Origin: Woeseia oceani
Lineage (GTDB): Bacteria > Pseudomonadota > Gammaproteobacteria > Steroidobacterales > Woeseiaceae
Assembly (NCBI RefSeq): GCF_001677435.1
Contig: NZ_CP016268.1
Coordinates: 1,477,001 to 1,541,000, forward strand
DNA: 64,000 nt
Reading direction: 5' to 3'
This document shows, piece after piece, positions 1 through 64,000 of the stretch (position 1 is the first letter of the stretch; every line of letters begins with the position of its first letter). The notes under the pieces were generated by a model. That model was given only the letters and a program-made list of their open reading frames with translations, had not been told where the DNA came from and ran no database searches. A program made the position numbers and the translations under genes.

Positions 1-66
1 GTAGCCGGGAAAGACTAGGAATCTCAGTCGCTTGCAGCTCTACTTAAGCGAATGAGACATGGCGCT

Positions 67-95
67 TTGCACGCTCAGGAATCGCGTGTTATATA
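67..95 (+). promoter_or_regulatory. Candidate sigma-70 promoter of clpX
   Basis: TTGCAC at 67-72 and TATATA at 90-95 are separated by 17 nt and lie about 50 nt before the clpX start. The -35 match is weak (3/6) and the -10 moderate (4/6). Bases 1-143 hold no recognisable coding end; the region is probably the clpP-clpX spacer, since clpP normally precedes clpX. Confidence 0.3.
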
Positions 96-143
96 CACAG
101 CAGTCGTAACAGACTGATTTTTGGATACAGAGGCAAGCTAATA

Positions 144-1457
144 ATGAGTGACGAGACCCGCGGCAAGAACGAGGACGGCAAGCTCCTCTACTGTTCTTTT
201 TGCGGCAAGAGCCAACACGAAGTCCGCAAGCTCATCGCTGGACCTTCTGTATTCATCTGCGACGAGTGCGTCGAGCTGTGCAATGACATCATTCGCGAGG
301 AGCTCGAAGACGCTACTGACAGCAATCGCGACAGCCTGCCGAAGCCACATGAAATCAAGGAAGTTCTTGATGAGTATGTGATTGGCCAGCAGCGCGCGAA
401 AAAGGTGCTGTCTGTAGCGGTCTATAACCACTACAAACGCCTTGAAGACAGGGCGGGAGAGCGCAGCAAGGACGACGTCGAACTCGCGAAGAGCAATATT
501 CTTCTTATAGGGCCAACCGGCTGCGGCAAGACCTTGTTGGCAGAGACGCTTGCGCGCCTGTTGAACGTCCCGTTCACAATCGCGGATGCGACGACGCTGA
601 CCGAGGCTGGCTACGTCGGCGAAGACGTTGAAAACATTATCCAGAAGTTGCTGCAAAAATGTGATTACGACGTCGAGAAAGCGCAGACCGGTATCGTCTA
701 CATCGACGAAATCGACAAAGTGTCGCGCAAGTCGGATAACCCGTCGATTACCCGCGATGTGTCGGGTGAGGGTGTGCAGCAGGCGTTGTTGAAACTCATC
801 GAAGGCACCATTGCATCCGTACCGCCGCAGGGTGGACGCAAACATCCCCAGCAGGAGTTTCTGCAGGTTGATACCAGCAACATATTATTCATATGCGGTG
901 GTGCTTTCGCCGGGCTGGAGAAAATCATTCTGAATCGCTCGTCGAAGAGCGGGATCGGTTTTGTAGCCGAGGTGAAGACCAGCGAAGACGAGCCGAGCAT
1001 TGGCGAGTTGCTGCACGAGGTTGAGCCGGAGGATTTGATTCGTTTCGGGTTGATCCCTGAGTTTGTCGGTCGTTTGCCAGTGGTCGCAACTCTGGAAGAA
1101 CTGGACGAGGAAGCATTGATCAGCATCTTGCTGGAACCGCGAAATGCCCTCACCAAGCAGTACAAGAAACTCTTCGATATGGAAGGCGTGGAACTTGAGT
1201 TCCGGGATGACGCGTTGCGGGCTGTTGCCAAACGGGCCATGAAACGCAAGACCGGTGCGCGCGGTTTGAGAACCATTCTCGAGAGTGTACTGCTGGATAC
1301 CATGTACGATTTGCCATCGTCAGCATCGGCCAAGAAAGTGGTCCTGGACGAGGCTGTCGTGGCGGGCGAGACCAAACCATACATTATTTATGAGTCGGAC
1401 GAGCCGTCGACAGTAAATATAGAGCAACAGCCGCGACCAACCGGTTCTGATCGCTAA
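144..1457 (+). CDS. clpX: ATP-dependent Clp protease ATP-binding subunit ClpX
   Basis: AAA+ unfoldase that recognises tagged substrates, unfolds them and feeds them to ClpP in the cytoplasm. The 437 aa match the usual length. The N-terminal zinc-binding domain has Cys17, Cys20, Cys39 and Cys42. Walker A GPTGCGKT is at 123-130, followed by the GYVG pore loop and the Walker B segment YIDEID. The SGIGF segment corresponds to the ClpP-docking loop, and a sensor-2 KTGARGLR motif lies near the C-terminus. The ATG at 144 follows a weak AGAGG. lon follows on the same strand after 248 nt, the standard gammaproteobacterial order. Nothing unusual was seen. Confidence 0.97.
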
Positions 1458-1484
1458 ACTCGACCGGGCTAGCCTGATCGGATT

Positions 1485-1513
1485 CCCCTCTGCCAGTTTG
1501 GCTGGCTGAGGGG
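1485..1513 (+). other. Hairpin in the clpX-lon spacer
   Basis: CCCCTC-T-GCCAG pairs with CTGGC-T-GAGGGG around a 5-nt loop: 11 paired bases and one T-T mismatch. It lies 27 nt after the clpX stop. No T-run follows, so it is not a canonical intrinsic terminator. It may protect the clpX 3' end or attenuate read-through. The rest of the spacer (1514-1705) shows no convincing sigma-32 or sigma-70 promoter by eye. Confidence 0.4.
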
Positions 1514-1705
1514 GATGCAGCGGTTATCCGAGCCCCGCCTCAAGCCAATGCTCGGTTTGCCGATACCTAATCTGAACTTTAGCCCTGTTGATATTGCCGA
1601 ATTCGGACTTATGTCCCCACGTCAGCAGGCAGCGCGGGCCGCGCCGTATTATAGTCTGACTTGCAGACAGCGGTAGCTTCGCAATAACTAACGAGGGCAG
1701 TCTTT

Positions 1706-4156
1706 GTGACCGACGAAACTAAACCGGAAAATAGCGACAACTCCTTGATTGAACAAGAGACAACCGGGCGTATTCCGGTGTTGCCGTTGCGAGATGTGGT
1801 GGTCTACCCACACATGGTCATTCCGCTGTTCGTGGGACGCGACAAGTCCATCGTGGCGCTTGACCGTGCAATGAATGCCGGCAAAAAGATTTTGCTCATC
1901 GCGCAGCGCAAGGCCGACAAAGACGATCCGAAGCCGGGTGATCTGTACGACATCGGTACATTGGCCAGTATTCTGCAATTGCTCAAGTTGCCCGACGGCA
2001 CCGTCAAGGTGCTGGTTGAAGGTGGCGACCGGGCGAAGATTACCGATGTGGAAGTGACGGATCATTTTGCTGCCACCATTGAAGCTTTGCCGGAAGACAC
2101 GGAGCACGACGCACGCGAAATCGATGTCCTGGTACGTTCGATCATTGCCCAGTTCGAACAATACGTAAAACTGAACAAGAAAGTCCCGCCTGAAATTCTT
2201 ACGTCGCTGAGCGGAATTGACGAGCCCGGTCGATTGGCCGATACCGTTGCTGCGCACATGGCGCTCAAGCTTTCCGAGAAGCAGCGTATTCTCGAAATTT
2301 GCGATATCAAGGTTCGCCTTGAACAAATCCTGGGCATCATCGAAGGTGAAATCGATGTCCTGCAGATTGAAAAGCGCATCCGTGGCCGCGTAAAACAGCA
2401 AATGGAGAAAAGTCAGCGCGAGTACTATTTGAATGAGCAGATGAAAGCCATTCAGAAAGAACTCGGCGAGATGGACGACGTGCCGAACGAACTCGCTGAT
2501 CTAGAGAGCAAGATCGAGAATGCGGGTATGCCGAAGGAAGCAAGAGAGAAAGCGACTTCGGAGTTGAACAAACTGAAGTTGATGTCGCCAATGTCTGCCG
2601 AAGCGACGGTAGTGCGGAATTACATCGATTGGTTAGTGAAAGCGCCGTGGAAAAAACGCAGCAAGGTGTTGCGTGACCTGACCCGGGCCGAGGAAGTGCT
2701 CGAGGAAGATCACTACGGACTTGAGAAGGTGAAAGAACGAATTCTCGAGTACCTTGCGGTACAACTTCGCGTGAAGCGGTTGAAAGGGCCGATACTTTGT
2801 CTCGTTGGTCCACCGGGTGTTGGTAAGACATCGCTGGGCCAAAGCATTGCCCGTGCGACGAATCGCAAGTTCGTGCGTATGTCGCTCGGCGGCGTTCGCG
2901 ATGAAGCCGAGATTCGCGGTCATCGCCGGACCTATATCGGTTCGATGCCGGGCAAGATAGTGCAGAACTTGTCTAAGACCGGTGTGCGAAACCCGCTGTT
3001 CCTGCTCGACGAAATCGACAAGATGGCCATGGATTTTCGCGGCGATCCGTCATCGGCATTGCTCGAGGTTCTCGATCCTGAGCAGAATTCGACGTTCAAC
3101 GATCACTATCTCGAAGTGGATTTCGATTTGTCGGATGTCATGTTCGTGTGCACTGCAAACAGTTTGAATATCCCGGCGCCGTTACTTGATCGAATGGAAG
3201 TAATTCGCATCCCTGGATATACCGAAGATGAGAAGCTCAACATTGCTCAACGCTATCTTGTGCCGAAGCAGATGCGCGAGAACGGGCTCGAAGAAAATGA
3301 ACTGAGCATATCCGAGTCGGCAATACGGGATATTATTCAGCACTACACACGCGAATCCGGGGTCCGCAATCTCGAGCGAGAGATTTCCAAGATTTGTCGC
3401 AAAGTTGTTAAGTCCCTGTTGCTCAAGCCACGCAAGTCGGCAGTGCGCATACTTCCGAAAGGTGTCGACAAGTACCTGGGTATTCGCCGCTATCGCTACG
3501 GTAAGGCGGAAGACAATGATCAGGTAGGGCAGGTTACTGGTTTGGCGTGGACAGAAGTCGGTGGCGAGTTGCTGACGATAGAGGCCGCCGTTGTTCCCGG
3601 TAAAGGCAAACTGAATCACACCGGCCAGCTTGGCGATGTGATGACTGAGTCGATACAGGCGGCGATGACAGTGGTGCGAAGTCGCGCAGCTGTTCTTGGC
3701 CTGGACAGTGAATTTCACCAGAAGAACGATGTGCACGTTCATGTTCCAGAAGGCGCAACTCCGAAGGATGGACCTAGCGCAGGCGTCGGTATGTGCACCG
3801 CACTTGTCTCTGCATTGACCGGCATTGCCGTCAAGAGTGATGTGGCGATGACCGGTGAAATAACCCTGCGAGGCGAGGTCTTGCCTATCGGCGGCTTGAA
3901 AGAGAAGCTGCTTGCCGCGCATCGTGGCGGTATCAGCACGGTTCTGATTCCGCATGAGAACGAGAAGGATTTGGCAGAAATACCGAAGAACATCAAAGAC
4001 AAACTGAGCATAGTTCCGGTGAAATGGATCGATCAGGTTCTGGAGCATGCGCTGCAACACATGCCGGTGCCTGAGTCAAAGGCAAGCGAAGACAAGTCCT
4101 CGTCGGCAAAAGCTGACGCGGAAACCGATACTAAGGGCGCTGTTCGTCCTCATTGA
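1706..4156 (+). CDS. lon: ATP-dependent Lon protease
   Basis: Cytoplasmic AAA+ serine protease that degrades misfolded and regulatory proteins. The 816 aa hold the N-terminal LON substrate-binding domain (about 20-215), a coiled-coil linker, the AAA+ domain with Walker A GPPGVGKT at 368-375, and the C-terminal protease domain. The catalytic dyad is Ser691 in GPSAG and Lys734 in LKEK, 43 residues apart as in E. coli Lon. The start is GTG at 1706, preceded by ACGAGGG. The last 30 residues are a charged, Ser/Lys/Asp-rich tail. Its position between clpX and hupB is classical. Confidence 0.97.
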
Positions 4157-4183
4157 ATTTGGCGCTGGCGTTGATTTGATTTG

Positions 4184-4212
4184 TTGACGCTCTTTTTGCC
4201 GCTTGGTATAAG
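4184..4212 (+). promoter_or_regulatory. Sigma-70 promoter of hupB
   Basis: TTGACG (4184-4189) and TATAAG (4207-4212), each 5/6 to consensus, are separated by exactly 17 nt, just after the lon stop. This would give a leader of about 185 nt before hupB. The leader has a run of T at about 4319-4326 but no clear riboswitch fold. Confidence 0.55.
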
Positions 4213-4405
4213 CTACGCGTGTTTACGCCAGCGAATACGTAGCGTCTGGTGTGCCGGGTTTAGTTCGATCGGAGCTTGGCCGGCAAAGAGGAAAAGATTG
4301 TCATTCATCGCTTGGTGTGTTTTTTTGGGTGACAGTCAGGGGTGCGGAATGCCAACCTCACGATCCGCATTATAAATTCCATACATCAATTTCAAAGGTG
4401 AATGC

Positions 4406-4678
4406 ATGAACAAGGGAGAACTTATTGAGGCGGTTGCCAGTGGCGCGGACTTGTCGCGATCAGAGGCTACCAAAGCGGTTGACGCAGTGCTCGATAGCGT
4501 TACCCAGACACTGGCGGATGGCGGTACCGTATCCCTCGTAGGATTTGGAACGTTCGCCGTTAAGTCGCGTGCAGCACGTCAGGGACGTAATCCGCGCACT
4601 GGTGAAACGATCCAGATTAAGGCGAGTAAAGTTCCTGGATTCAAGGCTGGCAAAGCCCTGAAGGATGCCGTAAACTAG
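4406..4678 (+). CDS. hupB: DNA-binding protein HU-beta
   Basis: Small nucleoid-associated protein that binds and bends DNA as a dimer. It has 90 aa, the standard length. It begins [11 protein letters not shown] and carries the beta-arm signature around GRNPRTGE and a C-terminal [16 protein letters not shown]. The ATG is preceded by AAGGTG with 5-nt spacing. It lies downstream of lon, as in E. coli, and upstream of two tRNA genes. Confidence 0.96.
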
Positions 4679-4750
4679 CGCGCGCTTCGGGGCCGGATGG
4701 TCAGGGAACAGGCTTTGTGTTTGATTTCTGACGTAAGGCAACGAAGTTAA

Positions 4751-4771
4751 AATCGCAGTGCTGCTGCGATT
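4751..4771 (+). repeat. Perfect 8-bp inverted repeat just before tRNA-Val
   Basis: AATCGCAG and CTGCGATT are perfect reverse complements around a TGCTG loop, ending 3 nt before the tRNA-Val 5' end. It lacks a T-run. It could be the 3' end of the hupB transcript or a structure that guides RNase P or RNase E processing of the tRNA precursor. Its function is inferred only from position. Confidence 0.45.
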
Positions 4772-4774
4772 ATT

Positions 4775-4850
4775 GGGTGCTTAGCTCAGCTGGTAGAGCA
4801 TCGCCCTTACAAGGCGAGGGTCGGCGGTTCGATCCCGTCAGCACCCACCA
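4775..4850 (+). tRNA. tRNA-Val (anticodon TAC)
   Basis: A 76-nt cloverleaf with encoded CCA. The acceptor arms GGGTGCT/AGCACCC pair, the T arm contains GGTTCGATCC, and the anticodon TAC is at 4808-4810. It sits 6 nt before tRNA-Asp and was probably co-transcribed with it. Confidence 0.96.
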
Positions 4851-4856
4851 AGTTAT

Positions 4857-4933
4857 GGAGTGGTAGTTCAGTTGGTTAGAATACCGGCCTGTCACGCCGG
4901 GGGTCGCGGGTTCGAGTCCCGTCCACTCCGCCA
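4857..4933 (+). tRNA. tRNA-Asp (anticodon GTC)
   Basis: A 77-nt cloverleaf with encoded CCA. The acceptor stem GGAGTGG pairs with CCACTCC, the T arm contains GGTTCGAGTCC, and the anticodon GTC is at 4891-4893. It is followed within 10 nt by a strong terminator. Confidence 0.96.
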
Positions 4934-4943
4934 ACGACGAAAA

Positions 4944-4975
4944 AAGGCCGCCCCGCTCGGGGCGGTCTTTTTTTT
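4944..4975 (+). terminator. Rho-independent terminator after the tRNA pair
   Basis: An 11-bp GC-rich stem (AAGGCCGCCCC / GGGGCGGTCTT, one G-U pair) with a GCTC loop is followed by eight T residues. It ends the hupB/tRNA transcription unit before ppiD. Confidence 0.92.
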
Positions 4976-5009
4976 GTGGGGTCATGCGCCGTGCATTTAT
5001 GCGTAAAGC

Positions 5010-5038
5010 TTGGCCTGATCGGAGCGGTAAAGTATCAT
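5010..5038 (+). promoter_or_regulatory. Candidate sigma-70 promoter of ppiD
   Basis: TTGGCC (5010-5015) and TATCAT (5033-5038) are separated by 17 nt, about 100 nt before ppiD and after the tRNA terminator. The -10 is 5/6 but the -35 is only 3/6. Confidence 0.35.
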
Positions 5039-5139
5039 CCGAGCCCTGATTTTACTGGCTTACGGGCACGATTGACGGACTTCTACCGGAGCGCTTTCCC
5101 GCGGCCCGGCCACCCCTACTCAAACTGAACTCTTAAACT

Positions 5140-7035
5140 ATGCTGCAAAATATCAGAGACCGTTTCACCGGTGGCTTCGCCATTGCGATTCTCGCGTTGC
5201 TTTGTGTGCCCTTCGTCTTCTTCGGCATCAATTACAACTTCATTGGCAGTGGCTACGCAGCGAAGGTCAATGGCGAAGAAATTTCGATGTTCGAATTTGA
5301 CGATGCTTATCGTCAGCAATTGGCAAGCTATGGCGAATTCGGTGGACAACTTCCAGAGCAATTGCGTTCTATCCTGAAGCAGAATGTTTTGAACAACCTG
5401 ATCTGGGATGAAGTTGTCGATCAATATCTGAATGACAGCGGTTTCCGGATCAGTGACGAAATGATCACGAAGTTCATTCAGAGTGCGCCGGAATTTCGGG
5501 TTGACGGCCGGTTCTCAAAGGACAGCTACTACGCGTGGCTCGCTGAACGAGGCCTCGAACCGGTTCAGTTCGAAGCCAGTCAACGTATTGGGTTGCGGGA
5601 AGGGCAGTTGCAACGAGGCATTGCAGCGACGGCATTTGTGACTCCAGCGGAGTACCGTCGCTACCTGAACCTGGTTCGTGAGCAGCGCGAAGTGGCGATT
5701 GCGACATTCGATATTGAAACGATTGCTGAAGGCATCGAGATCAGTGATAGCGACGTGCAGTCTTATTATGACGATCGGCCGGATGGCTTTATGTCATCCG
5801 AGACGGTGGATCTAAAGTACATCGAACTGCGGCGTGATGAATTGCAACAGCAACTCGATATCAGCGAGCAGGATTTGCGAGATGAGTATGCAGCCGCAAG
5901 CAATCGATATCTTCAGGATGAGCAACGACAAGCCAGCCACATACTGATCCTGTTCGGTGATGATGAAGCTGCCGCTCGGGAACAAGCCACGGCCATTGCC
6001 GCGCGGGTTCGGGCGGGCGAACCTTTCGCCGATCTGGCGCGACAGTATTCCGCAGACAGTGGCACGGCGGAGCGAGGTGGTGATTTGGGCCTGCTACCGC
6101 ATTCGCAGTACCAGGAAGAGCTGGCTGATCCCATATTTGCAATGCGCAAAGGTGAAGTGTCGGAGCCTGTGCGTAGTGACTTTGGCTTCCATGTGATCCG
6201 CCTTGACGATATTCAGGCAGGCGGGCCGTTGCCATTCGAACAGGTGCGCGCGGAACTGGAACAGGAATTACGCCTGCGCCGTAGTGATGCGCTGTGGCGG
6301 GATGCGTCGCGCGACATCGCGGACGCTTTGTTCGACGCCGAAAGTATCGAAGCATTGGCCAGTACTGTTGGCCTTGAGGTTCGACAGGCAGAGGGCTATA
6401 CCCGTAATGGTGGTGCCCCGTTCGGTAACAACCAGGCGGCAATCGATGCCGTATTTGACGATGGCGTGTTGAACAATCGTCAGGTCAGCGACATTGTCGA
6501 GCTGGATGCGAACCGCTCGGTCGTGATTCAGGTCAGCGAGTACCATGAAGCAGAACGCAAGCAGCTGGATGAAGTCCGCGAGCAGATCGTCGCTACAATT
6601 CGCAACGAACGTGCCCGCGCGATTCTGACGGAGAAGGCATCGGCACTTCAGGCGGCACTGCGAGACGGTCAACCGTTTTCGGCAGCGGCCGCAGCGGTTG
6701 AAGCGAATGCAGTCGTCACCGCCGTGATTCGACGAGACGATACGGAAACGGATGCAAACATTCGGGACGCCGTCTTTGCAGTGAAGAAACCACCAGCGGG
6801 ACAGCAACGTATTGGCACTGTTCAAACCACATCGGGGGACGAGGCTGTGTTCAGTGTCATGCGGTACGCACCGGGTCGGCCCGAAGCCATTCCAGTTGCT
6901 CAACGTGACGAAGGCAAGCGCGCGCTCTCCGGACAGGCCGGACAGGCTGATTACACGGCGCTGGTATTTGAGCTCGAACGCGACGCAGACGTGGAGCGCA
7001 ATCTGGAGGCTCTGGCTCAACAGAGCATGTTCTAG
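5140..7035 (+). CDS. ppiD: PpiD/SurA-type peptidyl-prolyl isomerase
   Basis: Inner-membrane-anchored periplasmic folding factor acting near the Sec translocon. It has 631 aa. A short cytoplasmic N-terminus (MLQNIRDRFTGG) is followed by one transmembrane segment at about 11-30 and a SurA_N-like chaperone domain (about 35-200). A parvulin domain lies at about 263-362, with the typical ASHIL start and FGFHVIRL end, and a second, degenerate C-terminal region follows. Location downstream of hupB matches other gammaproteobacteria. Parvulin activity in PpiD homologues is often weak, so a chaperone role is more likely than catalysis. Confidence 0.93.
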   Translation: MLQNIRDRFTGGFAIAILALLCVPFVFFGINYNFIGSGYAAKVNGEEISMFEFDDAYRQQLASYGEFGGQLPEQLRSILKQNVLNNLIWDEVVDQYLNDSGFRISDEMITKFIQSAPEFRVDGRFSKDSYYAWLAERGLEPVQFEASQRIGLREGQLQRGIAATAFVTPAEYRRYLNLVREQREVAIATFDIETIAEGIEISDSDVQSYYDDRPDGFMSSETVDLKYIELRRDELQQQLDISEQDLRDEYAAASNRYLQDEQRQASHILILFGDDEAAAREQATAIAARVRAGEPFADLARQYSADSGTAERGGDLGLLPHSQYQEELADPIFAMRKGEVSEPVRSDFGFHVIRLDDIQAGGPLPFEQVRAELEQELRLRRSDALWRDASRDIADALFDAESIEALASTVGLEVRQAEGYTRNGGAPFGNNQAAIDAVFDDGVLNNRQVSDIVELDANRSVVIQVSEYHEAERKQLDEVREQIVATIRNERARAILTEKASALQAALRDGQPFSAAAAAVEANAVVTAVIRRDDTETDANIRDAVFAVKKPPAGQQRIGTVQTTSGDEAVFSVMRYAPGRPEAIPVAQRDEGKRALSGQAGQADYTALVFELERDADVERNLEALAQQSMF

Positions 7036-7097
7036 TAATAGTTCCTGTAGTACGTATGTGGTGTAACATGCGGGTCAGAAACTGACTGGCGTGTAGC

Positions 7098-7113
7098 GCC
7101 GACTTCGGTCGGC
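7098..7113 (+). other. UUCG hairpin between ppiD and the symporter gene
   Basis: GCCGAC and GTCGGC pair around a TTCG tetraloop, an unusually stable RNA fold. No T-run follows, so it is not a standard terminator. It may stabilise the ppiD 3' end. Confidence 0.35.
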
Positions 7114-7159
7114 ATAAAGACTCGGCTGCACAACGTATGCAGACAATCAGGGGGACAGA

Positions 7160-8461
7160 ATGACCAAGCTTGAACTGCATTGGCAGATACTGATCGCCAT
7201 CGTCATGGCCGGAATGGTTGGCGGTACGATCAATTACCTGAACGCACACGGTGTTGAGGACCCTGGCGTCTTCGGCATTAGCGCCATCGCAGTTCTCGAC
7301 TACATTGGCACGATCTTCCTGAATGCGTTGAAGATGATCATCGTGCCACTCATTTTTTCGTCTATCACGATCGGTGTCGCTGGCATCGGTTCGGGCGGTA
7401 ATCTGGGTTCGCTTGGTGGCAAGACGCTGCTGTTTTATATGGCGACGACAATCGCAGCCATACTGGTTGGACTGCTGCTGGTCAACTTGATTGGTCCCGG
7501 CTACCTGGACGGACAGCCGGTTGGCGATATGCTCGGTCTGGATGCCGGTGGCAGCCAGATTGCACTGGCGGCTGAAAGTCGCGGACCCGGTGATGTCGCG
7601 CAGATATTCAAGGACATGGTTCCGCCGAATGTCGTGCAGGCCGCGGCGGACGGACAGATGCTGGGCATCATTTTCTTCGCGTTATTGTTCGGTTATTTCA
7701 TGACGCAGATGGACAATGCGCTTTCGGAACCGATGTATCAGTTCTGGGATGGCGTGTTCAACATTATGATGCTCATGACCGAATGGATCATGAAGTTCGC
7801 ACCTATCGGTGTTTTCGGATTGGTGGGCAAGGTTGTGGCTGAAGCTGGTTTCTCCGGTGTGGGCCCCTTGGCCATATTCGCGCTAACCGTGATTGCCGCG
7901 CTGGCCGTGCATGCACTCGTCGTCTTACCGTTGTTCCTGCGCTATCTCGGCAAGGTTTCGCCGTACAAGATGTTCCCTGCCATGGCGCCGGCGATGTTGA
8001 CGGCGTTCTCAACCGCGTCGTCGTCTGCCACGTTGCCTGTCACGATGAACTGCGTCGAAGACAACGCAGGCGTTTCCAATAAGATATCGAGCTTTGTATT
8101 GCCGCTCGGCGCAACGGTCAACATGAACGGTACCGCGTTGTATGAATGCGCCGCCGCAATGTTTCTGGCGCAGGCTTACGGGCTGGATCTGACGATCGCC
8201 GTGCAGTTTTCCATAGTGATCATCGCATTGCTGACATCCGTCGGGGTTGCCGGTGTGCCGTCGGCATCACTGGTTGCGATTGCGATCATACTTGGCGCGG
8301 TCGGCTTGCCCCTGGAAGCGGTGGGTGTGCTGCTGGTCTTCGATCGGATTCTCGACATGATGCGGACCAGCCTCAATATATTCGGCGACTCTTGCTGCGC
8401 CGTAATTGTTGCGCGTATGAGCGGTGAGGAAACCAAGCTGGCATTGGATACCAAGAGCTGA
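7160..8461 (+). CDS. Dicarboxylate/amino acid:cation symporter (DAACS, GltP/DctA type)
   Basis: Inner-membrane secondary transporter that takes up glutamate, aspartate or C4-dicarboxylates with Na+ or H+. The 433 aa match the family. Multiple hydrophobic segments are present, together with the serine-rich re-entrant loop TAFSTASSSATLP (about 283-295) and the NMNGTALYE motif in TM7. The C-terminal DRILDMMRTSLNIFGD holds the substrate-binding aspartates and arginine region. The ATG follows AGGGGGA. Substrate and coupling ion cannot be fixed from the sequence. It has no obvious functional link to its neighbours. Confidence 0.9.
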   Translation: MTKLELHWQILIAIVMAGMVGGTINYLNAHGVEDPGVFGISAIAVLDYIGTIFLNALKMIIVPLIFSSITIGVAGIGSGGNLGSLGGKTLLFYMATTIAAILVGLLLVNLIGPGYLDGQPVGDMLGLDAGGSQIALAAESRGPGDVAQIFKDMVPPNVVQAAADGQMLGIIFFALLFGYFMTQMDNALSEPMYQFWDGVFNIMMLMTEWIMKFAPIGVFGLVGKVVAEAGFSGVGPLAIFALTVIAALAVHALVVLPLFLRYLGKVSPYKMFPAMAPAMLTAFSTASSSATLPVTMNCVEDNAGVSNKISSFVLPLGATVNMNGTALYECAAAMFLAQAYGLDLTIAVQFSIVIIALLTSVGVAGVPSASLVAIAIILGAVGLPLEAVGVLLVFDRILDMMRTSLNIFGDSCCAVIVARMSGEETKLALDTKS

Positions 8462-8494
8462 TCGTCGTGGCATGACGGCAGGCAAGCACCTCGC

Positions 8495-9559
8495 GTGAGC
8501 ACTTCATTGCCAGCCAGTCCCTTGCTGTGCCACGTCAATCTTGCGTCAGACTATCGGGGGGGAGAGCGCCAAACCCAATTGCTCATCGAGGAGTTGGCGA
8601 AGCGTGGCTATCGCCAACGGTTGGTTGCCCGGCGTAACGGCAAGCTTGCTCCGCGTTGTTCCTCGGTAACCGGACTGGAGATCGTCGAGTCGGCCTCGCA
8701 ACCGCTGGCAGCGGCATGGGCTGCGCATGGCGCTGATCTGCTGCACGCGCACGAAGCCCGGGGAATCTATGCCTGTTGGCTGGCTGCCCGCCTGCCGCGT
8801 GTCCCCTGGTTGCTAACGAGGCGCGTTGACAACCCTTTCAAGTCGTCGCCGTTGCGGGACAGGGCCTACCGTCGAGCCAGTGCTGTGGTCGGCGTTTCAC
8901 GGACCATTGCGGAACAGATTCAGGCCAGTTACCCAGGGGTACGCTGCACGGTAATTGCGGATGCACATGCTGATCTGGCCAGTGCTCATCGCACGCCGGA
9001 AGCCTTGCGGGCGCGGTTTGCCGGCAAAACTGTAGTGGGCCATGTCGGCGCCCTGGATCACGCCCACAAAGGGCAGGGAACGATCATCGAGATGGCCCGT
9101 CTTGCGCGGGATCAGCACCCGCAATTGCATTTCGTGCTGGTGGGCGACGGGCGTGATGAGACAACGTTCCGGGCATCGGCCGCGGGCCTGGACAACCTGG
9201 AATTCACAGGTTTCGTCGACAACATTGACGATTGGCTGTCAGTGTTTGATCTGTTTGTGTTTCCCTCGTTGCACGAGGGCCTGGGTTCAACGCTGCTCGA
9301 CGCGATGAGTTTTGGATTGCCGCTGGTCGCGAGCAATGTCGGCGGCATTCCCGATATTGTGGTCGACAAGGTAAACGGTCTCTTGATAGAGCCGGAACGG
9401 CCTGAGGAGCTACTGACTGCCGTCCTGACCCTGTTGCAGGACGACAATCTGTATGCGTCGATGCGGGCAGCCAACCTGAGCCAGGCAGATGCGTACAGCC
9501 CGGTAGCGATGGCTGACCGCTACGAAGCGCTGTATCGAAAACTGCTGCGAATGCGCTAG
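8495..9559 (+). CDS. Glycosyltransferase family 4 protein
   Basis: GT-B fold retaining glycosyltransferase of 354 aa that transfers a sugar from a nucleotide donor. The N-terminal Glyco_transf_4-like half includes a GGERQTQLLIEEL segment. The C-terminal half has the donor-binding segment FPSLHEGLGSTLLDAMSFG. GTG at 8495 is the chosen start, 33 nt after the symporter gene. It is convergent with fabI (15-nt gap). Acceptor and sugar are unknown; it may act on lipopolysaccharide core or an exopolysaccharide, but it stands outside both polysaccharide loci. Confidence 0.85.
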   Translation: MSTSLPASPLLCHVNLASDYRGGERQTQLLIEELAKRGYRQRLVARRNGKLAPRCSSVTGLEIVESASQPLAAAWAAHGADLLHAHEARGIYACWLAARLPRVPWLLTRRVDNPFKSSPLRDRAYRRASAVVGVSRTIAEQIQASYPGVRCTVIADAHADLASAHRTPEALRARFAGKTVVGHVGALDHAHKGQGTIIEMARLARDQHPQLHFVLVGDGRDETTFRASAAGLDNLEFTGFVDNIDDWLSVFDLFVFPSLHEGLGSTLLDAMSFGLPLVASNVGGIPDIVVDKVNGLLIEPERPEELLTAVLTLLQDDNLYASMRAANLSQADAYSPVAMADRYEALYRKLLRMR

Positions 9560-9574
9560 CTCGCGGAAATCGCC

Positions 9575-10363
9575 TTATTCCTCGTCCAGGTGCATGCCAA
9601 TCGTGTTGTACCCGCCATCGACGTACATGATTTCACCGGCGATGCCTGCGGCAAGATCCGAACAAAGAAAAGCCGCCGCATTGCCGACATCTTCCGGCGT
9701 GACGTTACGGCGTATGGGTGAGACCTGTTCCATGTGCGTCAGCATTTTCCGGAAGCCGGCGATACCCGCGGCCGCCAGGGTCTTGATGGCGCCTGCCGAT
9801 ATGCCGTTCACCCGAATGCCACGCGGGCCGAGGTCTGCGGCAAGGAAACGCACGTTTGCTTCCAGACTTGCCTTGGCCAGACCCATGACGTTGTAGTTCG
9901 GTACAGCTCGAACAGCGCCGAGGTAGGACAAGGTCAGTATCGCCGAATTGCGGTTTTCCATCAGCGGCAAAGCGGCCTTTGCCAGGCCTGCCAGGCTGTA
10001 GCTTGAGATGTCGTGAGCGATCTGGAAACCTTCGCGGGTTACGCTTTCAATATAGGTGCCGGCGAGTTGATCGCGGGGCGCAAAGCCAACTGAGTGAACC
10101 AGCACTTCGAAGCCGTCCCACTCTTGTTTGATGGATTCCATCAGCGCGTCGATTTCTGAATCGTGGGCCACGTCCAGCGGGTAGACCAGTGACGAGCCGA
10201 GTTCCTTGGCCATATCTTCGACCCGAGGCTTCAGCTTCTCGTTCTGATACGTGAACGCCAGTTCGGCGCCTTCGCGTGCGAATGCCTGTGCGATGCCCCA
10301 GGCGATGGACCGTTTGCTGGCGAGCCCTACAATCAGAGCGCGTTTACCTGCCATGAACCCCAT
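9575..10363 (-). CDS. fabI: Enoyl-[acyl-carrier-protein] reductase (NADH) FabI
   Basis: Catalyses the last reduction in each cycle of type II fatty-acid elongation. From the ATG at 10363 it gives 262 aa, the usual length. A longer frame reaching 10426 adds 21 residues not seen in the family. The Rossmann start [13 protein letters not shown] and the catalytic set Tyr147, Tyr157 and Lys164 (Y-x6-K) are present. GGGGAA lies about 8 nt before this start. It is downstream of mltD on the same strand. Confidence 0.95.
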
Positions 10364-10456
10364 ACTGATTCCCCGATAGTGCAATAGTGAGACGGTGATT
10401 CTAGTGCCGTGGCGCGGCGGCCACAATGCATGTCAGACGACGGGTATGCCGTCGCG

Positions 10457-12055
10457 TTAGCTGGATTGTGACCTGACGTCGACGTACATCGTCAGTCGCT
10501 GGCCAGGGCGCAAAATCTTATTCTTGTCGATCTTGTTCCAGCGCAACAAGTCCGCAACCGTGATACGAAACCGATTGGCGATAAGGTACAGAGAATCGCC
10601 ATTGCGTACAGTGTAGTTCAGTTTTCGCGTTGTGGAGACATTGCTGGGGGCAGCGTTGGTGCCTGCAGAGGCTTTGTCGGTCCAGACAACCAGCTTCTGT
10701 CCGATGGATAACGTATCGCGCGGTGCCATGCCGTTCCAGCTCGCGAGGTTGCGCATCCCGACCCCGTACTTGCGGCTGATAGACCAGAAACTTTCGCCGG
10801 ATGCGACAAAGTGTTCGATACGATTGCCGGCGCGTGGCTTCTCCTGTTTCGCGGCGCGACGTTCGCTGGCGCTCAGGTTGTAGCTACCCAGCGGCTTGCT
10901 GGCGACCGGGATCATTAAATACTGACCGGCGCGAATGGTATTGCCGCGGATGTTGTTGGCTTCGCGAATTGACGCGAGGGTCGTGTGGTATTTTTCCGCA
11001 ATCCCGGACAGCGTTTCGCCGTTGCCGATCTTGTGCCGCTGCCAGCGCACACGTTCGTCGTCGGGCAGGGCAGCCAGTGCATTGGTGAATGTCTCGGCGG
11101 CGTCGATTGGCAGTAGCAGCCGGTGCGGACCGGCCGGGTCTGTTGCCCAGCGATTGTAGCCTGCATTCCAGGAGTAGAGTGTGTCCAGGTCAATACCGCC
11201 AAGCTCTGCGGCCAGCGCGAGATCAAGCTGGCCGCCAATGTCGACCGGTACGAACTGCTGATCGCTGACAACCGTCGGCAGCGTGAGCCCATACGCGCCA
11301 GGGTCACGGACGATTTCGACCAGCGCCATGAGCTTGGGCACGTAGCTGCTGGTTTCCCGCGATACGTTCAGATTCCAGAAATCGGTCGGCTTGGATTTTG
11401 CCCGGTTACGCTTGATGGCCTTCAGTATGTTGCCTTCGCCCGTGTTGTACGACGCCACAGCGAGCAGCCAGTCTCCGTCCATCAGGCCGTGCAGGTGATC
11501 CAGGTATTTCAGTGCGCCGTCCGTCGAGTCGACGACATCCCGCCGACCGTCATACCACCAGTTCTGGCGAATGCCGAAATGACGGCCGGTGCCGGGCACG
11601 ATCTGCCACAGGCCGGAAGCGCGACCGTGCGAATAGGCGAACGGGTCGTAGGCACTTTCGACGATGGGGAGCAGGGCGAGCTCTGATGGCAGGCCGCGTT
11701 TGTCAATTTCGCGGCTGATGTACGGCAAATAGCGCTGCGCGCGGGTGAAGACGCGAGTGAGGTATTCCGGGTGACGGATGAACCAGTTGAGCTCGGCCTC
11801 AACCCGCGAGTTCATGACGGGCGGAATGCTGAAGTTCTGTCGCAAATGCTCCAGCAGGTCATTCCAGACAGCCGCTGGAGTGACGTTGGCAGCCTGATAG
11901 CCTTCGAGTTCCAGCTGCAGCTCGGGTTCCTGCCGCTCGCCATTTAGCCCGTCTGCATCGAGGGTCAGGCTGGTGGCGCCAGCCAGCGGGCCGGCAAGGC
12001 AGCTCAGAACCAGGGTTCGCCAATGGCGTTGAAACGTCGTCATTATGTTCGGCAT
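10457..12055 (-). CDS. mltD: Membrane-bound lytic murein transglycosylase D with three LysM domains
   Basis: Cleaves peptidoglycan glycan strands to 1,6-anhydro-muropeptides in the periplasm. It has 532 aa: an N-terminal signal sequence, an SLT transglycosylase domain (about 105-230) with catalytic Glu in the ESAYDPFAYS motif and GLWQIVPGT, and three C-terminal LysM repeats (about 342-388, 415-460, 480-526) for glycan binding. The start may be Met1 or Met5 (12043). No clear lipobox is seen, although a Cys lies in the signal segment. It is divergent from the yafS-like gene, as mltD is near rnhA/dnaQ in E. coli, but gloB is missing between them. Confidence 0.93.
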   Translation of the reverse strand: MPNIMTTFQRHWRTLVLSCLAGPLAGATSLTLDADGLNGERQEPELQLELEGYQAANVTPAAVWNDLLEHLRQNFSIPPVMNSRVEAELNWFIRHPEYLTRVFTRAQRYLPYISREIDKRGLPSELALLPIVESAYDPFAYSHGRASGLWQIVPGTGRHFGIRQNWWYDGRRDVVDSTDGALKYLDHLHGLMDGDWLLAVASYNTGEGNILKAIKRNRAKSKPTDFWNLNVSRETSSYVPKLMALVEIVRDPGAYGLTLPTVVSDQQFVPVDIGGQLDLALAAELGGIDLDTLYSWNAGYNRWATDPAGPHRLLLPIDAAETFTNALAALPDDERVRWQRHKIGNGETLSGIAEKYHTTLASIREANNIRGNTIRAGQYLMIPVASKPLGSYNLSASERRAAKQEKPRAGNRIEHFVASGESFWSISRKYGVGMRNLASWNGMAPRDTLSIGQKLVVWTDKASAGTNAAPSNVSTTRKLNYTVRNGDSLYLIANRFRITVADLLRWNKIDKNKILRPGQRLTMYVDVRSQSS

Positions 12056-12083
12056 CGCGCTATCCTACTGACCGGGCTACGCT

Positions 12084-12908
12084 ATGCAAGTACGTAATTC
12101 ACATCGGGTATGGCAGGCTGGCGTTCTAGCGACCGAGGCGAAATCTGTGACTGAAAGCCCACCGGAAAGACAGGACAAGATCGCAAGCTGGCTGGCCACG
12201 CCGGTGGGTGAGGCGCTGCTTGCCCAGGAAGCCCGGCTGATGGAGCGTGCGCTCGACAGCGTGTTCGGGGAATACTGCCTGCAGCTCGGCCAATGGGGTG
12301 GGCGGTCGGCATTCCAGCGCTACGCCCGGACGCAGCGTTCGCTGCTGGTCTCCGAGCCGGGCGGCGTCCTGGCCGCAACGGATCCCAGTGCGGTCGGCCA
12401 TCTGCACCGCTTGCCGCTCTGCAGCGAGTCCGTGGATGCCGTGATTTTGCCGCATACCCTGGAGTACAGCGGGCGACCGCACGCCATACTGCGCGAGGTC
12501 CACCGGGTACTGCGGGCTGATGGCCATTTGATCATTCTCGGCTTCAAACCAGGCGGTCTGTGGGGATTGCGGAGGCTCATTCCCGGCGCGGGCATGCCGC
12601 CGGCCATGGACGCGCTGATTGCCGACCGGCAGTTGTGCGATTGGCTGAAGCTGCTGGACCTGCATATTCACGGGGTTACCCGTTATTTTTTCCGTTGGCC
12701 ATTGCCCGGTAACCGGACGCTGGACACCCAGCTTTGGGAGCAGCGGGGGCGTCGCTGGTGGCCGGAGCTGGCAGCGTGCTATATGCTCTCGGCGCAGAAA
12801 CGAGTGATACCTCTGACCACGGTGCGGATGCCATGGCGCGCCAAGCCGAAAGTGGTGGGTGGCCTCGTAAAACCGACAACTCGCAACCTGCCGGACCGGG
12901 ATTCCTGA
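12084..12908 (+). CDS. YafS-like class I SAM-dependent methyltransferase
   Basis: Putative methyltransferase of the Methyltransf_11 type, 274 aa from the ATG at 12084. A GTG at 12147 would give 253 aa starting just before the conserved WLATPVG segment, so the start is uncertain. The central part shows the acidic post-I region ([19 protein letters not shown]) and the [18 protein letters not shown] motif. The SAM glycine motif is degenerate. Its substrate is unknown. The position between mltD and rnhA matches E. coli yafS, which supports the assignment. Confidence 0.75.
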
Positions 12909-12939
12909 GTCGATACGGCGCCAACAGCAGCTAAGAACA

Positions 12940-13383
12940 TTGACCGACGAAATAATTGAGATTTACACCGATGGCGCATGCCGAGGAAACCCGGGGCCTG
13001 GTGGCTGGGGCGCATTGTTAATCAGTGGCGGGCACAGGAAGACCTTGCACGGCGGAGAGCGGGAAACGACCAATAACCGTATGGAGCTGACCGCCGCCAT
13101 CGAGGCGCTGAACGCCTTGCGCGGCAAACGGCAGGTGAAGCTGTACACGGATTCGAAGTACGTCATGGACGGAATTCGTGAATGGATGCCGAACTGGAAA
13201 AAGCGTGGCTGGAAAACGGCCAGCAAAAAACCGGTCAAGAATCAGGATTTGTGGCAGGCACTGGACGCGGCTGTGATGCAGCATGACGTTGTCTGGCAAT
13301 GGGTCAGGGGCCACACCGGCAATGAGGGCAACGAAGCGGCGGACGCACTGGCGAATCGCGGTATCGATGAGCTCGGTCGGTAA
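12940..13383 (+). CDS. rnhA: Ribonuclease HI
   Basis: Cleaves RNA in RNA-DNA hybrids, acting on primers and R-loops. It has 147 aa. The catalytic carboxylates appear as Asp11 ([11 protein letters not shown]), the Glu in NRMELTAA, the Asp in YTDSKYV, and the late Asp in NEAADALAN. The start is a TTG at 12940, fixed by family alignment. dnaQ follows 18 nt downstream, the conserved rnhA-dnaQ pairing (co-directional here, divergent in E. coli). Confidence 0.96.
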
Positions 13384-13401
13384 CCCGGGAGTCCGGACTT
13401 A

Positions 13402-14127
13402 ATGAGTAAACGGCAGATTGTTCTCGATACCGAAACCACTGGTTTGACGCCAGCTGAGGGTCACCGGGTCATCGAAATCGGTTGTATGGAATTGGTCAAC
13501 CGCCGCCTGACCGGTCGGGACTTCCATCGCTTTCTCAACCCTGATCGGGACATCGATGAGGGTGCAGAGCGCGTACACGGCATCAGTCGGGCGTTCTTGG
13601 CGGATAAGCCGCGGTTTACCGACGTGGTGGACGAATTCCTCGAGTTTATTCGTGGCAGTGAGCTCGTTATCCACAACGCCCCGTTCGATATCGGCTTTCT
13701 CGACCACGAACTGCGCCTGATGCGGCACCCGCAGCCAGCCATCGAGCAGCACGCAAGGATTTTGGACACCTTGACCCTGGCGAGGGACATGCACCCGGGG
13801 CAGCGCAATAGTCTGGATGCGTTGTGCAAGCGCTACGAAGTGGACGCGTCCGGTCGTGACGTCCACGGCGCGCTGATAGACGCTGATTTGCTGGCGCGGG
13901 TATACCTGGCCATGACCGGCGGTCAGACCGCGCTGTTTCAGGACGAAAAAAACGAAGAAGACAATGCCTCTGAGGCAGAAGTCGGTGGCTTTCAACGGGA
14001 TAAGGACCTTGAACTGGTCGTGACCTGCGCAAGCGCCGAAGAAGTGGCTGAGCACGAGGCGATGCTGGAGCGGATGAGGGAGTCCGGAAAGTGCCTGTGG
14101 AGCTCACTGGAGCCGAAAGTTCACTAG
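13402..14127 (+). CDS. dnaQ: DNA polymerase III epsilon subunit (3'-5' proofreading exonuclease)
   Basis: Proofreading subunit of the replicative polymerase. It has 241 aa with DEDDh exonuclease motifs: Exo I LDTETTGL near the N-terminus, Exo II HNAPFDIGFLDHE, and Exo III HGALIDADLLARVYL. QTALF at about 174-178 fits the beta-clamp binding motif, and a short C-terminal tail would contact the alpha subunit. It follows rnhA closely. Confidence 0.96.
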   Translation: MSKRQIVLDTETTGLTPAEGHRVIEIGCMELVNRRLTGRDFHRFLNPDRDIDEGAERVHGISRAFLADKPRFTDVVDEFLEFIRGSELVIHNAPFDIGFLDHELRLMRHPQPAIEQHARILDTLTLARDMHPGQRNSLDALCKRYEVDASGRDVHGALIDADLLARVYLAMTGGQTALFQDEKNEEDNASEAEVGGFQRDKDLELVVTCASAEEVAEHEAMLERMRESGKCLWSSLEPKVH

Positions 14128-14143
14128 GCCGCCCGCGCAGACG

Positions 14144-14173
14144 CTGACAAAGCAACGTTAAAGCCGCTAGAAT
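14144..14173 (+). promoter_or_regulatory. Sigma-70 promoter of nhaB
   Basis: CTGACA (14144-14149) and TAGAAT (14168-14173), each 5/6 to consensus, lie 18 nt apart, about 95 nt before nhaB. The leader contains a GCCACC/GGTGGC hairpin at about 14189-14204. It matches no sodium riboswitch that I recognise. Confidence 0.5.
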
Positions 14174-14268
14174 CCTCGGGCGCGAATTGCCACCGGGGGG
14201 TGGCGGCGCGGTGCTTCAAATCGGGGGCTCAGGCCCGCAACATTTAAGACTAAATACCTGGAAGGGCT

Positions 14269-15768
14269 ATGACACATACGATGGCGGAGGCGTTCCGCAA
14301 GAATTTTCTTGGGCAATCACCGGTCTGGTACAAGCTGACAATTATCGGTTTCCTGATCCTGAATCCGATACTGGTCCTGACGGTAGGGCCGTTTATTGCC
14401 GGTTGGATAATTGTCCTGCAATTCATTTTCACGCTTGCCATGGCATTGAAATGTTACCCATTGCAGCCCGGCGGATTGCTGGCGATTGAGGCCATTATTA
14501 TTGGTCTTGCGACGCCGGAAATGGTGTTCCATGAAGCGGAACTCAATTTCACGGTGATCATGTTGCTGATGTTCATGGTCGCAGGTATCTATTTCCTTCG
14601 CGACATGCTGCTGTTTGTGTTTACCAAGGTGCTGCTGGGCGTTCGTTCCAAGGTCCTGTTGTCCGTGATCTTTTCGTTCATGGCGGCAGTGCTGTCTGCG
14701 TTTCTTGACGCGCTGACAGTCACGGCTGTGGTGATAACGGTGGCCGCCGGTTTCTACGGGGTTTACCACAAGGTGGCGTCCGGCAAATCTTTTGATACCA
14801 ACCACGATGCCGGCACCGACAGCGATGTTACGGAACTGCACCGGGCCGATCTGGAGCAGTTTCGCGGATTCCTGCGCGACCTGATGATGCACGCTGCCGT
14901 TGGTACCGCGCTGGGTGGCGTGATGACCCTGGTTGGTGAGCCGCAGAATCTGCTGATCGGCGAGGTCATGGGCTGGGAGTTTGTTACCTTTTTCCTCGTA
15001 ATGGCCCACATTTCGCTGCCAGTCTTCGCTGTAGGCTTAACGACCTGCGTATTGCTGGAGGTGACTGGCGCGTTCGGCTATGGAACGAAGCTGTCTGACC
15101 GCGTGCGTGAGGTGTTGACCGAGTACGACAAGGAAATGAGCGCGAAGCGCACCCGTGAAGAAAAGATGGCGATTGGCGTGCAGGCTGTGGTCGCGTTGCT
15201 GCTCTGTATTGCACTGGGCTTGCACCTGGCGGAACCTGGCATCGTCGGTCTGATGGTTATCGTTCTGGCAACCGCGTTTAACGGTGTGACGGAAGAGCAC
15301 CGGATTGGCCACGCGTTCGAAGAAGCGTTGCCGTTCACCGCTCTGCTGGTTGTATTCTTTGCCATCGTAGCCGTCATTGACCATCAGGGTTTGTTCTCGC
15401 CAATTATCAACTGGGTAATGACTTACGAAGGCAAGACCCAGGAAGCGATGTTCTTCGCCGCCAATGGCGTGCTGTCAATGATCAGCGACAACGTCTTCGT
15501 CGCAACTGTGTATATCACAGAGTTGGCGAACATCTATGAGAGTGGCGCAATCACTCGGGAACAGTTCGATGCGCTGGCCATTGCCATCAACACCGGCACC
15601 AACATTCCCAGCGTGGCAACGCCAAACGGGCAGGCAGCGTTCCTGTTCCTGCTGACATCGGCATTGGCTCCACTGATCCGGTTGTCTTATGGCCGCATGG
15701 TGTACAAGGCATTGCCTTACACGTTCGCCATGAGTATTGCCGGCATGTTGTCGCTGATTTACCTGTAA
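14269..15768 (+). CDS. nhaB: Na+/H+ antiporter NhaB
   Basis: Inner-membrane electrogenic antiporter that exports Na+ in exchange for protons. The 499 aa are close to E. coli NhaB. The N-terminus ([18 protein letters not shown]) and the long run of hydrophobic helices are typical, including the conserved [14 protein letters not shown] segment with its membrane Asp. The cytoplasmic loop around 165-200 is charged. A dedicated promoter and terminator make it a single-gene unit. It fits a saline habitat. Confidence 0.95.
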
Positions 15769-15777
15769 AGAAAGCCG

Positions 15778-15809
15778 GGCTGCCCGCCGTAAGGCGGGCA
15801 GCCATTTTT
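15778..15809 (+). terminator. Rho-independent terminator after nhaB
   Basis: GGCTGCCCGCC pairs perfectly with GGCGGGCAGCC around a GTAA loop and is followed by five T. It separates nhaB from the capsule locus. Confidence 0.93.
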
Positions 15810-15922
15810 CAAAGATTGGCCACTGGCAGCGCTGGAAGTTCCGGAATGTGCGCGGCATCCATGTTCCTGACGCCATAGCGTGCTATTTAAGGCGACCCAA
15901 TAACAAGTTCCGGACACCCTAA

Positions 15923-17203
15923 ATGTCATTTGATATCAGCAAGATCCGCATAGGCGTCATTGGCCTGGGTTACGTAGGCCTGCCGCTCGCCGTTGAGTTT
16001 GGACGGAAGTATCCGACCCTAGGTTTTGACGTCAAAGAAGCCCGAATAGCGGAATTGCGAAACGGCAAAGACTCGACGTTGGAAGTAAGCTCCGAGGAAC
16101 TGGCATCGCTGGGGCAATTGAGCTTCACATCGAATGCCGATGATCTGAAAAGCTGCAATTTCTACATCGTCACCGTGCCTACCCCTGTTAGCAACGACAA
16201 TCGACCACTTTTGTTGCCATTGCGACTTGCAAGCGAGACATTGGGGAAAGTGCTTTCGCCAAACGATATCGTGGTATACGAATCGACCGTATTTCCTGGT
16301 GCAACAGAAGAGTTTTGCGTACCAATCCTCGAACGTGATTCGGGTTTGACACTTAATAAGGACTTCTTCGCCGGCTACAGCCCGGAAAGAATAAATCCCG
16401 GAGACAAACAACATCGCCTGCCTTCGATCTTGAAGGTTACGTCCGGCTCAACTCCCGCAGCGGCTGACTATATTGACAGCGTTTATGCTTCGATTATTAC
16501 GGCAGGCACTCACAAGACATCGAGTATCCGGGTCGCCGAAGCGGCAAAGGTTATTGAGAACACACAGCGCGATGTAAACATTGCGTTGGTCAACGAGTTG
16601 GCGATGATCTTTGAGCGAATGGGTATCGATACTGAAGAAGTATTATTGGCAGCTGGTACCAAATGGAACTTTCTGCCGTTTCGCCCAGGATTGGTGGGTG
16701 GCCACTGTATAGGCGTTGATCCTTATTACCTTACCTACAAGGCGCAACAACTTGGCTATCATCCGCAAATGATACTGGCGGGGCGCCGTATCAATGACAA
16801 CATGGCATTGTACGTATCATCGCGAATTATCAAGAACATGATCGCCAAAGGTATACAACCGCTGGATAGCAAAATTCTTGTGCTTGGGTTGGCGTTCAAA
16901 GAAAACTGTCCAGATGTGCGGAATACCAAGGCGATAGATATAGTTCGTGAACTGGCATCATACGGCGCTGCTGTTGATGTACACGATCCTTGGATCGATT
17001 CGGGCGAAGCGCACGCCGAGTACGGCGTACAAATGACGGAGCAGCCTGAGTTTGGCACATATGATGTCGTTGTTGTCGCTGTTGCGCACAATCAGTTCAA
17101 AGAGATGGGCGCAGCAGGTGTCCGTGCATTTGGTAAAGAAACGTCGGTAATTTATGACGTGAAGTATTTACTGTCGGCGACCGAAAGCGATGACCGACTC
17201 TAA
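15923..17203 (+). CDS. tviB: TviB-type UDP-N-acetyl-hexosamine 6-dehydrogenase
   Basis: NAD-dependent enzyme that oxidises C6 of UDP-GlcNAc or UDP-GalNAc to the uronic acid (TviB/WbpO/WbpA group). It has 426 aa. The N-terminal Rossmann motif is [13 protein letters not shown] and the catalytic Cys262 lies in [11 protein letters not shown]. The C-terminal UDP-binding part includes [13 protein letters not shown]. This is the first gene of the capsule locus, 114 nt after the nhaB terminator, with the epimerase 21 nt downstream. Whether the substrate is the Glc or Gal epimer is not decided by sequence. Confidence 0.88.
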
Positions 17204-17224
17204 TTCGGCGCGCGGAGTAATAGC

Positions 17225-18256
17225 ATGAAAATTCTTGTAACTGGAGCTGCCGGATTTATCGGTTTCCATACGTCGAAGACGCTGCTTGAGCGGGGCGATA
17301 CTGTCGTTGGGTTGGATAATTTCAACGACTATTACGACGTGTCATTAAAAGAAACGCGAGCAGGAATGCTCGACGAATTCGACAGCTTCCGCATGGTCCG
17401 AATGGAGCTGGCAGACCGCGATGGCATAGAAAAGCTATTCCGCGATGAGCGCTTTGACAAGGTTGTGCACCTTGCAGCCCAGGCTGGGGTGCGATACTCG
17501 ATTGAAAATCCACATTCGTATATCGAAAGCAATATCGTGGGTACGCTACATATTCTTGAGGGTTGTAGGCACAACGGCGTCCAGCATCTAGTTTACGCGT
17601 CATCCAGTTCAGTCTACGGTGCGAACACGGCAATGCCGTTTTCTATACACCAGAATGTTGATCATCCGCTGGCGTTATACGGTGCTACGAAGAAGGCAAA
17701 CGAGCTGATGGCCCATACGTACTCAAATTTGTACGGTTTGCCAACTACCGGACTGCGGTTTTTTACAGTTTACGGGCCGTACGGTCGGCCTGATATGGCA
17801 TTGTTTTTATTCACCCGGGCAATAATTGCAGGTGAACCGATCGACGTATTTAACTACGGTAAACATCGGCGCGATTTCACTTACGTCGATGATATTGTCG
17901 AAGGTGTTATTCGAACGATGGATCATACCGCCGAGCCGAATGAAGAATGGAATGCAGCCGATCCTGATCCAGGAACGAGTAGTGCGCCGTACCGAATCTA
18001 TAATATTGGTAACCAGCAGCCTGTTGAGCTGATGCACTACATCGAAGTCATCGAACATTGCCTTGGTCGCAAAGCGGAAAAGAACTTGTTGCCATTGCAG
18101 CCGGGCGACGTCCCTGATACGTATGCGGATGCTACCGATCTTGCGACCGACGTGGGGTACAAGCCAGCGACGCCAGTCGAAGAGGGTGTACGTCGTTTTG
18201 TAGAGTGGTACCTCGATTATTACAATATTGATGAGAATGAACGTGCCACAAACTAA
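17225..18256 (+). CDS. NAD-dependent sugar epimerase, UDP-glucuronate 4-epimerase type
   Basis: Extended short-chain dehydrogenase of 343 aa that inverts C4 of a UDP-uronic acid. The cofactor motif is GAAGFIG and the catalytic pair Tyr152/Lys156 lies in YGATK. The [13 protein letters not shown] segment is characteristic of UDP-GlcA 4-epimerases. With TviB next door it could instead epimerise the N-acetylated uronate; Ugd further down would supply UDP-GlcA. GGAG precedes the ATG by 8 nt. It overlaps the start of pgi. Confidence 0.85.
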
Positions 18257-19895
18257 ATTAAGTGCACGATACCCGCTCGATTTGCCCGTCTGGCAAGAGC
18301 TCAAAGATCACTACCGGACCAAGATGAAGCGCGCCGATATGCGCGACATGTTCAAGTGTGACAAGCGAAGGGTCGAACGATTCACGCTCGATGCTGGGGA
18401 TCTGCATCTCGACTACTCCAAGAATCTGATAAACGCGGAAACACAAAAGTTGCTAGCGCGGCTTACGTGTGAAGCGGGCGTACCCGCGGCGATCGAATCG
18501 ATGTTCACAGGGAAGGAATTGAATATCACTGAAGAGCGCTCGGTTTTGCACGTTGCGCTGCGCTCGAAGATGTCTGATCAGATTGCACTGGAAGTTGACG
18601 GGGTTCGCGAAATCTGGGGTGTGCTGACGAAAATTGAGAGTTTCGTGGAAGCAGTGCACGCCGGAAAAATCGCTGGTGAAGGTGGTAAGCGCTTTACCGA
18701 CATTGTGAATATAGGTATCGGCGGCTCTGATCTCGGATTGGTTATGGCCACGAATGCGCTGCGTCCGTATTGGCGGAAGGGCTTGCGCTTTCACGCTGTA
18801 TCAAATATCGACGGTACTCAGCTTGCCGACTTGCATTCGGAGTTAGATCCGGCAACTACATTGTTTATTGTGTGTTCCAAGACGTTTACGACCCTAGAGA
18901 CAATTACCAACGCGCAGGCGGCGCGAGCTTGGGTGAAAGATGTGCTTGGTGAGGAAGCGGTTGTACGGCATTTCGCTGCAGCCTCGACCAATCACGCGGC
19001 GATGGACGCATTCGGTATTAGCCCGGAGTTTAGATTCGGTTTTTGGGACTGGGTAGGCGGCCGATATTCTCTGTGGTCAGCAGTGGGATTGTCACTGGCG
19101 CTAATGGTTGGTATTGATCACTTTAAATCGGTGTTGGCTGGTGCGCGGCGGATGGATATGCACTTTCGAACGGCGCCTGCGACAGAAAACATGCCGGTTG
19201 TAATGGCATTACTGGCTGTTTGGTACAGCAACTTTTTTGGTGCGGAATCGCAGGCGATTTTGCCCTATACCAATCGCCTTGACCGATTGCCGGCGTATTT
19301 GCAACAGTTGCAAATGGAAAGCAATGGCAAAAGCGTACGTAGAGATGGTAGGCCGGTCAAAGTAAAGACGGGGCAGATTATTTGGGGCGAGCCGGGCTCG
19401 AACGCCCAGCACTCTTTTTACCAGTTGCTACATCAGGGGACACGTTTCGTTCCGATTGACTTTATTTTGCCGGTAGAAACTGTGGGTGAAGGGAATGGCC
19501 TACAGCAAAAGCTTGCGATTGCGAACTGCCTCGCACAAAGCGAGGCCCTTATGGAAGGCTATTCGGCAGACGACGCACGAGTTGAAATGCGCGCGGCTGG
19601 CGTGGCTGCGGGCAGGGCTAATAGTCTGGCAAGGCACAAGGAACACGCTGGAAATCGACCGAGCAGTACAATTCTGTTCCGAGCTCTAACTCCAGCAGTT
19701 TTGGGCCAGTTGATCGCTCTGTACGAACACAAAGTATTCGTTGAAGGAACGCTTTACGGGATCAACTCTTTTGACCAGTTTGGTGTCGAGCTCGGCAAGC
19801 ACCTTGCTAATCAGTTGACGGCAGTCGTACAGCAAGATGAAGCTTATAACGGCAGGAACATTTCAACTACTGCATTGCTGAAGCGATCGCGTTAG
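18237..19895 (+). CDS. pgi: Glucose-6-phosphate isomerase
   Basis: Interconverts glucose-6-phosphate and fructose-6-phosphate, the branch point to UDP-GlcNAc, mannose and fucose precursors. It has about 552 aa. The sugar-phosphate binding motif [10 protein letters not shown] and the PGI signature [12 protein letters not shown] are present, with a C-terminal QFGVELGK. Starts at 18228 (TTG), 18231 (ATG) and 18237 (ATG) are all possible. I chose the last because it begins nearest the conserved domain. It overlaps the epimerase gene by about 20 nt. Its place inside a capsule locus is notable. Confidence 0.93.
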
Positions 19896-20041
19896 CTGGC
19901 TGCCCGCAGCTCTGGCCGCATTTCGTTTGCCCGGATGTTGCGGGGCCATCGCGTGCTACTGCTATGACGCGCATTCGTAAGGTCAATTTTGACAATTCAC
20001 ACGAGAATTCGGTTCGTTCATTGCTCGATATTGCTACCGTC

Positions 20042-21535
20042 ATGATGATCATGCGCTCGCTGCCCAAAATGACCGCGAAGGCGATGCTTTTATTCGTCTG
20101 CTGCTTGCAACAACTCAATGCGAGCCCTGCCATAGAGGCTGGTGACGCAGCTTTGCGGCATGACATTCAGCTGCTTGCCGATCGCGGAATCCTGACTGGC
20201 CCCGTAACAACTTGGCCGCTTTCGTGGGGACCGGTTCTGGCAGATCTTCGTCTGTACGAGCCAACAGGAAACGAGTCAAAGGGTGTTCTGGATTCGATCG
20301 CGCGTCTCAAAGTGCGGGCGGACTGGGAAACAGCGGTCAACCGCTTGACCTGGTCAGCCAGAGCCAGTGTCGCTGAGAACCCCATTGGCATCCGCGGCTA
20401 CCAAAATACGCCACGTGAGCCCGGTGAAATTGGAGCTGGCGTTTCATGGACTGGCGAGCGCTTATCGGTAACCTTGAAGGGGCAACTGGTTGATAGTACT
20501 GATGACGATGCCAATGGCCGGGTAGACGGTTCATTTCTTGGCATTGCGGTTGGTAATTGGGTGATTTCTGCGAATACGCTAGATCGTTGGTGGGGGCCGG
20601 GCATGGATGGGGGCCTAATACTTTCCAACAATGCCCGACCAATTCCTGGGTTGAGTCTTGACCGCAATTTTACTCCGGCGTTTGAGTTGCCCTTACTTCA
20701 TTGGCTCGGGCCCTGGGACCTGAATATGCTCTTTGGTAAGATGGAGAGCAGTCGGGAGATACCTAACACGCAGTTTTTCGGTTTGCGACTCAATTTTCGG
20801 CCCTTACCGTCGCTGGAGGTCGGGTTCTCGCGAACCGCGCAGTGGTGCGGCGATGGCCGACCCTGCGATGCCGGTACATTTTTTGACCTACTGGTCGGCA
20901 AAGACAACCTTGGCGATGGCGGTATTGATCGAGCGAATGAGCCTGGCAATCAGCTAGCGGGCGTGGACCTCCGTTGGGCGCCGCTGATCGCTGGCCGGCG
21001 GGTCGCTTTTTACGGCCAATTCATCGGTGAAGATGAAGCAGGTGGCTTGCCCAGTCGCTTCATCGGTCAGATCGGTATCGAAACGGGCGGCTACTCAGAG
21101 CATCTCGGCTCGTGGCGCTGGTTTGGGGAGTTTGCAGGCACGAGCTGCCGGTTTTACGAATCAGATGCAATATTCAACTGCGGCTATAACCACGGAATCT
21201 ACCGGACAGGGTATCGTTATCGCGGCCGGTCTATTGGACACGGCGCGGACAACGATGCCGAATTATATTCCACGGGACTGCAATTGATCAGTGCCAACGA
21301 TACTCACTGGGGGGTGCTGATCCGGTCGGGTGATCTAAACCGCGGCGGTAGTCCGGATATCAGCCATACACTGACACCGACACCATTGGATATTGTCAGC
21401 ATCGATTTTAGTTACGGTCGGTTATTCAAATTCGGTACGGTTGAGATTGGAGTTGGTTATCAGGAGTTGGCCGAGCATCCCGGTGGAGATGTCAGTGATA
21501 GTCGGTTTTATATGCAATGGCGCAGCGGTTACTAA
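20042..21535 (+). CDS. Wzi-family outer-membrane capsule assembly protein, copy 1
   Basis: Likely an 18-stranded outer-membrane barrel that anchors surface polysaccharide, as Wzi does. The frame is open from 19964, but the ATG at 20042 (or 20051) gives a normal signal peptide ending near LNASPA, so the first 26 residues are probably untranslated. Family features include LRHDIQLLADRGIL, the RWWGPGMDGGLILS segment, and QWCGDGRPCD with two Cys. The end is Tyr, as in many barrels. No clear Shine-Dalgarno sequence was seen at any start. A paralogue follows directly. Confidence 0.82.
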   Translation: MMIMRSLPKMTAKAMLLFVCCLQQLNASPAIEAGDAALRHDIQLLADRGILTGPVTTWPLSWGPVLADLRLYEPTGNESKGVLDSIARLKVRADWETAVNRLTWSARASVAENPIGIRGYQNTPREPGEIGAGVSWTGERLSVTLKGQLVDSTDDDANGRVDGSFLGIAVGNWVISANTLDRWWGPGMDGGLILSNNARPIPGLSLDRNFTPAFELPLLHWLGPWDLNMLFGKMESSREIPNTQFFGLRLNFRPLPSLEVGFSRTAQWCGDGRPCDAGTFFDLLVGKDNLGDGGIDRANEPGNQLAGVDLRWAPLIAGRRVAFYGQFIGEDEAGGLPSRFIGQIGIETGGYSEHLGSWRWFGEFAGTSCRFYESDAIFNCGYNHGIYRTGYRYRGRSIGHGADNDAELYSTGLQLISANDTHWGVLIRSGDLNRGGSPDISHTLTPTPLDIVSIDFSYGRLFKFGTVEIGVGYQELAEHPGGDVSDSRFYMQWRSGY

Positions 21536-21543
21536 AAATAAAG

Positions 21544-23028
21544 ATGATCAGAATACGCGTGTGGCCTGCGTTGCAGGCGCTTGTTTGTATACTCACCGCA
21601 GCAATGCCGGTGGACGCAGCAATGTTGGTCTCGCCCGGCAACTCCGTTTTACGTCACGACCTGAGGTTTCTTGACGACAGGGGCATCATTAGGATGCCAC
21701 TTTCGGCTTGGCCGATCAGTCAGGCCGATATCGAACGTGCACTGAAGGCTGTTGACGACGCTAGTCTGAGTGTCGCTGAGTTAGCGGCGATGAACCGAAT
21801 ACGCGACAGGTTACATTTTGAGCGCCGGGGTGCACGTGTCTCATACGGACTAAGCCTGGCCAGCAATCCGCGCGAGATTCGTGCGTTCGCCGACACGCCG
21901 CGCGACGAAAGCAATGCCGTTGTGGGTTTGGAATGGAGCGGTGAACGGGTTGCCGTCAGTCTTCAGGCTGGCTACGCGGCGAATCCTGTCGATGAGGACG
22001 AATACCGGTTGGACGATAGTTGGGTAGGTTTTTTGCTCGGCAACTGGATTTTTTCTGCAGGCTGGCAACAACGCTGGTGGGGACCTGGTCACGATGGCAG
22101 TTTAATCATGTCGACGAATGCCCGGCCAATGCCGGCTCTGTCAATGCAACGCAACAGTAGCGAGGCCTTCGACAATCGCTGGTTTGGCTGGATTGGCCCT
22201 TGGACGGCAAGCGTATTCATGGCTGGGCTGGACGACGAGAGGGGCATCAACGATGCTCTGTTATTTGGCTTTCGCTTTACGTTTCGGCCAACTGAAAACG
22301 TTGAGATTGGCCTTTCGCGCAGTGCACAATGGTGCGGTATCGGCAGGCCCTGCGACGGTAGTACATTGCTGGATTTGTTGGCAGGCAAGGATAATCGCGG
22401 CGTCAACGTAGGGCCCGAGGACGAACCCGGGAATCAGCTGGCCGGTATCGACATGCGCTGGCGCCTGCCAACGGAGCAACCACTAGCGGTCTATATGCAA
22501 TGGATCGCTGAGGATACCCGGCGCGGTGGGCCCGAGCTCGGCTCATGGTTGCGCTTGGCCGGCCTTGAATACCGCGGTAACGCGAGTAGCTGGCAGCACG
22601 TCAGTCATATCGAAATAGCCGAAACTAGTTGCCGTCGTGGCGGACTGGGCTTCAGCGACAACAATCCTGGTTGCGCCTATGAACACGGCATTTACCGAAG
22701 CGGCTATCGTTACCGAGGTCGTTCGATTGGTCACGGAGTGGATGGGGATGGATTAACGTACTCCCTCGGCACAACATTGTTACAATCCACGGATCGTTCG
22801 TGGGATGCAAAGATTCGTTACTCGGAGATCAATCGTCTCGGCGCAAATTCAGCAATGCATAGCATCAGCGCAACTGGGATTGAGCAGTTTGATCTGTTTA
22901 TCCGGCACAATAGGCAAATTTCCTCCGGCGAAATCAGTCTGGGGCTGGGTTGGCTTAAGCGAATTGATTCGATCGATCAGGGACGAGAAGATGACCTGCA
23001 AGCATTTTTGCAATGGCAATCGAACTAA
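21544..23028 (+). CDS. Wzi-family outer-membrane capsule assembly protein, copy 2
   Basis: Paralogue of the preceding gene, about 494 aa. The frame is open from 21517, overlapping copy 1. The ATG at 21544 gives a clean signal peptide ending near PVDAAM and is preferred. It shares LRHDLRFLDDRGII, RWWGPGHDGSLIMS, QWCGIGRPCD and YEHGIYRSGYRYRGRSIGHG with copy 1, so the pair arose by tandem duplication. The two probably act together or on different glycan ends. Confidence 0.82.
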   Translation: MIRIRVWPALQALVCILTAAMPVDAAMLVSPGNSVLRHDLRFLDDRGIIRMPLSAWPISQADIERALKAVDDASLSVAELAAMNRIRDRLHFERRGARVSYGLSLASNPREIRAFADTPRDESNAVVGLEWSGERVAVSLQAGYAANPVDEDEYRLDDSWVGFLLGNWIFSAGWQQRWWGPGHDGSLIMSTNARPMPALSMQRNSSEAFDNRWFGWIGPWTASVFMAGLDDERGINDALLFGFRFTFRPTENVEIGLSRSAQWCGIGRPCDGSTLLDLLAGKDNRGVNVGPEDEPGNQLAGIDMRWRLPTEQPLAVYMQWIAEDTRRGGPELGSWLRLAGLEYRGNASSWQHVSHIEIAETSCRRGGLGFSDNNPGCAYEHGIYRSGYRYRGRSIGHGVDGDGLTYSLGTTLLQSTDRSWDAKIRYSEINRLGANSAMHSISATGIEQFDLFIRHNRQISSGEISLGLGWLKRIDSIDQGREDDLQAFLQWQSN

Positions 23029-23210
23029 CGGACACAAAGCTGGGCAGAACAGACAATTGGTATTCGGGCAAGCCGCTTAGAGCGAGCCCGTGAACCGCTA
23101 ACAAGAAGGCAAAGGGGGCTCGGCGTTACTAAACGGGTAGGCAGGGACAGTTGCCGCTGATTTGGCGTGAGAGCCGACATCGGCAATGGCGAATCTTGGG
23201 AACGGACAAA

Positions 23211-25955
23211 ATGACAGGCAATACGAGATATTTGATTCACGGGCTAATTGGGATCGTGATGCTCGGTTGGCTTTGGGCTGCACCCGTTGTGGCTCAAGTC
23301 GTGAATATCACTCCGGAGCAACAACGCTTGCTCGACAGTTTGCCAGCGGCTCAGCGCGAGAGTGCTCTCCGCCAGTTGCGCCAGCTCCGGAGTGGTTCGT
23401 CCGACAAACAGAACGAAAGTACTGATGTAGAACAAGTACGCGCCGAGAAGTCACAGGGTGACGAAGGCGTGCTACGCACGGCAATGGACGGGCCGCTACG
23501 ATTTGTAGCTGGCGATACCGTCATAGTTGGTATTGACGACTCGCTGGTTGCGCGAACGGATTTCCGCGATGCTGAAGAGGAAATCGAATTTCGGGATCGC
23601 GTACAACGATTGCGCGACGGAAATCCTTATCAGCTTAATAGTCGCGGGCAACTGCAGCTGCCGGGCATAAGGGTGATCGGACTCGCCGGTCTGACCGAAG
23701 AGCAGGGTACACTGCGCTTGCAGGCAGAGCCTGTTCTCTCCGGCATGGAGATCAACATCACGCTGCTGCCATTGACGCCCATCGGAGAGCAGGCTCTCGA
23801 GCCTTTCGGTTACGAATTATTTTCCGGCGAGGTCGGGCAGAAGGGAGACGATACTCGTCGTATACCCGTACCGACGGACTACACCGTAGGTCCAGGCGAC
23901 AATGTCAGAATTCGGTTCTTCGGCAATCGAAATGCTGAGTACGACGTCCAAGTCGAGCGTGACGGCACAATTGTAATTCCGGAAATCGGACCAGTTGCGA
24001 TAGGCGGTCTGAGTTTTCTGGCAACTCGTCAGGCGGTAGAGAAAAGAGTTACCGAGCAGATGATCGGCACGCAAGTGAGTATTACACTTGGTGAGCTAAG
24101 AGCTGTGCAAGTTTTCCTGGTCGGGGATGTCAAGAAGCCGGGTTCCTATTCCGTTGGGGCATTGTCGACAATGACGACGGTACTGTCGACGGGTGGGGGC
24201 ATTGCAAGGCAGGGCTCGTTGCGCCGCATTGAGTTGAAGCGGGCCGGCAAAACTGTTGGTGAACTCGACGTTTATGATCTGTTGTTGAACGGAGATACTA
24301 GGCAAGATTTGCGTATTCAGGAAGGTGACGTAATTTTTGTGCCGCCGGTCGGGAAACGCGTAAAAATTGTAGGAGAGGTAAACAGACCGGCCATTTATGA
24401 GATGCACGATTCGGCGAGTGTTCAGGACGTGATCCGGATGGCTGGTGGCATGACCGCAGAGGCGGTGGCCACCGACATTACAATTGAACGAGTCGTGCCC
24501 GACAAAGGGCTGGTTACAATTGAGCCTGATCTCGATCGCACCGGCGGCAATGTGACCGCAGCGTTGGACGGTGACCTTATCCGAATTCCGACAGCGATAC
24601 GAGTCATTGACAAGGCCGTAACGGTTGTAGGAAACGTGCACTACCCTGTCTACGCTGAGTGGCGAAGCGGCTTGCGACTTTCCGACGTAATTCCAAGCGC
24701 AAGAATATTAAGGCCCAATAGTGACATTAACTATGTACTTATTCAGCGCGAACCGGTGCCAAATGTAGGTATGGACGCGTTATCGGCCGACCTTGAGAGT
24801 GCTTGGAAAAGCCCTGGCAGTGTTGCAGATCCACTATTGGAACCGCGTGATCGAATCTTCGTATTCGACTTGCAAGTCGGACGCGCCCACATCATGGGGC
24901 CGATACTGGAAGAAATGCAGTTACGTACGTCGCGTGATCGGAAGATGCGTGTGGTCACAATTGACGGCAGCGTAAATGCGCCAGGTGATGTGCCGCTTGA
25001 GCCGGGAATGCGAATTGCGGATCTGATCCGTGCGGGAGGTGGGTTGGCACAATCAGCCTATATAGAAGAAGCAGAGCTTACTCGATATGAACTGAATGAC
25101 GCTGGCGAACGCGAGGCCAGACTCATTTCTGTGGACTTGGCTGCGGCGCTGGCTGGAGAAACGGCGGCGAACTTGTTGCTGCAGCCGTTTGACTTCATGA
25201 ATATTCGTGAAACTCCGAACTGGACTAAACAATCCTTCATCGAGCTCAGGGGGGAGGTGCGTTTCCCAGGGCGCTACACAGTTAATAACGGCGAATCAAT
25301 TTCCGATATCCTTGAGCGTGCAGGTGGTCTTACGAGCCGAGCATTTCCAAGTGGCAGTGTGTTTACGCGTGAAAGCCTAAAGAAGCGAGAGCGAGATCAA
25401 ATACTCAAGCTCGCGTCCAGGATCGAGCTGGATCTGGCAAGCTTGTCATTGTCCGACTCGGGGCCCTCGAATGCCATTGGGGTCGGTCAGTCACTGCTGG
25501 GCCAGCTGCGTTCGACAGAGCCGACAGGTCGCTTGGTTATCGACTTGCCGAGTGTCACAGGGCGCGATCGATCCGCGGATATTCTGGTGGAGGATGGCGA
25601 TTTTCTGCTGGTACCCAGGCAGCCTCAAGAAGTAACCGTTATCGGGGAAGTGCAGTTTTCAACGTCCCACGTTTGGCAACCCGGCTACAACCGCGGCGAT
25701 TATCTGGCGCGTAGTGGAGGGATGACGAACAAAGCAGACGATAAGAGAATTTATATTGTCCGGGCAAATGGCGAAGTAATCTCAGGAAAGGAATCGAGGT
25801 TTTTTGCAGGCAGAGACCGGACCCAAATATTGGCAGGTGATACCATCGTGGTGCCACTCGATACCGAACGCGTGCGACCGTTGACCTTGTGGACAAGCGC
25901 GTCCCAAATTGTCTACAACCTTGCCATCGCGGCAACTGCAGTTTCGAGATTCTAG
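23211..25955 (+). CDS. Large polysaccharide export protein with six SLBB-like repeats (Wza-like)
   Basis: Periplasmic/outer-membrane exporter of the OPX group, 914 aa from the ATG at 23211. An upstream TTG frame from 23151 is less likely because a signal peptide (ending VVAQ) follows the ATG. A Poly_export domain begins at TVGPGDNVRIRFFGN. Six SLBB-like units then follow, each opening like VFLVGDVKKPGSY, VKIVGEVNRPAIY, VTVVGNVHYPVYA, VVTIDGSVNAPGD, FIELRGEVRFPGR and EVTVIGEVQFSTS. The C-terminus (QIVYNLAIAATAVSRF) ends in Phe. It is larger than E. coli Wza, which has two SLBB domains. It serves the capsule locus. Confidence 0.88.
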   Translation: MTGNTRYLIHGLIGIVMLGWLWAAPVVAQVVNITPEQQRLLDSLPAAQRESALRQLRQLRSGSSDKQNESTDVEQVRAEKSQGDEGVLRTAMDGPLRFVAGDTVIVGIDDSLVARTDFRDAEEEIEFRDRVQRLRDGNPYQLNSRGQLQLPGIRVIGLAGLTEEQGTLRLQAEPVLSGMEINITLLPLTPIGEQALEPFGYELFSGEVGQKGDDTRRIPVPTDYTVGPGDNVRIRFFGNRNAEYDVQVERDGTIVIPEIGPVAIGGLSFLATRQAVEKRVTEQMIGTQVSITLGELRAVQVFLVGDVKKPGSYSVGALSTMTTVLSTGGGIARQGSLRRIELKRAGKTVGELDVYDLLLNGDTRQDLRIQEGDVIFVPPVGKRVKIVGEVNRPAIYEMHDSASVQDVIRMAGGMTAEAVATDITIERVVPDKGLVTIEPDLDRTGGNVTAALDGDLIRIPTAIRVIDKAVTVVGNVHYPVYAEWRSGLRLSDVIPSARILRPNSDINYVLIQREPVPNVGMDALSADLESAWKSPGSVADPLLEPRDRIFVFDLQVGRAHIMGPILEEMQLRTSRDRKMRVVTIDGSVNAPGDVPLEPGMRIADLIRAGGGLAQSAYIEEAELTRYELNDAGEREARLISVDLAAALAGETAANLLLQPFDFMNIRETPNWTKQSFIELRGEVRFPGRYTVNNGESISDILERAGGLTSRAFPSGSVFTRESLKKRERDQILKLASRIELDLASLSLSDSGPSNAIGVGQSLLGQLRSTEPTGRLVIDLPSVTGRDRSADILVEDGDFLLVPRQPQEVTVIGEVQFSTSHVWQPGYNRGDYLARSGGMTNKADDKRIYIVRANGEVISGKESRFFAGRDRTQILAGDTIVVPLDTERVRPLTLWTSASQIVYNLAIAATAVSRF

Positions 25956-26010
25956 TCTTGACGAGGCTACGGATGCAGAGCGCGGCCTCTAAGAGGATCG
26001 GGAATCAGGA

Positions 26011-26955
26011 ATGGGTGCCAGTTTGAAGGATAAGGCAGATCAGTATGACGATGAAATTCGCCTCGGTGAATTGATTCAGGCTATCTGGGAGGGCAAATGG
26101 ATAGTGGGCTCGGTAACAGTGTTGTTTGCCGTTATGGCCGTCACCTATGCACTGCTATTGCCCAACATTTATCGAGCTGAAGCACTTCTTGCGCCAAATC
26201 GTGAAGAAGGCGCTGGCGGACTCGCAGCCCTTGCGGCGCAATATGGAGGCTTAGCAAGTCTGGCGGGAGTTAGTGTGACCGCGGGCAAAGGGGACAAGAC
26301 CGATTTGGCCATTGAGACTTTGCAATCGCGCAAGTTTATTGTTGATTTCATAGAGCGAAACGATTTGCTTGTACCGCTGATTGCCGGATCAGGTTGGGAC
26401 GAGAAAACCTCTGAATTGATAATCGATCAGGAAGTTTACGACTCATCACTCAGTGAGTGGGTTCGGGACGTAGGTTGGCCGAAGCAGACTGTACCTTCCA
26501 GCCAAGAAGCGTATAAGGCTTTTAAGGATCTGCTGTCCATCAGTGAGGACAAGAAGACAGGATTTATCCATGTATCTATTGAGCACTATTCGCCGCACGT
26601 GGCCAAACAATGGGTCGACAAGCTTGTCGAGGCTATCAATGCGGAAATAATGAATCGCGACGTCGCAGAAGCGGAGCGTGCCATAGATTACCTTCAGCAG
26701 CAGGTGCAATCGACATCTTTGTCGGAACTTCGGGCCGTATTCTTTCGACTGATTGAGGAGCAGTCAAAGACAGTCATGCTGGCAAATGTTTCGCCCGAGT
26801 ATGTATTCCGAACTATTGATCCAGCTATCGCTCCGGAATTGAAAGCATCACCAAAGCGTGCGGCGATTGCCATCGTCGGCACAATTCTAGGGGGCTTGAT
26901 TGGGCTGCTGCTGTTGCTGGTACGTAATATAGTCCGGACAGAAAGGACTGGCTGA
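26011..26955 (+). CDS. Wzz/chain-length determinant protein (polysaccharide co-polymerase)
   Basis: Inner-membrane protein that sets polymer length. It has 314 aa. TM1 lies at about 30-52 (after IQAIWEGKW), followed by a periplasmic coiled-coil-rich part, and TM2 at about 286-306. The proline/glycine-rich stretch before TM2 (KASPKRAAIAIVGTILGG) is typical. There is no cytoplasmic tyrosine kinase domain, so it is of the PCP-1 type. It is downstream of the SLBB exporter. Its stop overlaps the ATG of a 42-codon small ORF (TGATG). Confidence 0.85.
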   Translation: MGASLKDKADQYDDEIRLGELIQAIWEGKWIVGSVTVLFAVMAVTYALLLPNIYRAEALLAPNREEGAGGLAALAAQYGGLASLAGVSVTAGKGDKTDLAIETLQSRKFIVDFIERNDLLVPLIAGSGWDEKTSELIIDQEVYDSSLSEWVRDVGWPKQTVPSSQEAYKAFKDLLSISEDKKTGFIHVSIEHYSPHVAKQWVDKLVEAINAEIMNRDVAEAERAIDYLQQQVQSTSLSELRAVFFRLIEEQSKTVMLANVSPEYVFRTIDPAIAPELKASPKRAAIAIVGTILGGLIGLLLLLVRNIVRTERTG

Positions 26956-27083
26956 TGAACGGTATTCCTCGAATTACGAATGTCAGGACACGCGGCGGCT
27001 TCGACTCTCTTGTTCGGAAGCTGCAACTTTTAATTGCCGGACAGCAATGGTTGCACGGATTGCCCGCCAGGGCCGTGCTGTGA
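26955..27083 (+). CDS. Small ORF (42 aa) coupled to the wzz-like gene
   Basis: An ATG at 26955 overlaps the wzz-like stop by one base (TGATG) and opens 42 codons, ending at TGA 27081-27083. The peptide begins MNGIPRITNVRTRGG and is basic, with no transmembrane helix or motif that I recognise. It could be a translationally coupled small protein, a remnant of a lost gene, or chance. The following glycosyltransferase starts 19 nt later. Confidence 0.3.
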   Translation: MNGIPRITNVRTRGGFDSLVRKLQLLIAGQQWLHGLPARAVL

Positions 27084-27102
27084 CCTATTGCCGTACAATT
27101 TG

Positions 27103-27762
27103 ATGATCGAAAAGGTGTTCCACCAAATCTGGATAAATGACGAGCAGCCAGATCTGTCCGATGAAGCAAAACGCTTGCGTGATACCTGGATCGAAAAGCA
27201 CCCGTCCTGGGTTTACCGATTGTGGAATCTTGATAACCTGGATTTTGAACCTCGTTGCGCGGGTCTGCTGAAGCAGTGCCAACACCCTGCACAGATGGCT
27301 GACCTGCTGCGCATGGAAATTCTCCACAAGCACGGTGGTGTGTACTTCGATACAGACTTCGAATGTCTGAGGCCATTCGACGACATTTTGGAGGGCGTAG
27401 AGGACTTCACTTGTTCGGAAGATTCTGTGTATCTGTCAATTGGATTGCTCGGCGCTCGGCGCCAATCACCATTGTTTGAAAGTGTTATCAGGCAGTTTCC
27501 AGACAGACTTGGTCTCAAGCCAGTTAACGTTGAAACAGGGCCGGCGTTTTTCACGGGCTGCGTTTTGCGAGGCGGATTTAAGAATGACCTGACGGTGTTC
27601 CCCAGTCATTTGTTCTACCCGTTTAATTACCACACTCCCAATCGAGAGTCTGTCGATACAAGTAACAGCTACGCTGTCCATCACTACGCTGACTCTTGGA
27701 AAAAGCGCGTGCCTGATTGGCGCCGAGCTTTAAGCGTAGCGAAACGCATCCTGATCAGATAA
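27103..27762 (+). CDS. GT32-like glycosyltransferase with DXD motif
   Basis: Likely cytoplasmic sugar transferase of the OCH1/capsular polysaccharide synthesis type. It has 219 aa from the ATG at 27103. A TTG frame from 27034 adds 23 residues with no family match. The N-terminus IEKVFHQIWI, the QMADLLRMEILHKHGG segment and Asp83-x-Asp85 (YFDTDFE) define the family. The DXD binds metal and nucleotide sugar. Donor and acceptor are unknown. Confidence 0.83.
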   Translation: MIEKVFHQIWINDEQPDLSDEAKRLRDTWIEKHPSWVYRLWNLDNLDFEPRCAGLLKQCQHPAQMADLLRMEILHKHGGVYFDTDFECLRPFDDILEGVEDFTCSEDSVYLSIGLLGARRQSPLFESVIRQFPDRLGLKPVNVETGPAFFTGCVLRGGFKNDLTVFPSHLFYPFNYHTPNRESVDTSNSYAVHHYADSWKKRVPDWRRALSVAKRILIR

Positions 27763-27778
27763 TTCTGCGGATGGCAAT

Positions 27779-29227
27779 ATGAAAGGGGAGATGGTCAAGC
27801 GAACTTTCATATTCGCGTATTTCACTGTCGGGATTGCACAGCTCTGCGAAATCGGGTTCAACTTCCTTCTGTACACGACGTTTGCCGTCAATGTTGTAGG
27901 CGTCTACGCGTGGGCCGCAGCAGTAATCGTCTTCTTCAATATGACCGTCGACCTCGGCGTCGAACCTGTCCTGACGAGGAAGTTCGGCACCAGCCGCCCC
28001 TCGCTAAAAAACGCCTACATCGCGACTTACATTCCAAGGCTGCCGATCTTGCTGGTTGGGCTATCAGTCATAGTTTTTTTGTTCGCGCAGGATTATCTGG
28101 ATGCAGGCCGGTTTTGGTTGTTGCTGCTCATCGGCGGGCAGTCGATTTTCAACATGTCAGATGGCGTTTGCAAGGCATGGTTAAGGACCAATAGCCTGCA
28201 AACCCATGCAAATGCCATGGCGGCTGGTATTGGTGTACTTAAATTGCTCGCTATTCTTTTCCTGACACAAGGCGATAACGGTACAATTCTTGAGCTCATG
28301 GCTTTGCTGCTCGTCGTTAGGGCTTTGATTTCTGCGTCTGCATTCGCGACTGTTCAACGGCGAAGTCGTCGGACTGTGCAATCGGATGGAGAGTCACTGT
28401 CGCAATTGACTTGCGGCATGTTGAAGTCAGGCTTAGTAATAGGCGGGATTGGACTTCTAACTGCAGTTCAAAACCGATTCGACTGGTTATTGGTTTCCTA
28501 TTTTGTATCGACAAACGCGCTTGCAGGCTACTCGTTGGCAAATAAATTTTATGAGGTGTCGCAAGTGATTGTGGGCGCAAGCATGACGACAGTGTATCCG
28601 TGGCTGTGCCGATTCCGGGAAAGCTCGCCGACGCTGAATGTTATCTTGCGAATGGTAGTGGCGATCGGGGCTTTGATGGGTGTCCTTGGAGCTGCATGCG
28701 GACCATGGTTGATCGGAGTGCTATTTGGCGATAAGTACGCAGACGCGGAGTTTGCAGCCATGATTCTCATGGTAGCTGTTGGCCTGATGACATCAAGCGG
28801 CGTGTTTTATCAGGTGTTGCTGGCGAACGGTCTCGAGAGCAGTCTCTTGAGAGTAACTGCGGTGACTACGGTATTGCAGGCGATTTGTAACGTGCTCTTG
28901 ATTCAAGTTCTGGGCATAACCGGAGCGGCAATTGGAATGTTGTTGCTGGTTCTGATGACGACCAGTGGACTGTCTTATCTCGTGTTGAAGCGCCGTATCA
29001 TGGAGAGGAGCGCTGTTCTCAGGATACTGGTGTTTATAACGATCTATCTCGGGTTGGCAGGGGTTTTGGCGTTCTGGATGCCATCCACGCTGATCAGTGC
29101 AACTTTAGGCGGCACGTTGGTCGTGTTCGTCGGGTGGCAAGTGCTTTTCACCAGAGACGAGCAGAAACTGTTGATTGAGAAGGGCGGTGAAATAGTCTGC
29201 AGCTTCAATAGAGAAAACTTACATTAA
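27779..29227 (+). CDS. Wzx-like polysaccharide flippase
   Basis: Inner-membrane MOP-superfamily flippase that turns undecaprenyl-linked repeat units to the periplasmic face. It has 482 aa with about 12 or more hydrophobic helices throughout, and a polysaccharide-synthesis C-terminal domain after about 330. An alternative ATG at 27791 removes four residues. The only flippase seen in the capsule locus, it pairs with the Wzy-like gene. Family assignment rests on topology and context rather than a strict motif. Confidence 0.82.
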   Translation: MKGEMVKRTFIFAYFTVGIAQLCEIGFNFLLYTTFAVNVVGVYAWAAAVIVFFNMTVDLGVEPVLTRKFGTSRPSLKNAYIATYIPRLPILLVGLSVIVFLFAQDYLDAGRFWLLLLIGGQSIFNMSDGVCKAWLRTNSLQTHANAMAAGIGVLKLLAILFLTQGDNGTILELMALLLVVRALISASAFATVQRRSRRTVQSDGESLSQLTCGMLKSGLVIGGIGLLTAVQNRFDWLLVSYFVSTNALAGYSLANKFYEVSQVIVGASMTTVYPWLCRFRESSPTLNVILRMVVAIGALMGVLGAACGPWLIGVLFGDKYADAEFAAMILMVAVGLMTSSGVFYQVLLANGLESSLLRVTAVTTVLQAICNVLLIQVLGITGAAIGMLLLVLMTTSGLSYLVLKRRIMERSAVLRILVFITIYLGLAGVLAFWMPSTLISATLGGTLVVFVGWQVLFTRDEQKLLIEKGGEIVCSFNRENLH

Positions 29228-29247
29228 TCGAATTTGAGGGATGGTAA

Positions 29248-29946
29248 ATGAGGGAATATAAGGACCTTGAAGTACGAGCGGCACAAGGCCTGCACGAACA
29301 ATGTTTCGGGCTGTTTACTAAGTATGTCGACAAGGGCGCGACCGTAATTGACCTTGCAGCCGGCGCGGGTGCTTTCTCGGAAAGGTTACACGAGTACGGA
29401 TACAGCATTACGTCGAATGATATCGATCCGAAGACCTGGGAGCCGGCGCATATTCCGAAACTGTCGCTTGATCTCAATGCGCCGCTGGAGCCCTGTCTGG
29501 ATGAATCATCTTTTGATGCAGTAGTCGCCATGGAGATCATTGAGCACTTAGAAAATCCTTCTAAGCTGTTGCGCGATTGTTTGCGGTTGGTAAAGCCCGG
29601 AGGTACTGTACTATTGTCTACGCCGAACGTTCTTGATATTGATTCGCGTCTAATATACTTGCGTAGCGGTTTTGTCTTTCATGTGAGCCCGCAAAGTTTG
29701 GAAGCGACGGGCCACCGGACTATGCTTCCGCGATGGCTTCTGGAGGCATTTATTGACGAGACTGGACTTGAGATTGTTGAGATGCATTGGGGAGGGGCAG
29801 TCCCTCCGGCTAAAAATGGAGGCTTTATGCGGCGTCTTGGTTGGCGTTTGTTTAAACGGCTGACATCGAAATTTGTTCGCAACCCGAACCCGATCGAATT
29901 GCGTTCCAACTATCTCGTGTATGTCTTGCGAAAAAAGAATGGGTGA
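29248..29946 (+). CDS. Class I SAM-dependent methyltransferase
   Basis: Putative methyltransferase of 232 aa. SAM motif I is VIDLAAGAGAFSERL (about 32-46). The acidic ND-D of motif II (SNDIDP) follows, then FDAVVAMEIIEHLENP and the KPGGTVLLSTPN motif. It sits between the flippase and polymerase genes, so it may methylate a sugar of the repeat unit or cap the chain. The substrate is unknown. Confidence 0.82.
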   Translation: MREYKDLEVRAAQGLHEQCFGLFTKYVDKGATVIDLAAGAGAFSERLHEYGYSITSNDIDPKTWEPAHIPKLSLDLNAPLEPCLDESSFDAVVAMEIIEHLENPSKLLRDCLRLVKPGGTVLLSTPNVLDIDSRLIYLRSGFVFHVSPQSLEATGHRTMLPRWLLEAFIDETGLEIVEMHWGGAVPPAKNGGFMRRLGWRLFKRLTSKFVRNPNPIELRSNYLVYVLRKKNG

Positions 29947-29982
29947 ATTCACGCCTGGTCCCGGAGCAAGGAGGCCTCGGAC

Positions 29983-31380
29983 TTGACTGGAAGCGCGCTC
30001 ACATTCGCGTTATTGGTTCAGGCGATCTGCGTGCTTGTTGTTGCTACAGTTATGCGTGTCGGTGTTCCTCTACGTCTCAATCTGATGTTGTCATCCGCAT
30101 TTGTTACCGTTCCGGTATGGGTGTACTCGCCGCTCGCTGATGCTGGCATGGTATTCCTGTTCGATATTGTTGTACCGGTGGTGTTGCTGTGGTCGCTCTA
30201 TCTGCGCGGCTTCAGCATTCCAAAAAGGACAACGGCACCGGTAGCGTTATTATTTCTAATAATCCCGTTGTTGTTTGTGCCGCTCGGCTACGTTTTTCTC
30301 GACGATACCTTCTTTGGGTATCACACTGTTATTCTCAGCAACGTACTTTTTAGGTCGTTTATTGTTGTTGCGGCTGTAGCGGTGCTCGCTTCGGAGCTGA
30401 GGCGGGTGGAAGGGCTTCCTATCGTCAGGCTGATGGCAGTTCAGTTTTCGGCACTCTTCGTATTGGGTGTTTTGCAGTATGCGGGCGGTGTTGATTTCGT
30501 CGTCTATGAAAGACTGAAGGACGTTGAAAATGCCGTTGATGCACTGATGGCGGCCGATGAGGCTGTGTTCTTCGGCTTCGGGTTTCTGGGTTTGTTCCGT
30601 GGAGCCGTTCCGCAAATGGCCGTTATAGCGATATTCTGGTGTCTTATTGTCACTAACCTTCGTGACCGGGTATCCGCGAATGGGCTGCTGCTCTTAACCG
30701 TTTCTCTAACAAGCCTTGTATGTGTCGCGGGTAGTCTGTCGCGGATTGGGCTGGGGGCATTGGCGGTCGTGCTCGTGTACTCATGCACAATAAACACTGC
30801 GCTTCGCAGGTGGGCTTTACTCCTCGTTCCGCTCGGGTTAGCGCTCTTGATGTACTCTGGCTACTGGGTTGTGCTCCAGTCCCTGACTATTGACTTCATG
30901 GCGGATCGGTTTTCCTTTGACGAACTTACCGGCGCATCCGGGTCTGGTAGTACGCGCATTGAATCTGCGCAGCTGTTTGTCAGAGATCTGGCGGATCGAC
31001 CGGTAATGTGGTTTACCGGCATTGGCGGATTCAACCCGATAGCGACCAGTGAGCGTTATAGCGTTTTCGGAATGCATGGTGACTACCTTGACGTCATAGT
31101 CCGCTACGGTGTCGTCGTTGGCCTTGTTTATGGATTTGTTGTGCTTTCAGTGCTAACGCGGCCTCTGGCAGGTTTTTTTTCGCGATCACCATTTCGCCGT
31201 AGTTCGTCTCGCGCATATGGCGCAATTTGTTGCGGCATACCGGTGCTGGCTCTTACTCAGGGTGCCTTAATTTTTTCCGGTGCAGCGGGCTATCTTGCTG
31301 CCGCGCATGCTTGGCTGGCTATTGCTTTCATGTCGGCAACGTATGTGTCGCCGACTGATGCGGTGACTGAGCGTGAGTGA
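29983..31380 (+). CDS. Wzy-like O-antigen/capsule polymerase
   Basis: Polytopic membrane protein of 465 aa with about 10-12 hydrophobic helices and a large extracytoplasmic loop around 290-370 containing RIESAQLFVRDLADRP, typical of the Wzy/WaaL O-antigen ligase domain. The start is TTG at 29983, with an excellent AAGGAGG 8 nt upstream. Context (Wzx, Wzz, GTs) favours a polymerase over a ligase. It overlaps the next gene by 8 nt. Confidence 0.78.
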   Translation: MTGSALTFALLVQAICVLVVATVMRVGVPLRLNLMLSSAFVTVPVWVYSPLADAGMVFLFDIVVPVVLLWSLYLRGFSIPKRTTAPVALLFLIIPLLFVPLGYVFLDDTFFGYHTVILSNVLFRSFIVVAAVAVLASELRRVEGLPIVRLMAVQFSALFVLGVLQYAGGVDFVVYERLKDVENAVDALMAADEAVFFGFGFLGLFRGAVPQMAVIAIFWCLIVTNLRDRVSANGLLLLTVSLTSLVCVAGSLSRIGLGALAVVLVYSCTINTALRRWALLLVPLGLALLMYSGYWVVLQSLTIDFMADRFSFDELTGASGSGSTRIESAQLFVRDLADRPVMWFTGIGGFNPIATSERYSVFGMHGDYLDVIVRYGVVVGLVYGFVVLSVLTRPLAGFFSRSPFRRSSSRAYGAICCGIPVLALTQGALIFSGAAGYLAAAHAWLAIAFMSATYVSPTDAVTERE

Positions 31381-32248
31381 TGCTGTGCCAGTGGATGATG
31401 AAGTGCCGTTAGTGAGTCTACTGGTAGCGACGATCGGGCGGCCGAATGAATTGCGGCGGCTGTTCGATTCACTGGTCAATCAGGTGTGTGGGCAGTTCGA
31501 GGTCATACTTGTTGATCAATCACGCGCCAGCAACACAGTGAAATTGCTTGCGAGGGAGTTTTCCGAGCGATTAAATATTACCTACCTGCGCGATGAGGGG
31601 ACTGGGTTGTCACGTGCGAGAAATTTGGCTTTGTCTCAGGCTAAGGGTTCTCACCTCGGTTTTCCTGACGACGACTGCTGGTATGGTCCTGACGTGATAG
31701 CCGGAGTTCTTGAGCGGTTCGCCGACGCACCTGGCACGGGAATTGTCTCCGGCCTTTACACTGAGCCAGGTAAGTTCAACCCCGCATTTGCTTCTTCGGG
31801 AGGCCCGCTGAGCTTGTGGAACGTATTCGACCGTGCTTGTAGTGTGGGGTTGTTTCTGGACCGAAAATCTTTGCATGGGTGTAGCGTATTTTTCGACGAG
31901 AGGATCGGTGCTGGCACAAGTTGGCCGGTTGCCGAGGAGATTGATCTGGTTATGAGGCTTTTGCGGGCGGACGTGAGTGGGTCCTTTGATCCAACCCTTG
32001 TCGTGTATCACGCAATTGCTAGAGATAAGAGTCGTTCAATGGAAGAGTTTGTAGCAACACGACAGGCGTTTTGGTACGTGGTAGCCAAAAATTACCCTTT
32101 CCCGTTGAATGTCTTACGGTTCATGAGAGGGATTGCGGGAGTAGTGTTAAACCGTTCGCCCTATGGCCTCCGCTGTTCATTCGGGGCGCTTGTATCTGGC
32201 GTACGAGCGGGTATGCGGCAACGCGAGCGCAAACGGGTTTCTGAGTGA
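31373..32248 (+). CDS. Glycosyltransferase family 2 protein
   Basis: GT-A fold inverting glycosyltransferase of 291 aa. The N-terminal strand VSLLVATIGRPNEL, the VDQSRASN segment, and the metal-binding acidic motif FPDDDCWYGPD (about 98-108) are visible. The start is GTG at 31373, overlapping the wzy-like stop and suggesting translational coupling. The sugar and linkage are unknown. Confidence 0.85.
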   Translation: MSDAVPVDDEVPLVSLLVATIGRPNELRRLFDSLVNQVCGQFEVILVDQSRASNTVKLLAREFSERLNITYLRDEGTGLSRARNLALSQAKGSHLGFPDDDCWYGPDVIAGVLERFADAPGTGIVSGLYTEPGKFNPAFASSGGPLSLWNVFDRACSVGLFLDRKSLHGCSVFFDERIGAGTSWPVAEEIDLVMRLLRADVSGSFDPTLVVYHAIARDKSRSMEEFVATRQAFWYVVAKNYPFPLNVLRFMRGIAGVVLNRSPYGLRCSFGALVSGVRAGMRQRERKRVSE

Positions 32249-32344
32249 AACGAAATACTGCAACAGCTCATTGCTCTAAGGCTGAACTCAAGTGCGCAGT
32301 AAATTCTGCGAGAGAATTTCAAGCGAGAACGACAAGGTCAAAAG

Positions 32345-33247
32345 ATGTATAGAGTACCAGTGGTCGTAGTGGTATTTAATCGACCGGATTGCGCCAGGCA
32401 ATTAGTAGACGTATTGAGCCGAATAAAGCCCGGCAAACTTTATGTGATTTCCGATGGTCCGCGCGATTCTCGACCTGACGATATAGAAAAGGTTACTGCG
32501 TCCAGAGACGTGTTCGAAAACCTGTCGTGGAATTGCAGCGTCAAGCGCAACTATTCAGTAGAGAATCTCGGCTGCATGGAGCGTGTGTCATCAGGACTTG
32601 ATTGGGTATTTAGTCAGGAATCCCGAGCAGTGATTCTCGAAGACGATTGCGTCCCGGATGAATCGTTCTTCCGATTCTGCGAAACTGCTTTGCAGTTTTA
32701 TGAAAATATTGAGCGCGTGATGTCGGTGTCGGGCACGAGATTTGCGCCGTCGACGCCTGGGTCTCCAGATATCGAGTTTTCGCGCTATGCGTATTGTTGG
32801 GGATGGGCTACATGGGCGAATCGCTGGCAGAAGTTTCACAACGAACTGGATCAGGATGCCATGGGTCTGAAGCTCTCCTACTTGCAGCGCAAGCTTGGCG
32901 GGCTTCGCGCTGCGTTCTACTGGAAATGGCTGCTGGGGCAAGTTAGCAGCGGCAAAATCAATAGTTGGGCATACAAGTGGACCTATACGCATTGGGTTTG
33001 CGACGGTTTATCAGCTATTCCCAGTGTCAACCTGATCTCCAATATTGGTGCGGGCAAAGATGCAACAAACACGACTACGGACTCACGATGGCTCGGACGC
33101 CCGATTGGCCCTCTACGTTTTCCGCTCAATTGTCCAAATTCGGTTGCAGCGGCGGATGATCTCGACGACTGGGTTGAGGACCACATTTTCAGTAAATCGC
33201 TTGTGGAGCGATTTCGATGGATTTTCAGATGCGTAAGTCGAAAGTGA
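32345..33247 (+). CDS. HlpA-like glycosyltransferase family protein
   Basis: A 300-aa GT-A-type protein. It begins VPVVVVVFNRPDCARQLV, has YVISDGPRD near 40, and a clear EDDCVPDESFF acidic motif at about 99-109, all shared with bacterial proteins annotated as haemolytic protein HlpA-like or GT2-related. The last 120 residues are Trp-rich (CWGWATWANRW). The haemolysin name is historical; a sugar-transfer role fits the context better. Confidence 0.72.
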   Translation: MYRVPVVVVVFNRPDCARQLVDVLSRIKPGKLYVISDGPRDSRPDDIEKVTASRDVFENLSWNCSVKRNYSVENLGCMERVSSGLDWVFSQESRAVILEDDCVPDESFFRFCETALQFYENIERVMSVSGTRFAPSTPGSPDIEFSRYAYCWGWATWANRWQKFHNELDQDAMGLKLSYLQRKLGGLRAAFYWKWLLGQVSSGKINSWAYKWTYTHWVCDGLSAIPSVNLISNIGAGKDATNTTTDSRWLGRPIGPLRFPLNCPNSVAAADDLDDWVEDHIFSKSLVERFRWIFRCVSRK

Positions 33248-33324
33248 TCGGGTAACCGAACCACGGTTGTTTACTGCCACTAAGGCAGTCGGTCAGGTGC
33301 GAAATTGGAAGGGTTGATCAGTAC

Positions 33325-34107
33325 ATGGATGAATTAAATTGCGAATGGTGTCTCGCTGAATGCAAATCGGGGGCGGGGCCACAAGCTCGTCCAGACTGGC
33401 TGCGAACGAAGTGTACTGCTTGTGGGTCGCTTTCCTTTGCCGAAACACCGGATTCGGGCGAGTTGGGTAAGGTGTATGACGAGTCTTGGCAATTGTCGGA
33501 CGACATTAGCAGTCTCGCTACGGGATCGACGGATGCGCTTATCGGAAATTCGCTGCTGGATGCGTTCCAATGGCGGCCGATACCAGATGCTGTCTGTCTT
33601 GATTACGGCGCGGGCCATGGTCACTTCGCAAAGACCCTGATCGAACGCGGCTGTCAACATGTTTATGCGTTTGAACCGTATGGCACGAAGCCGAATTGGC
33701 TGGACAAGGACTGGATTCGCGATGCGGATGAGCTACCCACGCATAAGTTCGATTGGGTATTTCTCATAGAGGTTGTTGAACACATGTTGGACCCAGTTGC
33801 GGAATTGCAGCGGATAAGAACACTATTGGCACCCGGTGGCCAGCTCGTTCTGACGACACCGAATGCCGGCGGTATCAGGGCGCGGCTGCAGCAGTTCGAG
33901 TGGCGGGAAGCGCAGAACCCGACCCATATCAACTTGTTTTCACCTTCATCCCTAGAGATTTGCCTGCGACGTGCCGGCTTTACCGAGACTAGCCGCAACT
34001 TTCAGCCCGTGCGCTACCTTGCCAAGGGACTGCAGGCGCAAATTCTGTACCTGTTGCAACGTATCGGCATGGACGGTGGTCTTCGTTATATCGCCCGGAA
34101 TTCATGA
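33325..34107 (+). CDS. Class I SAM-dependent methyltransferase with N-terminal zinc-ribbon-like segment
   Basis: A 260-aa methyltransferase. The N-terminus has Cys pairs (CEWC, then CTAC about 20 residues later) that look like a zinc ribbon, as in C-methyltransferase-related proteins of deoxysugar pathways. SAM motif I is CLDYGAGHGHFAKTL, followed by YAFEPYG and a conserved FLIEVVEHMLDP. The last codons overlap the next gene by 4 nt (ATGA). The substrate is unknown. Confidence 0.8.
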   Translation: MDELNCEWCLAECKSGAGPQARPDWLRTKCTACGSLSFAETPDSGELGKVYDESWQLSDDISSLATGSTDALIGNSLLDAFQWRPIPDAVCLDYGAGHGHFAKTLIERGCQHVYAFEPYGTKPNWLDKDWIRDADELPTHKFDWVFLIEVVEHMLDPVAELQRIRTLLAPGGQLVLTTPNAGGIRARLQQFEWREAQNPTHINLFSPSSLEICLRRAGFTETSRNFQPVRYLAKGLQAQILYLLQRIGMDGGLRYIARNS

Positions 34108-35342
34108 GAGTCCTCCTCGTCCACAATTATTATGGTTCCGCCGCGCCGTCGGGGGAGAATGTTGTTTTTGAGGCTGAGCTGCGTCTATTAAAGGAGCGTG
34201 GGCATGACGTCGCTTTGTTCACACGACACAGCGATCAAATTCGATCGAGCAACCTTTTTGCCGCAGCGGCTGGAGCTATTTACGGTGGGCTGGTTACGCC
34301 CTGGAACCCGCTATCTGTACGTGCGTTGGACCGCGCCATGAGCGATTTTCAACCGAATGTAGTGCACATACACAACACGTTTCCGCTTATTTCTCCCGGC
34401 GTATTTGGCAGGGCCCACCGGCATGCGGCTACTGTACTGACACTACACAATTATCGGCTCCAGTGTGCGGCGGGCATTCCTATGCGCAATGGAAAAGTTT
34501 GTACGCAGTGCATCGACAGACAAGCGAGTTGGCCCGCGGTCGTGCACGGTTGCTATCGCGGTAGCCGTCCAGCAAGTGTGCCAGTTGCCGCGAAGATTGC
34601 GCTGCACAGGCGGCTCGGAACCTGGTCAAATGAGATTGATGCGTACATCGCGTTGAGTGACTTTCAGCGGCAACGTATGACCGATGGAGGGCTGCCGGCT
34701 CGGAAAATGTTTGTAAAACCAAATTTCTTTCCTGGTTCGCCGGACGTTATTCCGTGGGAAGAACGTGAGGAGCGCGCGGTGTGTGTCGGCCGTGTGGGCG
34801 AAGAAAAAGGCGTCACAGAACTCGTAGATGCCTGGCTCGCCTGGGGGGCTGCGGCCCCGGAACTGGCAATTGTAGGTGATGGGCCGCTCAGACAAGTATT
34901 GGAGCAACGCGTAACGCGATCCGGAGTCAAGAATATACGCTTTGTCGGACAGGTTGATGCAGAGGCGGCACAACGTTGGGTTGCTACCAGCAAGCTTTTG
35001 TTACTGCCGTCGAAATGGTTCGAAGGTTTCCCCATGGCGCTGCGCGAAGCATTTGCTTACGGAACGCCGGCAATCGTTTCGAATCTGGGGCCACTTCCAG
35101 AGATTGTGGCCGATGGAATGGCCGGTGCCATAGTGGAAGCGGGCAATTCGCGAAACTTGATGGAGGTGGCTGCCACAGTCTGGCAGGATGAGCCACGATT
35201 GCGCGACCTGTCAATTGCAGCGAGGCGTGAGTACGAAACAAAGTATACGGAAGGCGTGAACTACCAGAGCCTGATGAATATATACAAGAATGCAATTAGC
35301 ATTCGGGAGCACGAATGCACAGGCGAACGTGAGGTCGCATGA
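34104..35342 (+). CDS. Glycosyltransferase family 4 protein
   Basis: GT-B fold glycosyltransferase of 412 aa. The N-terminal acceptor half includes GSAAPSGENVVFEAEL, and a Cys-rich segment (CAAGIPMRNGKVCTQC) lies near 120-140. The donor-binding half carries VGRVGEEKGV and KWFEGFPMALREAFAYG (E-x7-E). Its ATG overlaps the methyltransferase stop, and its own stop overlaps the next ATG, so the three genes are translationally coupled. Confidence 0.87.
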   Translation: MRVLLVHNYYGSAAPSGENVVFEAELRLLKERGHDVALFTRHSDQIRSSNLFAAAAGAIYGGLVTPWNPLSVRALDRAMSDFQPNVVHIHNTFPLISPGVFGRAHRHAATVLTLHNYRLQCAAGIPMRNGKVCTQCIDRQASWPAVVHGCYRGSRPASVPVAAKIALHRRLGTWSNEIDAYIALSDFQRQRMTDGGLPARKMFVKPNFFPGSPDVIPWEEREERAVCVGRVGEEKGVTELVDAWLAWGAAAPELAIVGDGPLRQVLEQRVTRSGVKNIRFVGQVDAEAAQRWVATSKLLLLPSKWFEGFPMALREAFAYGTPAIVSNLGPLPEIVADGMAGAIVEAGNSRNLMEVAATVWQDEPRLRDLSIAARREYETKYTEGVNYQSLMNIYKNAISIREHECTGEREVA

Positions 35343-36097
35343 AGACGGAAAGTATTCTTGGCTATGACGTAACTGCCGATTCTAAGCATGACTTGTTGGA
35401 TGAGATTGTCAATAGTGGGCTGGCTGGTCGCGATTGCACGAGCCTAGCTTGTTTTAATCCGCATTCTTACGCAGTAGCAAGGCGCGATAGAAGTTTTTCA
35501 AATGCTCTGTCGACCGCTACGTATCTCGTTCCGGACGGGGCAGGTGTTATTCTTGCGTCCTCGATATTTGGTGGGACCATTCGCCGACGCATTACCGGAT
35601 TCGACATATTTGTCGGCCTGCATGAGAAGCTTAATAGGCGAGGCGGTGCTTGCGTGTTTTTTCTTGGCTCTACCGAACAAACGCTTGAGAAAATTAGGGT
35701 GAAGATGGCGTCAGACTATCCCAATATTAAGGTTGCGGGTACATATTCGCCGCCTTTCAAGGTGGAATTTGACGAGTCGGATATTGAGGAAATGGTGGCA
35801 CGTGTAAACGCTTCGGGTGCAGATGTGCTGTGGGTTGGCATGACAGCACCAAAACAGGAAAAATGGACAGCGGCCGTTTGCGATAGATTAAATGTGAACT
35901 TCGTGGCCAGCATTGGCGCTGTCTTCGATTTTTACGTAGGCAATATTGAACGATCCCACATTGCATTTCAGAGACTAGGGTTGGAGTGGTTGCCACGACT
36001 TCTGAAAGAACCGCGTCGCTTGTGGCGTCGTATGTTTATTTCGGCCCCGGTATTTCTATGGCAAGTGATGTTGGCACGACTAGGCGGAAAATCTTGA
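35339..36097 (+). CDS. WecG/TagA/CpsF family glycosyltransferase
   Basis: A GT26 enzyme of 252 aa, acting at the membrane on an undecaprenyl-PP-sugar. LVPDGAGVILASSIFG holds the family Asp, and VLWVGMTAPKQEKW is the other signature. Members add ManNAc(A), glucosyl or related residues as the second sugar after GlcNAc-PP-undecaprenol. With WecA downstream, this enzyme probably adds the second sugar of the repeat unit. It overlaps the GT4 gene by 4 nt. Confidence 0.9.
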   Translation: MKTESILGYDVTADSKHDLLDEIVNSGLAGRDCTSLACFNPHSYAVARRDRSFSNALSTATYLVPDGAGVILASSIFGGTIRRRITGFDIFVGLHEKLNRRGGACVFFLGSTEQTLEKIRVKMASDYPNIKVAGTYSPPFKVEFDESDIEEMVARVNASGADVLWVGMTAPKQEKWTAAVCDRLNVNFVASIGAVFDFYVGNIERSHIAFQRLGLEWLPRLLKEPRRLWRRMFISAPVFLWQVMLARLGGKS

Positions 36098-36206
36098 GAC
36101 GGCGGCAACGGCCGCACTTACGAATGGCGAGTTCAGAACGTTGGATATACAAACACGTAGCGAAGAACTGTGGCGCGCCAAAACAATAATGAGATAGCGA
36201 AGGCAT

Positions 36207-37292
36207 ATGAAAACAGCATTGATAACCGGCGTAACCGGACAAGATGGCACCTACCTTGCTGAGTTGCTGCTCGATAAAGGTTATGTTGTGCATGGCATTA
36301 AACGTCGCGCGTCATCCTTTAATACAAGCCGCATCGACCATCTGTATCAAGATCCCCATGATCCGGATATTCGGTTCCGTTTGCACTACGGTGATATGAC
36401 CGATGCAACTAACCTGATCAGTATTATCCAGCAGGTACAGCCGGACGAGATCTATAATCTCGCTGCGCAGAGTCACGTGCAGGTGTCATTTGAAACCCCG
36501 GAGTACACGGCCAACTCAGACGCGCTGGGCACGCTTCGCATACTTGAGGCCGTTAGGCTGCTCGGATTGACGGAGAAAACGCGTATATACCAAGCGTCGA
36601 CATCAGAGATGTTCGGTCAAGTCGCGGAAACTCCCCAGCGAGAATCGACGCCGTTTTATCCAAGGTCGCCGTACGGCGCTGCAAAAGTCTATGCATACTG
36701 GATAACAGTCAATTACCGTGAGGCTTACGGCATGCATGCCTCCAACGGTATTCTGTTTAATCATGAGTCACCGCTACGCGGCGAAACCTTCGTCACTCGC
36801 AAAATCACGAGAGCACTGTGTCGCATCAATCTGGGCCTTCAAGACGCACTTTACATTGGCAACCTTGATTCGCTGCGAGACTGGGGACATGCGCGGGACT
36901 ACGTTCGCGCAATGTGGGAAATGCTGCAATTGGACGAACCGGAGGACTTCGTTATTGCGACTGGTGAACAACATTCCGTAAGGGAGTTCATTGAGAGAAG
37001 CGGACGGGAACTTGGAATGGAAATTGAGTGGTCGGGCGAAGGTGTGGACGAAATTGGTATAGAGAAAAACACTGGTAAGAAAATTGTCTATGTCGACCAG
37101 CGTTACTTCCGGCCTACTGAGGTGGATACCCTCCTTGGTGATCCGACGCTGGCACGGGAACGTCTTGGTTGGCAGGCCGAAATCACGTTCGAAGAATTGG
37201 TTCGTGAGATGGTCGCTGCTGATTTGCGTATTGCCAAAAAGGATACTTTGATCGAGAAAGCAGGGTATCGCAGTTTCAATTACAATGAATAA
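36207..37292 (+). CDS. gmd: GDP-mannose 4,6-dehydratase
   Basis: Converts GDP-D-mannose to GDP-4-keto-6-deoxy-D-mannose, the first step to GDP-L-fucose. It has 361 aa. The NADP-binding motif is [15 protein letters not shown], the arginine-binding [15 protein letters not shown] segment is present, and the catalytic triad Thr/Tyr/Lys includes YGAAK. Its product is used by the Fcl encoded 13 nt downstream, and its substrate is made by ManC/ManB at the end of the locus. Confidence 0.96.
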
Positions 37293-37305
37293 GTAGCGGA
37301 TTACT

Positions 37306-38229
37306 ATGCCCACAGTATATGTAGCGGGCCACAATGGCCTCGTCGGTTCGGCTATTTGCCGCCGCTTGAAGAGGGATGGCATTGAGCCACTTGTTGCCGA
37401 TCGCGCAACGCTTGATCTTACGGATCAGGCGGCGGTTCGGGCCTGGTTTGAGAGCAATGCGATTGATCAGGTGTACTTTGCCGCTGCAAAGGTCGGAGGC
37501 ATTCTTGCCAATAGCGAATTTCCTGCTGATTTTATTAATGACAACATCTTGATGCAATCAAATGTTATCGACTCAGCGTGGAGAAACGGCGTCAAAAAAT
37601 TATTGTTTCTGGGTTCGTCTTGCATATATCCAAAGTTTGCAGAGCAACCTATTTCTGAACAAAGTCTTCTGACAGGGCCTCTCGAACCGACGAACGAATG
37701 GTATGCGATAGCCAAGATTGCCGGTATTAAGACATGTCAGGCCTACCGTAAGCAGCATGATTTCGACGCTATTTCATTGATGCCGACAAATCTGTACGGG
37801 CCCGGCGACAATTTTGATTTGCGTAGCTCTCATGTCTTGCCAGCGCTGCTACGGAAGTGCCATGAAGCACTGATGAATGGCGATGCCAATTTTGAAGTGT
37901 GGGGGAGCGGGGAGCCGAGGCGTGAATTTCTGCATGTCGATGATCTTGCCGACGCGAGCGTCTTTTTGATGGATACCTACAGCGCTGAGGAGATTATCAA
38001 CGTAGGGTGTGGTGAGGATATCCGTATCCGGGACTTGGCCGAATGCATCAAACAGGTGGTTGGTTTTACTGGTGAGCTTATCTTCGATAGCTCAAAGCCC
38101 GACGGGACGCCGCGAAAGCGCCTCGACGTGGGCAAACTGCACGAACTGGGCTGGAACTCCAAGATTTCGCTCGGTGTTGGCTTAAAATCTACCTACGAGT
38201 GGTTTCTAAACAACGTGCAGCGCTCTTAG
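37306..38229 (+). CDS. fcl: GDP-L-fucose synthase
   Basis: Epimerase-reductase that turns GDP-4-keto-6-deoxymannose into GDP-L-fucose. It has 307 aa. The Rossmann motif is [14 protein letters not shown], the catalytic Tyr-x3-Lys is YAIAK, and FLGSSCIYP is characteristic. With gmd it indicates L-fucose (or its derivative) in the glycan. About 260 AT-rich nt separate it from wecA. Confidence 0.96.
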
Positions 38230-38321
38230 AGCAATAATTCAATCTTGCGTTTTTTCTGGATATTCGGGATCTGGTCGAGATAGTTGTCTCTTGCCCCTGA
38301 ACTGTCGCTTCTGCTGTTTCG

Positions 38322-38351
38322 TTACCAAAATTAATGGATTTGGTGTAATTT
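38322..38351 (+). promoter_or_regulatory. Weak candidate promoter before wecA
   Basis: TTACCA (38322-38327) and TAATTT (38346-38351) are separated by 18 nt in the AT-rich fcl-wecA spacer. Both hexamers are imperfect. If real, the 3' part of the capsule locus has its own transcript. Confidence 0.2.
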
Positions 38352-38488
38352 ACGCCCCCGTCGTCAACTGCAAATGACAAGGTGCGTTAGTTCTTCACTA
38401 TTATTCTTGGCAGCTTGTTTTAGATTGTTCCACCGCCGTAGTGGGTGGTGCTGGAAAATCGTATTAGAAACAAAGGGTTGAGTGGGAA

Positions 38489-39553
38489 ATGATCGCTGCG
38501 TCGATTTCTATATCTGTAGCAATAACTCTATTGTTCATGACGGTGCTGCGGCCGCTTGCGGTCAGTGTAGGTCTGGTTGACCGACCGGGTGGGCGCAAGT
38601 CACACGTCGGTGAAATACCGATAGTCGGCGGCATTGCCATGTTTGCAGGTATCTTTTTCGGACTTGCGCTATTGCCTGATTTGGCGTCAGGGTACTGGTA
38701 TTTATTATTGTCAGGCGCGTTGTTGGTTATCGTAGGTGCGCTCGATGATCGCTACGACGTACCCGCTGAGATTCGATTGGTAGCGCAAACTTGCGCTGCA
38801 ATTATCATGGTATACGGCGGCGGTCTCGTTGTTTGGGACGTCGGGAACCCGCTTGGATTGGGCACGATTTCATTGGGGCCGTTCGCGCTAATATTCACGA
38901 TTCTCGTAACTTTGACAGTCATTAACGCATTCAACCTGGTTGACGGTGTTGACGGACTGGCAGGAAGCATGGCGATTATCTCCCTATTCAGTATCGTAGT
39001 CGCAGGTGGCATGGCGGTTGACACTACGGCGATTGCTTCTGTTGTTTGTGCTTCGGTCGCGGGCTTTTTGGTTTTTAATTACCCTGTTTATGCCAATCGT
39101 AGATTGCGTTCGTTCATGGGTGATGCAGGAAGTACCTTACTCGGGTTAATAGTAGTTTGGCTTACTATACGTGTGAGTCAGGGAGATTCGCGGTCAATGT
39201 CTCCAGTAACCGGGCTTTGGTTCGTCGCCGTCCCGCTATTCGATCTTTTTACTTGCTTCGTCAGGCGGATCTCAAAGGGACGTTCTCCGTTTCGACCGGG
39301 GCGTGAGCATTTCCACCACTTACTGTACAGGGCCGGCTTCTCGGTCCGTCAGACTTTGTGGGTGCTTACTGCCATTGCTGTTTTGTATGCAGCCTTTGGG
39401 CTTCTGGGGCATTGGGCGGAATTTGCAGAATCCGTGATGTTCATCATCTGGCTTGGATGTGCTTCCGTGCAGTATTTGATACTCAAGAAAGTTGCGACAT
39501 TGTTCCGTTACAACCGCCGTTGCAGCCGTAGCGGAGGGATACAAACTATCTGA
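38489..39553 (+). CDS. wecA: Undecaprenyl-phosphate alpha-N-acetylglucosaminyl 1-phosphate transferase (WecA type)
   Basis: Polyprenyl-phosphate sugar-1-phosphate transferase that starts glycan assembly on undecaprenyl phosphate at the inner membrane. It has 354 aa and about 10-11 helices. Signatures are GGRKSHVGEIPIVGG, the DDRYDV acidic pair, NAFNLVDGVDGLAG, GDAGSTLLG and REHFHHLL. It is the only initiating enzyme in the capsule locus and is of a different fold from the EpsB transferase at 45 kb. Confidence 0.92.
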   Translation: MIAASISISVAITLLFMTVLRPLAVSVGLVDRPGGRKSHVGEIPIVGGIAMFAGIFFGLALLPDLASGYWYLLLSGALLVIVGALDDRYDVPAEIRLVAQTCAAIIMVYGGGLVVWDVGNPLGLGTISLGPFALIFTILVTLTVINAFNLVDGVDGLAGSMAIISLFSIVVAGGMAVDTTAIASVVCASVAGFLVFNYPVYANRRLRSFMGDAGSTLLGLIVVWLTIRVSQGDSRSMSPVTGLWFVAVPLFDLFTCFVRRISKGRSPFRPGREHFHHLLYRAGFSVRQTLWVLTAIAVLYAAFGLLGHWAEFAESVMFIIWLGCASVQYLILKKVATLFRYNRRCSRSGGIQTI

Positions 39554-39690
39554 TCCCCGGAACCTGGTCTCCTGACGGGGCATGAGTATCTGCAAGGAAG
39601 TTTCGATTCCGTCATAGGATCGACCTGTCGGTGCATATATACTTCGCGGCTGCGGAACACCGAAAAGATTTGATCAGGGACTCAAATTTC

Positions 39691-41028
39691 ATGCGTATTA
39701 CCATCTTCGGCTCGGGCTACGTAGGCCTTGTTACCGGCGCCTGCATGGCGGAAACGGGCAATCACGTTGTATGCGTGGATATTGATCAGGACAAGATAGA
39801 CCGGCTGAATGCGGGTGACGTCCCTATTTACGAACCTGGTCTCGATCAGTACATCGAACGCAATCGTGCCGCTGGACGTCTGGAGTTCACCACCGATATC
39901 GAGTATGGGGTCAAGCATGGACTGTTTCAGTTCATTGCTGTTGGAACGCCACCGGATGAAGACGGTTCGGCGGATTTGCGGCACGTTTTGGCCGTTGCTC
40001 GCAGCATCGGTGAGCATATCGATGATTATCGAATCATTGTTGATAAGTCGACAGTGCCAGTCGGTACCGCCGATCAGGTGAAATCGGCGATTCAGGAACA
40101 AATCAGTGCTCGCGGCGCCGCAGCAGAGTTCGATGTTGTGTCCAACCCGGAATTCCTGAAAGAAGGCGCGGCGATCAACGACTTCATGAAGCCGGACCGA
40201 ATTATTATCGGTACTGACAATCCGCGTACGACAGAATTATTGCGTGCACTTTACGAGCCTTTCAATCGTAATCACGATCGCCTGATCACCATGGATATCC
40301 GTTCCGCTGAACTCACGAAGTACGCGGCGAACGCCATGCTCGCGACAAAAATCAGCTTCATGAATGAGCTTGCGAATATTGCGGAACGACTGGGCGCCGA
40401 TATCGAGAAAGTAAGAATAGGTATTGGTTCGGATCCGCGCATTGGTTACCACTTCATTTATCCTGGTGCCGGCTACGGTGGATCTTGTTTTCCCAAGGAC
40501 GTCCGTGCTCTGGCGCGGTCTGCGTCGGACATAGGTTATGACGCCGAGTTAATGAACGCTGTCGAAGCCGTCAATGATCGCCAGAAACAACGGATGTATA
40601 CGAAGATTTCAGAATTCTTCGGTGGTGAGTTAGCAGGCCGCACAGTTGCTGTCTGGGGTTTGTCATTTAAGCCGAAAACCGATGATATGCGTGAGGCATC
40701 CAGTCGTACCTTGATGGAAGCGCTCTGGGCCGAAGGCGCGAAGGTGCGTGCTTACGATCCGGAAGCAATGGAGGAAGCGCGGCGTTTGTACCCGAATGAA
40801 CCGCGGCTTGCCCTTTGCGAGAATGCCAAGGAAACGTTGCTTGGCGCCGATGCCCTCGCAATAGTTACCGAATGGCAAGAATTCCGTAGCCCCGATTTCC
40901 AGTTGATCAAAGACAGCCTGACTCACCCGGTTATTTTCGACGGCCGAAATCTCTACGATCCGGATACATTGGTGTCACTCGGTCTGAATTACTTCGCTAT
41001 CGGCCGCAGCGGTGTCGTCGCGAACTGA
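39691..41028 (+). CDS. ugd: UDP-glucose 6-dehydrogenase
   Basis: Oxidises UDP-glucose to UDP-glucuronate with two NAD+. It has 445 aa from the ATG at 39691. A GTG frame from 39631 adds 20 unmatched residues. The Rossmann motif is [15 protein letters not shown] and the catalytic Cys266 lies in YGGSCFPKD. It could feed the 4-epimerase at 17.2 kb. From here on, the codon usage looks GC-richer than in the preceding 20 kb. Confidence 0.94.
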
Positions 41029-41120
41029 GCTGGAAAAACCTGAACCAGGTCCGTGGCACGGTTAGGTTCGATGCAGTAAAGTCGGCTCACTTTGGAGCTT
41101 GCAGGGAACCGAGACAACAC

Positions 41121-42554
41121 ATGTCCTTGATTCAACCCGTAATTCTTTCCGGTGGCGCCGGCACACGGCTGTGGCCCGCGTCACGCGCCATGTACCCCAA
41201 ACAGCTCCTGTCGTTGACCGGTGAGCACACCATGTTGCAGCAAACGGCATTGCGCCTGGGTGCCAGTGCAGGGATTGCGGATGAAACGCTCGTGGTTTGC
41301 AATGAGGCACACCGTTTTCTGGTTGCCGAGCAGTTACTAAGGATAGGTGCGAAATCCCGTGTGGTACTGGAGCCGGAGGGCCGTAATACGGCGCCTGCGG
41401 TTGCGCTTGCGGCGCTGGTCGCGCTGGCCGGGAAGTCTGCCTCCGACACGCCGTTGTTGCTGGTCATGCCTGCTGACCATGTTATTCGTGATGTCGAACG
41501 TTTTCGTGCGGCAGTGGCCCAGGGGCGGATAGCGGCAGCGGCAGGGCAGCTCGTTACCTTCGGTATCGTGCCGACCTCTGCACACACCGGCTACGGTTAC
41601 ATCGAGGCAGATGTCGACGGTGCCGAGACAGCCGTCATCCAATCGTTCGTTGAAAAGCCGGATGAAGTCACTGCCGAACGCTTGCTTGCCGGTGGCCGGC
41701 ACTACTGGAACAGCGGCATCTTCCTGTTTCGCGCGGACACGTACCTCGATGAGCTCCAATCGTTTGCGCCGGACATTGTCAGCGCCTGCCGCGAGAGCAT
41801 TGAAAAGGCGGTTCACGACGCCGAATTCCTCCGACCTGATGCTGCTGCCTTCAAAGCGTCCCCCGCGGATTCCATCGATTACGCCGTGATGGAAAAAACT
41901 ACGTGCGCGGCGATGGTGCCTTTGGATGCCGGCTGGAGCGACGTCGGTTCCTGGGCCGCGTTGCACGAAGTGAGTGAGCAGGATGGAAACGGCAACGCCT
42001 TGTTTGGCGACGTGGTTGCGCACGCTTGCCGTTCGAGCTACATCAGCAGCCAAAGCCGTTTGGTGACTGCGGTCGGCATCGACAACGTCGTTATCGTCGA
42101 AGACAAGGACTCCGTTCTGGTCGTGCATCGCGACCGTAGCCAGGACGTGAAAGCGCTGGTGGACGAGTTGAAACGCAACGAACGTGCAGAAGTGAATCTG
42201 CACCGCCAGGTGTTCCGACCATGGGGCAGTTACGACAGCATCGACAGCGACGATGGCTTTCAGGCTAAGCGACTGATCGTCAATCCTGGTGCCGTCTTGT
42301 CGTTACAGAAACATGCGCACCGCGCTGAACATTGGGTGGTTGTTCGTGGCATGGCTACGATCACGCGCGACGACGAAGTATTCGAAATGGGTGTCAACGA
42401 ACACATCGAAATTCCGATCGGTGCTGTTCATCGCATCGCGAACAACGGCACCGAGCCCGTGCACATCATCGAAGTGCAATGCGGTGATTACCTCGGCGAG
42501 GATGACATAGTCCGGCTCGAGGACAATTACGGCCGCCAGGGCACCAATACCTGA
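41121..42554 (+). CDS. manC: Mannose-1-phosphate guanylyltransferase / mannose-6-phosphate isomerase
   Basis: Bifunctional type II enzyme that makes GDP-mannose and can isomerise fructose-6-phosphate. It has 477 aa. The N-terminal nucleotidyltransferase has [14 protein letters not shown] and MPADHVI. FVEKPD and the NSGIFLF segment follow. The C-terminal cupin half (from about 355) has [10 protein letters not shown] and [10 protein letters not shown] with metal ligands. It supplies Gmd and any mannosyltransferase. Confidence 0.95.
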
Positions 42555-42690
42555 GGGAACGGCACAGCCCCGGGCGGCCCGCCAACTCGCGACAACTTGC
42601 CAGGGCTGTGATGCAGGAATTGGCGCAGTCGATCCTGCGGCCGATATGTCCCATAATCGGCGTTCAGAACACTCACCTTGCGGACCACCA

Positions 42691-44052
42691 ATGCCCATCT
42701 CGATTGAATGCTTCAAAGCCTATGACATCCGCGGTCAGATTCCTGGCCAGTTGAATACCGACATTGCCTATCGTATCGGTAACGCTACCGGCGCATTTCT
42801 AGGCGGCAGTGGCAATGTGGTTCTCGGCCGCGATATGCGCCTGTCCAGCGAGGAAATTGCCGATGCTGTGGCTCGCGGCCTGATGGACGCGGGCATGACG
42901 GTGCTGGATATAGGTCTCTGCGGCACTGAAATGGTTTATTTCGCGACCGGTCAGCTGGGCGCGGATGGCGGCATCATGGTCACTGCCAGCCACAATCCGG
43001 CTGACTACAATGGCATGAAGCTGGTGCGGGAACAGGCCCGACCTATCAGCGCCGATACCGGCCTTGCAGATATCCGCCGCCTGGCCGAACAGGACGAACG
43101 CGCTTTGGCCGCCTCCAAAGGGGAACGGCGGACTGTCGACGTGTTCGACGAATACATTCGTCACATGCTGAGCTATGTTGATGTCGAGGCGCTCAAGCCG
43201 CTGAAACTGGTGGTCAATGCCGGTAACGGCTGCGCCGGTATTGCGGTCGATGGCCTCGAGCCGCTCCTGCCATTTGAGTTGATCAAAATTCACCACGAAC
43301 CGGACGGCACGTTTCCGAACGGCGTGCCCAACCCTCTGTTGCCGGAAAACCGCGAGTCGACGATCCAGGCCATCCACGCGCACGGCGCCGACATAGGCAT
43401 CGCCTGGGATGGTGACTTTGATCGCTGTTTCCTGTTCGACGAGCAGGGCGGATTCATAGAGGGCTACTACATTGTCGGCTTGCTCGCCGAGAGTATTCTG
43501 GCCAAACACCCAGGCGGCAAGGTTGTCCACGATCCCCGCCTGACCTGGAATACGCTCGACATGGTTGAGCAGGCCGGTGGTACGGCGGTGCAAAGCAAGT
43601 CCGGGCACTCGTTCATCAAGGAAACCATGCGCGCAGTGGACGGCGTATACGGTGGCGAAATGAGTGCTCATCACTACTTTCGCGAGTTTTCCTACGCTGA
43701 CAGCGGCATGATCCCATGGCTGCTGGTCGCTGAGCTCGTCTCGCAGAGCGGCAAACCGTTGTCGGCACTCGTCGGCGAGCGTATTGCACGCTACCCGGCG
43801 AGTGGTGAGATCAATCGAAAGGTTGCGGACGCCCCGGCGGTATTGGCCATGCTGCTCGCGGCCTACGGTTCCGAGGCCCAGGATGTCGATGATCTTGACG
43901 GTTACAGTTTTGAGTTTGCAGACTGGCGGTTCAACATCCGTATGTCCAATACCGAACCGGTAATTCGGCTCAATGTTGAGAGCCGCGGCGACATTGAGCT
44001 CATGCAGAAAAAGACTGCGGAAATCCTGGAGAAGATCGAACGGTTTGGCTGA
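42691..44052 (+). CDS. manB: Phosphomannomutase
   Basis: Interconverts mannose-6-phosphate and mannose-1-phosphate. It has 453 aa from the ATG at 42691, chosen because [11 protein letters not shown] normally starts near residue 7; the frame is open from 42646. The phosphoserine Ser100 lies in TASHNP, the metal-binding loop is DGDFDR, and the sugar-specificity loop is [10 protein letters not shown]. Together with ManC it completes GDP-mannose supply. It closes the capsule locus. Confidence 0.94.
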
Positions 44053-44175
44053 TTCGCCCGGCCGCAGGGGCAAGCGCAAACATGTCGGCCGGTTTTACAA
44101 ACGGGCTGCGGTCTGGCCAGAATGCCAGTCAAGAATTCTTGTTAAGTAATTGAATATAAAATAAAAAAAGGAATC

Positions 44176-44191
44176 TGGCATTATCTTTGCT
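44176..44191 (+). promoter_or_regulatory. Sigma-54 (RpoN) promoter of the PEP-CTERM gene
   Basis: TGGCA (44176-44180) and TTGCT (44187-44191) keep the exact 10-nt distance between the GG (-24) and GC (-12) elements. Transcription would start near 44202, about 40 nt before the ATG. The upstream DNA is an A/T-rich run (44150-44169) and includes a perfect palindrome AAGAATTCTT at 44131-44140. PEP-CTERM genes are known in other bacteria to depend on RpoN and PrsR. Confidence 0.62.
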
Positions 44192-44240
44192 TTCTATACA
44201 GCTAAATACACACGCTTTAGCAACGGAGCGAGATAGAGAC

Positions 44241-44837
44241 ATGAAATCCCCGATTCGTACCATCCTTGGTTCAATTGCCGCAACGCTGGTGCTTGCAAGC
44301 GCCGCCAACGCTGACCCGATTCTGGTCGATCCCGTCACGGAAGGCTCGTCTGCCGAAGTCACCATCAATTCGAGCGATTGCGTTTTTCGTTGTACGGCCA
44401 GCACCGTTGTTTCCGGCGATCTGACCGGGATGTCTAACTCGTTAGACATCGGCGATGAATGGACCTTCGATTTCTTCGACATCATTGTCGGCGGTCTCGG
44501 CCTTGTGTCTGACGCGACGGTCAGTGCAACACTGGCATTCAATTCGCCGGAGTTCAGTGCTTCTGCAAATGGCAGCGGCAGCTACTTCACGTTTTTCGGC
44601 CTTGTTAGCGGTGGTTCGCTGACCTGGGATCAGCCGGAACACCTGGCGCTGGAAGACGGTTCCGTGCTGGTCATTACGTTTGAGGACGTATATACCGGTG
44701 GCTTGGGAGGCCGCACCACCATTTCGGCTACCGTAGGTCATTACGCAGCCTCTGTACCGGAACCAAGCACACTGGCATTGCTGGGGCTGGGTCTGCTGGG
44801 TGTGGGCGTGGCACGTCGACGTAAACAGACCGTCTGA
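44241..44837 (+). CDS. PEP-CTERM sorting domain-containing protein
   Basis: Secreted substrate of the exosortase system, 198 aa from the ATG at 44241 (the frame is open from 44187). An N-terminal signal peptide ends near ANADP. The body is Ser/Gly/Thr-rich, with a Cys pair (CVFRC) around 50 and no recognised fold. The C-terminus has VPEPSTLALLGLG followed by a hydrophobic helix and a basic RRRK, the full PEP-CTERM tripartite signal. XrtA at 52.9 kb should cleave at the PEP motif. It sits between a sigma-54 promoter and a terminator as a single unit. Confidence 0.93.
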   Translation: MKSPIRTILGSIAATLVLASAANADPILVDPVTEGSSAEVTINSSDCVFRCTASTVVSGDLTGMSNSLDIGDEWTFDFFDIIVGGLGLVSDATVSATLAFNSPEFSASANGSGSYFTFFGLVSGGSLTWDQPEHLALEDGSVLVITFEDVYTGGLGGRTTISATVGHYAASVPEPSTLALLGLGLLGVGVARRRKQTV

Positions 44838-44874
44838 GCCAGACCGCGCGACAGCGCCGGACAGACAGAACCAG

Positions 44875-44900
44875 AAAAGGGGCCTTCCGGCCCCTTTTTT
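44875..44900 (+). terminator. Rho-independent terminator after the PEP-CTERM gene
   Basis: AAAAGGGGCC pairs with GGCCCCTTTT around a TTCC loop, with T residues to 44900. The A-run/T-run symmetry means it could work on both strands. Confidence 0.9.
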
Positions 44901-45315
44901 GTGCGTGTAATCTGGGCATTCCCTCGACAATCGTCATGCACGCGCCCCCGTTGCTTGATTGCCGGAATGGCCAATGCAAAAAGCGCGTGGTTGCGCGCCG
45001 GCGATCAGCAGTGCAGGCATGCCAAGCCCGGGTGCTCGCACTGAATCGATACCGGGTTGTCTGCCTGGCGCCGCTGTTGCCGAGCTGACAAGCAGCGTTC
45101 CGGCGATAGCTGTAGCCCGTCCCGTTGCACCAAAGCGGCGCAAACTATCTTGGTCAGTGAGAGGAATATCACAACGTTGTAATTTCACAACCATTACAAT
45201 ACGCCCCGTTGCCGCTTCAGGCTGGTGACACGGGGTGGATTTCGGGGTGACTGCAAGTCGCCCGGAATTTTCGGCAATATGCGTCGGCTTGGGCGCAATT
45301 CTAACCAATAATAAA
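44901..45315 (+). promoter_or_regulatory. 415-nt regulatory region before epsB
   Basis: No convincing gene lies here; a frame at 44959-45228 has no family features. A second sigma-54-like element is TGGCG at 45066-45070 with TTGCC at 45077-45081, again with 10 nt between GG and GC. A perfect palindrome ACAACGTTGT lies at 45171-45180. TTGTAA (45177-45182) and TTACAA (45194-45199) form an inverted repeat with an 11-nt spacer. These look like regulator sites, but function is inferred from position. The ATG of epsB is at 45316. Confidence 0.35.
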
Positions 45316-46713
45316 ATGCAAATTCGCATATTAAACAGTGTCATACGTGCACCTTTGCTCCTGCTTGCCTGCGTGGAGTTCTTGCTGTTGTGCGCGTCAG
45401 TGTATGCCGGCTCCTACATCGTCTACGGCGACCTGGCGCTTGCCGCCACCGTCGGCGGCTCGATATTGCCCAAAGCAATCATCATGTCACTCGTGATTCT
45501 GATCAGCCTGATTTCCATGGGCTTGTATCAGTTCAATCAGCGCATGAGTTTTCGCGAAACGCTGTTGCGGGTAATCGCAGGTGTTGGCGCCGGTGAATTG
45601 GTCATGTGGGCGATTTTTTACGTCGTGCCAATGATCACGCTGTCCCGGCTGGTGGTGCTCTGGTCGACAGTGTGCGCCCTCGTCGGGCTCGGTATCGTGC
45701 GTTGGTATTTTCGTCGCAACGTCGATGAGAACATCTTTCGCCGCAAAGTGCTCGTGTACGGCGCGGGTGTGCGCGCGGCCAGTATCGGTGATATGCGTCG
45801 GCGTGCCGATCGTCGTGGCTTTCGTATCGTCGGTCAGATTCGTGCGTCGGGCGACAAGCCGTCCGAAAGCGGTGCGGCGTTGTCGACCAATGGAAAGACA
45901 ATCTGCCAGATTGCCGAAGAACTGGATGCAGACGAGATTGTCGTCGCCATGGATGATCGGCGCGGCAATCTGCCGATTCGCGAACTGCTGGATTGTCGCC
46001 TGAAAGGCTTTGAAGTTATTGATTTACTTGAGTTTCTTGAGCGAGAAACCGGGAAGATCCGGGTTGACCTAGTTAACCCCGGCTGGCTGATTTTTTCCTC
46101 AGGATTTCGGGTGTCACCGTTGCGCCTGTTCAATAAACGAATGCTGGACCTCGTTGTCAGCATCGCGCTGTTCCTGGTTAGCTGGCCGATAATGCTGTTG
46201 GTGGCAATCGCCATCAAGCTTGAGGATGGGCTGTCGGCACCGATACTGTATCGGCAATGCCGGCTCGGCGAAGGTGCGGTCCCGTTTAACGTCTTGAAGT
46301 TTCGCAGCATGCGCGAGGATGCGGAAACCGACGGCAAAGCCGTCTGGGCAACGGAAGAAGACACCCGTATCACGAAAGTCGGGAACGTCTTACGCAAGTA
46401 CCGGCTGGACGAGTTGCCACAGATCATCAACGTCCTGCGTGGCGAAATGAGCCTGGTCGGCCCTCGTCCGGAACGGCCGGAATTCGTAACGCAGCTGCAA
46501 GAGAAAATCCCGTACTATTCCGAGCGCCATGCGGTCAAACCCGGGTTAACCGGCTGGGCGCAATTGCGTTACTCGTACGGTTCAACGGAAGAAGAGACGG
46601 TCGAGAAGTTGCAGTACGATCTTTACTACATCAAGGATCAGAGCTTTCTGCTCGATCTGGTCATCATTCTGCAGACCGTCGAAGTTGTACTCTGGGGCAA
46701 AGGCGCACGCTAG
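45316..46713 (+). CDS. epsB: EpsB-type sugar transferase of the XrtA/PEP-CTERM locus
   Basis: Polyprenyl-phosphate hexose-1-phosphate transferase of the TIGR03013 family, 465 aa. It starts the exopolysaccharide on undecaprenyl phosphate. Four or more N-terminal helices (about 10-140) are followed by a Rossmann-like CoA-binding-type region (about 150-270). The C-terminal bacterial sugar-transferase domain has NKRMLDLVVS, KFRSMREDAE and RLDELPQIINVLRGEMSLVGPRPERPEF. The ATG at 45316 is used because the frame from 45235 carries 27 unmatched residues. It ends 9 nt from the antisense VanZ-like gene. Confidence 0.9.
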   Translation: MQIRILNSVIRAPLLLLACVEFLLLCASVYAGSYIVYGDLALAATVGGSILPKAIIMSLVILISLISMGLYQFNQRMSFRETLLRVIAGVGAGELVMWAIFYVVPMITLSRLVVLWSTVCALVGLGIVRWYFRRNVDENIFRRKVLVYGAGVRAASIGDMRRRADRRGFRIVGQIRASGDKPSESGAALSTNGKTICQIAEELDADEIVVAMDDRRGNLPIRELLDCRLKGFEVIDLLEFLERETGKIRVDLVNPGWLIFSSGFRVSPLRLFNKRMLDLVVSIALFLVSWPIMLLVAIAIKLEDGLSAPILYRQCRLGEGAVPFNVLKFRSMREDAETDGKAVWATEEDTRITKVGNVLRKYRLDELPQIINVLRGEMSLVGPRPERPEFVTQLQEKIPYYSERHAVKPGLTGWAQLRYSYGSTEEETVEKLQYDLYYIKDQSFLLDLVIILQTVEVVLWGKGAR

Positions 46714-46722
46714 GAACGCGGG

Positions 46723-47658
46723 CTACGGTTCCAGGCGCAGGTCCTGCACACGAAAAACCCGGCCGGCGTCTTGCTGGCGACCAAACAGAATGATTCCTTC
46801 CACCTGGGCAAGCGCCATTTCCCGGTCACGCGGTGCGGTCTTGACGTCGTCCAGGTTAATGCGCAGGACGTGTGTGCCGGGTGTGAGGCGGAACTGCCTG
46901 TTGAAACGGTCACTGTAATTTTGTTCGCCCGCTTGATGAGATTGATCGTGAACGCGGACATTCAGGTCGAACGGGGTGGTACCGTCGACAGCGACTTGTA
47001 GCACCAGTGTTGAATAGTCCCGCCAGTCAGGCCACAGGTTGTGAAAGGTTATGCCGGGCCATGCGCCGTCCAGCAGCTGAACTTGTATGGCGGTTCCTTC
47101 TTGTAATGGCACCCGGCTGATCGAAGCAAACTGGCGGCGTATGAATACGTCCGAGAGTGTTGAGTCGAAGTGTACCAATTGCGGCAACTGTCGGTATCGT
47201 TCCAGATACGCCAGCGAGGTTCTGGCGAGAGGCCACAATGCCCAGCTCAGCACGCCCAATGCCAGCACCAGTATCGCGGTTATCTGCGTGCGCGTGAAGG
47301 CAGGCGATGCGCTTACGACAACCGCAATGCCGATAAATGCGGCAGCACCAAACCAATCCGACATTAAGTCATGCCATGATGCATCGCGAGCGATCGGAAT
47401 CTGTGCCGCTTCGCTAAGCGCACCCAACACCATGCATATCAGCAGCGCTTTGCCGGCACGGGAAAGCGGACTGAGTTGCTTCGACAAACTGGCGAATATG
47501 CAGAGTGCTATTACGCCAAATGCCAGCACGTGGCCGGTGTCGAATGCGACTTGCATCCACAATCCGTTGGTCGGTGGCGCATAGAGTTGTATCGTCAGCA
47601 GCAAGGCAGCGGCGATCAATATCAACGCGAGTCTTGATTTAGGCACAGATTGCTTCAC
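46723..47658 (-). CDS. VanZ-like membrane protein fused to a C-terminal beta-sandwich domain
   Basis: 311 aa on the opposite strand to the whole locus. Residues 1-140 hold four to five hydrophobic helices with VanZ family features (FDTGHVLAFGVIAL, GALSEAAQI, HDLMSDWFGAA). After about residue 150 comes a soluble, Trp/Asp-rich region (WPDWRDYSTLVLQV, FDLNVRVHD, THVLRINLDDV, VEGIILF) that looks like a jelly-roll carbohydrate-binding domain. Whether it binds sugar is unknown. VanZ-like genes are often found in EPS loci. Convergent with epsB, divergent from prsK. Confidence 0.72.
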   Translation of the reverse strand: MKQSVPKSRLALILIAAALLLTIQLYAPPTNGLWMQVAFDTGHVLAFGVIALCIFASLSKQLSPLSRAGKALLICMVLGALSEAAQIPIARDASWHDLMSDWFGAAAFIGIAVVVSASPAFTRTQITAILVLALGVLSWALWPLARTSLAYLERYRQLPQLVHFDSTLSDVFIRRQFASISRVPLQEGTAIQVQLLDGAWPGITFHNLWPDWRDYSTLVLQVAVDGTTPFDLNVRVHDQSHQAGEQNYSDRFNRQFRLTPGTHVLRINLDDVKTAPRDREMALAQVEGIILFGRQQDAGRVFRVQDLRLEP

Positions 47659-47701
47659 GTGGCGGGTGTTCGGTCCGGGTCCATTGGTGTGAACTGAGTT
47701 G

Positions 47702-47729
47702 TTCCTGAAAAGACGGCAAGCGTTACAAT
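47702..47729 (+). promoter_or_regulatory. Weak candidate promoter of prsK
   Basis: TACAAT (47724-47729, 5/6) is preceded by TTCCTG (47702-47707, weak) at 16 nt, about 30 nt before prsK. Confidence 0.25.
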
Positions 47730-47761
47730 TCTAAACGAGAGCGTATCAAGGCTACAGTTCA

Positions 47762-49798
47762 ATGATTGCATTCGGTGCGATAAGTTACGGTTTGGTTGGC
47801 GCAATGTACCTCGTGCTGGCCATCCTGTTGTTTACCAACTGGCGTGGGCACCGTGCCGGAGCCTATCTGGCGATAGCCAGTTTGGTGAGTACACTGTGGG
47901 CCAGCTCACTCGCGTTGCAGTTTGCGAGTGACTCCGTAGCGCCCATGTTGTTGTTCCTGGCTGAGGTTGCACGTGGTGCGGCATGGCTGGCATTTCTTGC
48001 TTACCTGGCAGGGCAGGCCGGTATCAGTCCTGGTACCCGACGAACGGCGCACTTCGTCTGGCTCGCCGTTCTTTGCGCGGGTTTGTATGTCTGGATTGAA
48101 TCCATTGCCCTGAGTCGCGCCGGCAATATCAGCTTCGTACTCAATTATGGTGGGCTCGCCATCAGCCTTGTTGGTCTGATATTGCTCGAGCAGCTTTTTC
48201 GCAATGCGACACCGGCATCGCGCAACTACCTCAAGATGCTGGTGCTCGGCGTAGGCGGCATATTCGCCTATGACATGTTTCTGTATTCGCAAGGCGTGTT
48301 GTTTGCGGTAAACGACACGGCGACCTGGATCGCCCGGGGTGCGGTAAACCTGCTTTTTGTCCCATTGATAGCCATGGCAGTAAGGCGCAGTCGCGAGTGG
48401 GGTCTGCAGATTTTCGTTTCGCGACAAGTTGTGTTTTATACGACGACGCTCACGACCGTTGGTCTGTACCTGCTGTTGATGAGTTTCGGTGGCTATCTGC
48501 TGCTGGAGTTTGGCGGGACCTGGGGCAGTGTGGCCCGTATCATGTTCTTTGCTGGTGCCGCGCTCGTCCTGTTCGTCCTGCTGTTCTCGAGCACGATGCG
48601 TGCCCGCCTGAAAGTCATACTCAACAAGCATTTCTATCGGAACAAGTACGATTACCGTGAAGAGTGGATGCGTCTCGTATCGACCCTCGCAAATTTCGAA
48701 GACAGTTCAACGCGGCAGATCGTCGTCAAAGCTATGGCTCAAATCGTCGACAGCCCTGCCGGGGTGTTGTGGATGCTGGACGATGATGAGCGGGTTTATC
48801 GGCGAGCGGCCAGTCTTGACTACGATGGGCCGGTATCGGATATCGCTGTTGATGACCCGTTGATCCAGTTTATAAAGAAGGACGGTTGGTTGATCGACTT
48901 CGGTGAGTTTCGCCGCATTCCCGAAATGTATTCCGGACTCGAATTGCCAGAGTGGTTGGCGCCGCACAGCCGTGCGTGGCTGATTGTGCCGCTTGTGTCG
49001 CGTCAGCAATTGCTGGGCATGATCATGTTGTGCGAGCCGCAAGTTGTGCCGACATTGAACTACGAAGATCGCGACTTGTTAAAGACCGTGGGTAGTCATA
49101 TCGGCGTACACCTGGCGCAGGAAAAGTCGGACAGCTTGCTCGTGCAGGCAGTGCAGTTTGCGGCCTACAATCGCCTTACGGCGTTTCTGATGCACGACCT
49201 GAATAACCTGATCGCGCAGCAGTCGCTGATTGTTGAGAATGCGAAACGGTATCGGGACAACCCGGACTTTGTTAACGATGCCTTCGAAACGATTGCCAGC
49301 GGCGTAACTCGCATGCGCAAGGTTATCGATCATCTTAATCAGCGTTCGGCGGATAACCCAAAAGAGAAAATCGAACTCGGCAAATTGATCATGCAGGTTA
49401 CCTCGCACTGTGAGGACCGCCAGCCCGTTCCGGTTGCCCGGGTCGGCGATCGTCCGGTGTGGATTTCCGGTGACAGAGATAGGGTGTTCATGGCTCTGAC
49501 ACATGCCATAAGGAACGCTCAGGACGCGACGCCGGACGATGGCGAAATTACGGCTACGCTGGAATCCACCGACGGAAAGGCCGTCATCACCATCACTGAC
49601 ACTGGCTGCGGAATGGATGAACAGTTCATTCGCGAGCGCCTCTTCAAGCCGTTCGACAGCACCAAAGGCACGCGCGGCATGGGCATCGGGGCGTACCAGA
49701 TTCGCGAAACCATTCGTGCCCTGGGGGGCGACGTGGCCGTCAGGTCAGCCCCGAATGAGGGTTCCAGCTTCGTTTTCTCGCTGGTACGTTCAAACTAG
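47762..49798 (+). CDS. prsK: XrtA/PEP-CTERM system histidine kinase PrsK
   Basis: Membrane sensor kinase of the TIGR02916 family, 678 aa. Eight or so helices fill residues 5-290, followed by a GAF-like domain (about 310-460). The H-box has His478 in MHDLNNLIAQ and the C-terminal HATPase_c domain has NAIRNAQDATPDDG, TDTGCGMD and GMGIGAYQ. It normally phosphorylates PrsR, a sigma-54 activator encoded next door, but no prsR is found here. Its signal is unknown. Confidence 0.92.
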   Translation: MIAFGAISYGLVGAMYLVLAILLFTNWRGHRAGAYLAIASLVSTLWASSLALQFASDSVAPMLLFLAEVARGAAWLAFLAYLAGQAGISPGTRRTAHFVWLAVLCAGLYVWIESIALSRAGNISFVLNYGGLAISLVGLILLEQLFRNATPASRNYLKMLVLGVGGIFAYDMFLYSQGVLFAVNDTATWIARGAVNLLFVPLIAMAVRRSREWGLQIFVSRQVVFYTTTLTTVGLYLLLMSFGGYLLLEFGGTWGSVARIMFFAGAALVLFVLLFSSTMRARLKVILNKHFYRNKYDYREEWMRLVSTLANFEDSSTRQIVVKAMAQIVDSPAGVLWMLDDDERVYRRAASLDYDGPVSDIAVDDPLIQFIKKDGWLIDFGEFRRIPEMYSGLELPEWLAPHSRAWLIVPLVSRQQLLGMIMLCEPQVVPTLNYEDRDLLKTVGSHIGVHLAQEKSDSLLVQAVQFAAYNRLTAFLMHDLNNLIAQQSLIVENAKRYRDNPDFVNDAFETIASGVTRMRKVIDHLNQRSADNPKEKIELGKLIMQVTSHCEDRQPVPVARVGDRPVWISGDRDRVFMALTHAIRNAQDATPDDGEITATLESTDGKAVITITDTGCGMDEQFIRERLFKPFDSTKGTRGMGIGAYQIRETIRALGGDVAVRSAPNEGSSFVFSLVRSN

Positions 49799-49921
49799 GT
49801 CGAATTGTCCGCACACGATTAGTTCTTGCGACACGTTTCAGCCGGGCATCGCGGAGTCTGATGCGGTGCCTCGAATGGGTGTCACCAAAGTGCAGATTTG
49901 TGACGCGCAGGCTATCTCGAC

Positions 49922-49937
49922 TGTGACGTGCCTCACA
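49922..49937 (+). promoter_or_regulatory. CRP-like binding site before prsT
   Basis: TGTGA-N6-TCACA is a perfect CRP core. Its centre (49929.5) lies 61.5 nt before a start predicted from the TATACT -10 box at 49979-49984, the classic class I CRP spacing. The -35 region is poor, as is common at activator-dependent promoters. This lies in the 305-nt prsK-prsT spacer (49799-50103), where no gene was seen. Confidence 0.5.
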
Positions 49938-49978
49938 CTATTGGCTAAGGCTATGTCGCTGTTTCTATGGAAAAAGTC

Positions 49979-49984
49979 TATACT
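49979..49984 (+). promoter_or_regulatory. Candidate -10 box of the prsT promoter
   Basis: TATACT is 5/6 to the sigma-70 -10 consensus, with no good -35. The start would fall near 49991, giving a 113-nt leader. Confidence 0.35.
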
Positions 49985-49997
49985 TTGCGGCACCCGT

Positions 49998-50009
49998 CGC
50001 GGTAGCGCA
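49998..50009 (+). promoter_or_regulatory. ops-like element in the prsT leader
   Basis: The 9-mer GCGGTAGCG matches the core of the E. coli ops element (GGCGGTAGCGTG), 9 of 12 bases in all, and lies just inside the predicted transcript. In E. coli ops recruits RfaH to long polysaccharide operons. The same 9-mer could occur by chance about once in this much sequence. Confidence 0.25.
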
Positions 50010-50103
50010 GACAGCAACAATTTGTACACGCATGGACTGCCGCGAGCGATGGCAGGGCAATGATTGCGTGCGGCAGTTTTTCACAAACCGGCAGCCTCCA
50101 TAC

Positions 50104-52872
50104 ATGACAATTCGTACCGCCCGCAAGACTGTACTTTTCCTGCTGACTTTTGCCTTGCTGGCTGCCTGTCAGCCCTCGCCGGAAGAGCGCATGCAGCAGG
50201 CCCAGCAGTATTTCGATACTGCCAATTACCGCGCAGCAACCATCGAGTTGCGCAATGTGCTGCAAGCCGAACCTGAAAATGCAGAAGCCAGATTGCTGAT
50301 GGCGCGCAGTTCGTGGCAACTGGGTGACGCTCCGACGGCCGAAACGCACTATGCACGGGCACTGGGAGCGGGCGCCAGCGGTGTGAATGTCTGGGTCGGC
50401 TACGGGCGCGCAATGCTGGCTCAAGGCAAGGCGACCGAAGCATTTGAAACGGTCGTACCTAACTTGCCCGAGGACACGGCCGATGAAGACATGCAGGCAT
50501 TTCTGGGCGATTTGTATTTTTCGTTGGGCAATGTGGACTCCGCAGAGGAGCGCTACCTGCAAGCTTTGGCTGTCAATCAGTCGTCGCCTCGCGGGCTTGT
50601 CGGCACAGGCATGGTTGCGGCAGTACGTGGCGAGTTGGACATGGCCGCCGAGTCGTTCCGCCGCGCCACGGATCTCAATGCTGACACGGCGCTGGTCTGG
50701 CTGGCACGAGGCAACTTTGAACGCGCGCAGAATCAGCTGGACGCGGCAATCGTCTCCTACGAAAACGCCCTGTCGGCCGAGGACAAAGATTCGACCCCGC
50801 CGGACAAAATTGCCGCCCGCGGCAATCTGATTTCGGCGCTCATTGATGCGTCTCGTTACGATGACGCCAGCGAACTGCTGGAAAAAACGCGCAGCGAATT
50901 CCCGCAGCTCCCGCAGCTTGAATACCAAAGCGGGCGTCTGGCATTCGCCCGCAACGACTACGATAAAGCGCGCGAAATTCTGCAGCAGTATTCCGGCAAA
51001 TTCCCTGAGGATCCACGCGCACATGCAATGCTGGGCATCATCAGTTTTTCGCGCGGTAATCTTCGGCAAGCCGAGTTTCACCTGATGCAAGCCGTACGCG
51101 GCGATGCAGGCAATGCCAACATGCGCCGCTTGCTGGCGGAGACCCAGTTGCGCCTCAATGAACCGGATGCGGCATTGCAGCTGCTTGAATCCACTGAGGG
51201 CAGTGATTCTTTGTCACTGGCGATGCTCGGCCGTGCACAAATGGCGGCGGGCGATGCCGACGAGGCTATTCGATATTTCGAACGTAGCGTTGAAATGGAC
51301 CCGCAAAACTCACTTGTCGGGCTGGCGCTGGCAACAACGTATATCACGGCCGGCAGGAACGAAAGCGCTGTTGAGTTGCTGCAATCCATGCCGGAATCGG
51401 CCGACAGCGAACTACGCCGGCAAACGCTGCTGATCACCGCATTACTGCGGGATGGCAGGGTGAATGAAGCCGTCAGTGAAGGCGAACGCCTGTTGCGCGA
51501 GAACCCGGATTCCGCCGATGTGCGTGTTGCGGTCGGTGCATTGCGTTATTCATTGCAAGATCAGGACGGTGCACGCCAGCATTTCGAAGATGCGCTACAA
51601 ATCGAGCCAACAAATATTGCGGCATTGTTCAGCCTCAGCCGACTGAATCAGGCGGCAGGTGACTTGCCCGGCGCGCAAAAATACCTGGTCGATTTGCTCA
51701 CTGCATACCCGGCCCACGTGCCGGCGCTAATGTCGCTGGCGGCAGTGCTTGAAGCTCAGGACCAGTTGGCCGAAATGCCCGCCTACCTGCGTCGCGCGAT
51801 AGAGGCTGCACCACATTCGGTGGCACCGCTTACCATTCTGGCCCGTACGGAGCTGGCGCTGGGGCGACCGGACGCGGCCCTTGCCGTGGTCGATGGTGCG
51901 AACCAGGAATTTGCCGATGCGCCCGAGTTCAGCCATGTCCGGGGGCTGGTGCACCTTGCCCGCAATGAGCCGGAACAGGCTTTGCTGCAGCTGAATCAGG
52001 CGGTGTCAGCTGACCCCCGTAACGCGGCATTTCGATTTGATCTGGCGCTCGCCCAACTGGCGGGTGAGCAGTTTACCTCGGCATTCGATACCGGCCGGGC
52101 GTTCATCGCTATGCGGCCTGCCGATCTGCGGGGGCTGTCGCTGGTCGTGAACGCCGCCATTCGTGCCGGCGTTCCGGAGCGGGCGCGAGCCAGCGTCAAT
52201 GCCTTTGCTGAGGCGAACCCGAATCAGCGGGGCGTTGAGGGCTTGCGCGGTGACCTGGAACTGGCGGCTGGCAATACCGATAAAGCCATCGGGCATTTTG
52301 AGCGTGCTGCCGCGGCCGGCTGGTCGCGGTCGTTGGCACTGCGACTGTCCAATGCCTACCGCGTTGCGGGCAGCGAAAAGACGGCCGAGCCGCTGGCGCG
52401 CTGGCTGAACGAGCACCCGGACGATGCCGAGATACGCCTGGCGTATGCCCAGACCCTGACCGCCGCCGGTGAAGGGGCTGCTGCACGGGCGCAATACGAA
52501 AACCTGATGGAACGCGGGGAATTGAACGCCATTGGTCTTAACAATCTGGCCTGGCAGTACTCGGAAGAGGGCGACCCGCGTGCGGTTGAGTTGGCCGAAA
52601 AGGCGCATGCAATGGCGCCTGATAATCCGCAGATTGCTGACACGTTGGGCTGGATACTCGCCCGCGAAGGTGAGACTGCGCGTGCCGTTGAATTGTTGCG
52701 GGATGCCGCACGCAAGATGCCGGGCAATGCGGAGATCGCCTACCACCTCGCGAGCGTTTTGGTCGATGCTGGCGAAACGGACGAGGCCAGACAGATTCTC
52801 GAGCGTTTGCTTGCTTCGACAGCCGAGTTTTCCAGCCGGTCCGCGGCCGAACAACTGGCCGCACGCCTGTAA
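50104..52872 (+). CDS. prsT: XrtA/PEP-CTERM system TPR-repeat lipoprotein PrsT
   Basis: TIGR02917 family protein of 922 aa from the ATG at 50104; the frame is open from 50032. The signal peptide ends at lipobox LAAC with Cys22. The rest is an array of TPR units (about 20), visible as repeats such as ATIELRNVLQAEPENAEARL and ELAEKAHAMAPDNPQIADTLGW. It is likely a periplasmic/outer-membrane scaffold for polymer export or assembly. xrtA follows 25 nt later. Confidence 0.92.
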   Translation: MTIRTARKTVLFLLTFALLAACQPSPEERMQQAQQYFDTANYRAATIELRNVLQAEPENAEARLLMARSSWQLGDAPTAETHYARALGAGASGVNVWVGYGRAMLAQGKATEAFETVVPNLPEDTADEDMQAFLGDLYFSLGNVDSAEERYLQALAVNQSSPRGLVGTGMVAAVRGELDMAAESFRRATDLNADTALVWLARGNFERAQNQLDAAIVSYENALSAEDKDSTPPDKIAARGNLISALIDASRYDDASELLEKTRSEFPQLPQLEYQSGRLAFARNDYDKAREILQQYSGKFPEDPRAHAMLGIISFSRGNLRQAEFHLMQAVRGDAGNANMRRLLAETQLRLNEPDAALQLLESTEGSDSLSLAMLGRAQMAAGDADEAIRYFERSVEMDPQNSLVGLALATTYITAGRNESAVELLQSMPESADSELRRQTLLITALLRDGRVNEAVSEGERLLRENPDSADVRVAVGALRYSLQDQDGARQHFEDALQIEPTNIAALFSLSRLNQAAGDLPGAQKYLVDLLTAYPAHVPALMSLAAVLEAQDQLAEMPAYLRRAIEAAPHSVAPLTILARTELALGRPDAALAVVDGANQEFADAPEFSHVRGLVHLARNEPEQALLQLNQAVSADPRNAAFRFDLALAQLAGEQFTSAFDTGRAFIAMRPADLRGLSLVVNAAIRAGVPERARASVNAFAEANPNQRGVEGLRGDLELAAGNTDKAIGHFERAAAAGWSRSLALRLSNAYRVAGSEKTAEPLARWLNEHPDDAEIRLAYAQTLTAAGEGAAARAQYENLMERGELNAIGLNNLAWQYSEEGDPRAVELAEKAHAMAPDNPQIADTLGWILAREGETARAVELLRDAARKMPGNAEIAYHLASVLVDAGETDEARQILERLLASTAEFSSRSAAEQLAARL

Positions 52873-52897
52873 TGGCCCGCAGTTCGGAGAACGAGCA

Positions 52898-54451
52898 GTG
52901 AGTTCGGCGATGGCGGCAAGCGAGCAGCGCACCGACACGGCGTACGGGAGCGCCTCGTGGCCAACGCCGTGGGCGGTGTTGCTGGCAGTCTTCGCGGTCA
53001 GTGTGTTGGCCCTGTGGCCGACCTGGTTGTCACTGCATGGCTTCTGGCTCGAATCGTCCCGCTATTCGCACGGCTACCTTATCGTCGCCATCATTGCTTA
53101 CATGGTGTATCGCCTGCGCCCGCAGTTTGCCGGGGCACAGGCGTCACCCAGTTTGCTCGGTCTGGCGGCGCTCGCAGTACTCTTGTCGGTGTGGAGTATT
53201 GCCAATCTCGGCAGCATCCAGGCGATACATCAGATTCTCCTTCCCGCCATCTTGTGGCTTGCCTGTTTGTCGGTGCTGGGCTGGCGATTGGCCGGCATAC
53301 TGGTCATGCCGATCGGCTATCTATACCTGGCTGTACCGATCTGGGAAAGCGGCAATTTCGTTCTGCAGTTTCTTACTGTGCACGCGGTCGAGTTTGCGCT
53401 CGCCGTCGTCGGGATTCCTGCCTTCATCAGTGGCAATTTTGTCAGCTTGCCAGCAGGAACGTTTGAGATTGCCAGTGGCTGCAGCGGGCTGCACTACCTG
53501 ATCATCAGCTTTGCCATTGCGACGCTGTACGCGTGGCTCTACGTAAAGCGCGTTCGTACGTCGATTCTGCTGGTTGGTCTCGTCGTCTTTATTGCCTTGC
53601 TGACAAACTGGGTCAGGGTGTTTCTGGTGATCGTGGCGGGTCATGTCACCGACATGCAGCACTATTTGGTAACAGAAGATCACTACACTTTCGGCTGGAT
53701 ATTGTACGGCATTGCCATGCTGCCGCTGCTGTGGGTATCCCGCCGGATGGACTGGCAGACGCCTGACGATTCTGACACGGAGTTCACGACCGCGCCGCCA
53801 AGACGTACCAGTGCAGCGGCTTTGGGTATGTTCGCTTGTGTGGTCGGACTTCTGTTGGCGTCTTCGGCGGTCATCTATGCGAAAATGCCATCCCTTGACG
53901 ATGTGGCGGCAGAGTTACGGTTGCCCGGCGACCGGAACGGCTGGGTTAGAGACGATGCCGCGGCGGACTGGCAGCCGCTGTACACCGGTAACAGCGGGGA
54001 AGTGCTGGCCAGCTATATTCGGGGTGAACAGCTGGTCAGTGTCTATGCCAATGTCTATTTGGCACAGAGTCAGGGTAGGGAATTGATTGGCTACGAGAAC
54101 CGTATGGAAGGTCAGGAGGGGAGCTGGCGTTCTGTCGAGTCTGGGGTTCTGGAACTGGGGTTCGGCGAGGATGGCAGCAGGCCGTTTCGGAAGTTACGTC
54201 TCGTAGCGCGGAATGGCGCACAGCGCGTGATGTATTTTCGCTATAACGTAGGTGGTCGTTTTTTTACCAGTGACCTGCAAGCGAAATTGTACTACGGCCT
54301 GGCCGTATTTGCGGGACGGCCGGAAGCAGGCATCGAGATTGTGTCGACAGATTGCCTGGACGATTGCTCCGATGCGCAGGACGTAGTGCAGGAATGGTTG
54401 AATTCTTACGCTACAGGCCACCAGCTGGTGGTCGGCAGTAACAACGAATAA
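52898..54451 (+). CDS. xrtA: Exosortase A with fused EpsI domain
   Basis: Inner-membrane transpeptidase-like cysteine protease that processes PEP-CTERM proteins. It has 517 aa from GTG 52898, supported by GGAGA 7 nt upstream; the frame is open much further back inside prsT, and ATG 52910 is an alternative. Eight or so helices hold the catalytic set Cys195 (SGCSGL), Arg240 (NWVRVF) and His262 (DHYTFG). After about residue 300 a soluble EpsI-type domain follows (CXXC-like CLDDC near the end). Its known substrate in the window is the 44.2-kb gene. Confidence 0.95.
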   Translation: MSSAMAASEQRTDTAYGSASWPTPWAVLLAVFAVSVLALWPTWLSLHGFWLESSRYSHGYLIVAIIAYMVYRLRPQFAGAQASPSLLGLAALAVLLSVWSIANLGSIQAIHQILLPAILWLACLSVLGWRLAGILVMPIGYLYLAVPIWESGNFVLQFLTVHAVEFALAVVGIPAFISGNFVSLPAGTFEIASGCSGLHYLIISFAIATLYAWLYVKRVRTSILLVGLVVFIALLTNWVRVFLVIVAGHVTDMQHYLVTEDHYTFGWILYGIAMLPLLWVSRRMDWQTPDDSDTEFTTAPPRRTSAAALGMFACVVGLLLASSAVIYAKMPSLDDVAAELRLPGDRNGWVRDDAAADWQPLYTGNSGEVLASYIRGEQLVSVYANVYLAQSQGRELIGYENRMEGQEGSWRSVESGVLELGFGEDGSRPFRKLRLVARNGAQRVMYFRYNVGGRFFTSDLQAKLYYGLAVFAGRPEAGIEIVSTDCLDDCSDAQDVVQEWLNSYATGHQLVVGSNNE

Positions 54452-54484
54452 CGTGCTCGGAACGAGCTCGGGCGGAGATTAGAG

Positions 54485-55117
54485 ATGCGAAAAGCTATGC
54501 GGAACATCACAGTGCGAATGCCATTGGCGACGCTGTTACTGGCGGTGTTCATGATCAGCGGTTGTGCGAGCAGTGGCGGCGGCGTACCGCCGGTTTGTCC
54601 GCAGCCTGACGCTCGGTTACAGGATTACGTTATCGGCGCGGGCGATACGCTGGAAATCTTCGTTTGGCGGAACCAGGAATTGTCCGGCACCGTGCCGGTG
54701 CGGCCGGATGGCAAGATCTCAATCTCGCTGGTTGAGGACATGGTTGCCGTTGGTAAGACGCCAACTGAACTCGCACGCGACATGGAAGAGGTCCTGTCGG
54801 AATACCTGCGCATACCGAAGGTGAATATTCTGGTTGCGGCGGAAGGATCGTCCAATCAAATTCAGGTCATTGGCAGCGTCGTAACGCCGCAGTCCATTGC
54901 CTATCGTGACGGCATTAAGGTTCTGGACGTCGTCGTGGCCGTTGGCGGTCTGGACGAGTTTGCGGCGGGCAACCGCTCGCACATTGTCCGGCAAATTGAC
55001 GACAGGTCCACCGAGTGCAGGGTTCGACTTGATAACCTGCTGAAAGACGGTGATATGAGTCAGAATATCAACATGTACCCGGGCGATGTACTGATCGTGC
55101 CGGAATCGAGATTCTAG
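54485..55117 (+). CDS. XrtA/PEP-CTERM system exopolysaccharide export protein
   Basis: Wza-like OPX lipoprotein of the TIGR03027 family, 210 aa. The signal peptide ends at lipobox ISGC with Cys27. The Poly_export domain starts at YVIGAGDTLEIFVWRN, with one SLBB domain (IQVIGSVVTPQSIAY). The C-terminus ends VPESRF. GGAG lies 7 nt upstream. It is much smaller than the six-SLBB exporter of the capsule locus. Confidence 0.92.
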   Translation: MRKAMRNITVRMPLATLLLAVFMISGCASSGGGVPPVCPQPDARLQDYVIGAGDTLEIFVWRNQELSGTVPVRPDGKISISLVEDMVAVGKTPTELARDMEEVLSEYLRIPKVNILVAAEGSSNQIQVIGSVVTPQSIAYRDGIKVLDVVVAVGGLDEFAAGNRSHIVRQIDDRSTECRVRLDNLLKDGDMSQNINMYPGDVLIVPESRF

Positions 55118-55124
55118 AGTAACT

Positions 55125-56741
55125 ATGAACGATCTGATCATATTCCTCCGCCGGGAAATAGTCGGCGCATGGCGTTACCGCTGGTGGGCCATGGGCGTCG
55201 CCTGGGGCATTTGCGTAATCGGCTGGCTCTTTGTCTATTCGCTACAGGATGTCTATGAAGCGAATGCGAAGTTCTTCGTCGAGACGCGCTCACGTCTGGA
55301 TCGGGTCATCGGTGAGGTGACGACGCCGGACCAGGTAGGCGACCAGGTCAATCTGGTAAAACAGGCGATGCTCGGCAGGCCCGTACTGGAAAAAGTGGCG
55401 CGGGAAACGGACCTGGACTTGCGCGCGAGTACCCCCATGGGCAAGAACGAGCTCATTAGTTCGCTGCAACAAAAGATTGTTATTACCGGTTCACCGGGGA
55501 TGGAGCGTGCGCCGCGACCGACAGACGGCATTTACACGATTGCTTTCCGCGACAAAGATCGTGCGATGAGTCTGGCCGTCGTCGAGGCACTACTCAACGA
55601 ATTCATGGTCGACGTGGTGCGTGGTCGTCAGGACAGTTCCAAAGAAACGATTGAGTTCCTGCGTGAGGAAATAACCAAGTACTCCGAACAGCTTAAGGCC
55701 CGTGAAAGGGCGCTTGCAGACTTCAAACAGCAGAACGTAGGTTTGCTGCCTAGCGACAGCGGTGGCTACTTCAATCGCCTGCAAGACGAGCTTACAAACC
55801 TGAGCGGTCTGGAGGTCCAGCTGGAAAATGCATTGAGCCGCAAGGCGACGCTGGAAGCGCAATTACGCGGAGAAAACCCGTTTGTCGATGAACCAGCGAC
55901 CGCGACCAGCAGTTCAGCCGCCGCCGCACGAGTGGCTGGCAGCGGGCCGCGTACTGAGTTTGATACGCGGATTGCCGAACTGGAGGCGCAGCTCAGTGAG
56001 CTGCTGCTGAGATTCACGGACCGGCACCCGGACGTCATTTCCGTTCAGGAACAAATCGATCAGTTGCGTGACAGACGTGCAGCCCGGATTGAGGAAATTC
56101 AACAGAACGGCGGTGCGACTTCCAGTGCGCTGGCGAACAACCCTGTGCACCAGCAACTGCAAATTGCATTGAACGAAATTAACGTGGAAGTGGCGGGTCT
56201 GCGCAGCCAATTGTCGCGAGACCGTGCACGAATAGCCGATTTGCGTAACAAAGTGGACATCATTCCGGCCATTGAAGCGCAGCTGACTGAATTAACGCGT
56301 GACTATGACCAGGTCAAAAGTACCTACGATGAATTGCGCACATTGCTGGAGCAGGAAGTGATCGCGTCCCGCAAGCAGGAGGCGGCGGTCGTGAACTTCC
56401 GGCTTATAGACCCGCCGTACGTGGGCAATGAGCCGGTATCGCCAATACGCAGTCTGTTCCTGTTCGCGGTCCTGGTTTTTGCACTGGGTGCGGGTGGTGG
56501 CATCGCGTGGTTGTTGCACATGCTCAACCCGGTGTTCCACGATGTATCCAACCTGCGTGACATCACCGGTTTGCCAGTACTGGGGGCGGTCAGTATGACC
56601 TGGCTCGATCGGCATCACGCACACCGCAAGGTAGAGTTGTCCTCGTTTGCGGTGGCAGGGGGTATGTTGGTAGTGACTTTCGTTTTGGCTTTACTGGCGC
56701 AAGAGCCGGGCGGCCTGTTTATTCGTCAACTGGTTGGCTGA
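55125..56741 (+). CDS. XrtA system chain-length determinant protein (polysaccharide co-polymerase)
   Basis: TIGR03007 family Wzz/GNVR protein of 538 aa. TM1 is at about 20-40 (WWAMGVAWGICVIGWLF), followed by a long periplasmic coiled coil (about 165-430), the GNVR-like VNFRLIDPPYVGNEPVSP segment, TM2 at about 445-470 and a third hydrophobic segment at the C-terminus. It acts with the separately encoded autokinase 9 nt downstream, as a split Wzc. Confidence 0.92.
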   Translation: MNDLIIFLRREIVGAWRYRWWAMGVAWGICVIGWLFVYSLQDVYEANAKFFVETRSRLDRVIGEVTTPDQVGDQVNLVKQAMLGRPVLEKVARETDLDLRASTPMGKNELISSLQQKIVITGSPGMERAPRPTDGIYTIAFRDKDRAMSLAVVEALLNEFMVDVVRGRQDSSKETIEFLREEITKYSEQLKARERALADFKQQNVGLLPSDSGGYFNRLQDELTNLSGLEVQLENALSRKATLEAQLRGENPFVDEPATATSSSAAAARVAGSGPRTEFDTRIAELEAQLSELLLRFTDRHPDVISVQEQIDQLRDRRAARIEEIQQNGGATSSALANNPVHQQLQIALNEINVEVAGLRSQLSRDRARIADLRNKVDIIPAIEAQLTELTRDYDQVKSTYDELRTLLEQEVIASRKQEAAVVNFRLIDPPYVGNEPVSPIRSLFLFAVLVFALGAGGGIAWLLHMLNPVFHDVSNLRDITGLPVLGAVSMTWLDRHHAHRKVELSSFAVAGGMLVVTFVLALLAQEPGGLFIRQLVG

Positions 56742-56749
56742 GGCGCACA

Positions 56750-57715
56750 ATGAGTAAGATTGTAGATGCATTACGCAAGATCCAGGACGAACGTGGTGGT
56801 CGGCCACCGGAAGCGACAGAACGCCCGCACAAGATCGGCCGCATCGAAGCGACCAGTGTTGATACACCGGTGTTGCTGGTGGATGAAGCCGCGCAATCGG
56901 CGTCGGCTTCCCTGCCTGCGAGGATAGTCCAGATTGACCGCGCTGCGATGCGCGACGCCGGTCTGATTCCGCCAGCCGAAGACACACGCAAGTTCGACGA
57001 GGAATACCGGGTCATCAAGCGGCCGATCATCAAGAACGCCTTTGGCGCCAATGCCAAAGATATCAAGCAGGGTCACGTGGTGCTGGTTAGCAGCGCGTTG
57101 TCCGGCGACGGCAAGACCTTCACCTGCCTTAACCTTGCGCTCAGTCTGGCACAGGAGAAGGACACTGCCGTAATACTGATTGATGCGGACATACCGAAAC
57201 CGCATATTTCGACATTGTTGGATGCTCAGGATGAACCCGGCTTGCTGGACTATCTGGACGACACCTCGGTCAAACTCGAGGAACTGGAGTTGGCAACCAG
57301 CGCCGACGGATTGACCTTCTTGCCGGCCGGCAAATTCCGCCACAACGCAACAGAATTGCTGTCCAGCAAACGAATGCAGAAGTTGATTGATTACCTGTCA
57401 CGGCGAAACCCGCGGCAGATAGTCCTTATTGATTCCTCGCCATTGTTGCAGACCACTGAATCCCGTGCGCTTACGGCTATTGCCGGTCAGATGGTTGTCG
57501 TTGTTCGGGCAGGGGTTACGCCGCGCGAAGCCGTCATGGATGCGCTGGCCACGCTGGATACCAGCAAACCGACCAACCTGATCTTGAATCAGGTTCGGTT
57601 TGGCAAGAATCGTGGCTACTATGGCGGTTACTATGGCAGCGACAGCTCGACCTACACGGATGATGGCATGCCATCATCAAGTTCATCATCGGCTAGCCAG
57701 GCCAACAACCGCTAG
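56750..57715 (+). CDS. XrtA-associated tyrosine autokinase
   Basis: BY-kinase of the TIGR03018 family, 321 aa. Walker A is SGDGKT at 118-123, the A' motif is VILIDADIPKP, and Walker B is VLIDSSP. A C-terminal Tyr cluster (RGYYGGYYGSDSSTY) is the likely autophosphorylation site. The first 100 residues are a basic N-terminal extension (MSKIVDALRKIQDE). It regulates polymer length and export through the neighbouring co-polymerase. Confidence 0.92.
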   Translation: MSKIVDALRKIQDERGGRPPEATERPHKIGRIEATSVDTPVLLVDEAAQSASASLPARIVQIDRAAMRDAGLIPPAEDTRKFDEEYRVIKRPIIKNAFGANAKDIKQGHVVLVSSALSGDGKTFTCLNLALSLAQEKDTAVILIDADIPKPHISTLLDAQDEPGLLDYLDDTSVKLEELELATSADGLTFLPAGKFRHNATELLSSKRMQKLIDYLSRRNPRQIVLIDSSPLLQTTESRALTAIAGQMVVVVRAGVTPREAVMDALATLDTSKPTNLILNQVRFGKNRGYYGGYYGSDSSTYTDDGMPSSSSSSASQANNR

Positions 57716-57736
57716 TACTCCGAACCGGATTTCACC

Positions 57737-59044
57737 ATGAACAAGAAAATGACAGTGATTGCGCGAATTGGACTGCTGTTGATCAGTACCAGTTTCGGCG
57801 CCGCCGTGGCCGCGGATTTCGGCCTTGAGCTGGAAGCCGGCATCGGGCATTCAGACAACATCGGGCGTCTGCCGGATAATGGCATTGATCCGCAGATGGA
57901 CGAAATTGTCTACAACGCCGGGCTGAATATTACCTATACCGATGAAAGTGCGCGCGCGCAGGTCGATATACGCGGCTCTCTCAACTACCTTGGCTATGAC
58001 GGCAATTCGTTTGGCAGTGAAGTGTTGCCTGCGCTCGACGCCGGGGCCATTTTTCAACTGATCGACCGCAATCTTCAATGGTTGTTTCAAGGCAATGTCG
58101 GCCAGCAGTCGATCGATCCGTTTTCTCCGGTAACGCCGGGGAATCGCCAGAACGTAAGTTATTTTACAACCGGACCCATACTGCAAATTCCCTTGAGCGC
58201 GCGGTTCGCCGCGACGGTGTCGGCTACGTACTCCGATGTAAACTACGAAGAGCAGCCGTTTGACAATGGCCGCTACGGTGCACAGGTAGGCCTGGTCCGG
58301 CAGATCAGCCAGAACCGCTCAGTGTCGTTTAATGTGCGCGGCGAGCGAACCGAGTTTGATCAGGAAATCCTGAATCCGCCTATCGAACGGTATGACGCAT
58401 TCGCCCGTTTTGAAACGGAAGGCGCGCGCAATGAACTGGCTGTTGATCTGGGCTGGTCGCGCGCGGACAGGGATGGTGTTGAAACCAAAGAGCCGTTGGC
58501 CGTTGTCGAATGGCGCCGCCGTGTTTCCGAGATCAGCACGTTTTCACTCGAGGCGGGTACACGGGTATCGGATGCGGCTCAGAATTTCCGTGGCAACCAG
58601 GCAAACAGCCCGCAACTTGGGCAAGTGCAGAATCAGACCAATATCAGTGCGCCGTTCCGCGAAAATTTCACCACCGCAAGTTTCGTGTACGACCGTCCAC
58701 GAACCGATGTCTATGTGGCGATCGACTGGAGCGATGACCAGTACGAAGATGGCGGTCAGTTTGATCGCACCTCAACCGGCGCGAACTTCAACGTGACGCG
58801 CCGACTCGGGAGCCGCTGGGATGGCAGTGTCTTCGGACGCATTTCCCGCCGCGATTACAGCAATCTGGATCGTGATGACGAAGATCAGTCTTACGGCATC
58901 AGCTTCGGCTGGCGGGAGCTGGAAACGCTGGACATCGATTTACGCTTCGAACGCAGTACGCGCGACAGCAGCGATCCGGGCAGTGACGTTACCGAGAATC
59001 GCGTGCAACTTCTGTTCCGCTATCGTCCGCGACTAGGACGCTAG
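57737..59044 (+). CDS. PEP-CTERM system-associated outer-membrane beta-barrel protein
   Basis: TIGR03016-type protein of 435 aa with a signal peptide (ending AAVAADF) and a repeating pattern of amphipathic strands ending in Arg-rich LLFRYRPRLGR. Gram-negative barrels of this group occur in most XrtA loci and are thought to form the outer-membrane channel or a secretion-linked porin. The secretion ATPase (TIGR03015) that usually follows is missing. Confidence 0.82.
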   Translation: MNKKMTVIARIGLLLISTSFGAAVAADFGLELEAGIGHSDNIGRLPDNGIDPQMDEIVYNAGLNITYTDESARAQVDIRGSLNYLGYDGNSFGSEVLPALDAGAIFQLIDRNLQWLFQGNVGQQSIDPFSPVTPGNRQNVSYFTTGPILQIPLSARFAATVSATYSDVNYEEQPFDNGRYGAQVGLVRQISQNRSVSFNVRGERTEFDQEILNPPIERYDAFARFETEGARNELAVDLGWSRADRDGVETKEPLAVVEWRRRVSEISTFSLEAGTRVSDAAQNFRGNQANSPQLGQVQNQTNISAPFRENFTTASFVYDRPRTDVYVAIDWSDDQYEDGGQFDRTSTGANFNVTRRLGSRWDGSVFGRISRRDYSNLDRDDEDQSYGISFGWRELETLDIDLRFERSTRDSSDPGSDVTENRVQLLFRYRPRLGR

Positions 59045-59053
59045 TTTGGCTTG

Positions 59054-59072
59054 ACGACATATTGTTTGTCGT
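59054..59072 (+). repeat. Short inverted repeat before the deacetylase gene
   Basis: ACGACA and TGTCGT are reverse complements around 7 nt. It lies in the 85-nt gap between the barrel and deacetylase genes and has no T-run. It could be an operator or a weak hairpin. Confidence 0.25.
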
Positions 59073-59129
59073 ATCACCCAGCGGCTGTGTGCTGTCTGGC
59101 CGCAACAAAAGCAGTACCCCGGAAAACCG

Positions 59130-60026
59130 ATGACCAGAACAACCGCCCAGCCGTTGAATGCGTTCAGCGTAGATGTTGAGGATTACTTCCATGCTTCGGC
59201 GCTCGCCGACGGCGTGCGCCGTATCGGCCGCGACAATCTGGAATTCCGGGTGTGCGAAAATACGGAACGTATTCTGGGTGTGCTCGACGATGCCGGTGTC
59301 AAGGGCACCTTTTTCGTGCTGGGCTGGGTCGTCGAGCGTTTCGCACCCTTAATTCGGCAAATTCGCGATGCCGGCCATGAAGTGGCTTGCCACGGATACT
59401 CACACGCGTTGATCTACAATCAGTCGCAAGCGGAGTTTCGCGAAGAAACCGTCAAGGCCAAAGGTCTGCTGGAGGACGCGACCGGCGCTGCGGTTGTTGG
59501 CTACCGCGCAGCCAGCTTCTCGATTCGCAAAGACACCTTGTGGGCCCTGGAGGTGTTGCAAGAGGCGGGTTTTGAATACGACTCGAGCATATTCCCGGTA
59601 CACCATGACCGCTACGGCATTGCGGATGCGGTCCTGGAGCCGCACCGGCGCGAGTTGCCGAACGGTGGCAGTATCGTTGAAGTGCCGATGACGGTATTGC
59701 CCTTTGGCGGCGTCCGCATTCCGGTCTCGGGAGGCGGCTATTTCCGTCTCTACCCCTATGCCTTCACCCGTGCTGCGGCACGGCGGGTCAACGCGGCTGG
59801 CCGGCCCTGGGTGTTTTATATCCATCCGTGGGAAGTGGACCCCGAACAGCCCAGGCTGGACGTCAAAGGGTTCTCGAAGTTCAGGCATTACAACAACCTC
59901 GAGAAGACTGAACCGAGGCTGCGCCGTATGCTCGATGATTTTTCGTTCGGCTCCATGACCGAACTGGTGCAGGCCAGCGGATTGCAATCAGAGCAAATTC
60001 AATGTGATAGCGATCACGCTGCCTGA
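59130..60026 (+). CDS. XrtA system polysaccharide deacetylase
   Basis: NodB-fold deacetylase of the TIGR03006 family, 298 aa. The N-terminal FSVDVEDYFHASAL has the catalytic Asp and metal Asp. HEVACHGYSHALIY holds the two metal His. GYRAASFSI and a late WVFYIHPWEVDPEQP complete the family pattern. It has no signal peptide, so it probably acts on a precursor in the cytoplasm or is exported in another way. It would remove N-acetyl groups from the EPS. Confidence 0.9.
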   Translation: MTRTTAQPLNAFSVDVEDYFHASALADGVRRIGRDNLEFRVCENTERILGVLDDAGVKGTFFVLGWVVERFAPLIRQIRDAGHEVACHGYSHALIYNQSQAEFREETVKAKGLLEDATGAAVVGYRAASFSIRKDTLWALEVLQEAGFEYDSSIFPVHHDRYGIADAVLEPHRRELPNGGSIVEVPMTVLPFGGVRIPVSGGGYFRLYPYAFTRAAARRVNAAGRPWVFYIHPWEVDPEQPRLDVKGFSKFRHYNNLEKTEPRLRRMLDDFSFGSMTELVQASGLQSEQIQCDSDHAA

Positions 60027-60078
60027 TTCGTTATTCGGTGATAATAACTACTTTGTGATCGCGGAAAGCTGAATTCCT

Positions 60079-62091
60079 ATGTGTGGTATTGCTGGCATAG
60101 CGCCTCTGAGTGGGCGCGCGGTTCCCGAGCGTGCACCGCTGGAACGTATGGTATCCGCGATTCGCCACCGCGGGCCGGACGGTCGCGGCTATTACTTGTC
60201 GCCAGGTATCGGTCTTGGCCATGCCCGCCTCAGCATCATCGACGTTGACGGCGGCAAGCAGCCGATCCACAACGAAGACCAGACCGTCTGGGTCAGCTAC
60301 AACGGCGAAATATTCAATTACAAAGAACTGCGGGCGGATCTGTTGCACCGTGGCCATCGTTTCTACACGGAAACCGATACCGAGGTCATCGTTCACCTGT
60401 ATGAGGAGTACGGTGACAATTTTGTCGATCATCTGAACGGTCAGTTCGCGATCTCCCTGTGGGACGAATCCAAGCGACGCTTGATTCTGGTGCGCGACAG
60501 AGTCGGCATTTTGCCGCTGTTCTATACCGTCAAAGACGGGCAGCTGCTTTTCTGTTCCGAAGTCAAAGGCATGCTGAAGAGCGGCCTGTTGGATGCGCGG
60601 CTCAGTCCGGCAGCACTCGATGAGGTATTTACGTTCTGGTGCCCGGTCGCGCCACGAACGCTGTTCGAAGGTGTCCATCAGTTGCGGCCCGGCGAAATGC
60701 TGGTGCTGCAAAATGGCGAGGTACATCAGCGTCAGTACTGGAACTGGAGTTACCCAGCGGACGGTGAGTTCCATAAGGCCAGCGAGGCCGATCTGACGGC
60801 GGAGTTACGCTCCTTGCTCGACGATGCAACCCGTATCCGGCTGCGCGCCGATGTGCCGGTTGGTGCATACCTGTCGGGTGGGCTGGATTCCTCGTCACTG
60901 GTTGCCATGATCAAACAGCAGAACGTGACGGACCTGCGCACCTTTTCGATCGGCTTCGAGAGCAAGCAACTCGACGAGAGTGCGCATCAGAATGAGATGT
61001 CCGCTTTCCTGCAGACCGATCACAGCAGTGTGACCTGTCGGCAGGGGGATATAGCGGAACGCTTCGTTCAGTCCTTGTGGCATGCGGAAGTACCCGTTTT
61101 GAGAACCGCGCCCGTGCCAATGGGCATGTTGTCCGGCCTGGTTCGCGAGAATGATTTCAAAGTGGTACTGACCGGCGAAGGTGCTGACGAGGTACTCGGT
61201 GGTTACGATATTTTCAAGGAAGCCAAGGTTCGGGAGTTCTGGGCCCGAAATCCCGACTCATCCTGGCGACCAGCCCTGTTGAAGCGCTTGTACCCGTACC
61301 TTGATTTCGGCAATACGCAGAACGAGTCGTATCTGAAAGCGTTCTTTGGTGGCAGCTTTGACCAGATTGATACGCTGGCGTTTTCGCACATACCGCGCTG
61401 GAACATGACATCGCAGATCAAGATGTTCTACTCGAACGACTTCCGGGACAGCGTTGTTGAGGATGTACGTGAGACTTTTGCAGCGACCCCGGCACCGTGG
61501 CGCGAATGGCAGCGGTTCAACCGCTGGGAGTTTGTCGAGGCCAGCACCATACTTCCGGGCTACATTCTGTCATCTCAAGGTGACCGGATGCTGATGTCGA
61601 ACTCCGTTGAGGGCCGTTTCCCGTTCCTCGATCACCGGGTGATTGAGTTTGCGGAAAAGCTGCCGCCGAAGCTCAAGATGCGCGCGATGCGGGAAAAATA
61701 CCTGTTAAAGCAAGCCATGCGCGACGATTTGCCTGAGTCGATTGTACGGCGCAGCAAGCAGCCTTACCGGGCTCCCAATGTTGAGGCCTTTGTCGCGGAA
61801 GCCGCCAGTTCCGGCATGCTCGATTTTCTGCACAGCGATGCCGTCAGCCGGGCAGGCTATTTTGATTCACGCAAGGTCGATCGACTGCTTAACAAAGCGC
61901 GCCGGTCGAGCGGTCTTGGTGAGCGCGACAACATGGCTTTTGTAGGCATCTTGTCAACGCAGGTCTGGCATCACCTGTTCGTCGACGGTGCCGGATCACA
62001 ATTTTCGGAAAATACCCCTAAGTGCGATGCACTAAATTTGAACCCACAGGAAGGCAATCAGCATGGCTTCAGAGCTGCAAAAGAAAGTTAA
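60079..62091 (+). CDS. XrtA/PEP-CTERM system amidotransferase (AsnB-like)
   Basis: Class II glutamine amidotransferase of the TIGR03108 type, 670 aa. Cys2 in MCGIAGIAPL is the N-terminal nucleophile. The second half has the PP-loop YLSGGLDSSSL (from residue 264) and GEGADEVLGGYD. It should make an amide on an acid group using Gln and ATP, perhaps a uronic acid or the product of the following carrier-protein cassette. The stop overlaps the ACP gene by 29 nt. Confidence 0.92.
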   Translation: MCGIAGIAPLSGRAVPERAPLERMVSAIRHRGPDGRGYYLSPGIGLGHARLSIIDVDGGKQPIHNEDQTVWVSYNGEIFNYKELRADLLHRGHRFYTETDTEVIVHLYEEYGDNFVDHLNGQFAISLWDESKRRLILVRDRVGILPLFYTVKDGQLLFCSEVKGMLKSGLLDARLSPAALDEVFTFWCPVAPRTLFEGVHQLRPGEMLVLQNGEVHQRQYWNWSYPADGEFHKASEADLTAELRSLLDDATRIRLRADVPVGAYLSGGLDSSSLVAMIKQQNVTDLRTFSIGFESKQLDESAHQNEMSAFLQTDHSSVTCRQGDIAERFVQSLWHAEVPVLRTAPVPMGMLSGLVRENDFKVVLTGEGADEVLGGYDIFKEAKVREFWARNPDSSWRPALLKRLYPYLDFGNTQNESYLKAFFGGSFDQIDTLAFSHIPRWNMTSQIKMFYSNDFRDSVVEDVRETFAATPAPWREWQRFNRWEFVEASTILPGYILSSQGDRMLMSNSVEGRFPFLDHRVIEFAEKLPPKLKMRAMREKYLLKQAMRDDLPESIVRRSKQPYRAPNVEAFVAEAASSGMLDFLHSDAVSRAGYFDSRKVDRLLNKARRSSGLGERDNMAFVGILSTQVWHHLFVDGAGSQFSENTPKCDALNLNPQEGNQHGFRAAKES

Positions 62092-62311
62092 GGACTTCAT
62101 TCTCGAGAACTACTTGTTCACCGACGATCAATCGGCCATTGGCGAGGACGATTCGTTGCTGGAACGCGGTATCGTCGATTCCACTGGCATGCTTGAGATC
62201 ATCATGTTCATCGAAGAAGAGCTGGGCGTAAAAGTCGAAGATGAAGAGATGGTTCCGGAAAATCTCGACTCAGTAAACAGAATTGCCGCATTCGTAGCGC
62301 GTAAGCAGTAA
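62063..62311 (+). CDS. Stand-alone acyl carrier protein
   Basis: An 82-aa acidic four-helix carrier protein. The phosphopantetheine site is Ser40 in GIVDSTGMLEI, where the usual DSL is DST. A strong AGGAAGG lies 8 nt before the ATG at 62063, inside the amidotransferase gene. It is followed 13 nt later by the AMP-forming ligase, which could load it. It is not the fatty-acid ACP, which normally sits near fabF. Confidence 0.85.
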   Translation: MASELQKKVKDFILENYLFTDDQSAIGEDDSLLERGIVDSTGMLEIIMFIEEELGVKVEDEEMVPENLDSVNRIAAFVARKQ

Positions 62312-62324
62312 CGACGGAATCCGC

Positions 62325-63872
62325 ATGCCGCAAAGCATCGCACAATCGTTTCTTCGGTCTGTCGAACGCCAGCTCTCGTCTGACGCTGTCATAGCTCCGC
62401 GCGGAACCTGGAGTTACGAGGCGCTGGCCGGATTGGCAGGCGCAGTTGCGAATTATCTGGCGGCGCTGAATCTTGAACGTGGCGACAGAGTTGGCCTGTT
62501 GTTGCAAAACAGTGCGGAATACGTAGGCGTGTTCTATGGCACACAGGTGTCGGGTCGAGTGACCGTTCCGCTCAATTTTCAGGAACCAGCCACCGTCATT
62601 GCCCACCTTCTTGAGCATTGCGAAGCCCGTGTCCTGTTTGTGCAACGAACTTACCGTGACCTCAAAGCATTGCAGGCCATATTGCAGGAGCGAGGGGTTG
62701 AAGTCGTGGTCATACAGCGCGGCGACGTTGAGGCCAATGATCGCAGCACCTGGGCGGATATCCGGCGGGCAGCGACGACGGATTGTCAGCAATACTTTGT
62801 TGATACACGCAGCGGTGATCTCGCATCGATCATGTACACCTCCGGCACCACCGGAAACCCGAAAGGGGTGATGTTGAGTCAACGCAACCTGTTTGCGAAC
62901 ACGGCCTCCATTCTGGATTATCTCGACCTTAGCTGGATCGATCGTGGCTTTAACATTCTGCCGTTTCACTATTCGTTCGGAAATTCCGTTCTGCACACCC
63001 ACATGACAGCAGGTGCCTGTCTTGTGTTGCAGGATAATGTCGCGTTTCCACGGGTCGTGCTCGCGGCATTACAAGAGCATCGTGCAAGCGGTTTCTACGG
63101 CGTTCCAACAACATTCAGTTTGTTGTTCGGTGCAGGTAGCCTCGCGGAATACGACTTCTCCTCGTTGCGGTACGTGGCACAAGCAGGCGGTCCGATGTCC
63201 GTCGAGCAGACTCGCTACTTGCAGGAGGTATTGCCAGGGGTCGATATATTTGTGATGTACGGTCAGACCGAGGCAACGGCCAGGCTGACCTGTTTGCCGC
63301 CCGGATTTCTGGAGTCAAAAATTGGTTCGGTGGGTACTCCGATTGCTGGCGTCAAGCTGCGGCTCGGTCCCGACGACTCCAATCGTGGCTCGGCAGACGC
63401 ACCGCTCGACGTTTATGTGAGCGGCGACAACATCATGTTGGGGTATTGGAAAGACCCGATCGGAACGGCGGCAGTTCTTCGGGACGGCTGGTTGCGGACC
63501 GGCGATCTCGGTTACATGGATGAGGATGGTTTTCTCTATCTGACGGGTCGCTCTTCGGAGATGATCAAAACAGGTGCGAACCGCGTCAGCCCACAGGAGA
63601 TCGAGGAAGTCATTGCCGGATTTGAGGAAGTAGAGGCCGTTGCCGCGTATCCGGTTCCGGATGTAACGCTGGGCCAGGCGATTGCGGTTGCCATCGTTTG
63701 TAAACCAGGCGTGGACTTGCCTGCAAAATTGGTACAGCGCCGCTGCAGAGCAGCGTTGTCGCCGTACAAAGTACCGAAACATCTAAGATTTGTTGATGCG
63801 CTGCCGCGCACGAGTTCAGGAAAAATAAAGCGGCTCGCTCTTGCCAGGGAATTTGAGGAGAACAAGCAGTGA
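62325..63872 (+). CDS. AMP-forming acyl-CoA ligase, exosortase A-associated
   Basis: ANL-superfamily enzyme of the TIGR03098 type, 515 aa. The P-loop motif is YTSGTTGNPKG (from residue 171). MYGQTEATARL, TGDLGYMDEDGFL and the C-terminal catalytic Lys in SSGKIKRLA follow. It activates a carboxylic acid as the adenylate and passes it to CoA or the neighbouring ACP. Its acid substrate is unknown. The stop TGA overlaps the next start (GTGA). Confidence 0.9.
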   Translation: MPQSIAQSFLRSVERQLSSDAVIAPRGTWSYEALAGLAGAVANYLAALNLERGDRVGLLLQNSAEYVGVFYGTQVSGRVTVPLNFQEPATVIAHLLEHCEARVLFVQRTYRDLKALQAILQERGVEVVVIQRGDVEANDRSTWADIRRAATTDCQQYFVDTRSGDLASIMYTSGTTGNPKGVMLSQRNLFANTASILDYLDLSWIDRGFNILPFHYSFGNSVLHTHMTAGACLVLQDNVAFPRVVLAALQEHRASGFYGVPTTFSLLFGAGSLAEYDFSSLRYVAQAGGPMSVEQTRYLQEVLPGVDIFVMYGQTEATARLTCLPPGFLESKIGSVGTPIAGVKLRLGPDDSNRGSADAPLDVYVSGDNIMLGYWKDPIGTAAVLRDGWLRTGDLGYMDEDGFLYLTGRSSEMIKTGANRVSPQEIEEVIAGFEEVEAVAAYPVPDVTLGQAIAVAIVCKPGVDLPAKLVQRRCRAALSPYKVPKHLRFVDALPRTSSGKIKRLALAREFEENKQ

Positions 63873-64000
63873 ATGACAAGAAACCTACGTTAACGACCGA
63901 GTCCCTGAGCATGGACATGGACGCCGAGATCGAGAAGATCACGGCAAGACTTCGCGAAATTCTCGCGAAGACACTGCGCAAGCGCGGTCTCATCATCGCG
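63869..64000 (+). CDS. Truncated gene at the window edge, possibly NAD-synthase-like
   Basis: GTG at 63869 overlaps the ligase stop and opens 44 codons to the end of the window. The sequence (for example ITARLREILAKTLRKRGLIIA) fits the N-terminus of the NadE/N-type ATP-pyrophosphatase fold, where a similar helix comes just before the SGGIDS loop. The loop itself would lie beyond the edge, so this is a guess. An ATG in the same frame lies at 63911. Confidence 0.45.
   Translation, partial: MNDKKPTLTTESLSMDMDAEIEKITARLREILAKTLRKRGLIIA

Follow-up and report, generated by a model that had tools for sequence, protein, structure and literature searches.

The window (64,000 nucleotides, positions 1477001-1541000 of the 4.06-Mb single-contig genome of Woeseia oceani) ends inside the last of four closely spaced genes (Table 1). 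The genes for the AsnB-type amidotransferase and the carrier protein overlap by 29 nt, the carrier and ligase genes are separated by a gap of 13 nt, and the ligase and NadE-like genes share a GTGA overlap in which the GTG of the latter lies on the ligase stop codon. The coordinates, overlaps and gap given in the first-pass annotation were all exact on re-check. Its fourth gene, described as possibly NadE-like, is now well founded: reading past 64 kb completed the frame at 331 aa (L002:5869-6864, genome 1540869-1541864), the SGGIDSS loop occupies residues 46-52, just beyond the window end, and the protein scores 493.5 bits with the NF002048/PRK00876 'NAD(+) synthase' model, against a cut-off of 313, which places it in this subfamily. 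The genes further on include GNAT, deacetylase and aminotransferase genes, with FemAB/GNAT genes about 3-10 kb downstream of the cassette.

Table 1. Genes of the carrier-protein cassette, in window coordinates.
Feature	Position	Strand	Remarks
AsnB-type glutamine-dependent amidotransferase	60079..62091	+	670 aa, starts MCGIAG
Stand-alone carrier protein (ACP)	62063..62311	+	82 aa, phosphopantetheine Ser40 in DSTG
AMP-forming acyl-adenylating ligase	62325..63872	+	515 aa, type A of two cassette clades
NadE-like gene (PRK00876 subfamily), start	63869..64000	+	GTG start; runs past window to L002:6864

The AsnB-type protein scores 501 bits with TIGR01536 and matches Pfam domains PF00733 and PF13537; among solved structures, a hydroxyamidotransferase and AsnB come closest to it. 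Both its Cys2 glutaminase site and its ATP-pyrophosphatase site are intact, and the catalytic residues (Cys2 glutaminase, SGGLDSS, GEGADE and Lys540) are kept in 78-81 of the 81 aligned copies, gaps aside. The NAGGN osmolyte set, which consists of an amidotransferase with a GNAT/ATP-grasp gene, was considered and rejected, as the TIGR03104 score is only 367 against a cut-off of 570. The carrier matches PF00550 with 23.3 bits, and the Asp-Ser of its DSxG phosphopantetheine motif is invariant in 81/81 copies. Among solved structures, the profile of the carrier family is closest to stand-alone peptidyl/prolyl carrier proteins; the top NCBIfam match, an ornithine-lipid ACP, reaches 60 of the 130 bits required. 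An AcpS-family gene is found in the same genome.

The ligase contains PF00501 and PF13193 and, among solved structures, is most similar to acyl- and aryl-CoA synthetases; its active-site residues are kept in nearly all of the 81 aligned copies. The tree of cassette ligases splits into clade A (n=61, support 0.79, a count that includes L132, which the motif leaves unplaced) and clade B (n=37, support 0.99). Both tree and motif assign the window ligase to type A. Amino-acid-activating ligases of the NRPS/DltA type bind the alpha-amino group through an Asp in motif A4; read from sequence, this region is PFHYSFG in the window ligase and LPLAFDYG in type B, with no FDxS-type motif seen.

The NadE-like protein shares with housekeeping NadE the ATP-pyrophosphatase fold and the catalytic core. 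The SGGxDS loop and the ATP-pyrophosphatase core are kept in 26/26 NadE-like copies, and the SGGxDS loop, Asn175/Arg179/Arg181, Glu204, Gly214-Asp215 and Lys228 are common to this family and 11 ordinary NadE proteins. It differs from them in its gene partners, in many residues that are fixed in NadE and switched in the NadE-like family, and in an insertion at about residues 108-171 that is absent from ordinary NadE. At the level of secondary structure, the model (mean pLDDT 87.8) renders this insertion as helices and three strands. An ordinary long-type NadE is encoded elsewhere in the genome (3105167-3105913, in a 562-aa frame); thus, the cassette protein is not the sole full-length NadE of the organism.

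Genes of the PRK00876 subfamily are scattered, occurring in 15 of 398 sampled genomes of the phylum and 12 of 147 of the order. All flanks of the 26 such genes found outside this genome contain the same carrier type, and nearly all contain the ligase and AsnB. A scan with the NadE alignment over contigs representing one genome per species yielded at least 576 further related stretches, of which 80 were kept for analysis. Among the 67 PRK00876 loci that have 5.5 kb or more of sequence on each side, the same ligase type and the same carrier occur within 6 kb in every case (67/67 each), and the same AsnB in 61/67. At 14 loci of ordinary NadE none of the three partners was present (0/14), which rules out chance neighbourhood. 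The claim of the first-pass annotation that the four genes belong together is therefore borne out, and they constitute one conserved unit. The commonest gene order is AsnB-ACP-ligase-NadE, as in the window; NadE-AsnB-ligase-ACP and AsnB-ligase-ACP-NadE also occur. Since the order varies, the linkage is more than a single frozen block passed down intact. Compared pairwise, the four proteins have diverged in a correlated way (Mantel r 0.52-0.65, 0/999 permutations as high); shared ancestry of the hosts was not corrected for, and this correlation fits co-inheritance and host phylogeny alike, the two not being separated. Literature searches on the gene combination, on nadE2 in S. meliloti and on OlsH gave no lead.

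The first-pass annotation regarded the cassette as a part of the XrtA locus. It does follow an XrtA deacetylase gene in this genome and in some relatives (e.g. L064, L065, L078, L081, L090, L114 and L125). As an XrtA device, however, it does not hold up: XrtA loci contain only a minority of the copies, the searched flanks of most copies are free of XrtA genes, and in S. meliloti the cassette is free-standing. The window proteins belong to the same superfamilies as the XrtA ligase (TIGR03098) and the XrtA amidotransferase (TIGR03108) and lie in the same locus in this genome, but they score far under both cut-offs (324.8 vs 592.35 for the ligase, 441.5 vs 816.9 for AsnB), which rules out membership. 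The true TIGR03098 ligase of this genome is a separate gene (1564626-1566167, 625.7 bits) about 24 kb from the cassette, in a pair with an adjoining MBOAT acyltransferase gene (L003:9590-12688); in the tree it branches beside clade B as a sibling of the cassette ligases. A second TIGR03108-like AsnB, at 1559091, is closer to that family (505.8 bits) yet also below its cut-off. Because the locus holds this second, true XrtA ligase and the TIGR03108-like AsnB, the window set is best described as an extra module plugged into the XrtA locus, and in most genomes the XrtA link of the cassette is incidental.

The most informative counterpart is found on pSymB of S. meliloti, where asnB, ACP, ligase and nadE follow one another in the same order as in the window, between unrelated genes and without polymer genes. 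The ligase and carrier of this cassette are almost certainly SMb20650 and SMb20651, an identification made by elimination on pSymB and not by locus tag: PF00550 gives three candidates on pSymB of strain 1021, only one of which has this ligase and AsnB adjoining and an intact nadE after them. According to PMC7232532, which cites Ramos-Vega 2009 for this carrier and its ligase, SMb20650 is cotranscribed with the ACP gene SMb20651 and resembles FadD; holo-SMb20651 became acylated in E. coli when the ligase was expressed there; and SMb20650 was unable to replace FadD for growth on oleate or to clear free fatty acids. PMC5686131 describes the function of SMb20651 as calling for further study. The earlier suggestion that the ligase loads the ACP thus has a precedent in a pair from a cassette of the same gene content (PMC7232532), with the orthologues identified by elimination; for the window pair loading would follow by analogy. 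The S. meliloti ligase is of clade B and the window ligase of clade A, and the reported acylation could itself stem from fatty acids that E. coli supplied.

Two further gene families accompany the cassette. A PrmC/HemK-like methyltransferase lies within or beside it in 14/67 loci, all with a type-B ligase (14/26 type B, 0/41 type A; Fisher p 1e-7, uncorrected for shared ancestry of the hosts). These proteins score about 196-207 bits with TIGR03534, around its cut-off of 199.1, and most have the NPPY motif. PrmC methylates a glutamine side-chain amide, so an amide in the product of the cassette gains circumstantial support. A tandem-GNAT family, with a weak match to Pfam FR47 and a model of GNAT-like secondary structure, is found near 27/67 loci. 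In Rhizobiales, several copies are accompanied by a more distant GNAT-like protein and/or a PrmC-like methyltransferase. A search of the W. oceani genome for the tandem-GNAT and for a PrmC of the cassette type found neither; hence, an acceptor step in this organism would rest on the downstream FemAB/GNAT genes.

A natural reading of these observations, to which we incline by a little more than an even chance, is that the four genes form one biosynthetic cassette in which a carrier-bound acid is made and amidated, and the NadE-like protein is probably no NAD synthase. The broader proposal, which we put at even odds, is that of a widespread and hitherto undescribed carrier-protein pathway: the NadE-like ATP-pyrophosphatase would be the partner of AsnB and serve as amide synthetase for an acid linked to the carrier, the ligase clade would set which acid is used, and the PrmC-like and GNAT accessories would N-methylate and transfer the product. 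AcpS would prime Ser40 of the carrier. The ligase would adenylate a free carboxylic acid and attach it to the carrier through a thioester bond, for which the S. meliloti pair offers the precedent. AsnB, using glutamine-derived ammonia, and the NadE-like enzyme might then each convert a carboxylate through an adenylate to an amide, either on the carrier-bound acid or on a closely linked intermediate. The NadE-like enzyme has no glutaminase of its own and would therefore use free ammonia or another amine. In type-B cassettes the PrmC-like enzyme would probably N-methylate this amide. A GNAT-type transferase, adjoining or encoded elsewhere, may finally transfer the acyl moiety to an acceptor amine; in many hosts the acceptor would probably be an amino sugar within a surface polymer. 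The order of these steps is guessed; that the acid is amidated and then transferred to a polymer is plausible.

Modification of surface polymers by a stand-alone carrier and an AMP-forming ligase is familiar from the Dlt system (D-alanylation) and from the RfbKLMN tetronate genes of V. cholerae O1. To our knowledge, neither system includes an AsnB or a NadE-like enzyme, and sequence comparison gave weak matches to DltC.

The main rival to this pathway is a division of labor in which AsnB amidates a sugar. A uronic acid would be amidated in the manner of WbpS, while the ligase, carrier and NadE-like enzyme would make an N-acyl group that a VimA-like GNAT adds to the same sugar. In Porphyromonas gingivalis, WbpS, which is AsnB-like, produces a uronamide, and VimA, which is GNAT-like, presumably attaches an amino acid; the authors also point to exosortase genes that have VimA-related genes, a deacetylase and AsnB next to them (PMC7468200). 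The window locus, with its deacetylase, FemAB/GNAT genes and UDP-sugar dehydrogenase, is compatible with the same chemistry on a surface sugar. Nevertheless, the WbpS/VimA loci as described neither include nor need a carrier protein, a ligase or an enzyme of the NadE type (PMC7468200), whereas in S. meliloti AsnB keeps the company of these three genes without adjacent sugar or polymer genes. We consider sugar amidation by AsnB unlikely.

Another scenario, less probable still, is a pathway to a fatty-acyl lipid or lipoamino acid amide, in which the carrier would receive a fatty acid from the ligase and the end product would be a membrane lipid or a small signal, with no polymer substituent involved. 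The acylation of SMb20651 by the FadD-like SMb20650 in E. coli agrees with it, but the failure of SMb20650 on oleate growth and free fatty acid removal does not (PMC7232532). Similarly, the top NCBIfam match of the carrier is an ACP for ornithine lipids, with a score less than half the cut-off, but its profile is nearest to peptidyl/prolyl carriers and not to fatty-acid ACPs. Genes for lipid synthesis are close to one copy, in Shinella, whereas many copies in Gammaproteobacteria lie among glycosyltransferase, deacetylase or XrtA genes. Finally, a real second, ammonia-dependent NAD synthase, whose position beside carrier genes would say nothing of its substrate, agrees with the high model score and with the retention of the SGGxDS loop, GDG motif, catalytic Lys and conserved Asn/Arg pair, but is very improbable given that 67/67 copies are tied to carrier and ligase against 0/14 for ordinary NadE, that another, full-length NadE is encoded in the genome, and that the protein carries the residue switches and the extra insertion.

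Judging from these sequence features, the NadE-like protein probably does not act as an NAD synthase in the cell and is a mislabelled part of the carrier-protein pathway; the recurrence of the cassette genes together in hundreds of species points the same way. In hundreds of genomes the name nadE is then attached to a gene that probably encodes no NAD synthase, and metabolic models are misled by it. The small size of the cassette, its presence in tractable hosts (S. meliloti, for instance) and the existence of two natural variants, with different ligases and with or without the amide-methylating accessory, should make its product directly findable. The cassette may also be a source of acyl or amide groups on surface polymers, among them the polymers of exosortase systems.

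Across all cassette loci, including relatives in other genomes (L051-L158), the cassette ligase splits into two separate clades, A and B. The types of the AsnB amidotransferase, the carrier protein, and the NadE-like protein are constant across both clades; a PrmC-like methyltransferase is found only at loci with a clade B ligase.

The locus of the window also contains a second carrier-type ligase, a true member of the XrtA/PEP-CTERM ligase family TIGR03098, adjoined by an MBOAT acyltransferase. No gene for a carrier protein was noted next to this ligase, which may thus share the ACP of the window. A small secreted protein with a C-terminal PEP-CTERM-like tail, VPEPSTLALLGLGLLGVGVARRRK, is encoded close to the XrtA locus and is likely an XrtA substrate.

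The end of the NadE-like gene and a Wzb-like low-molecular-weight phosphatase frame overlap by 155 nt. Since homology starts only near residue 95, the true start of the phosphatase is probably downstream of the frame start. In many Gammaproteobacteria, the NadE-like gene is closely followed on its 3' side by an unnamed tandem-GNAT family of ~350 aa, for which no NCBIfam match was found.

Among the control genomes, only that of the archaeon Methanosarcina acetivorans encodes a PRK00876 protein, and it also has a PF00550 carrier-protein match. The cassette may be present in archaea.

Coordinates of the features (L002 and L003, downstream stretches of the same genome; L095 and L101, cassette loci)
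Feature	Position	Remark
Small secreted protein	window 44187-44837	
Wzb-like phosphatase frame	L002:6710-7429	
TIGR03098 ligase	L003:9590-12688 (genome 1564590-1567688)	span includes MBOAT gene
Tandem-GNAT members	L101:10999-12033; L095:10994-12046	with relatives in alignment A3
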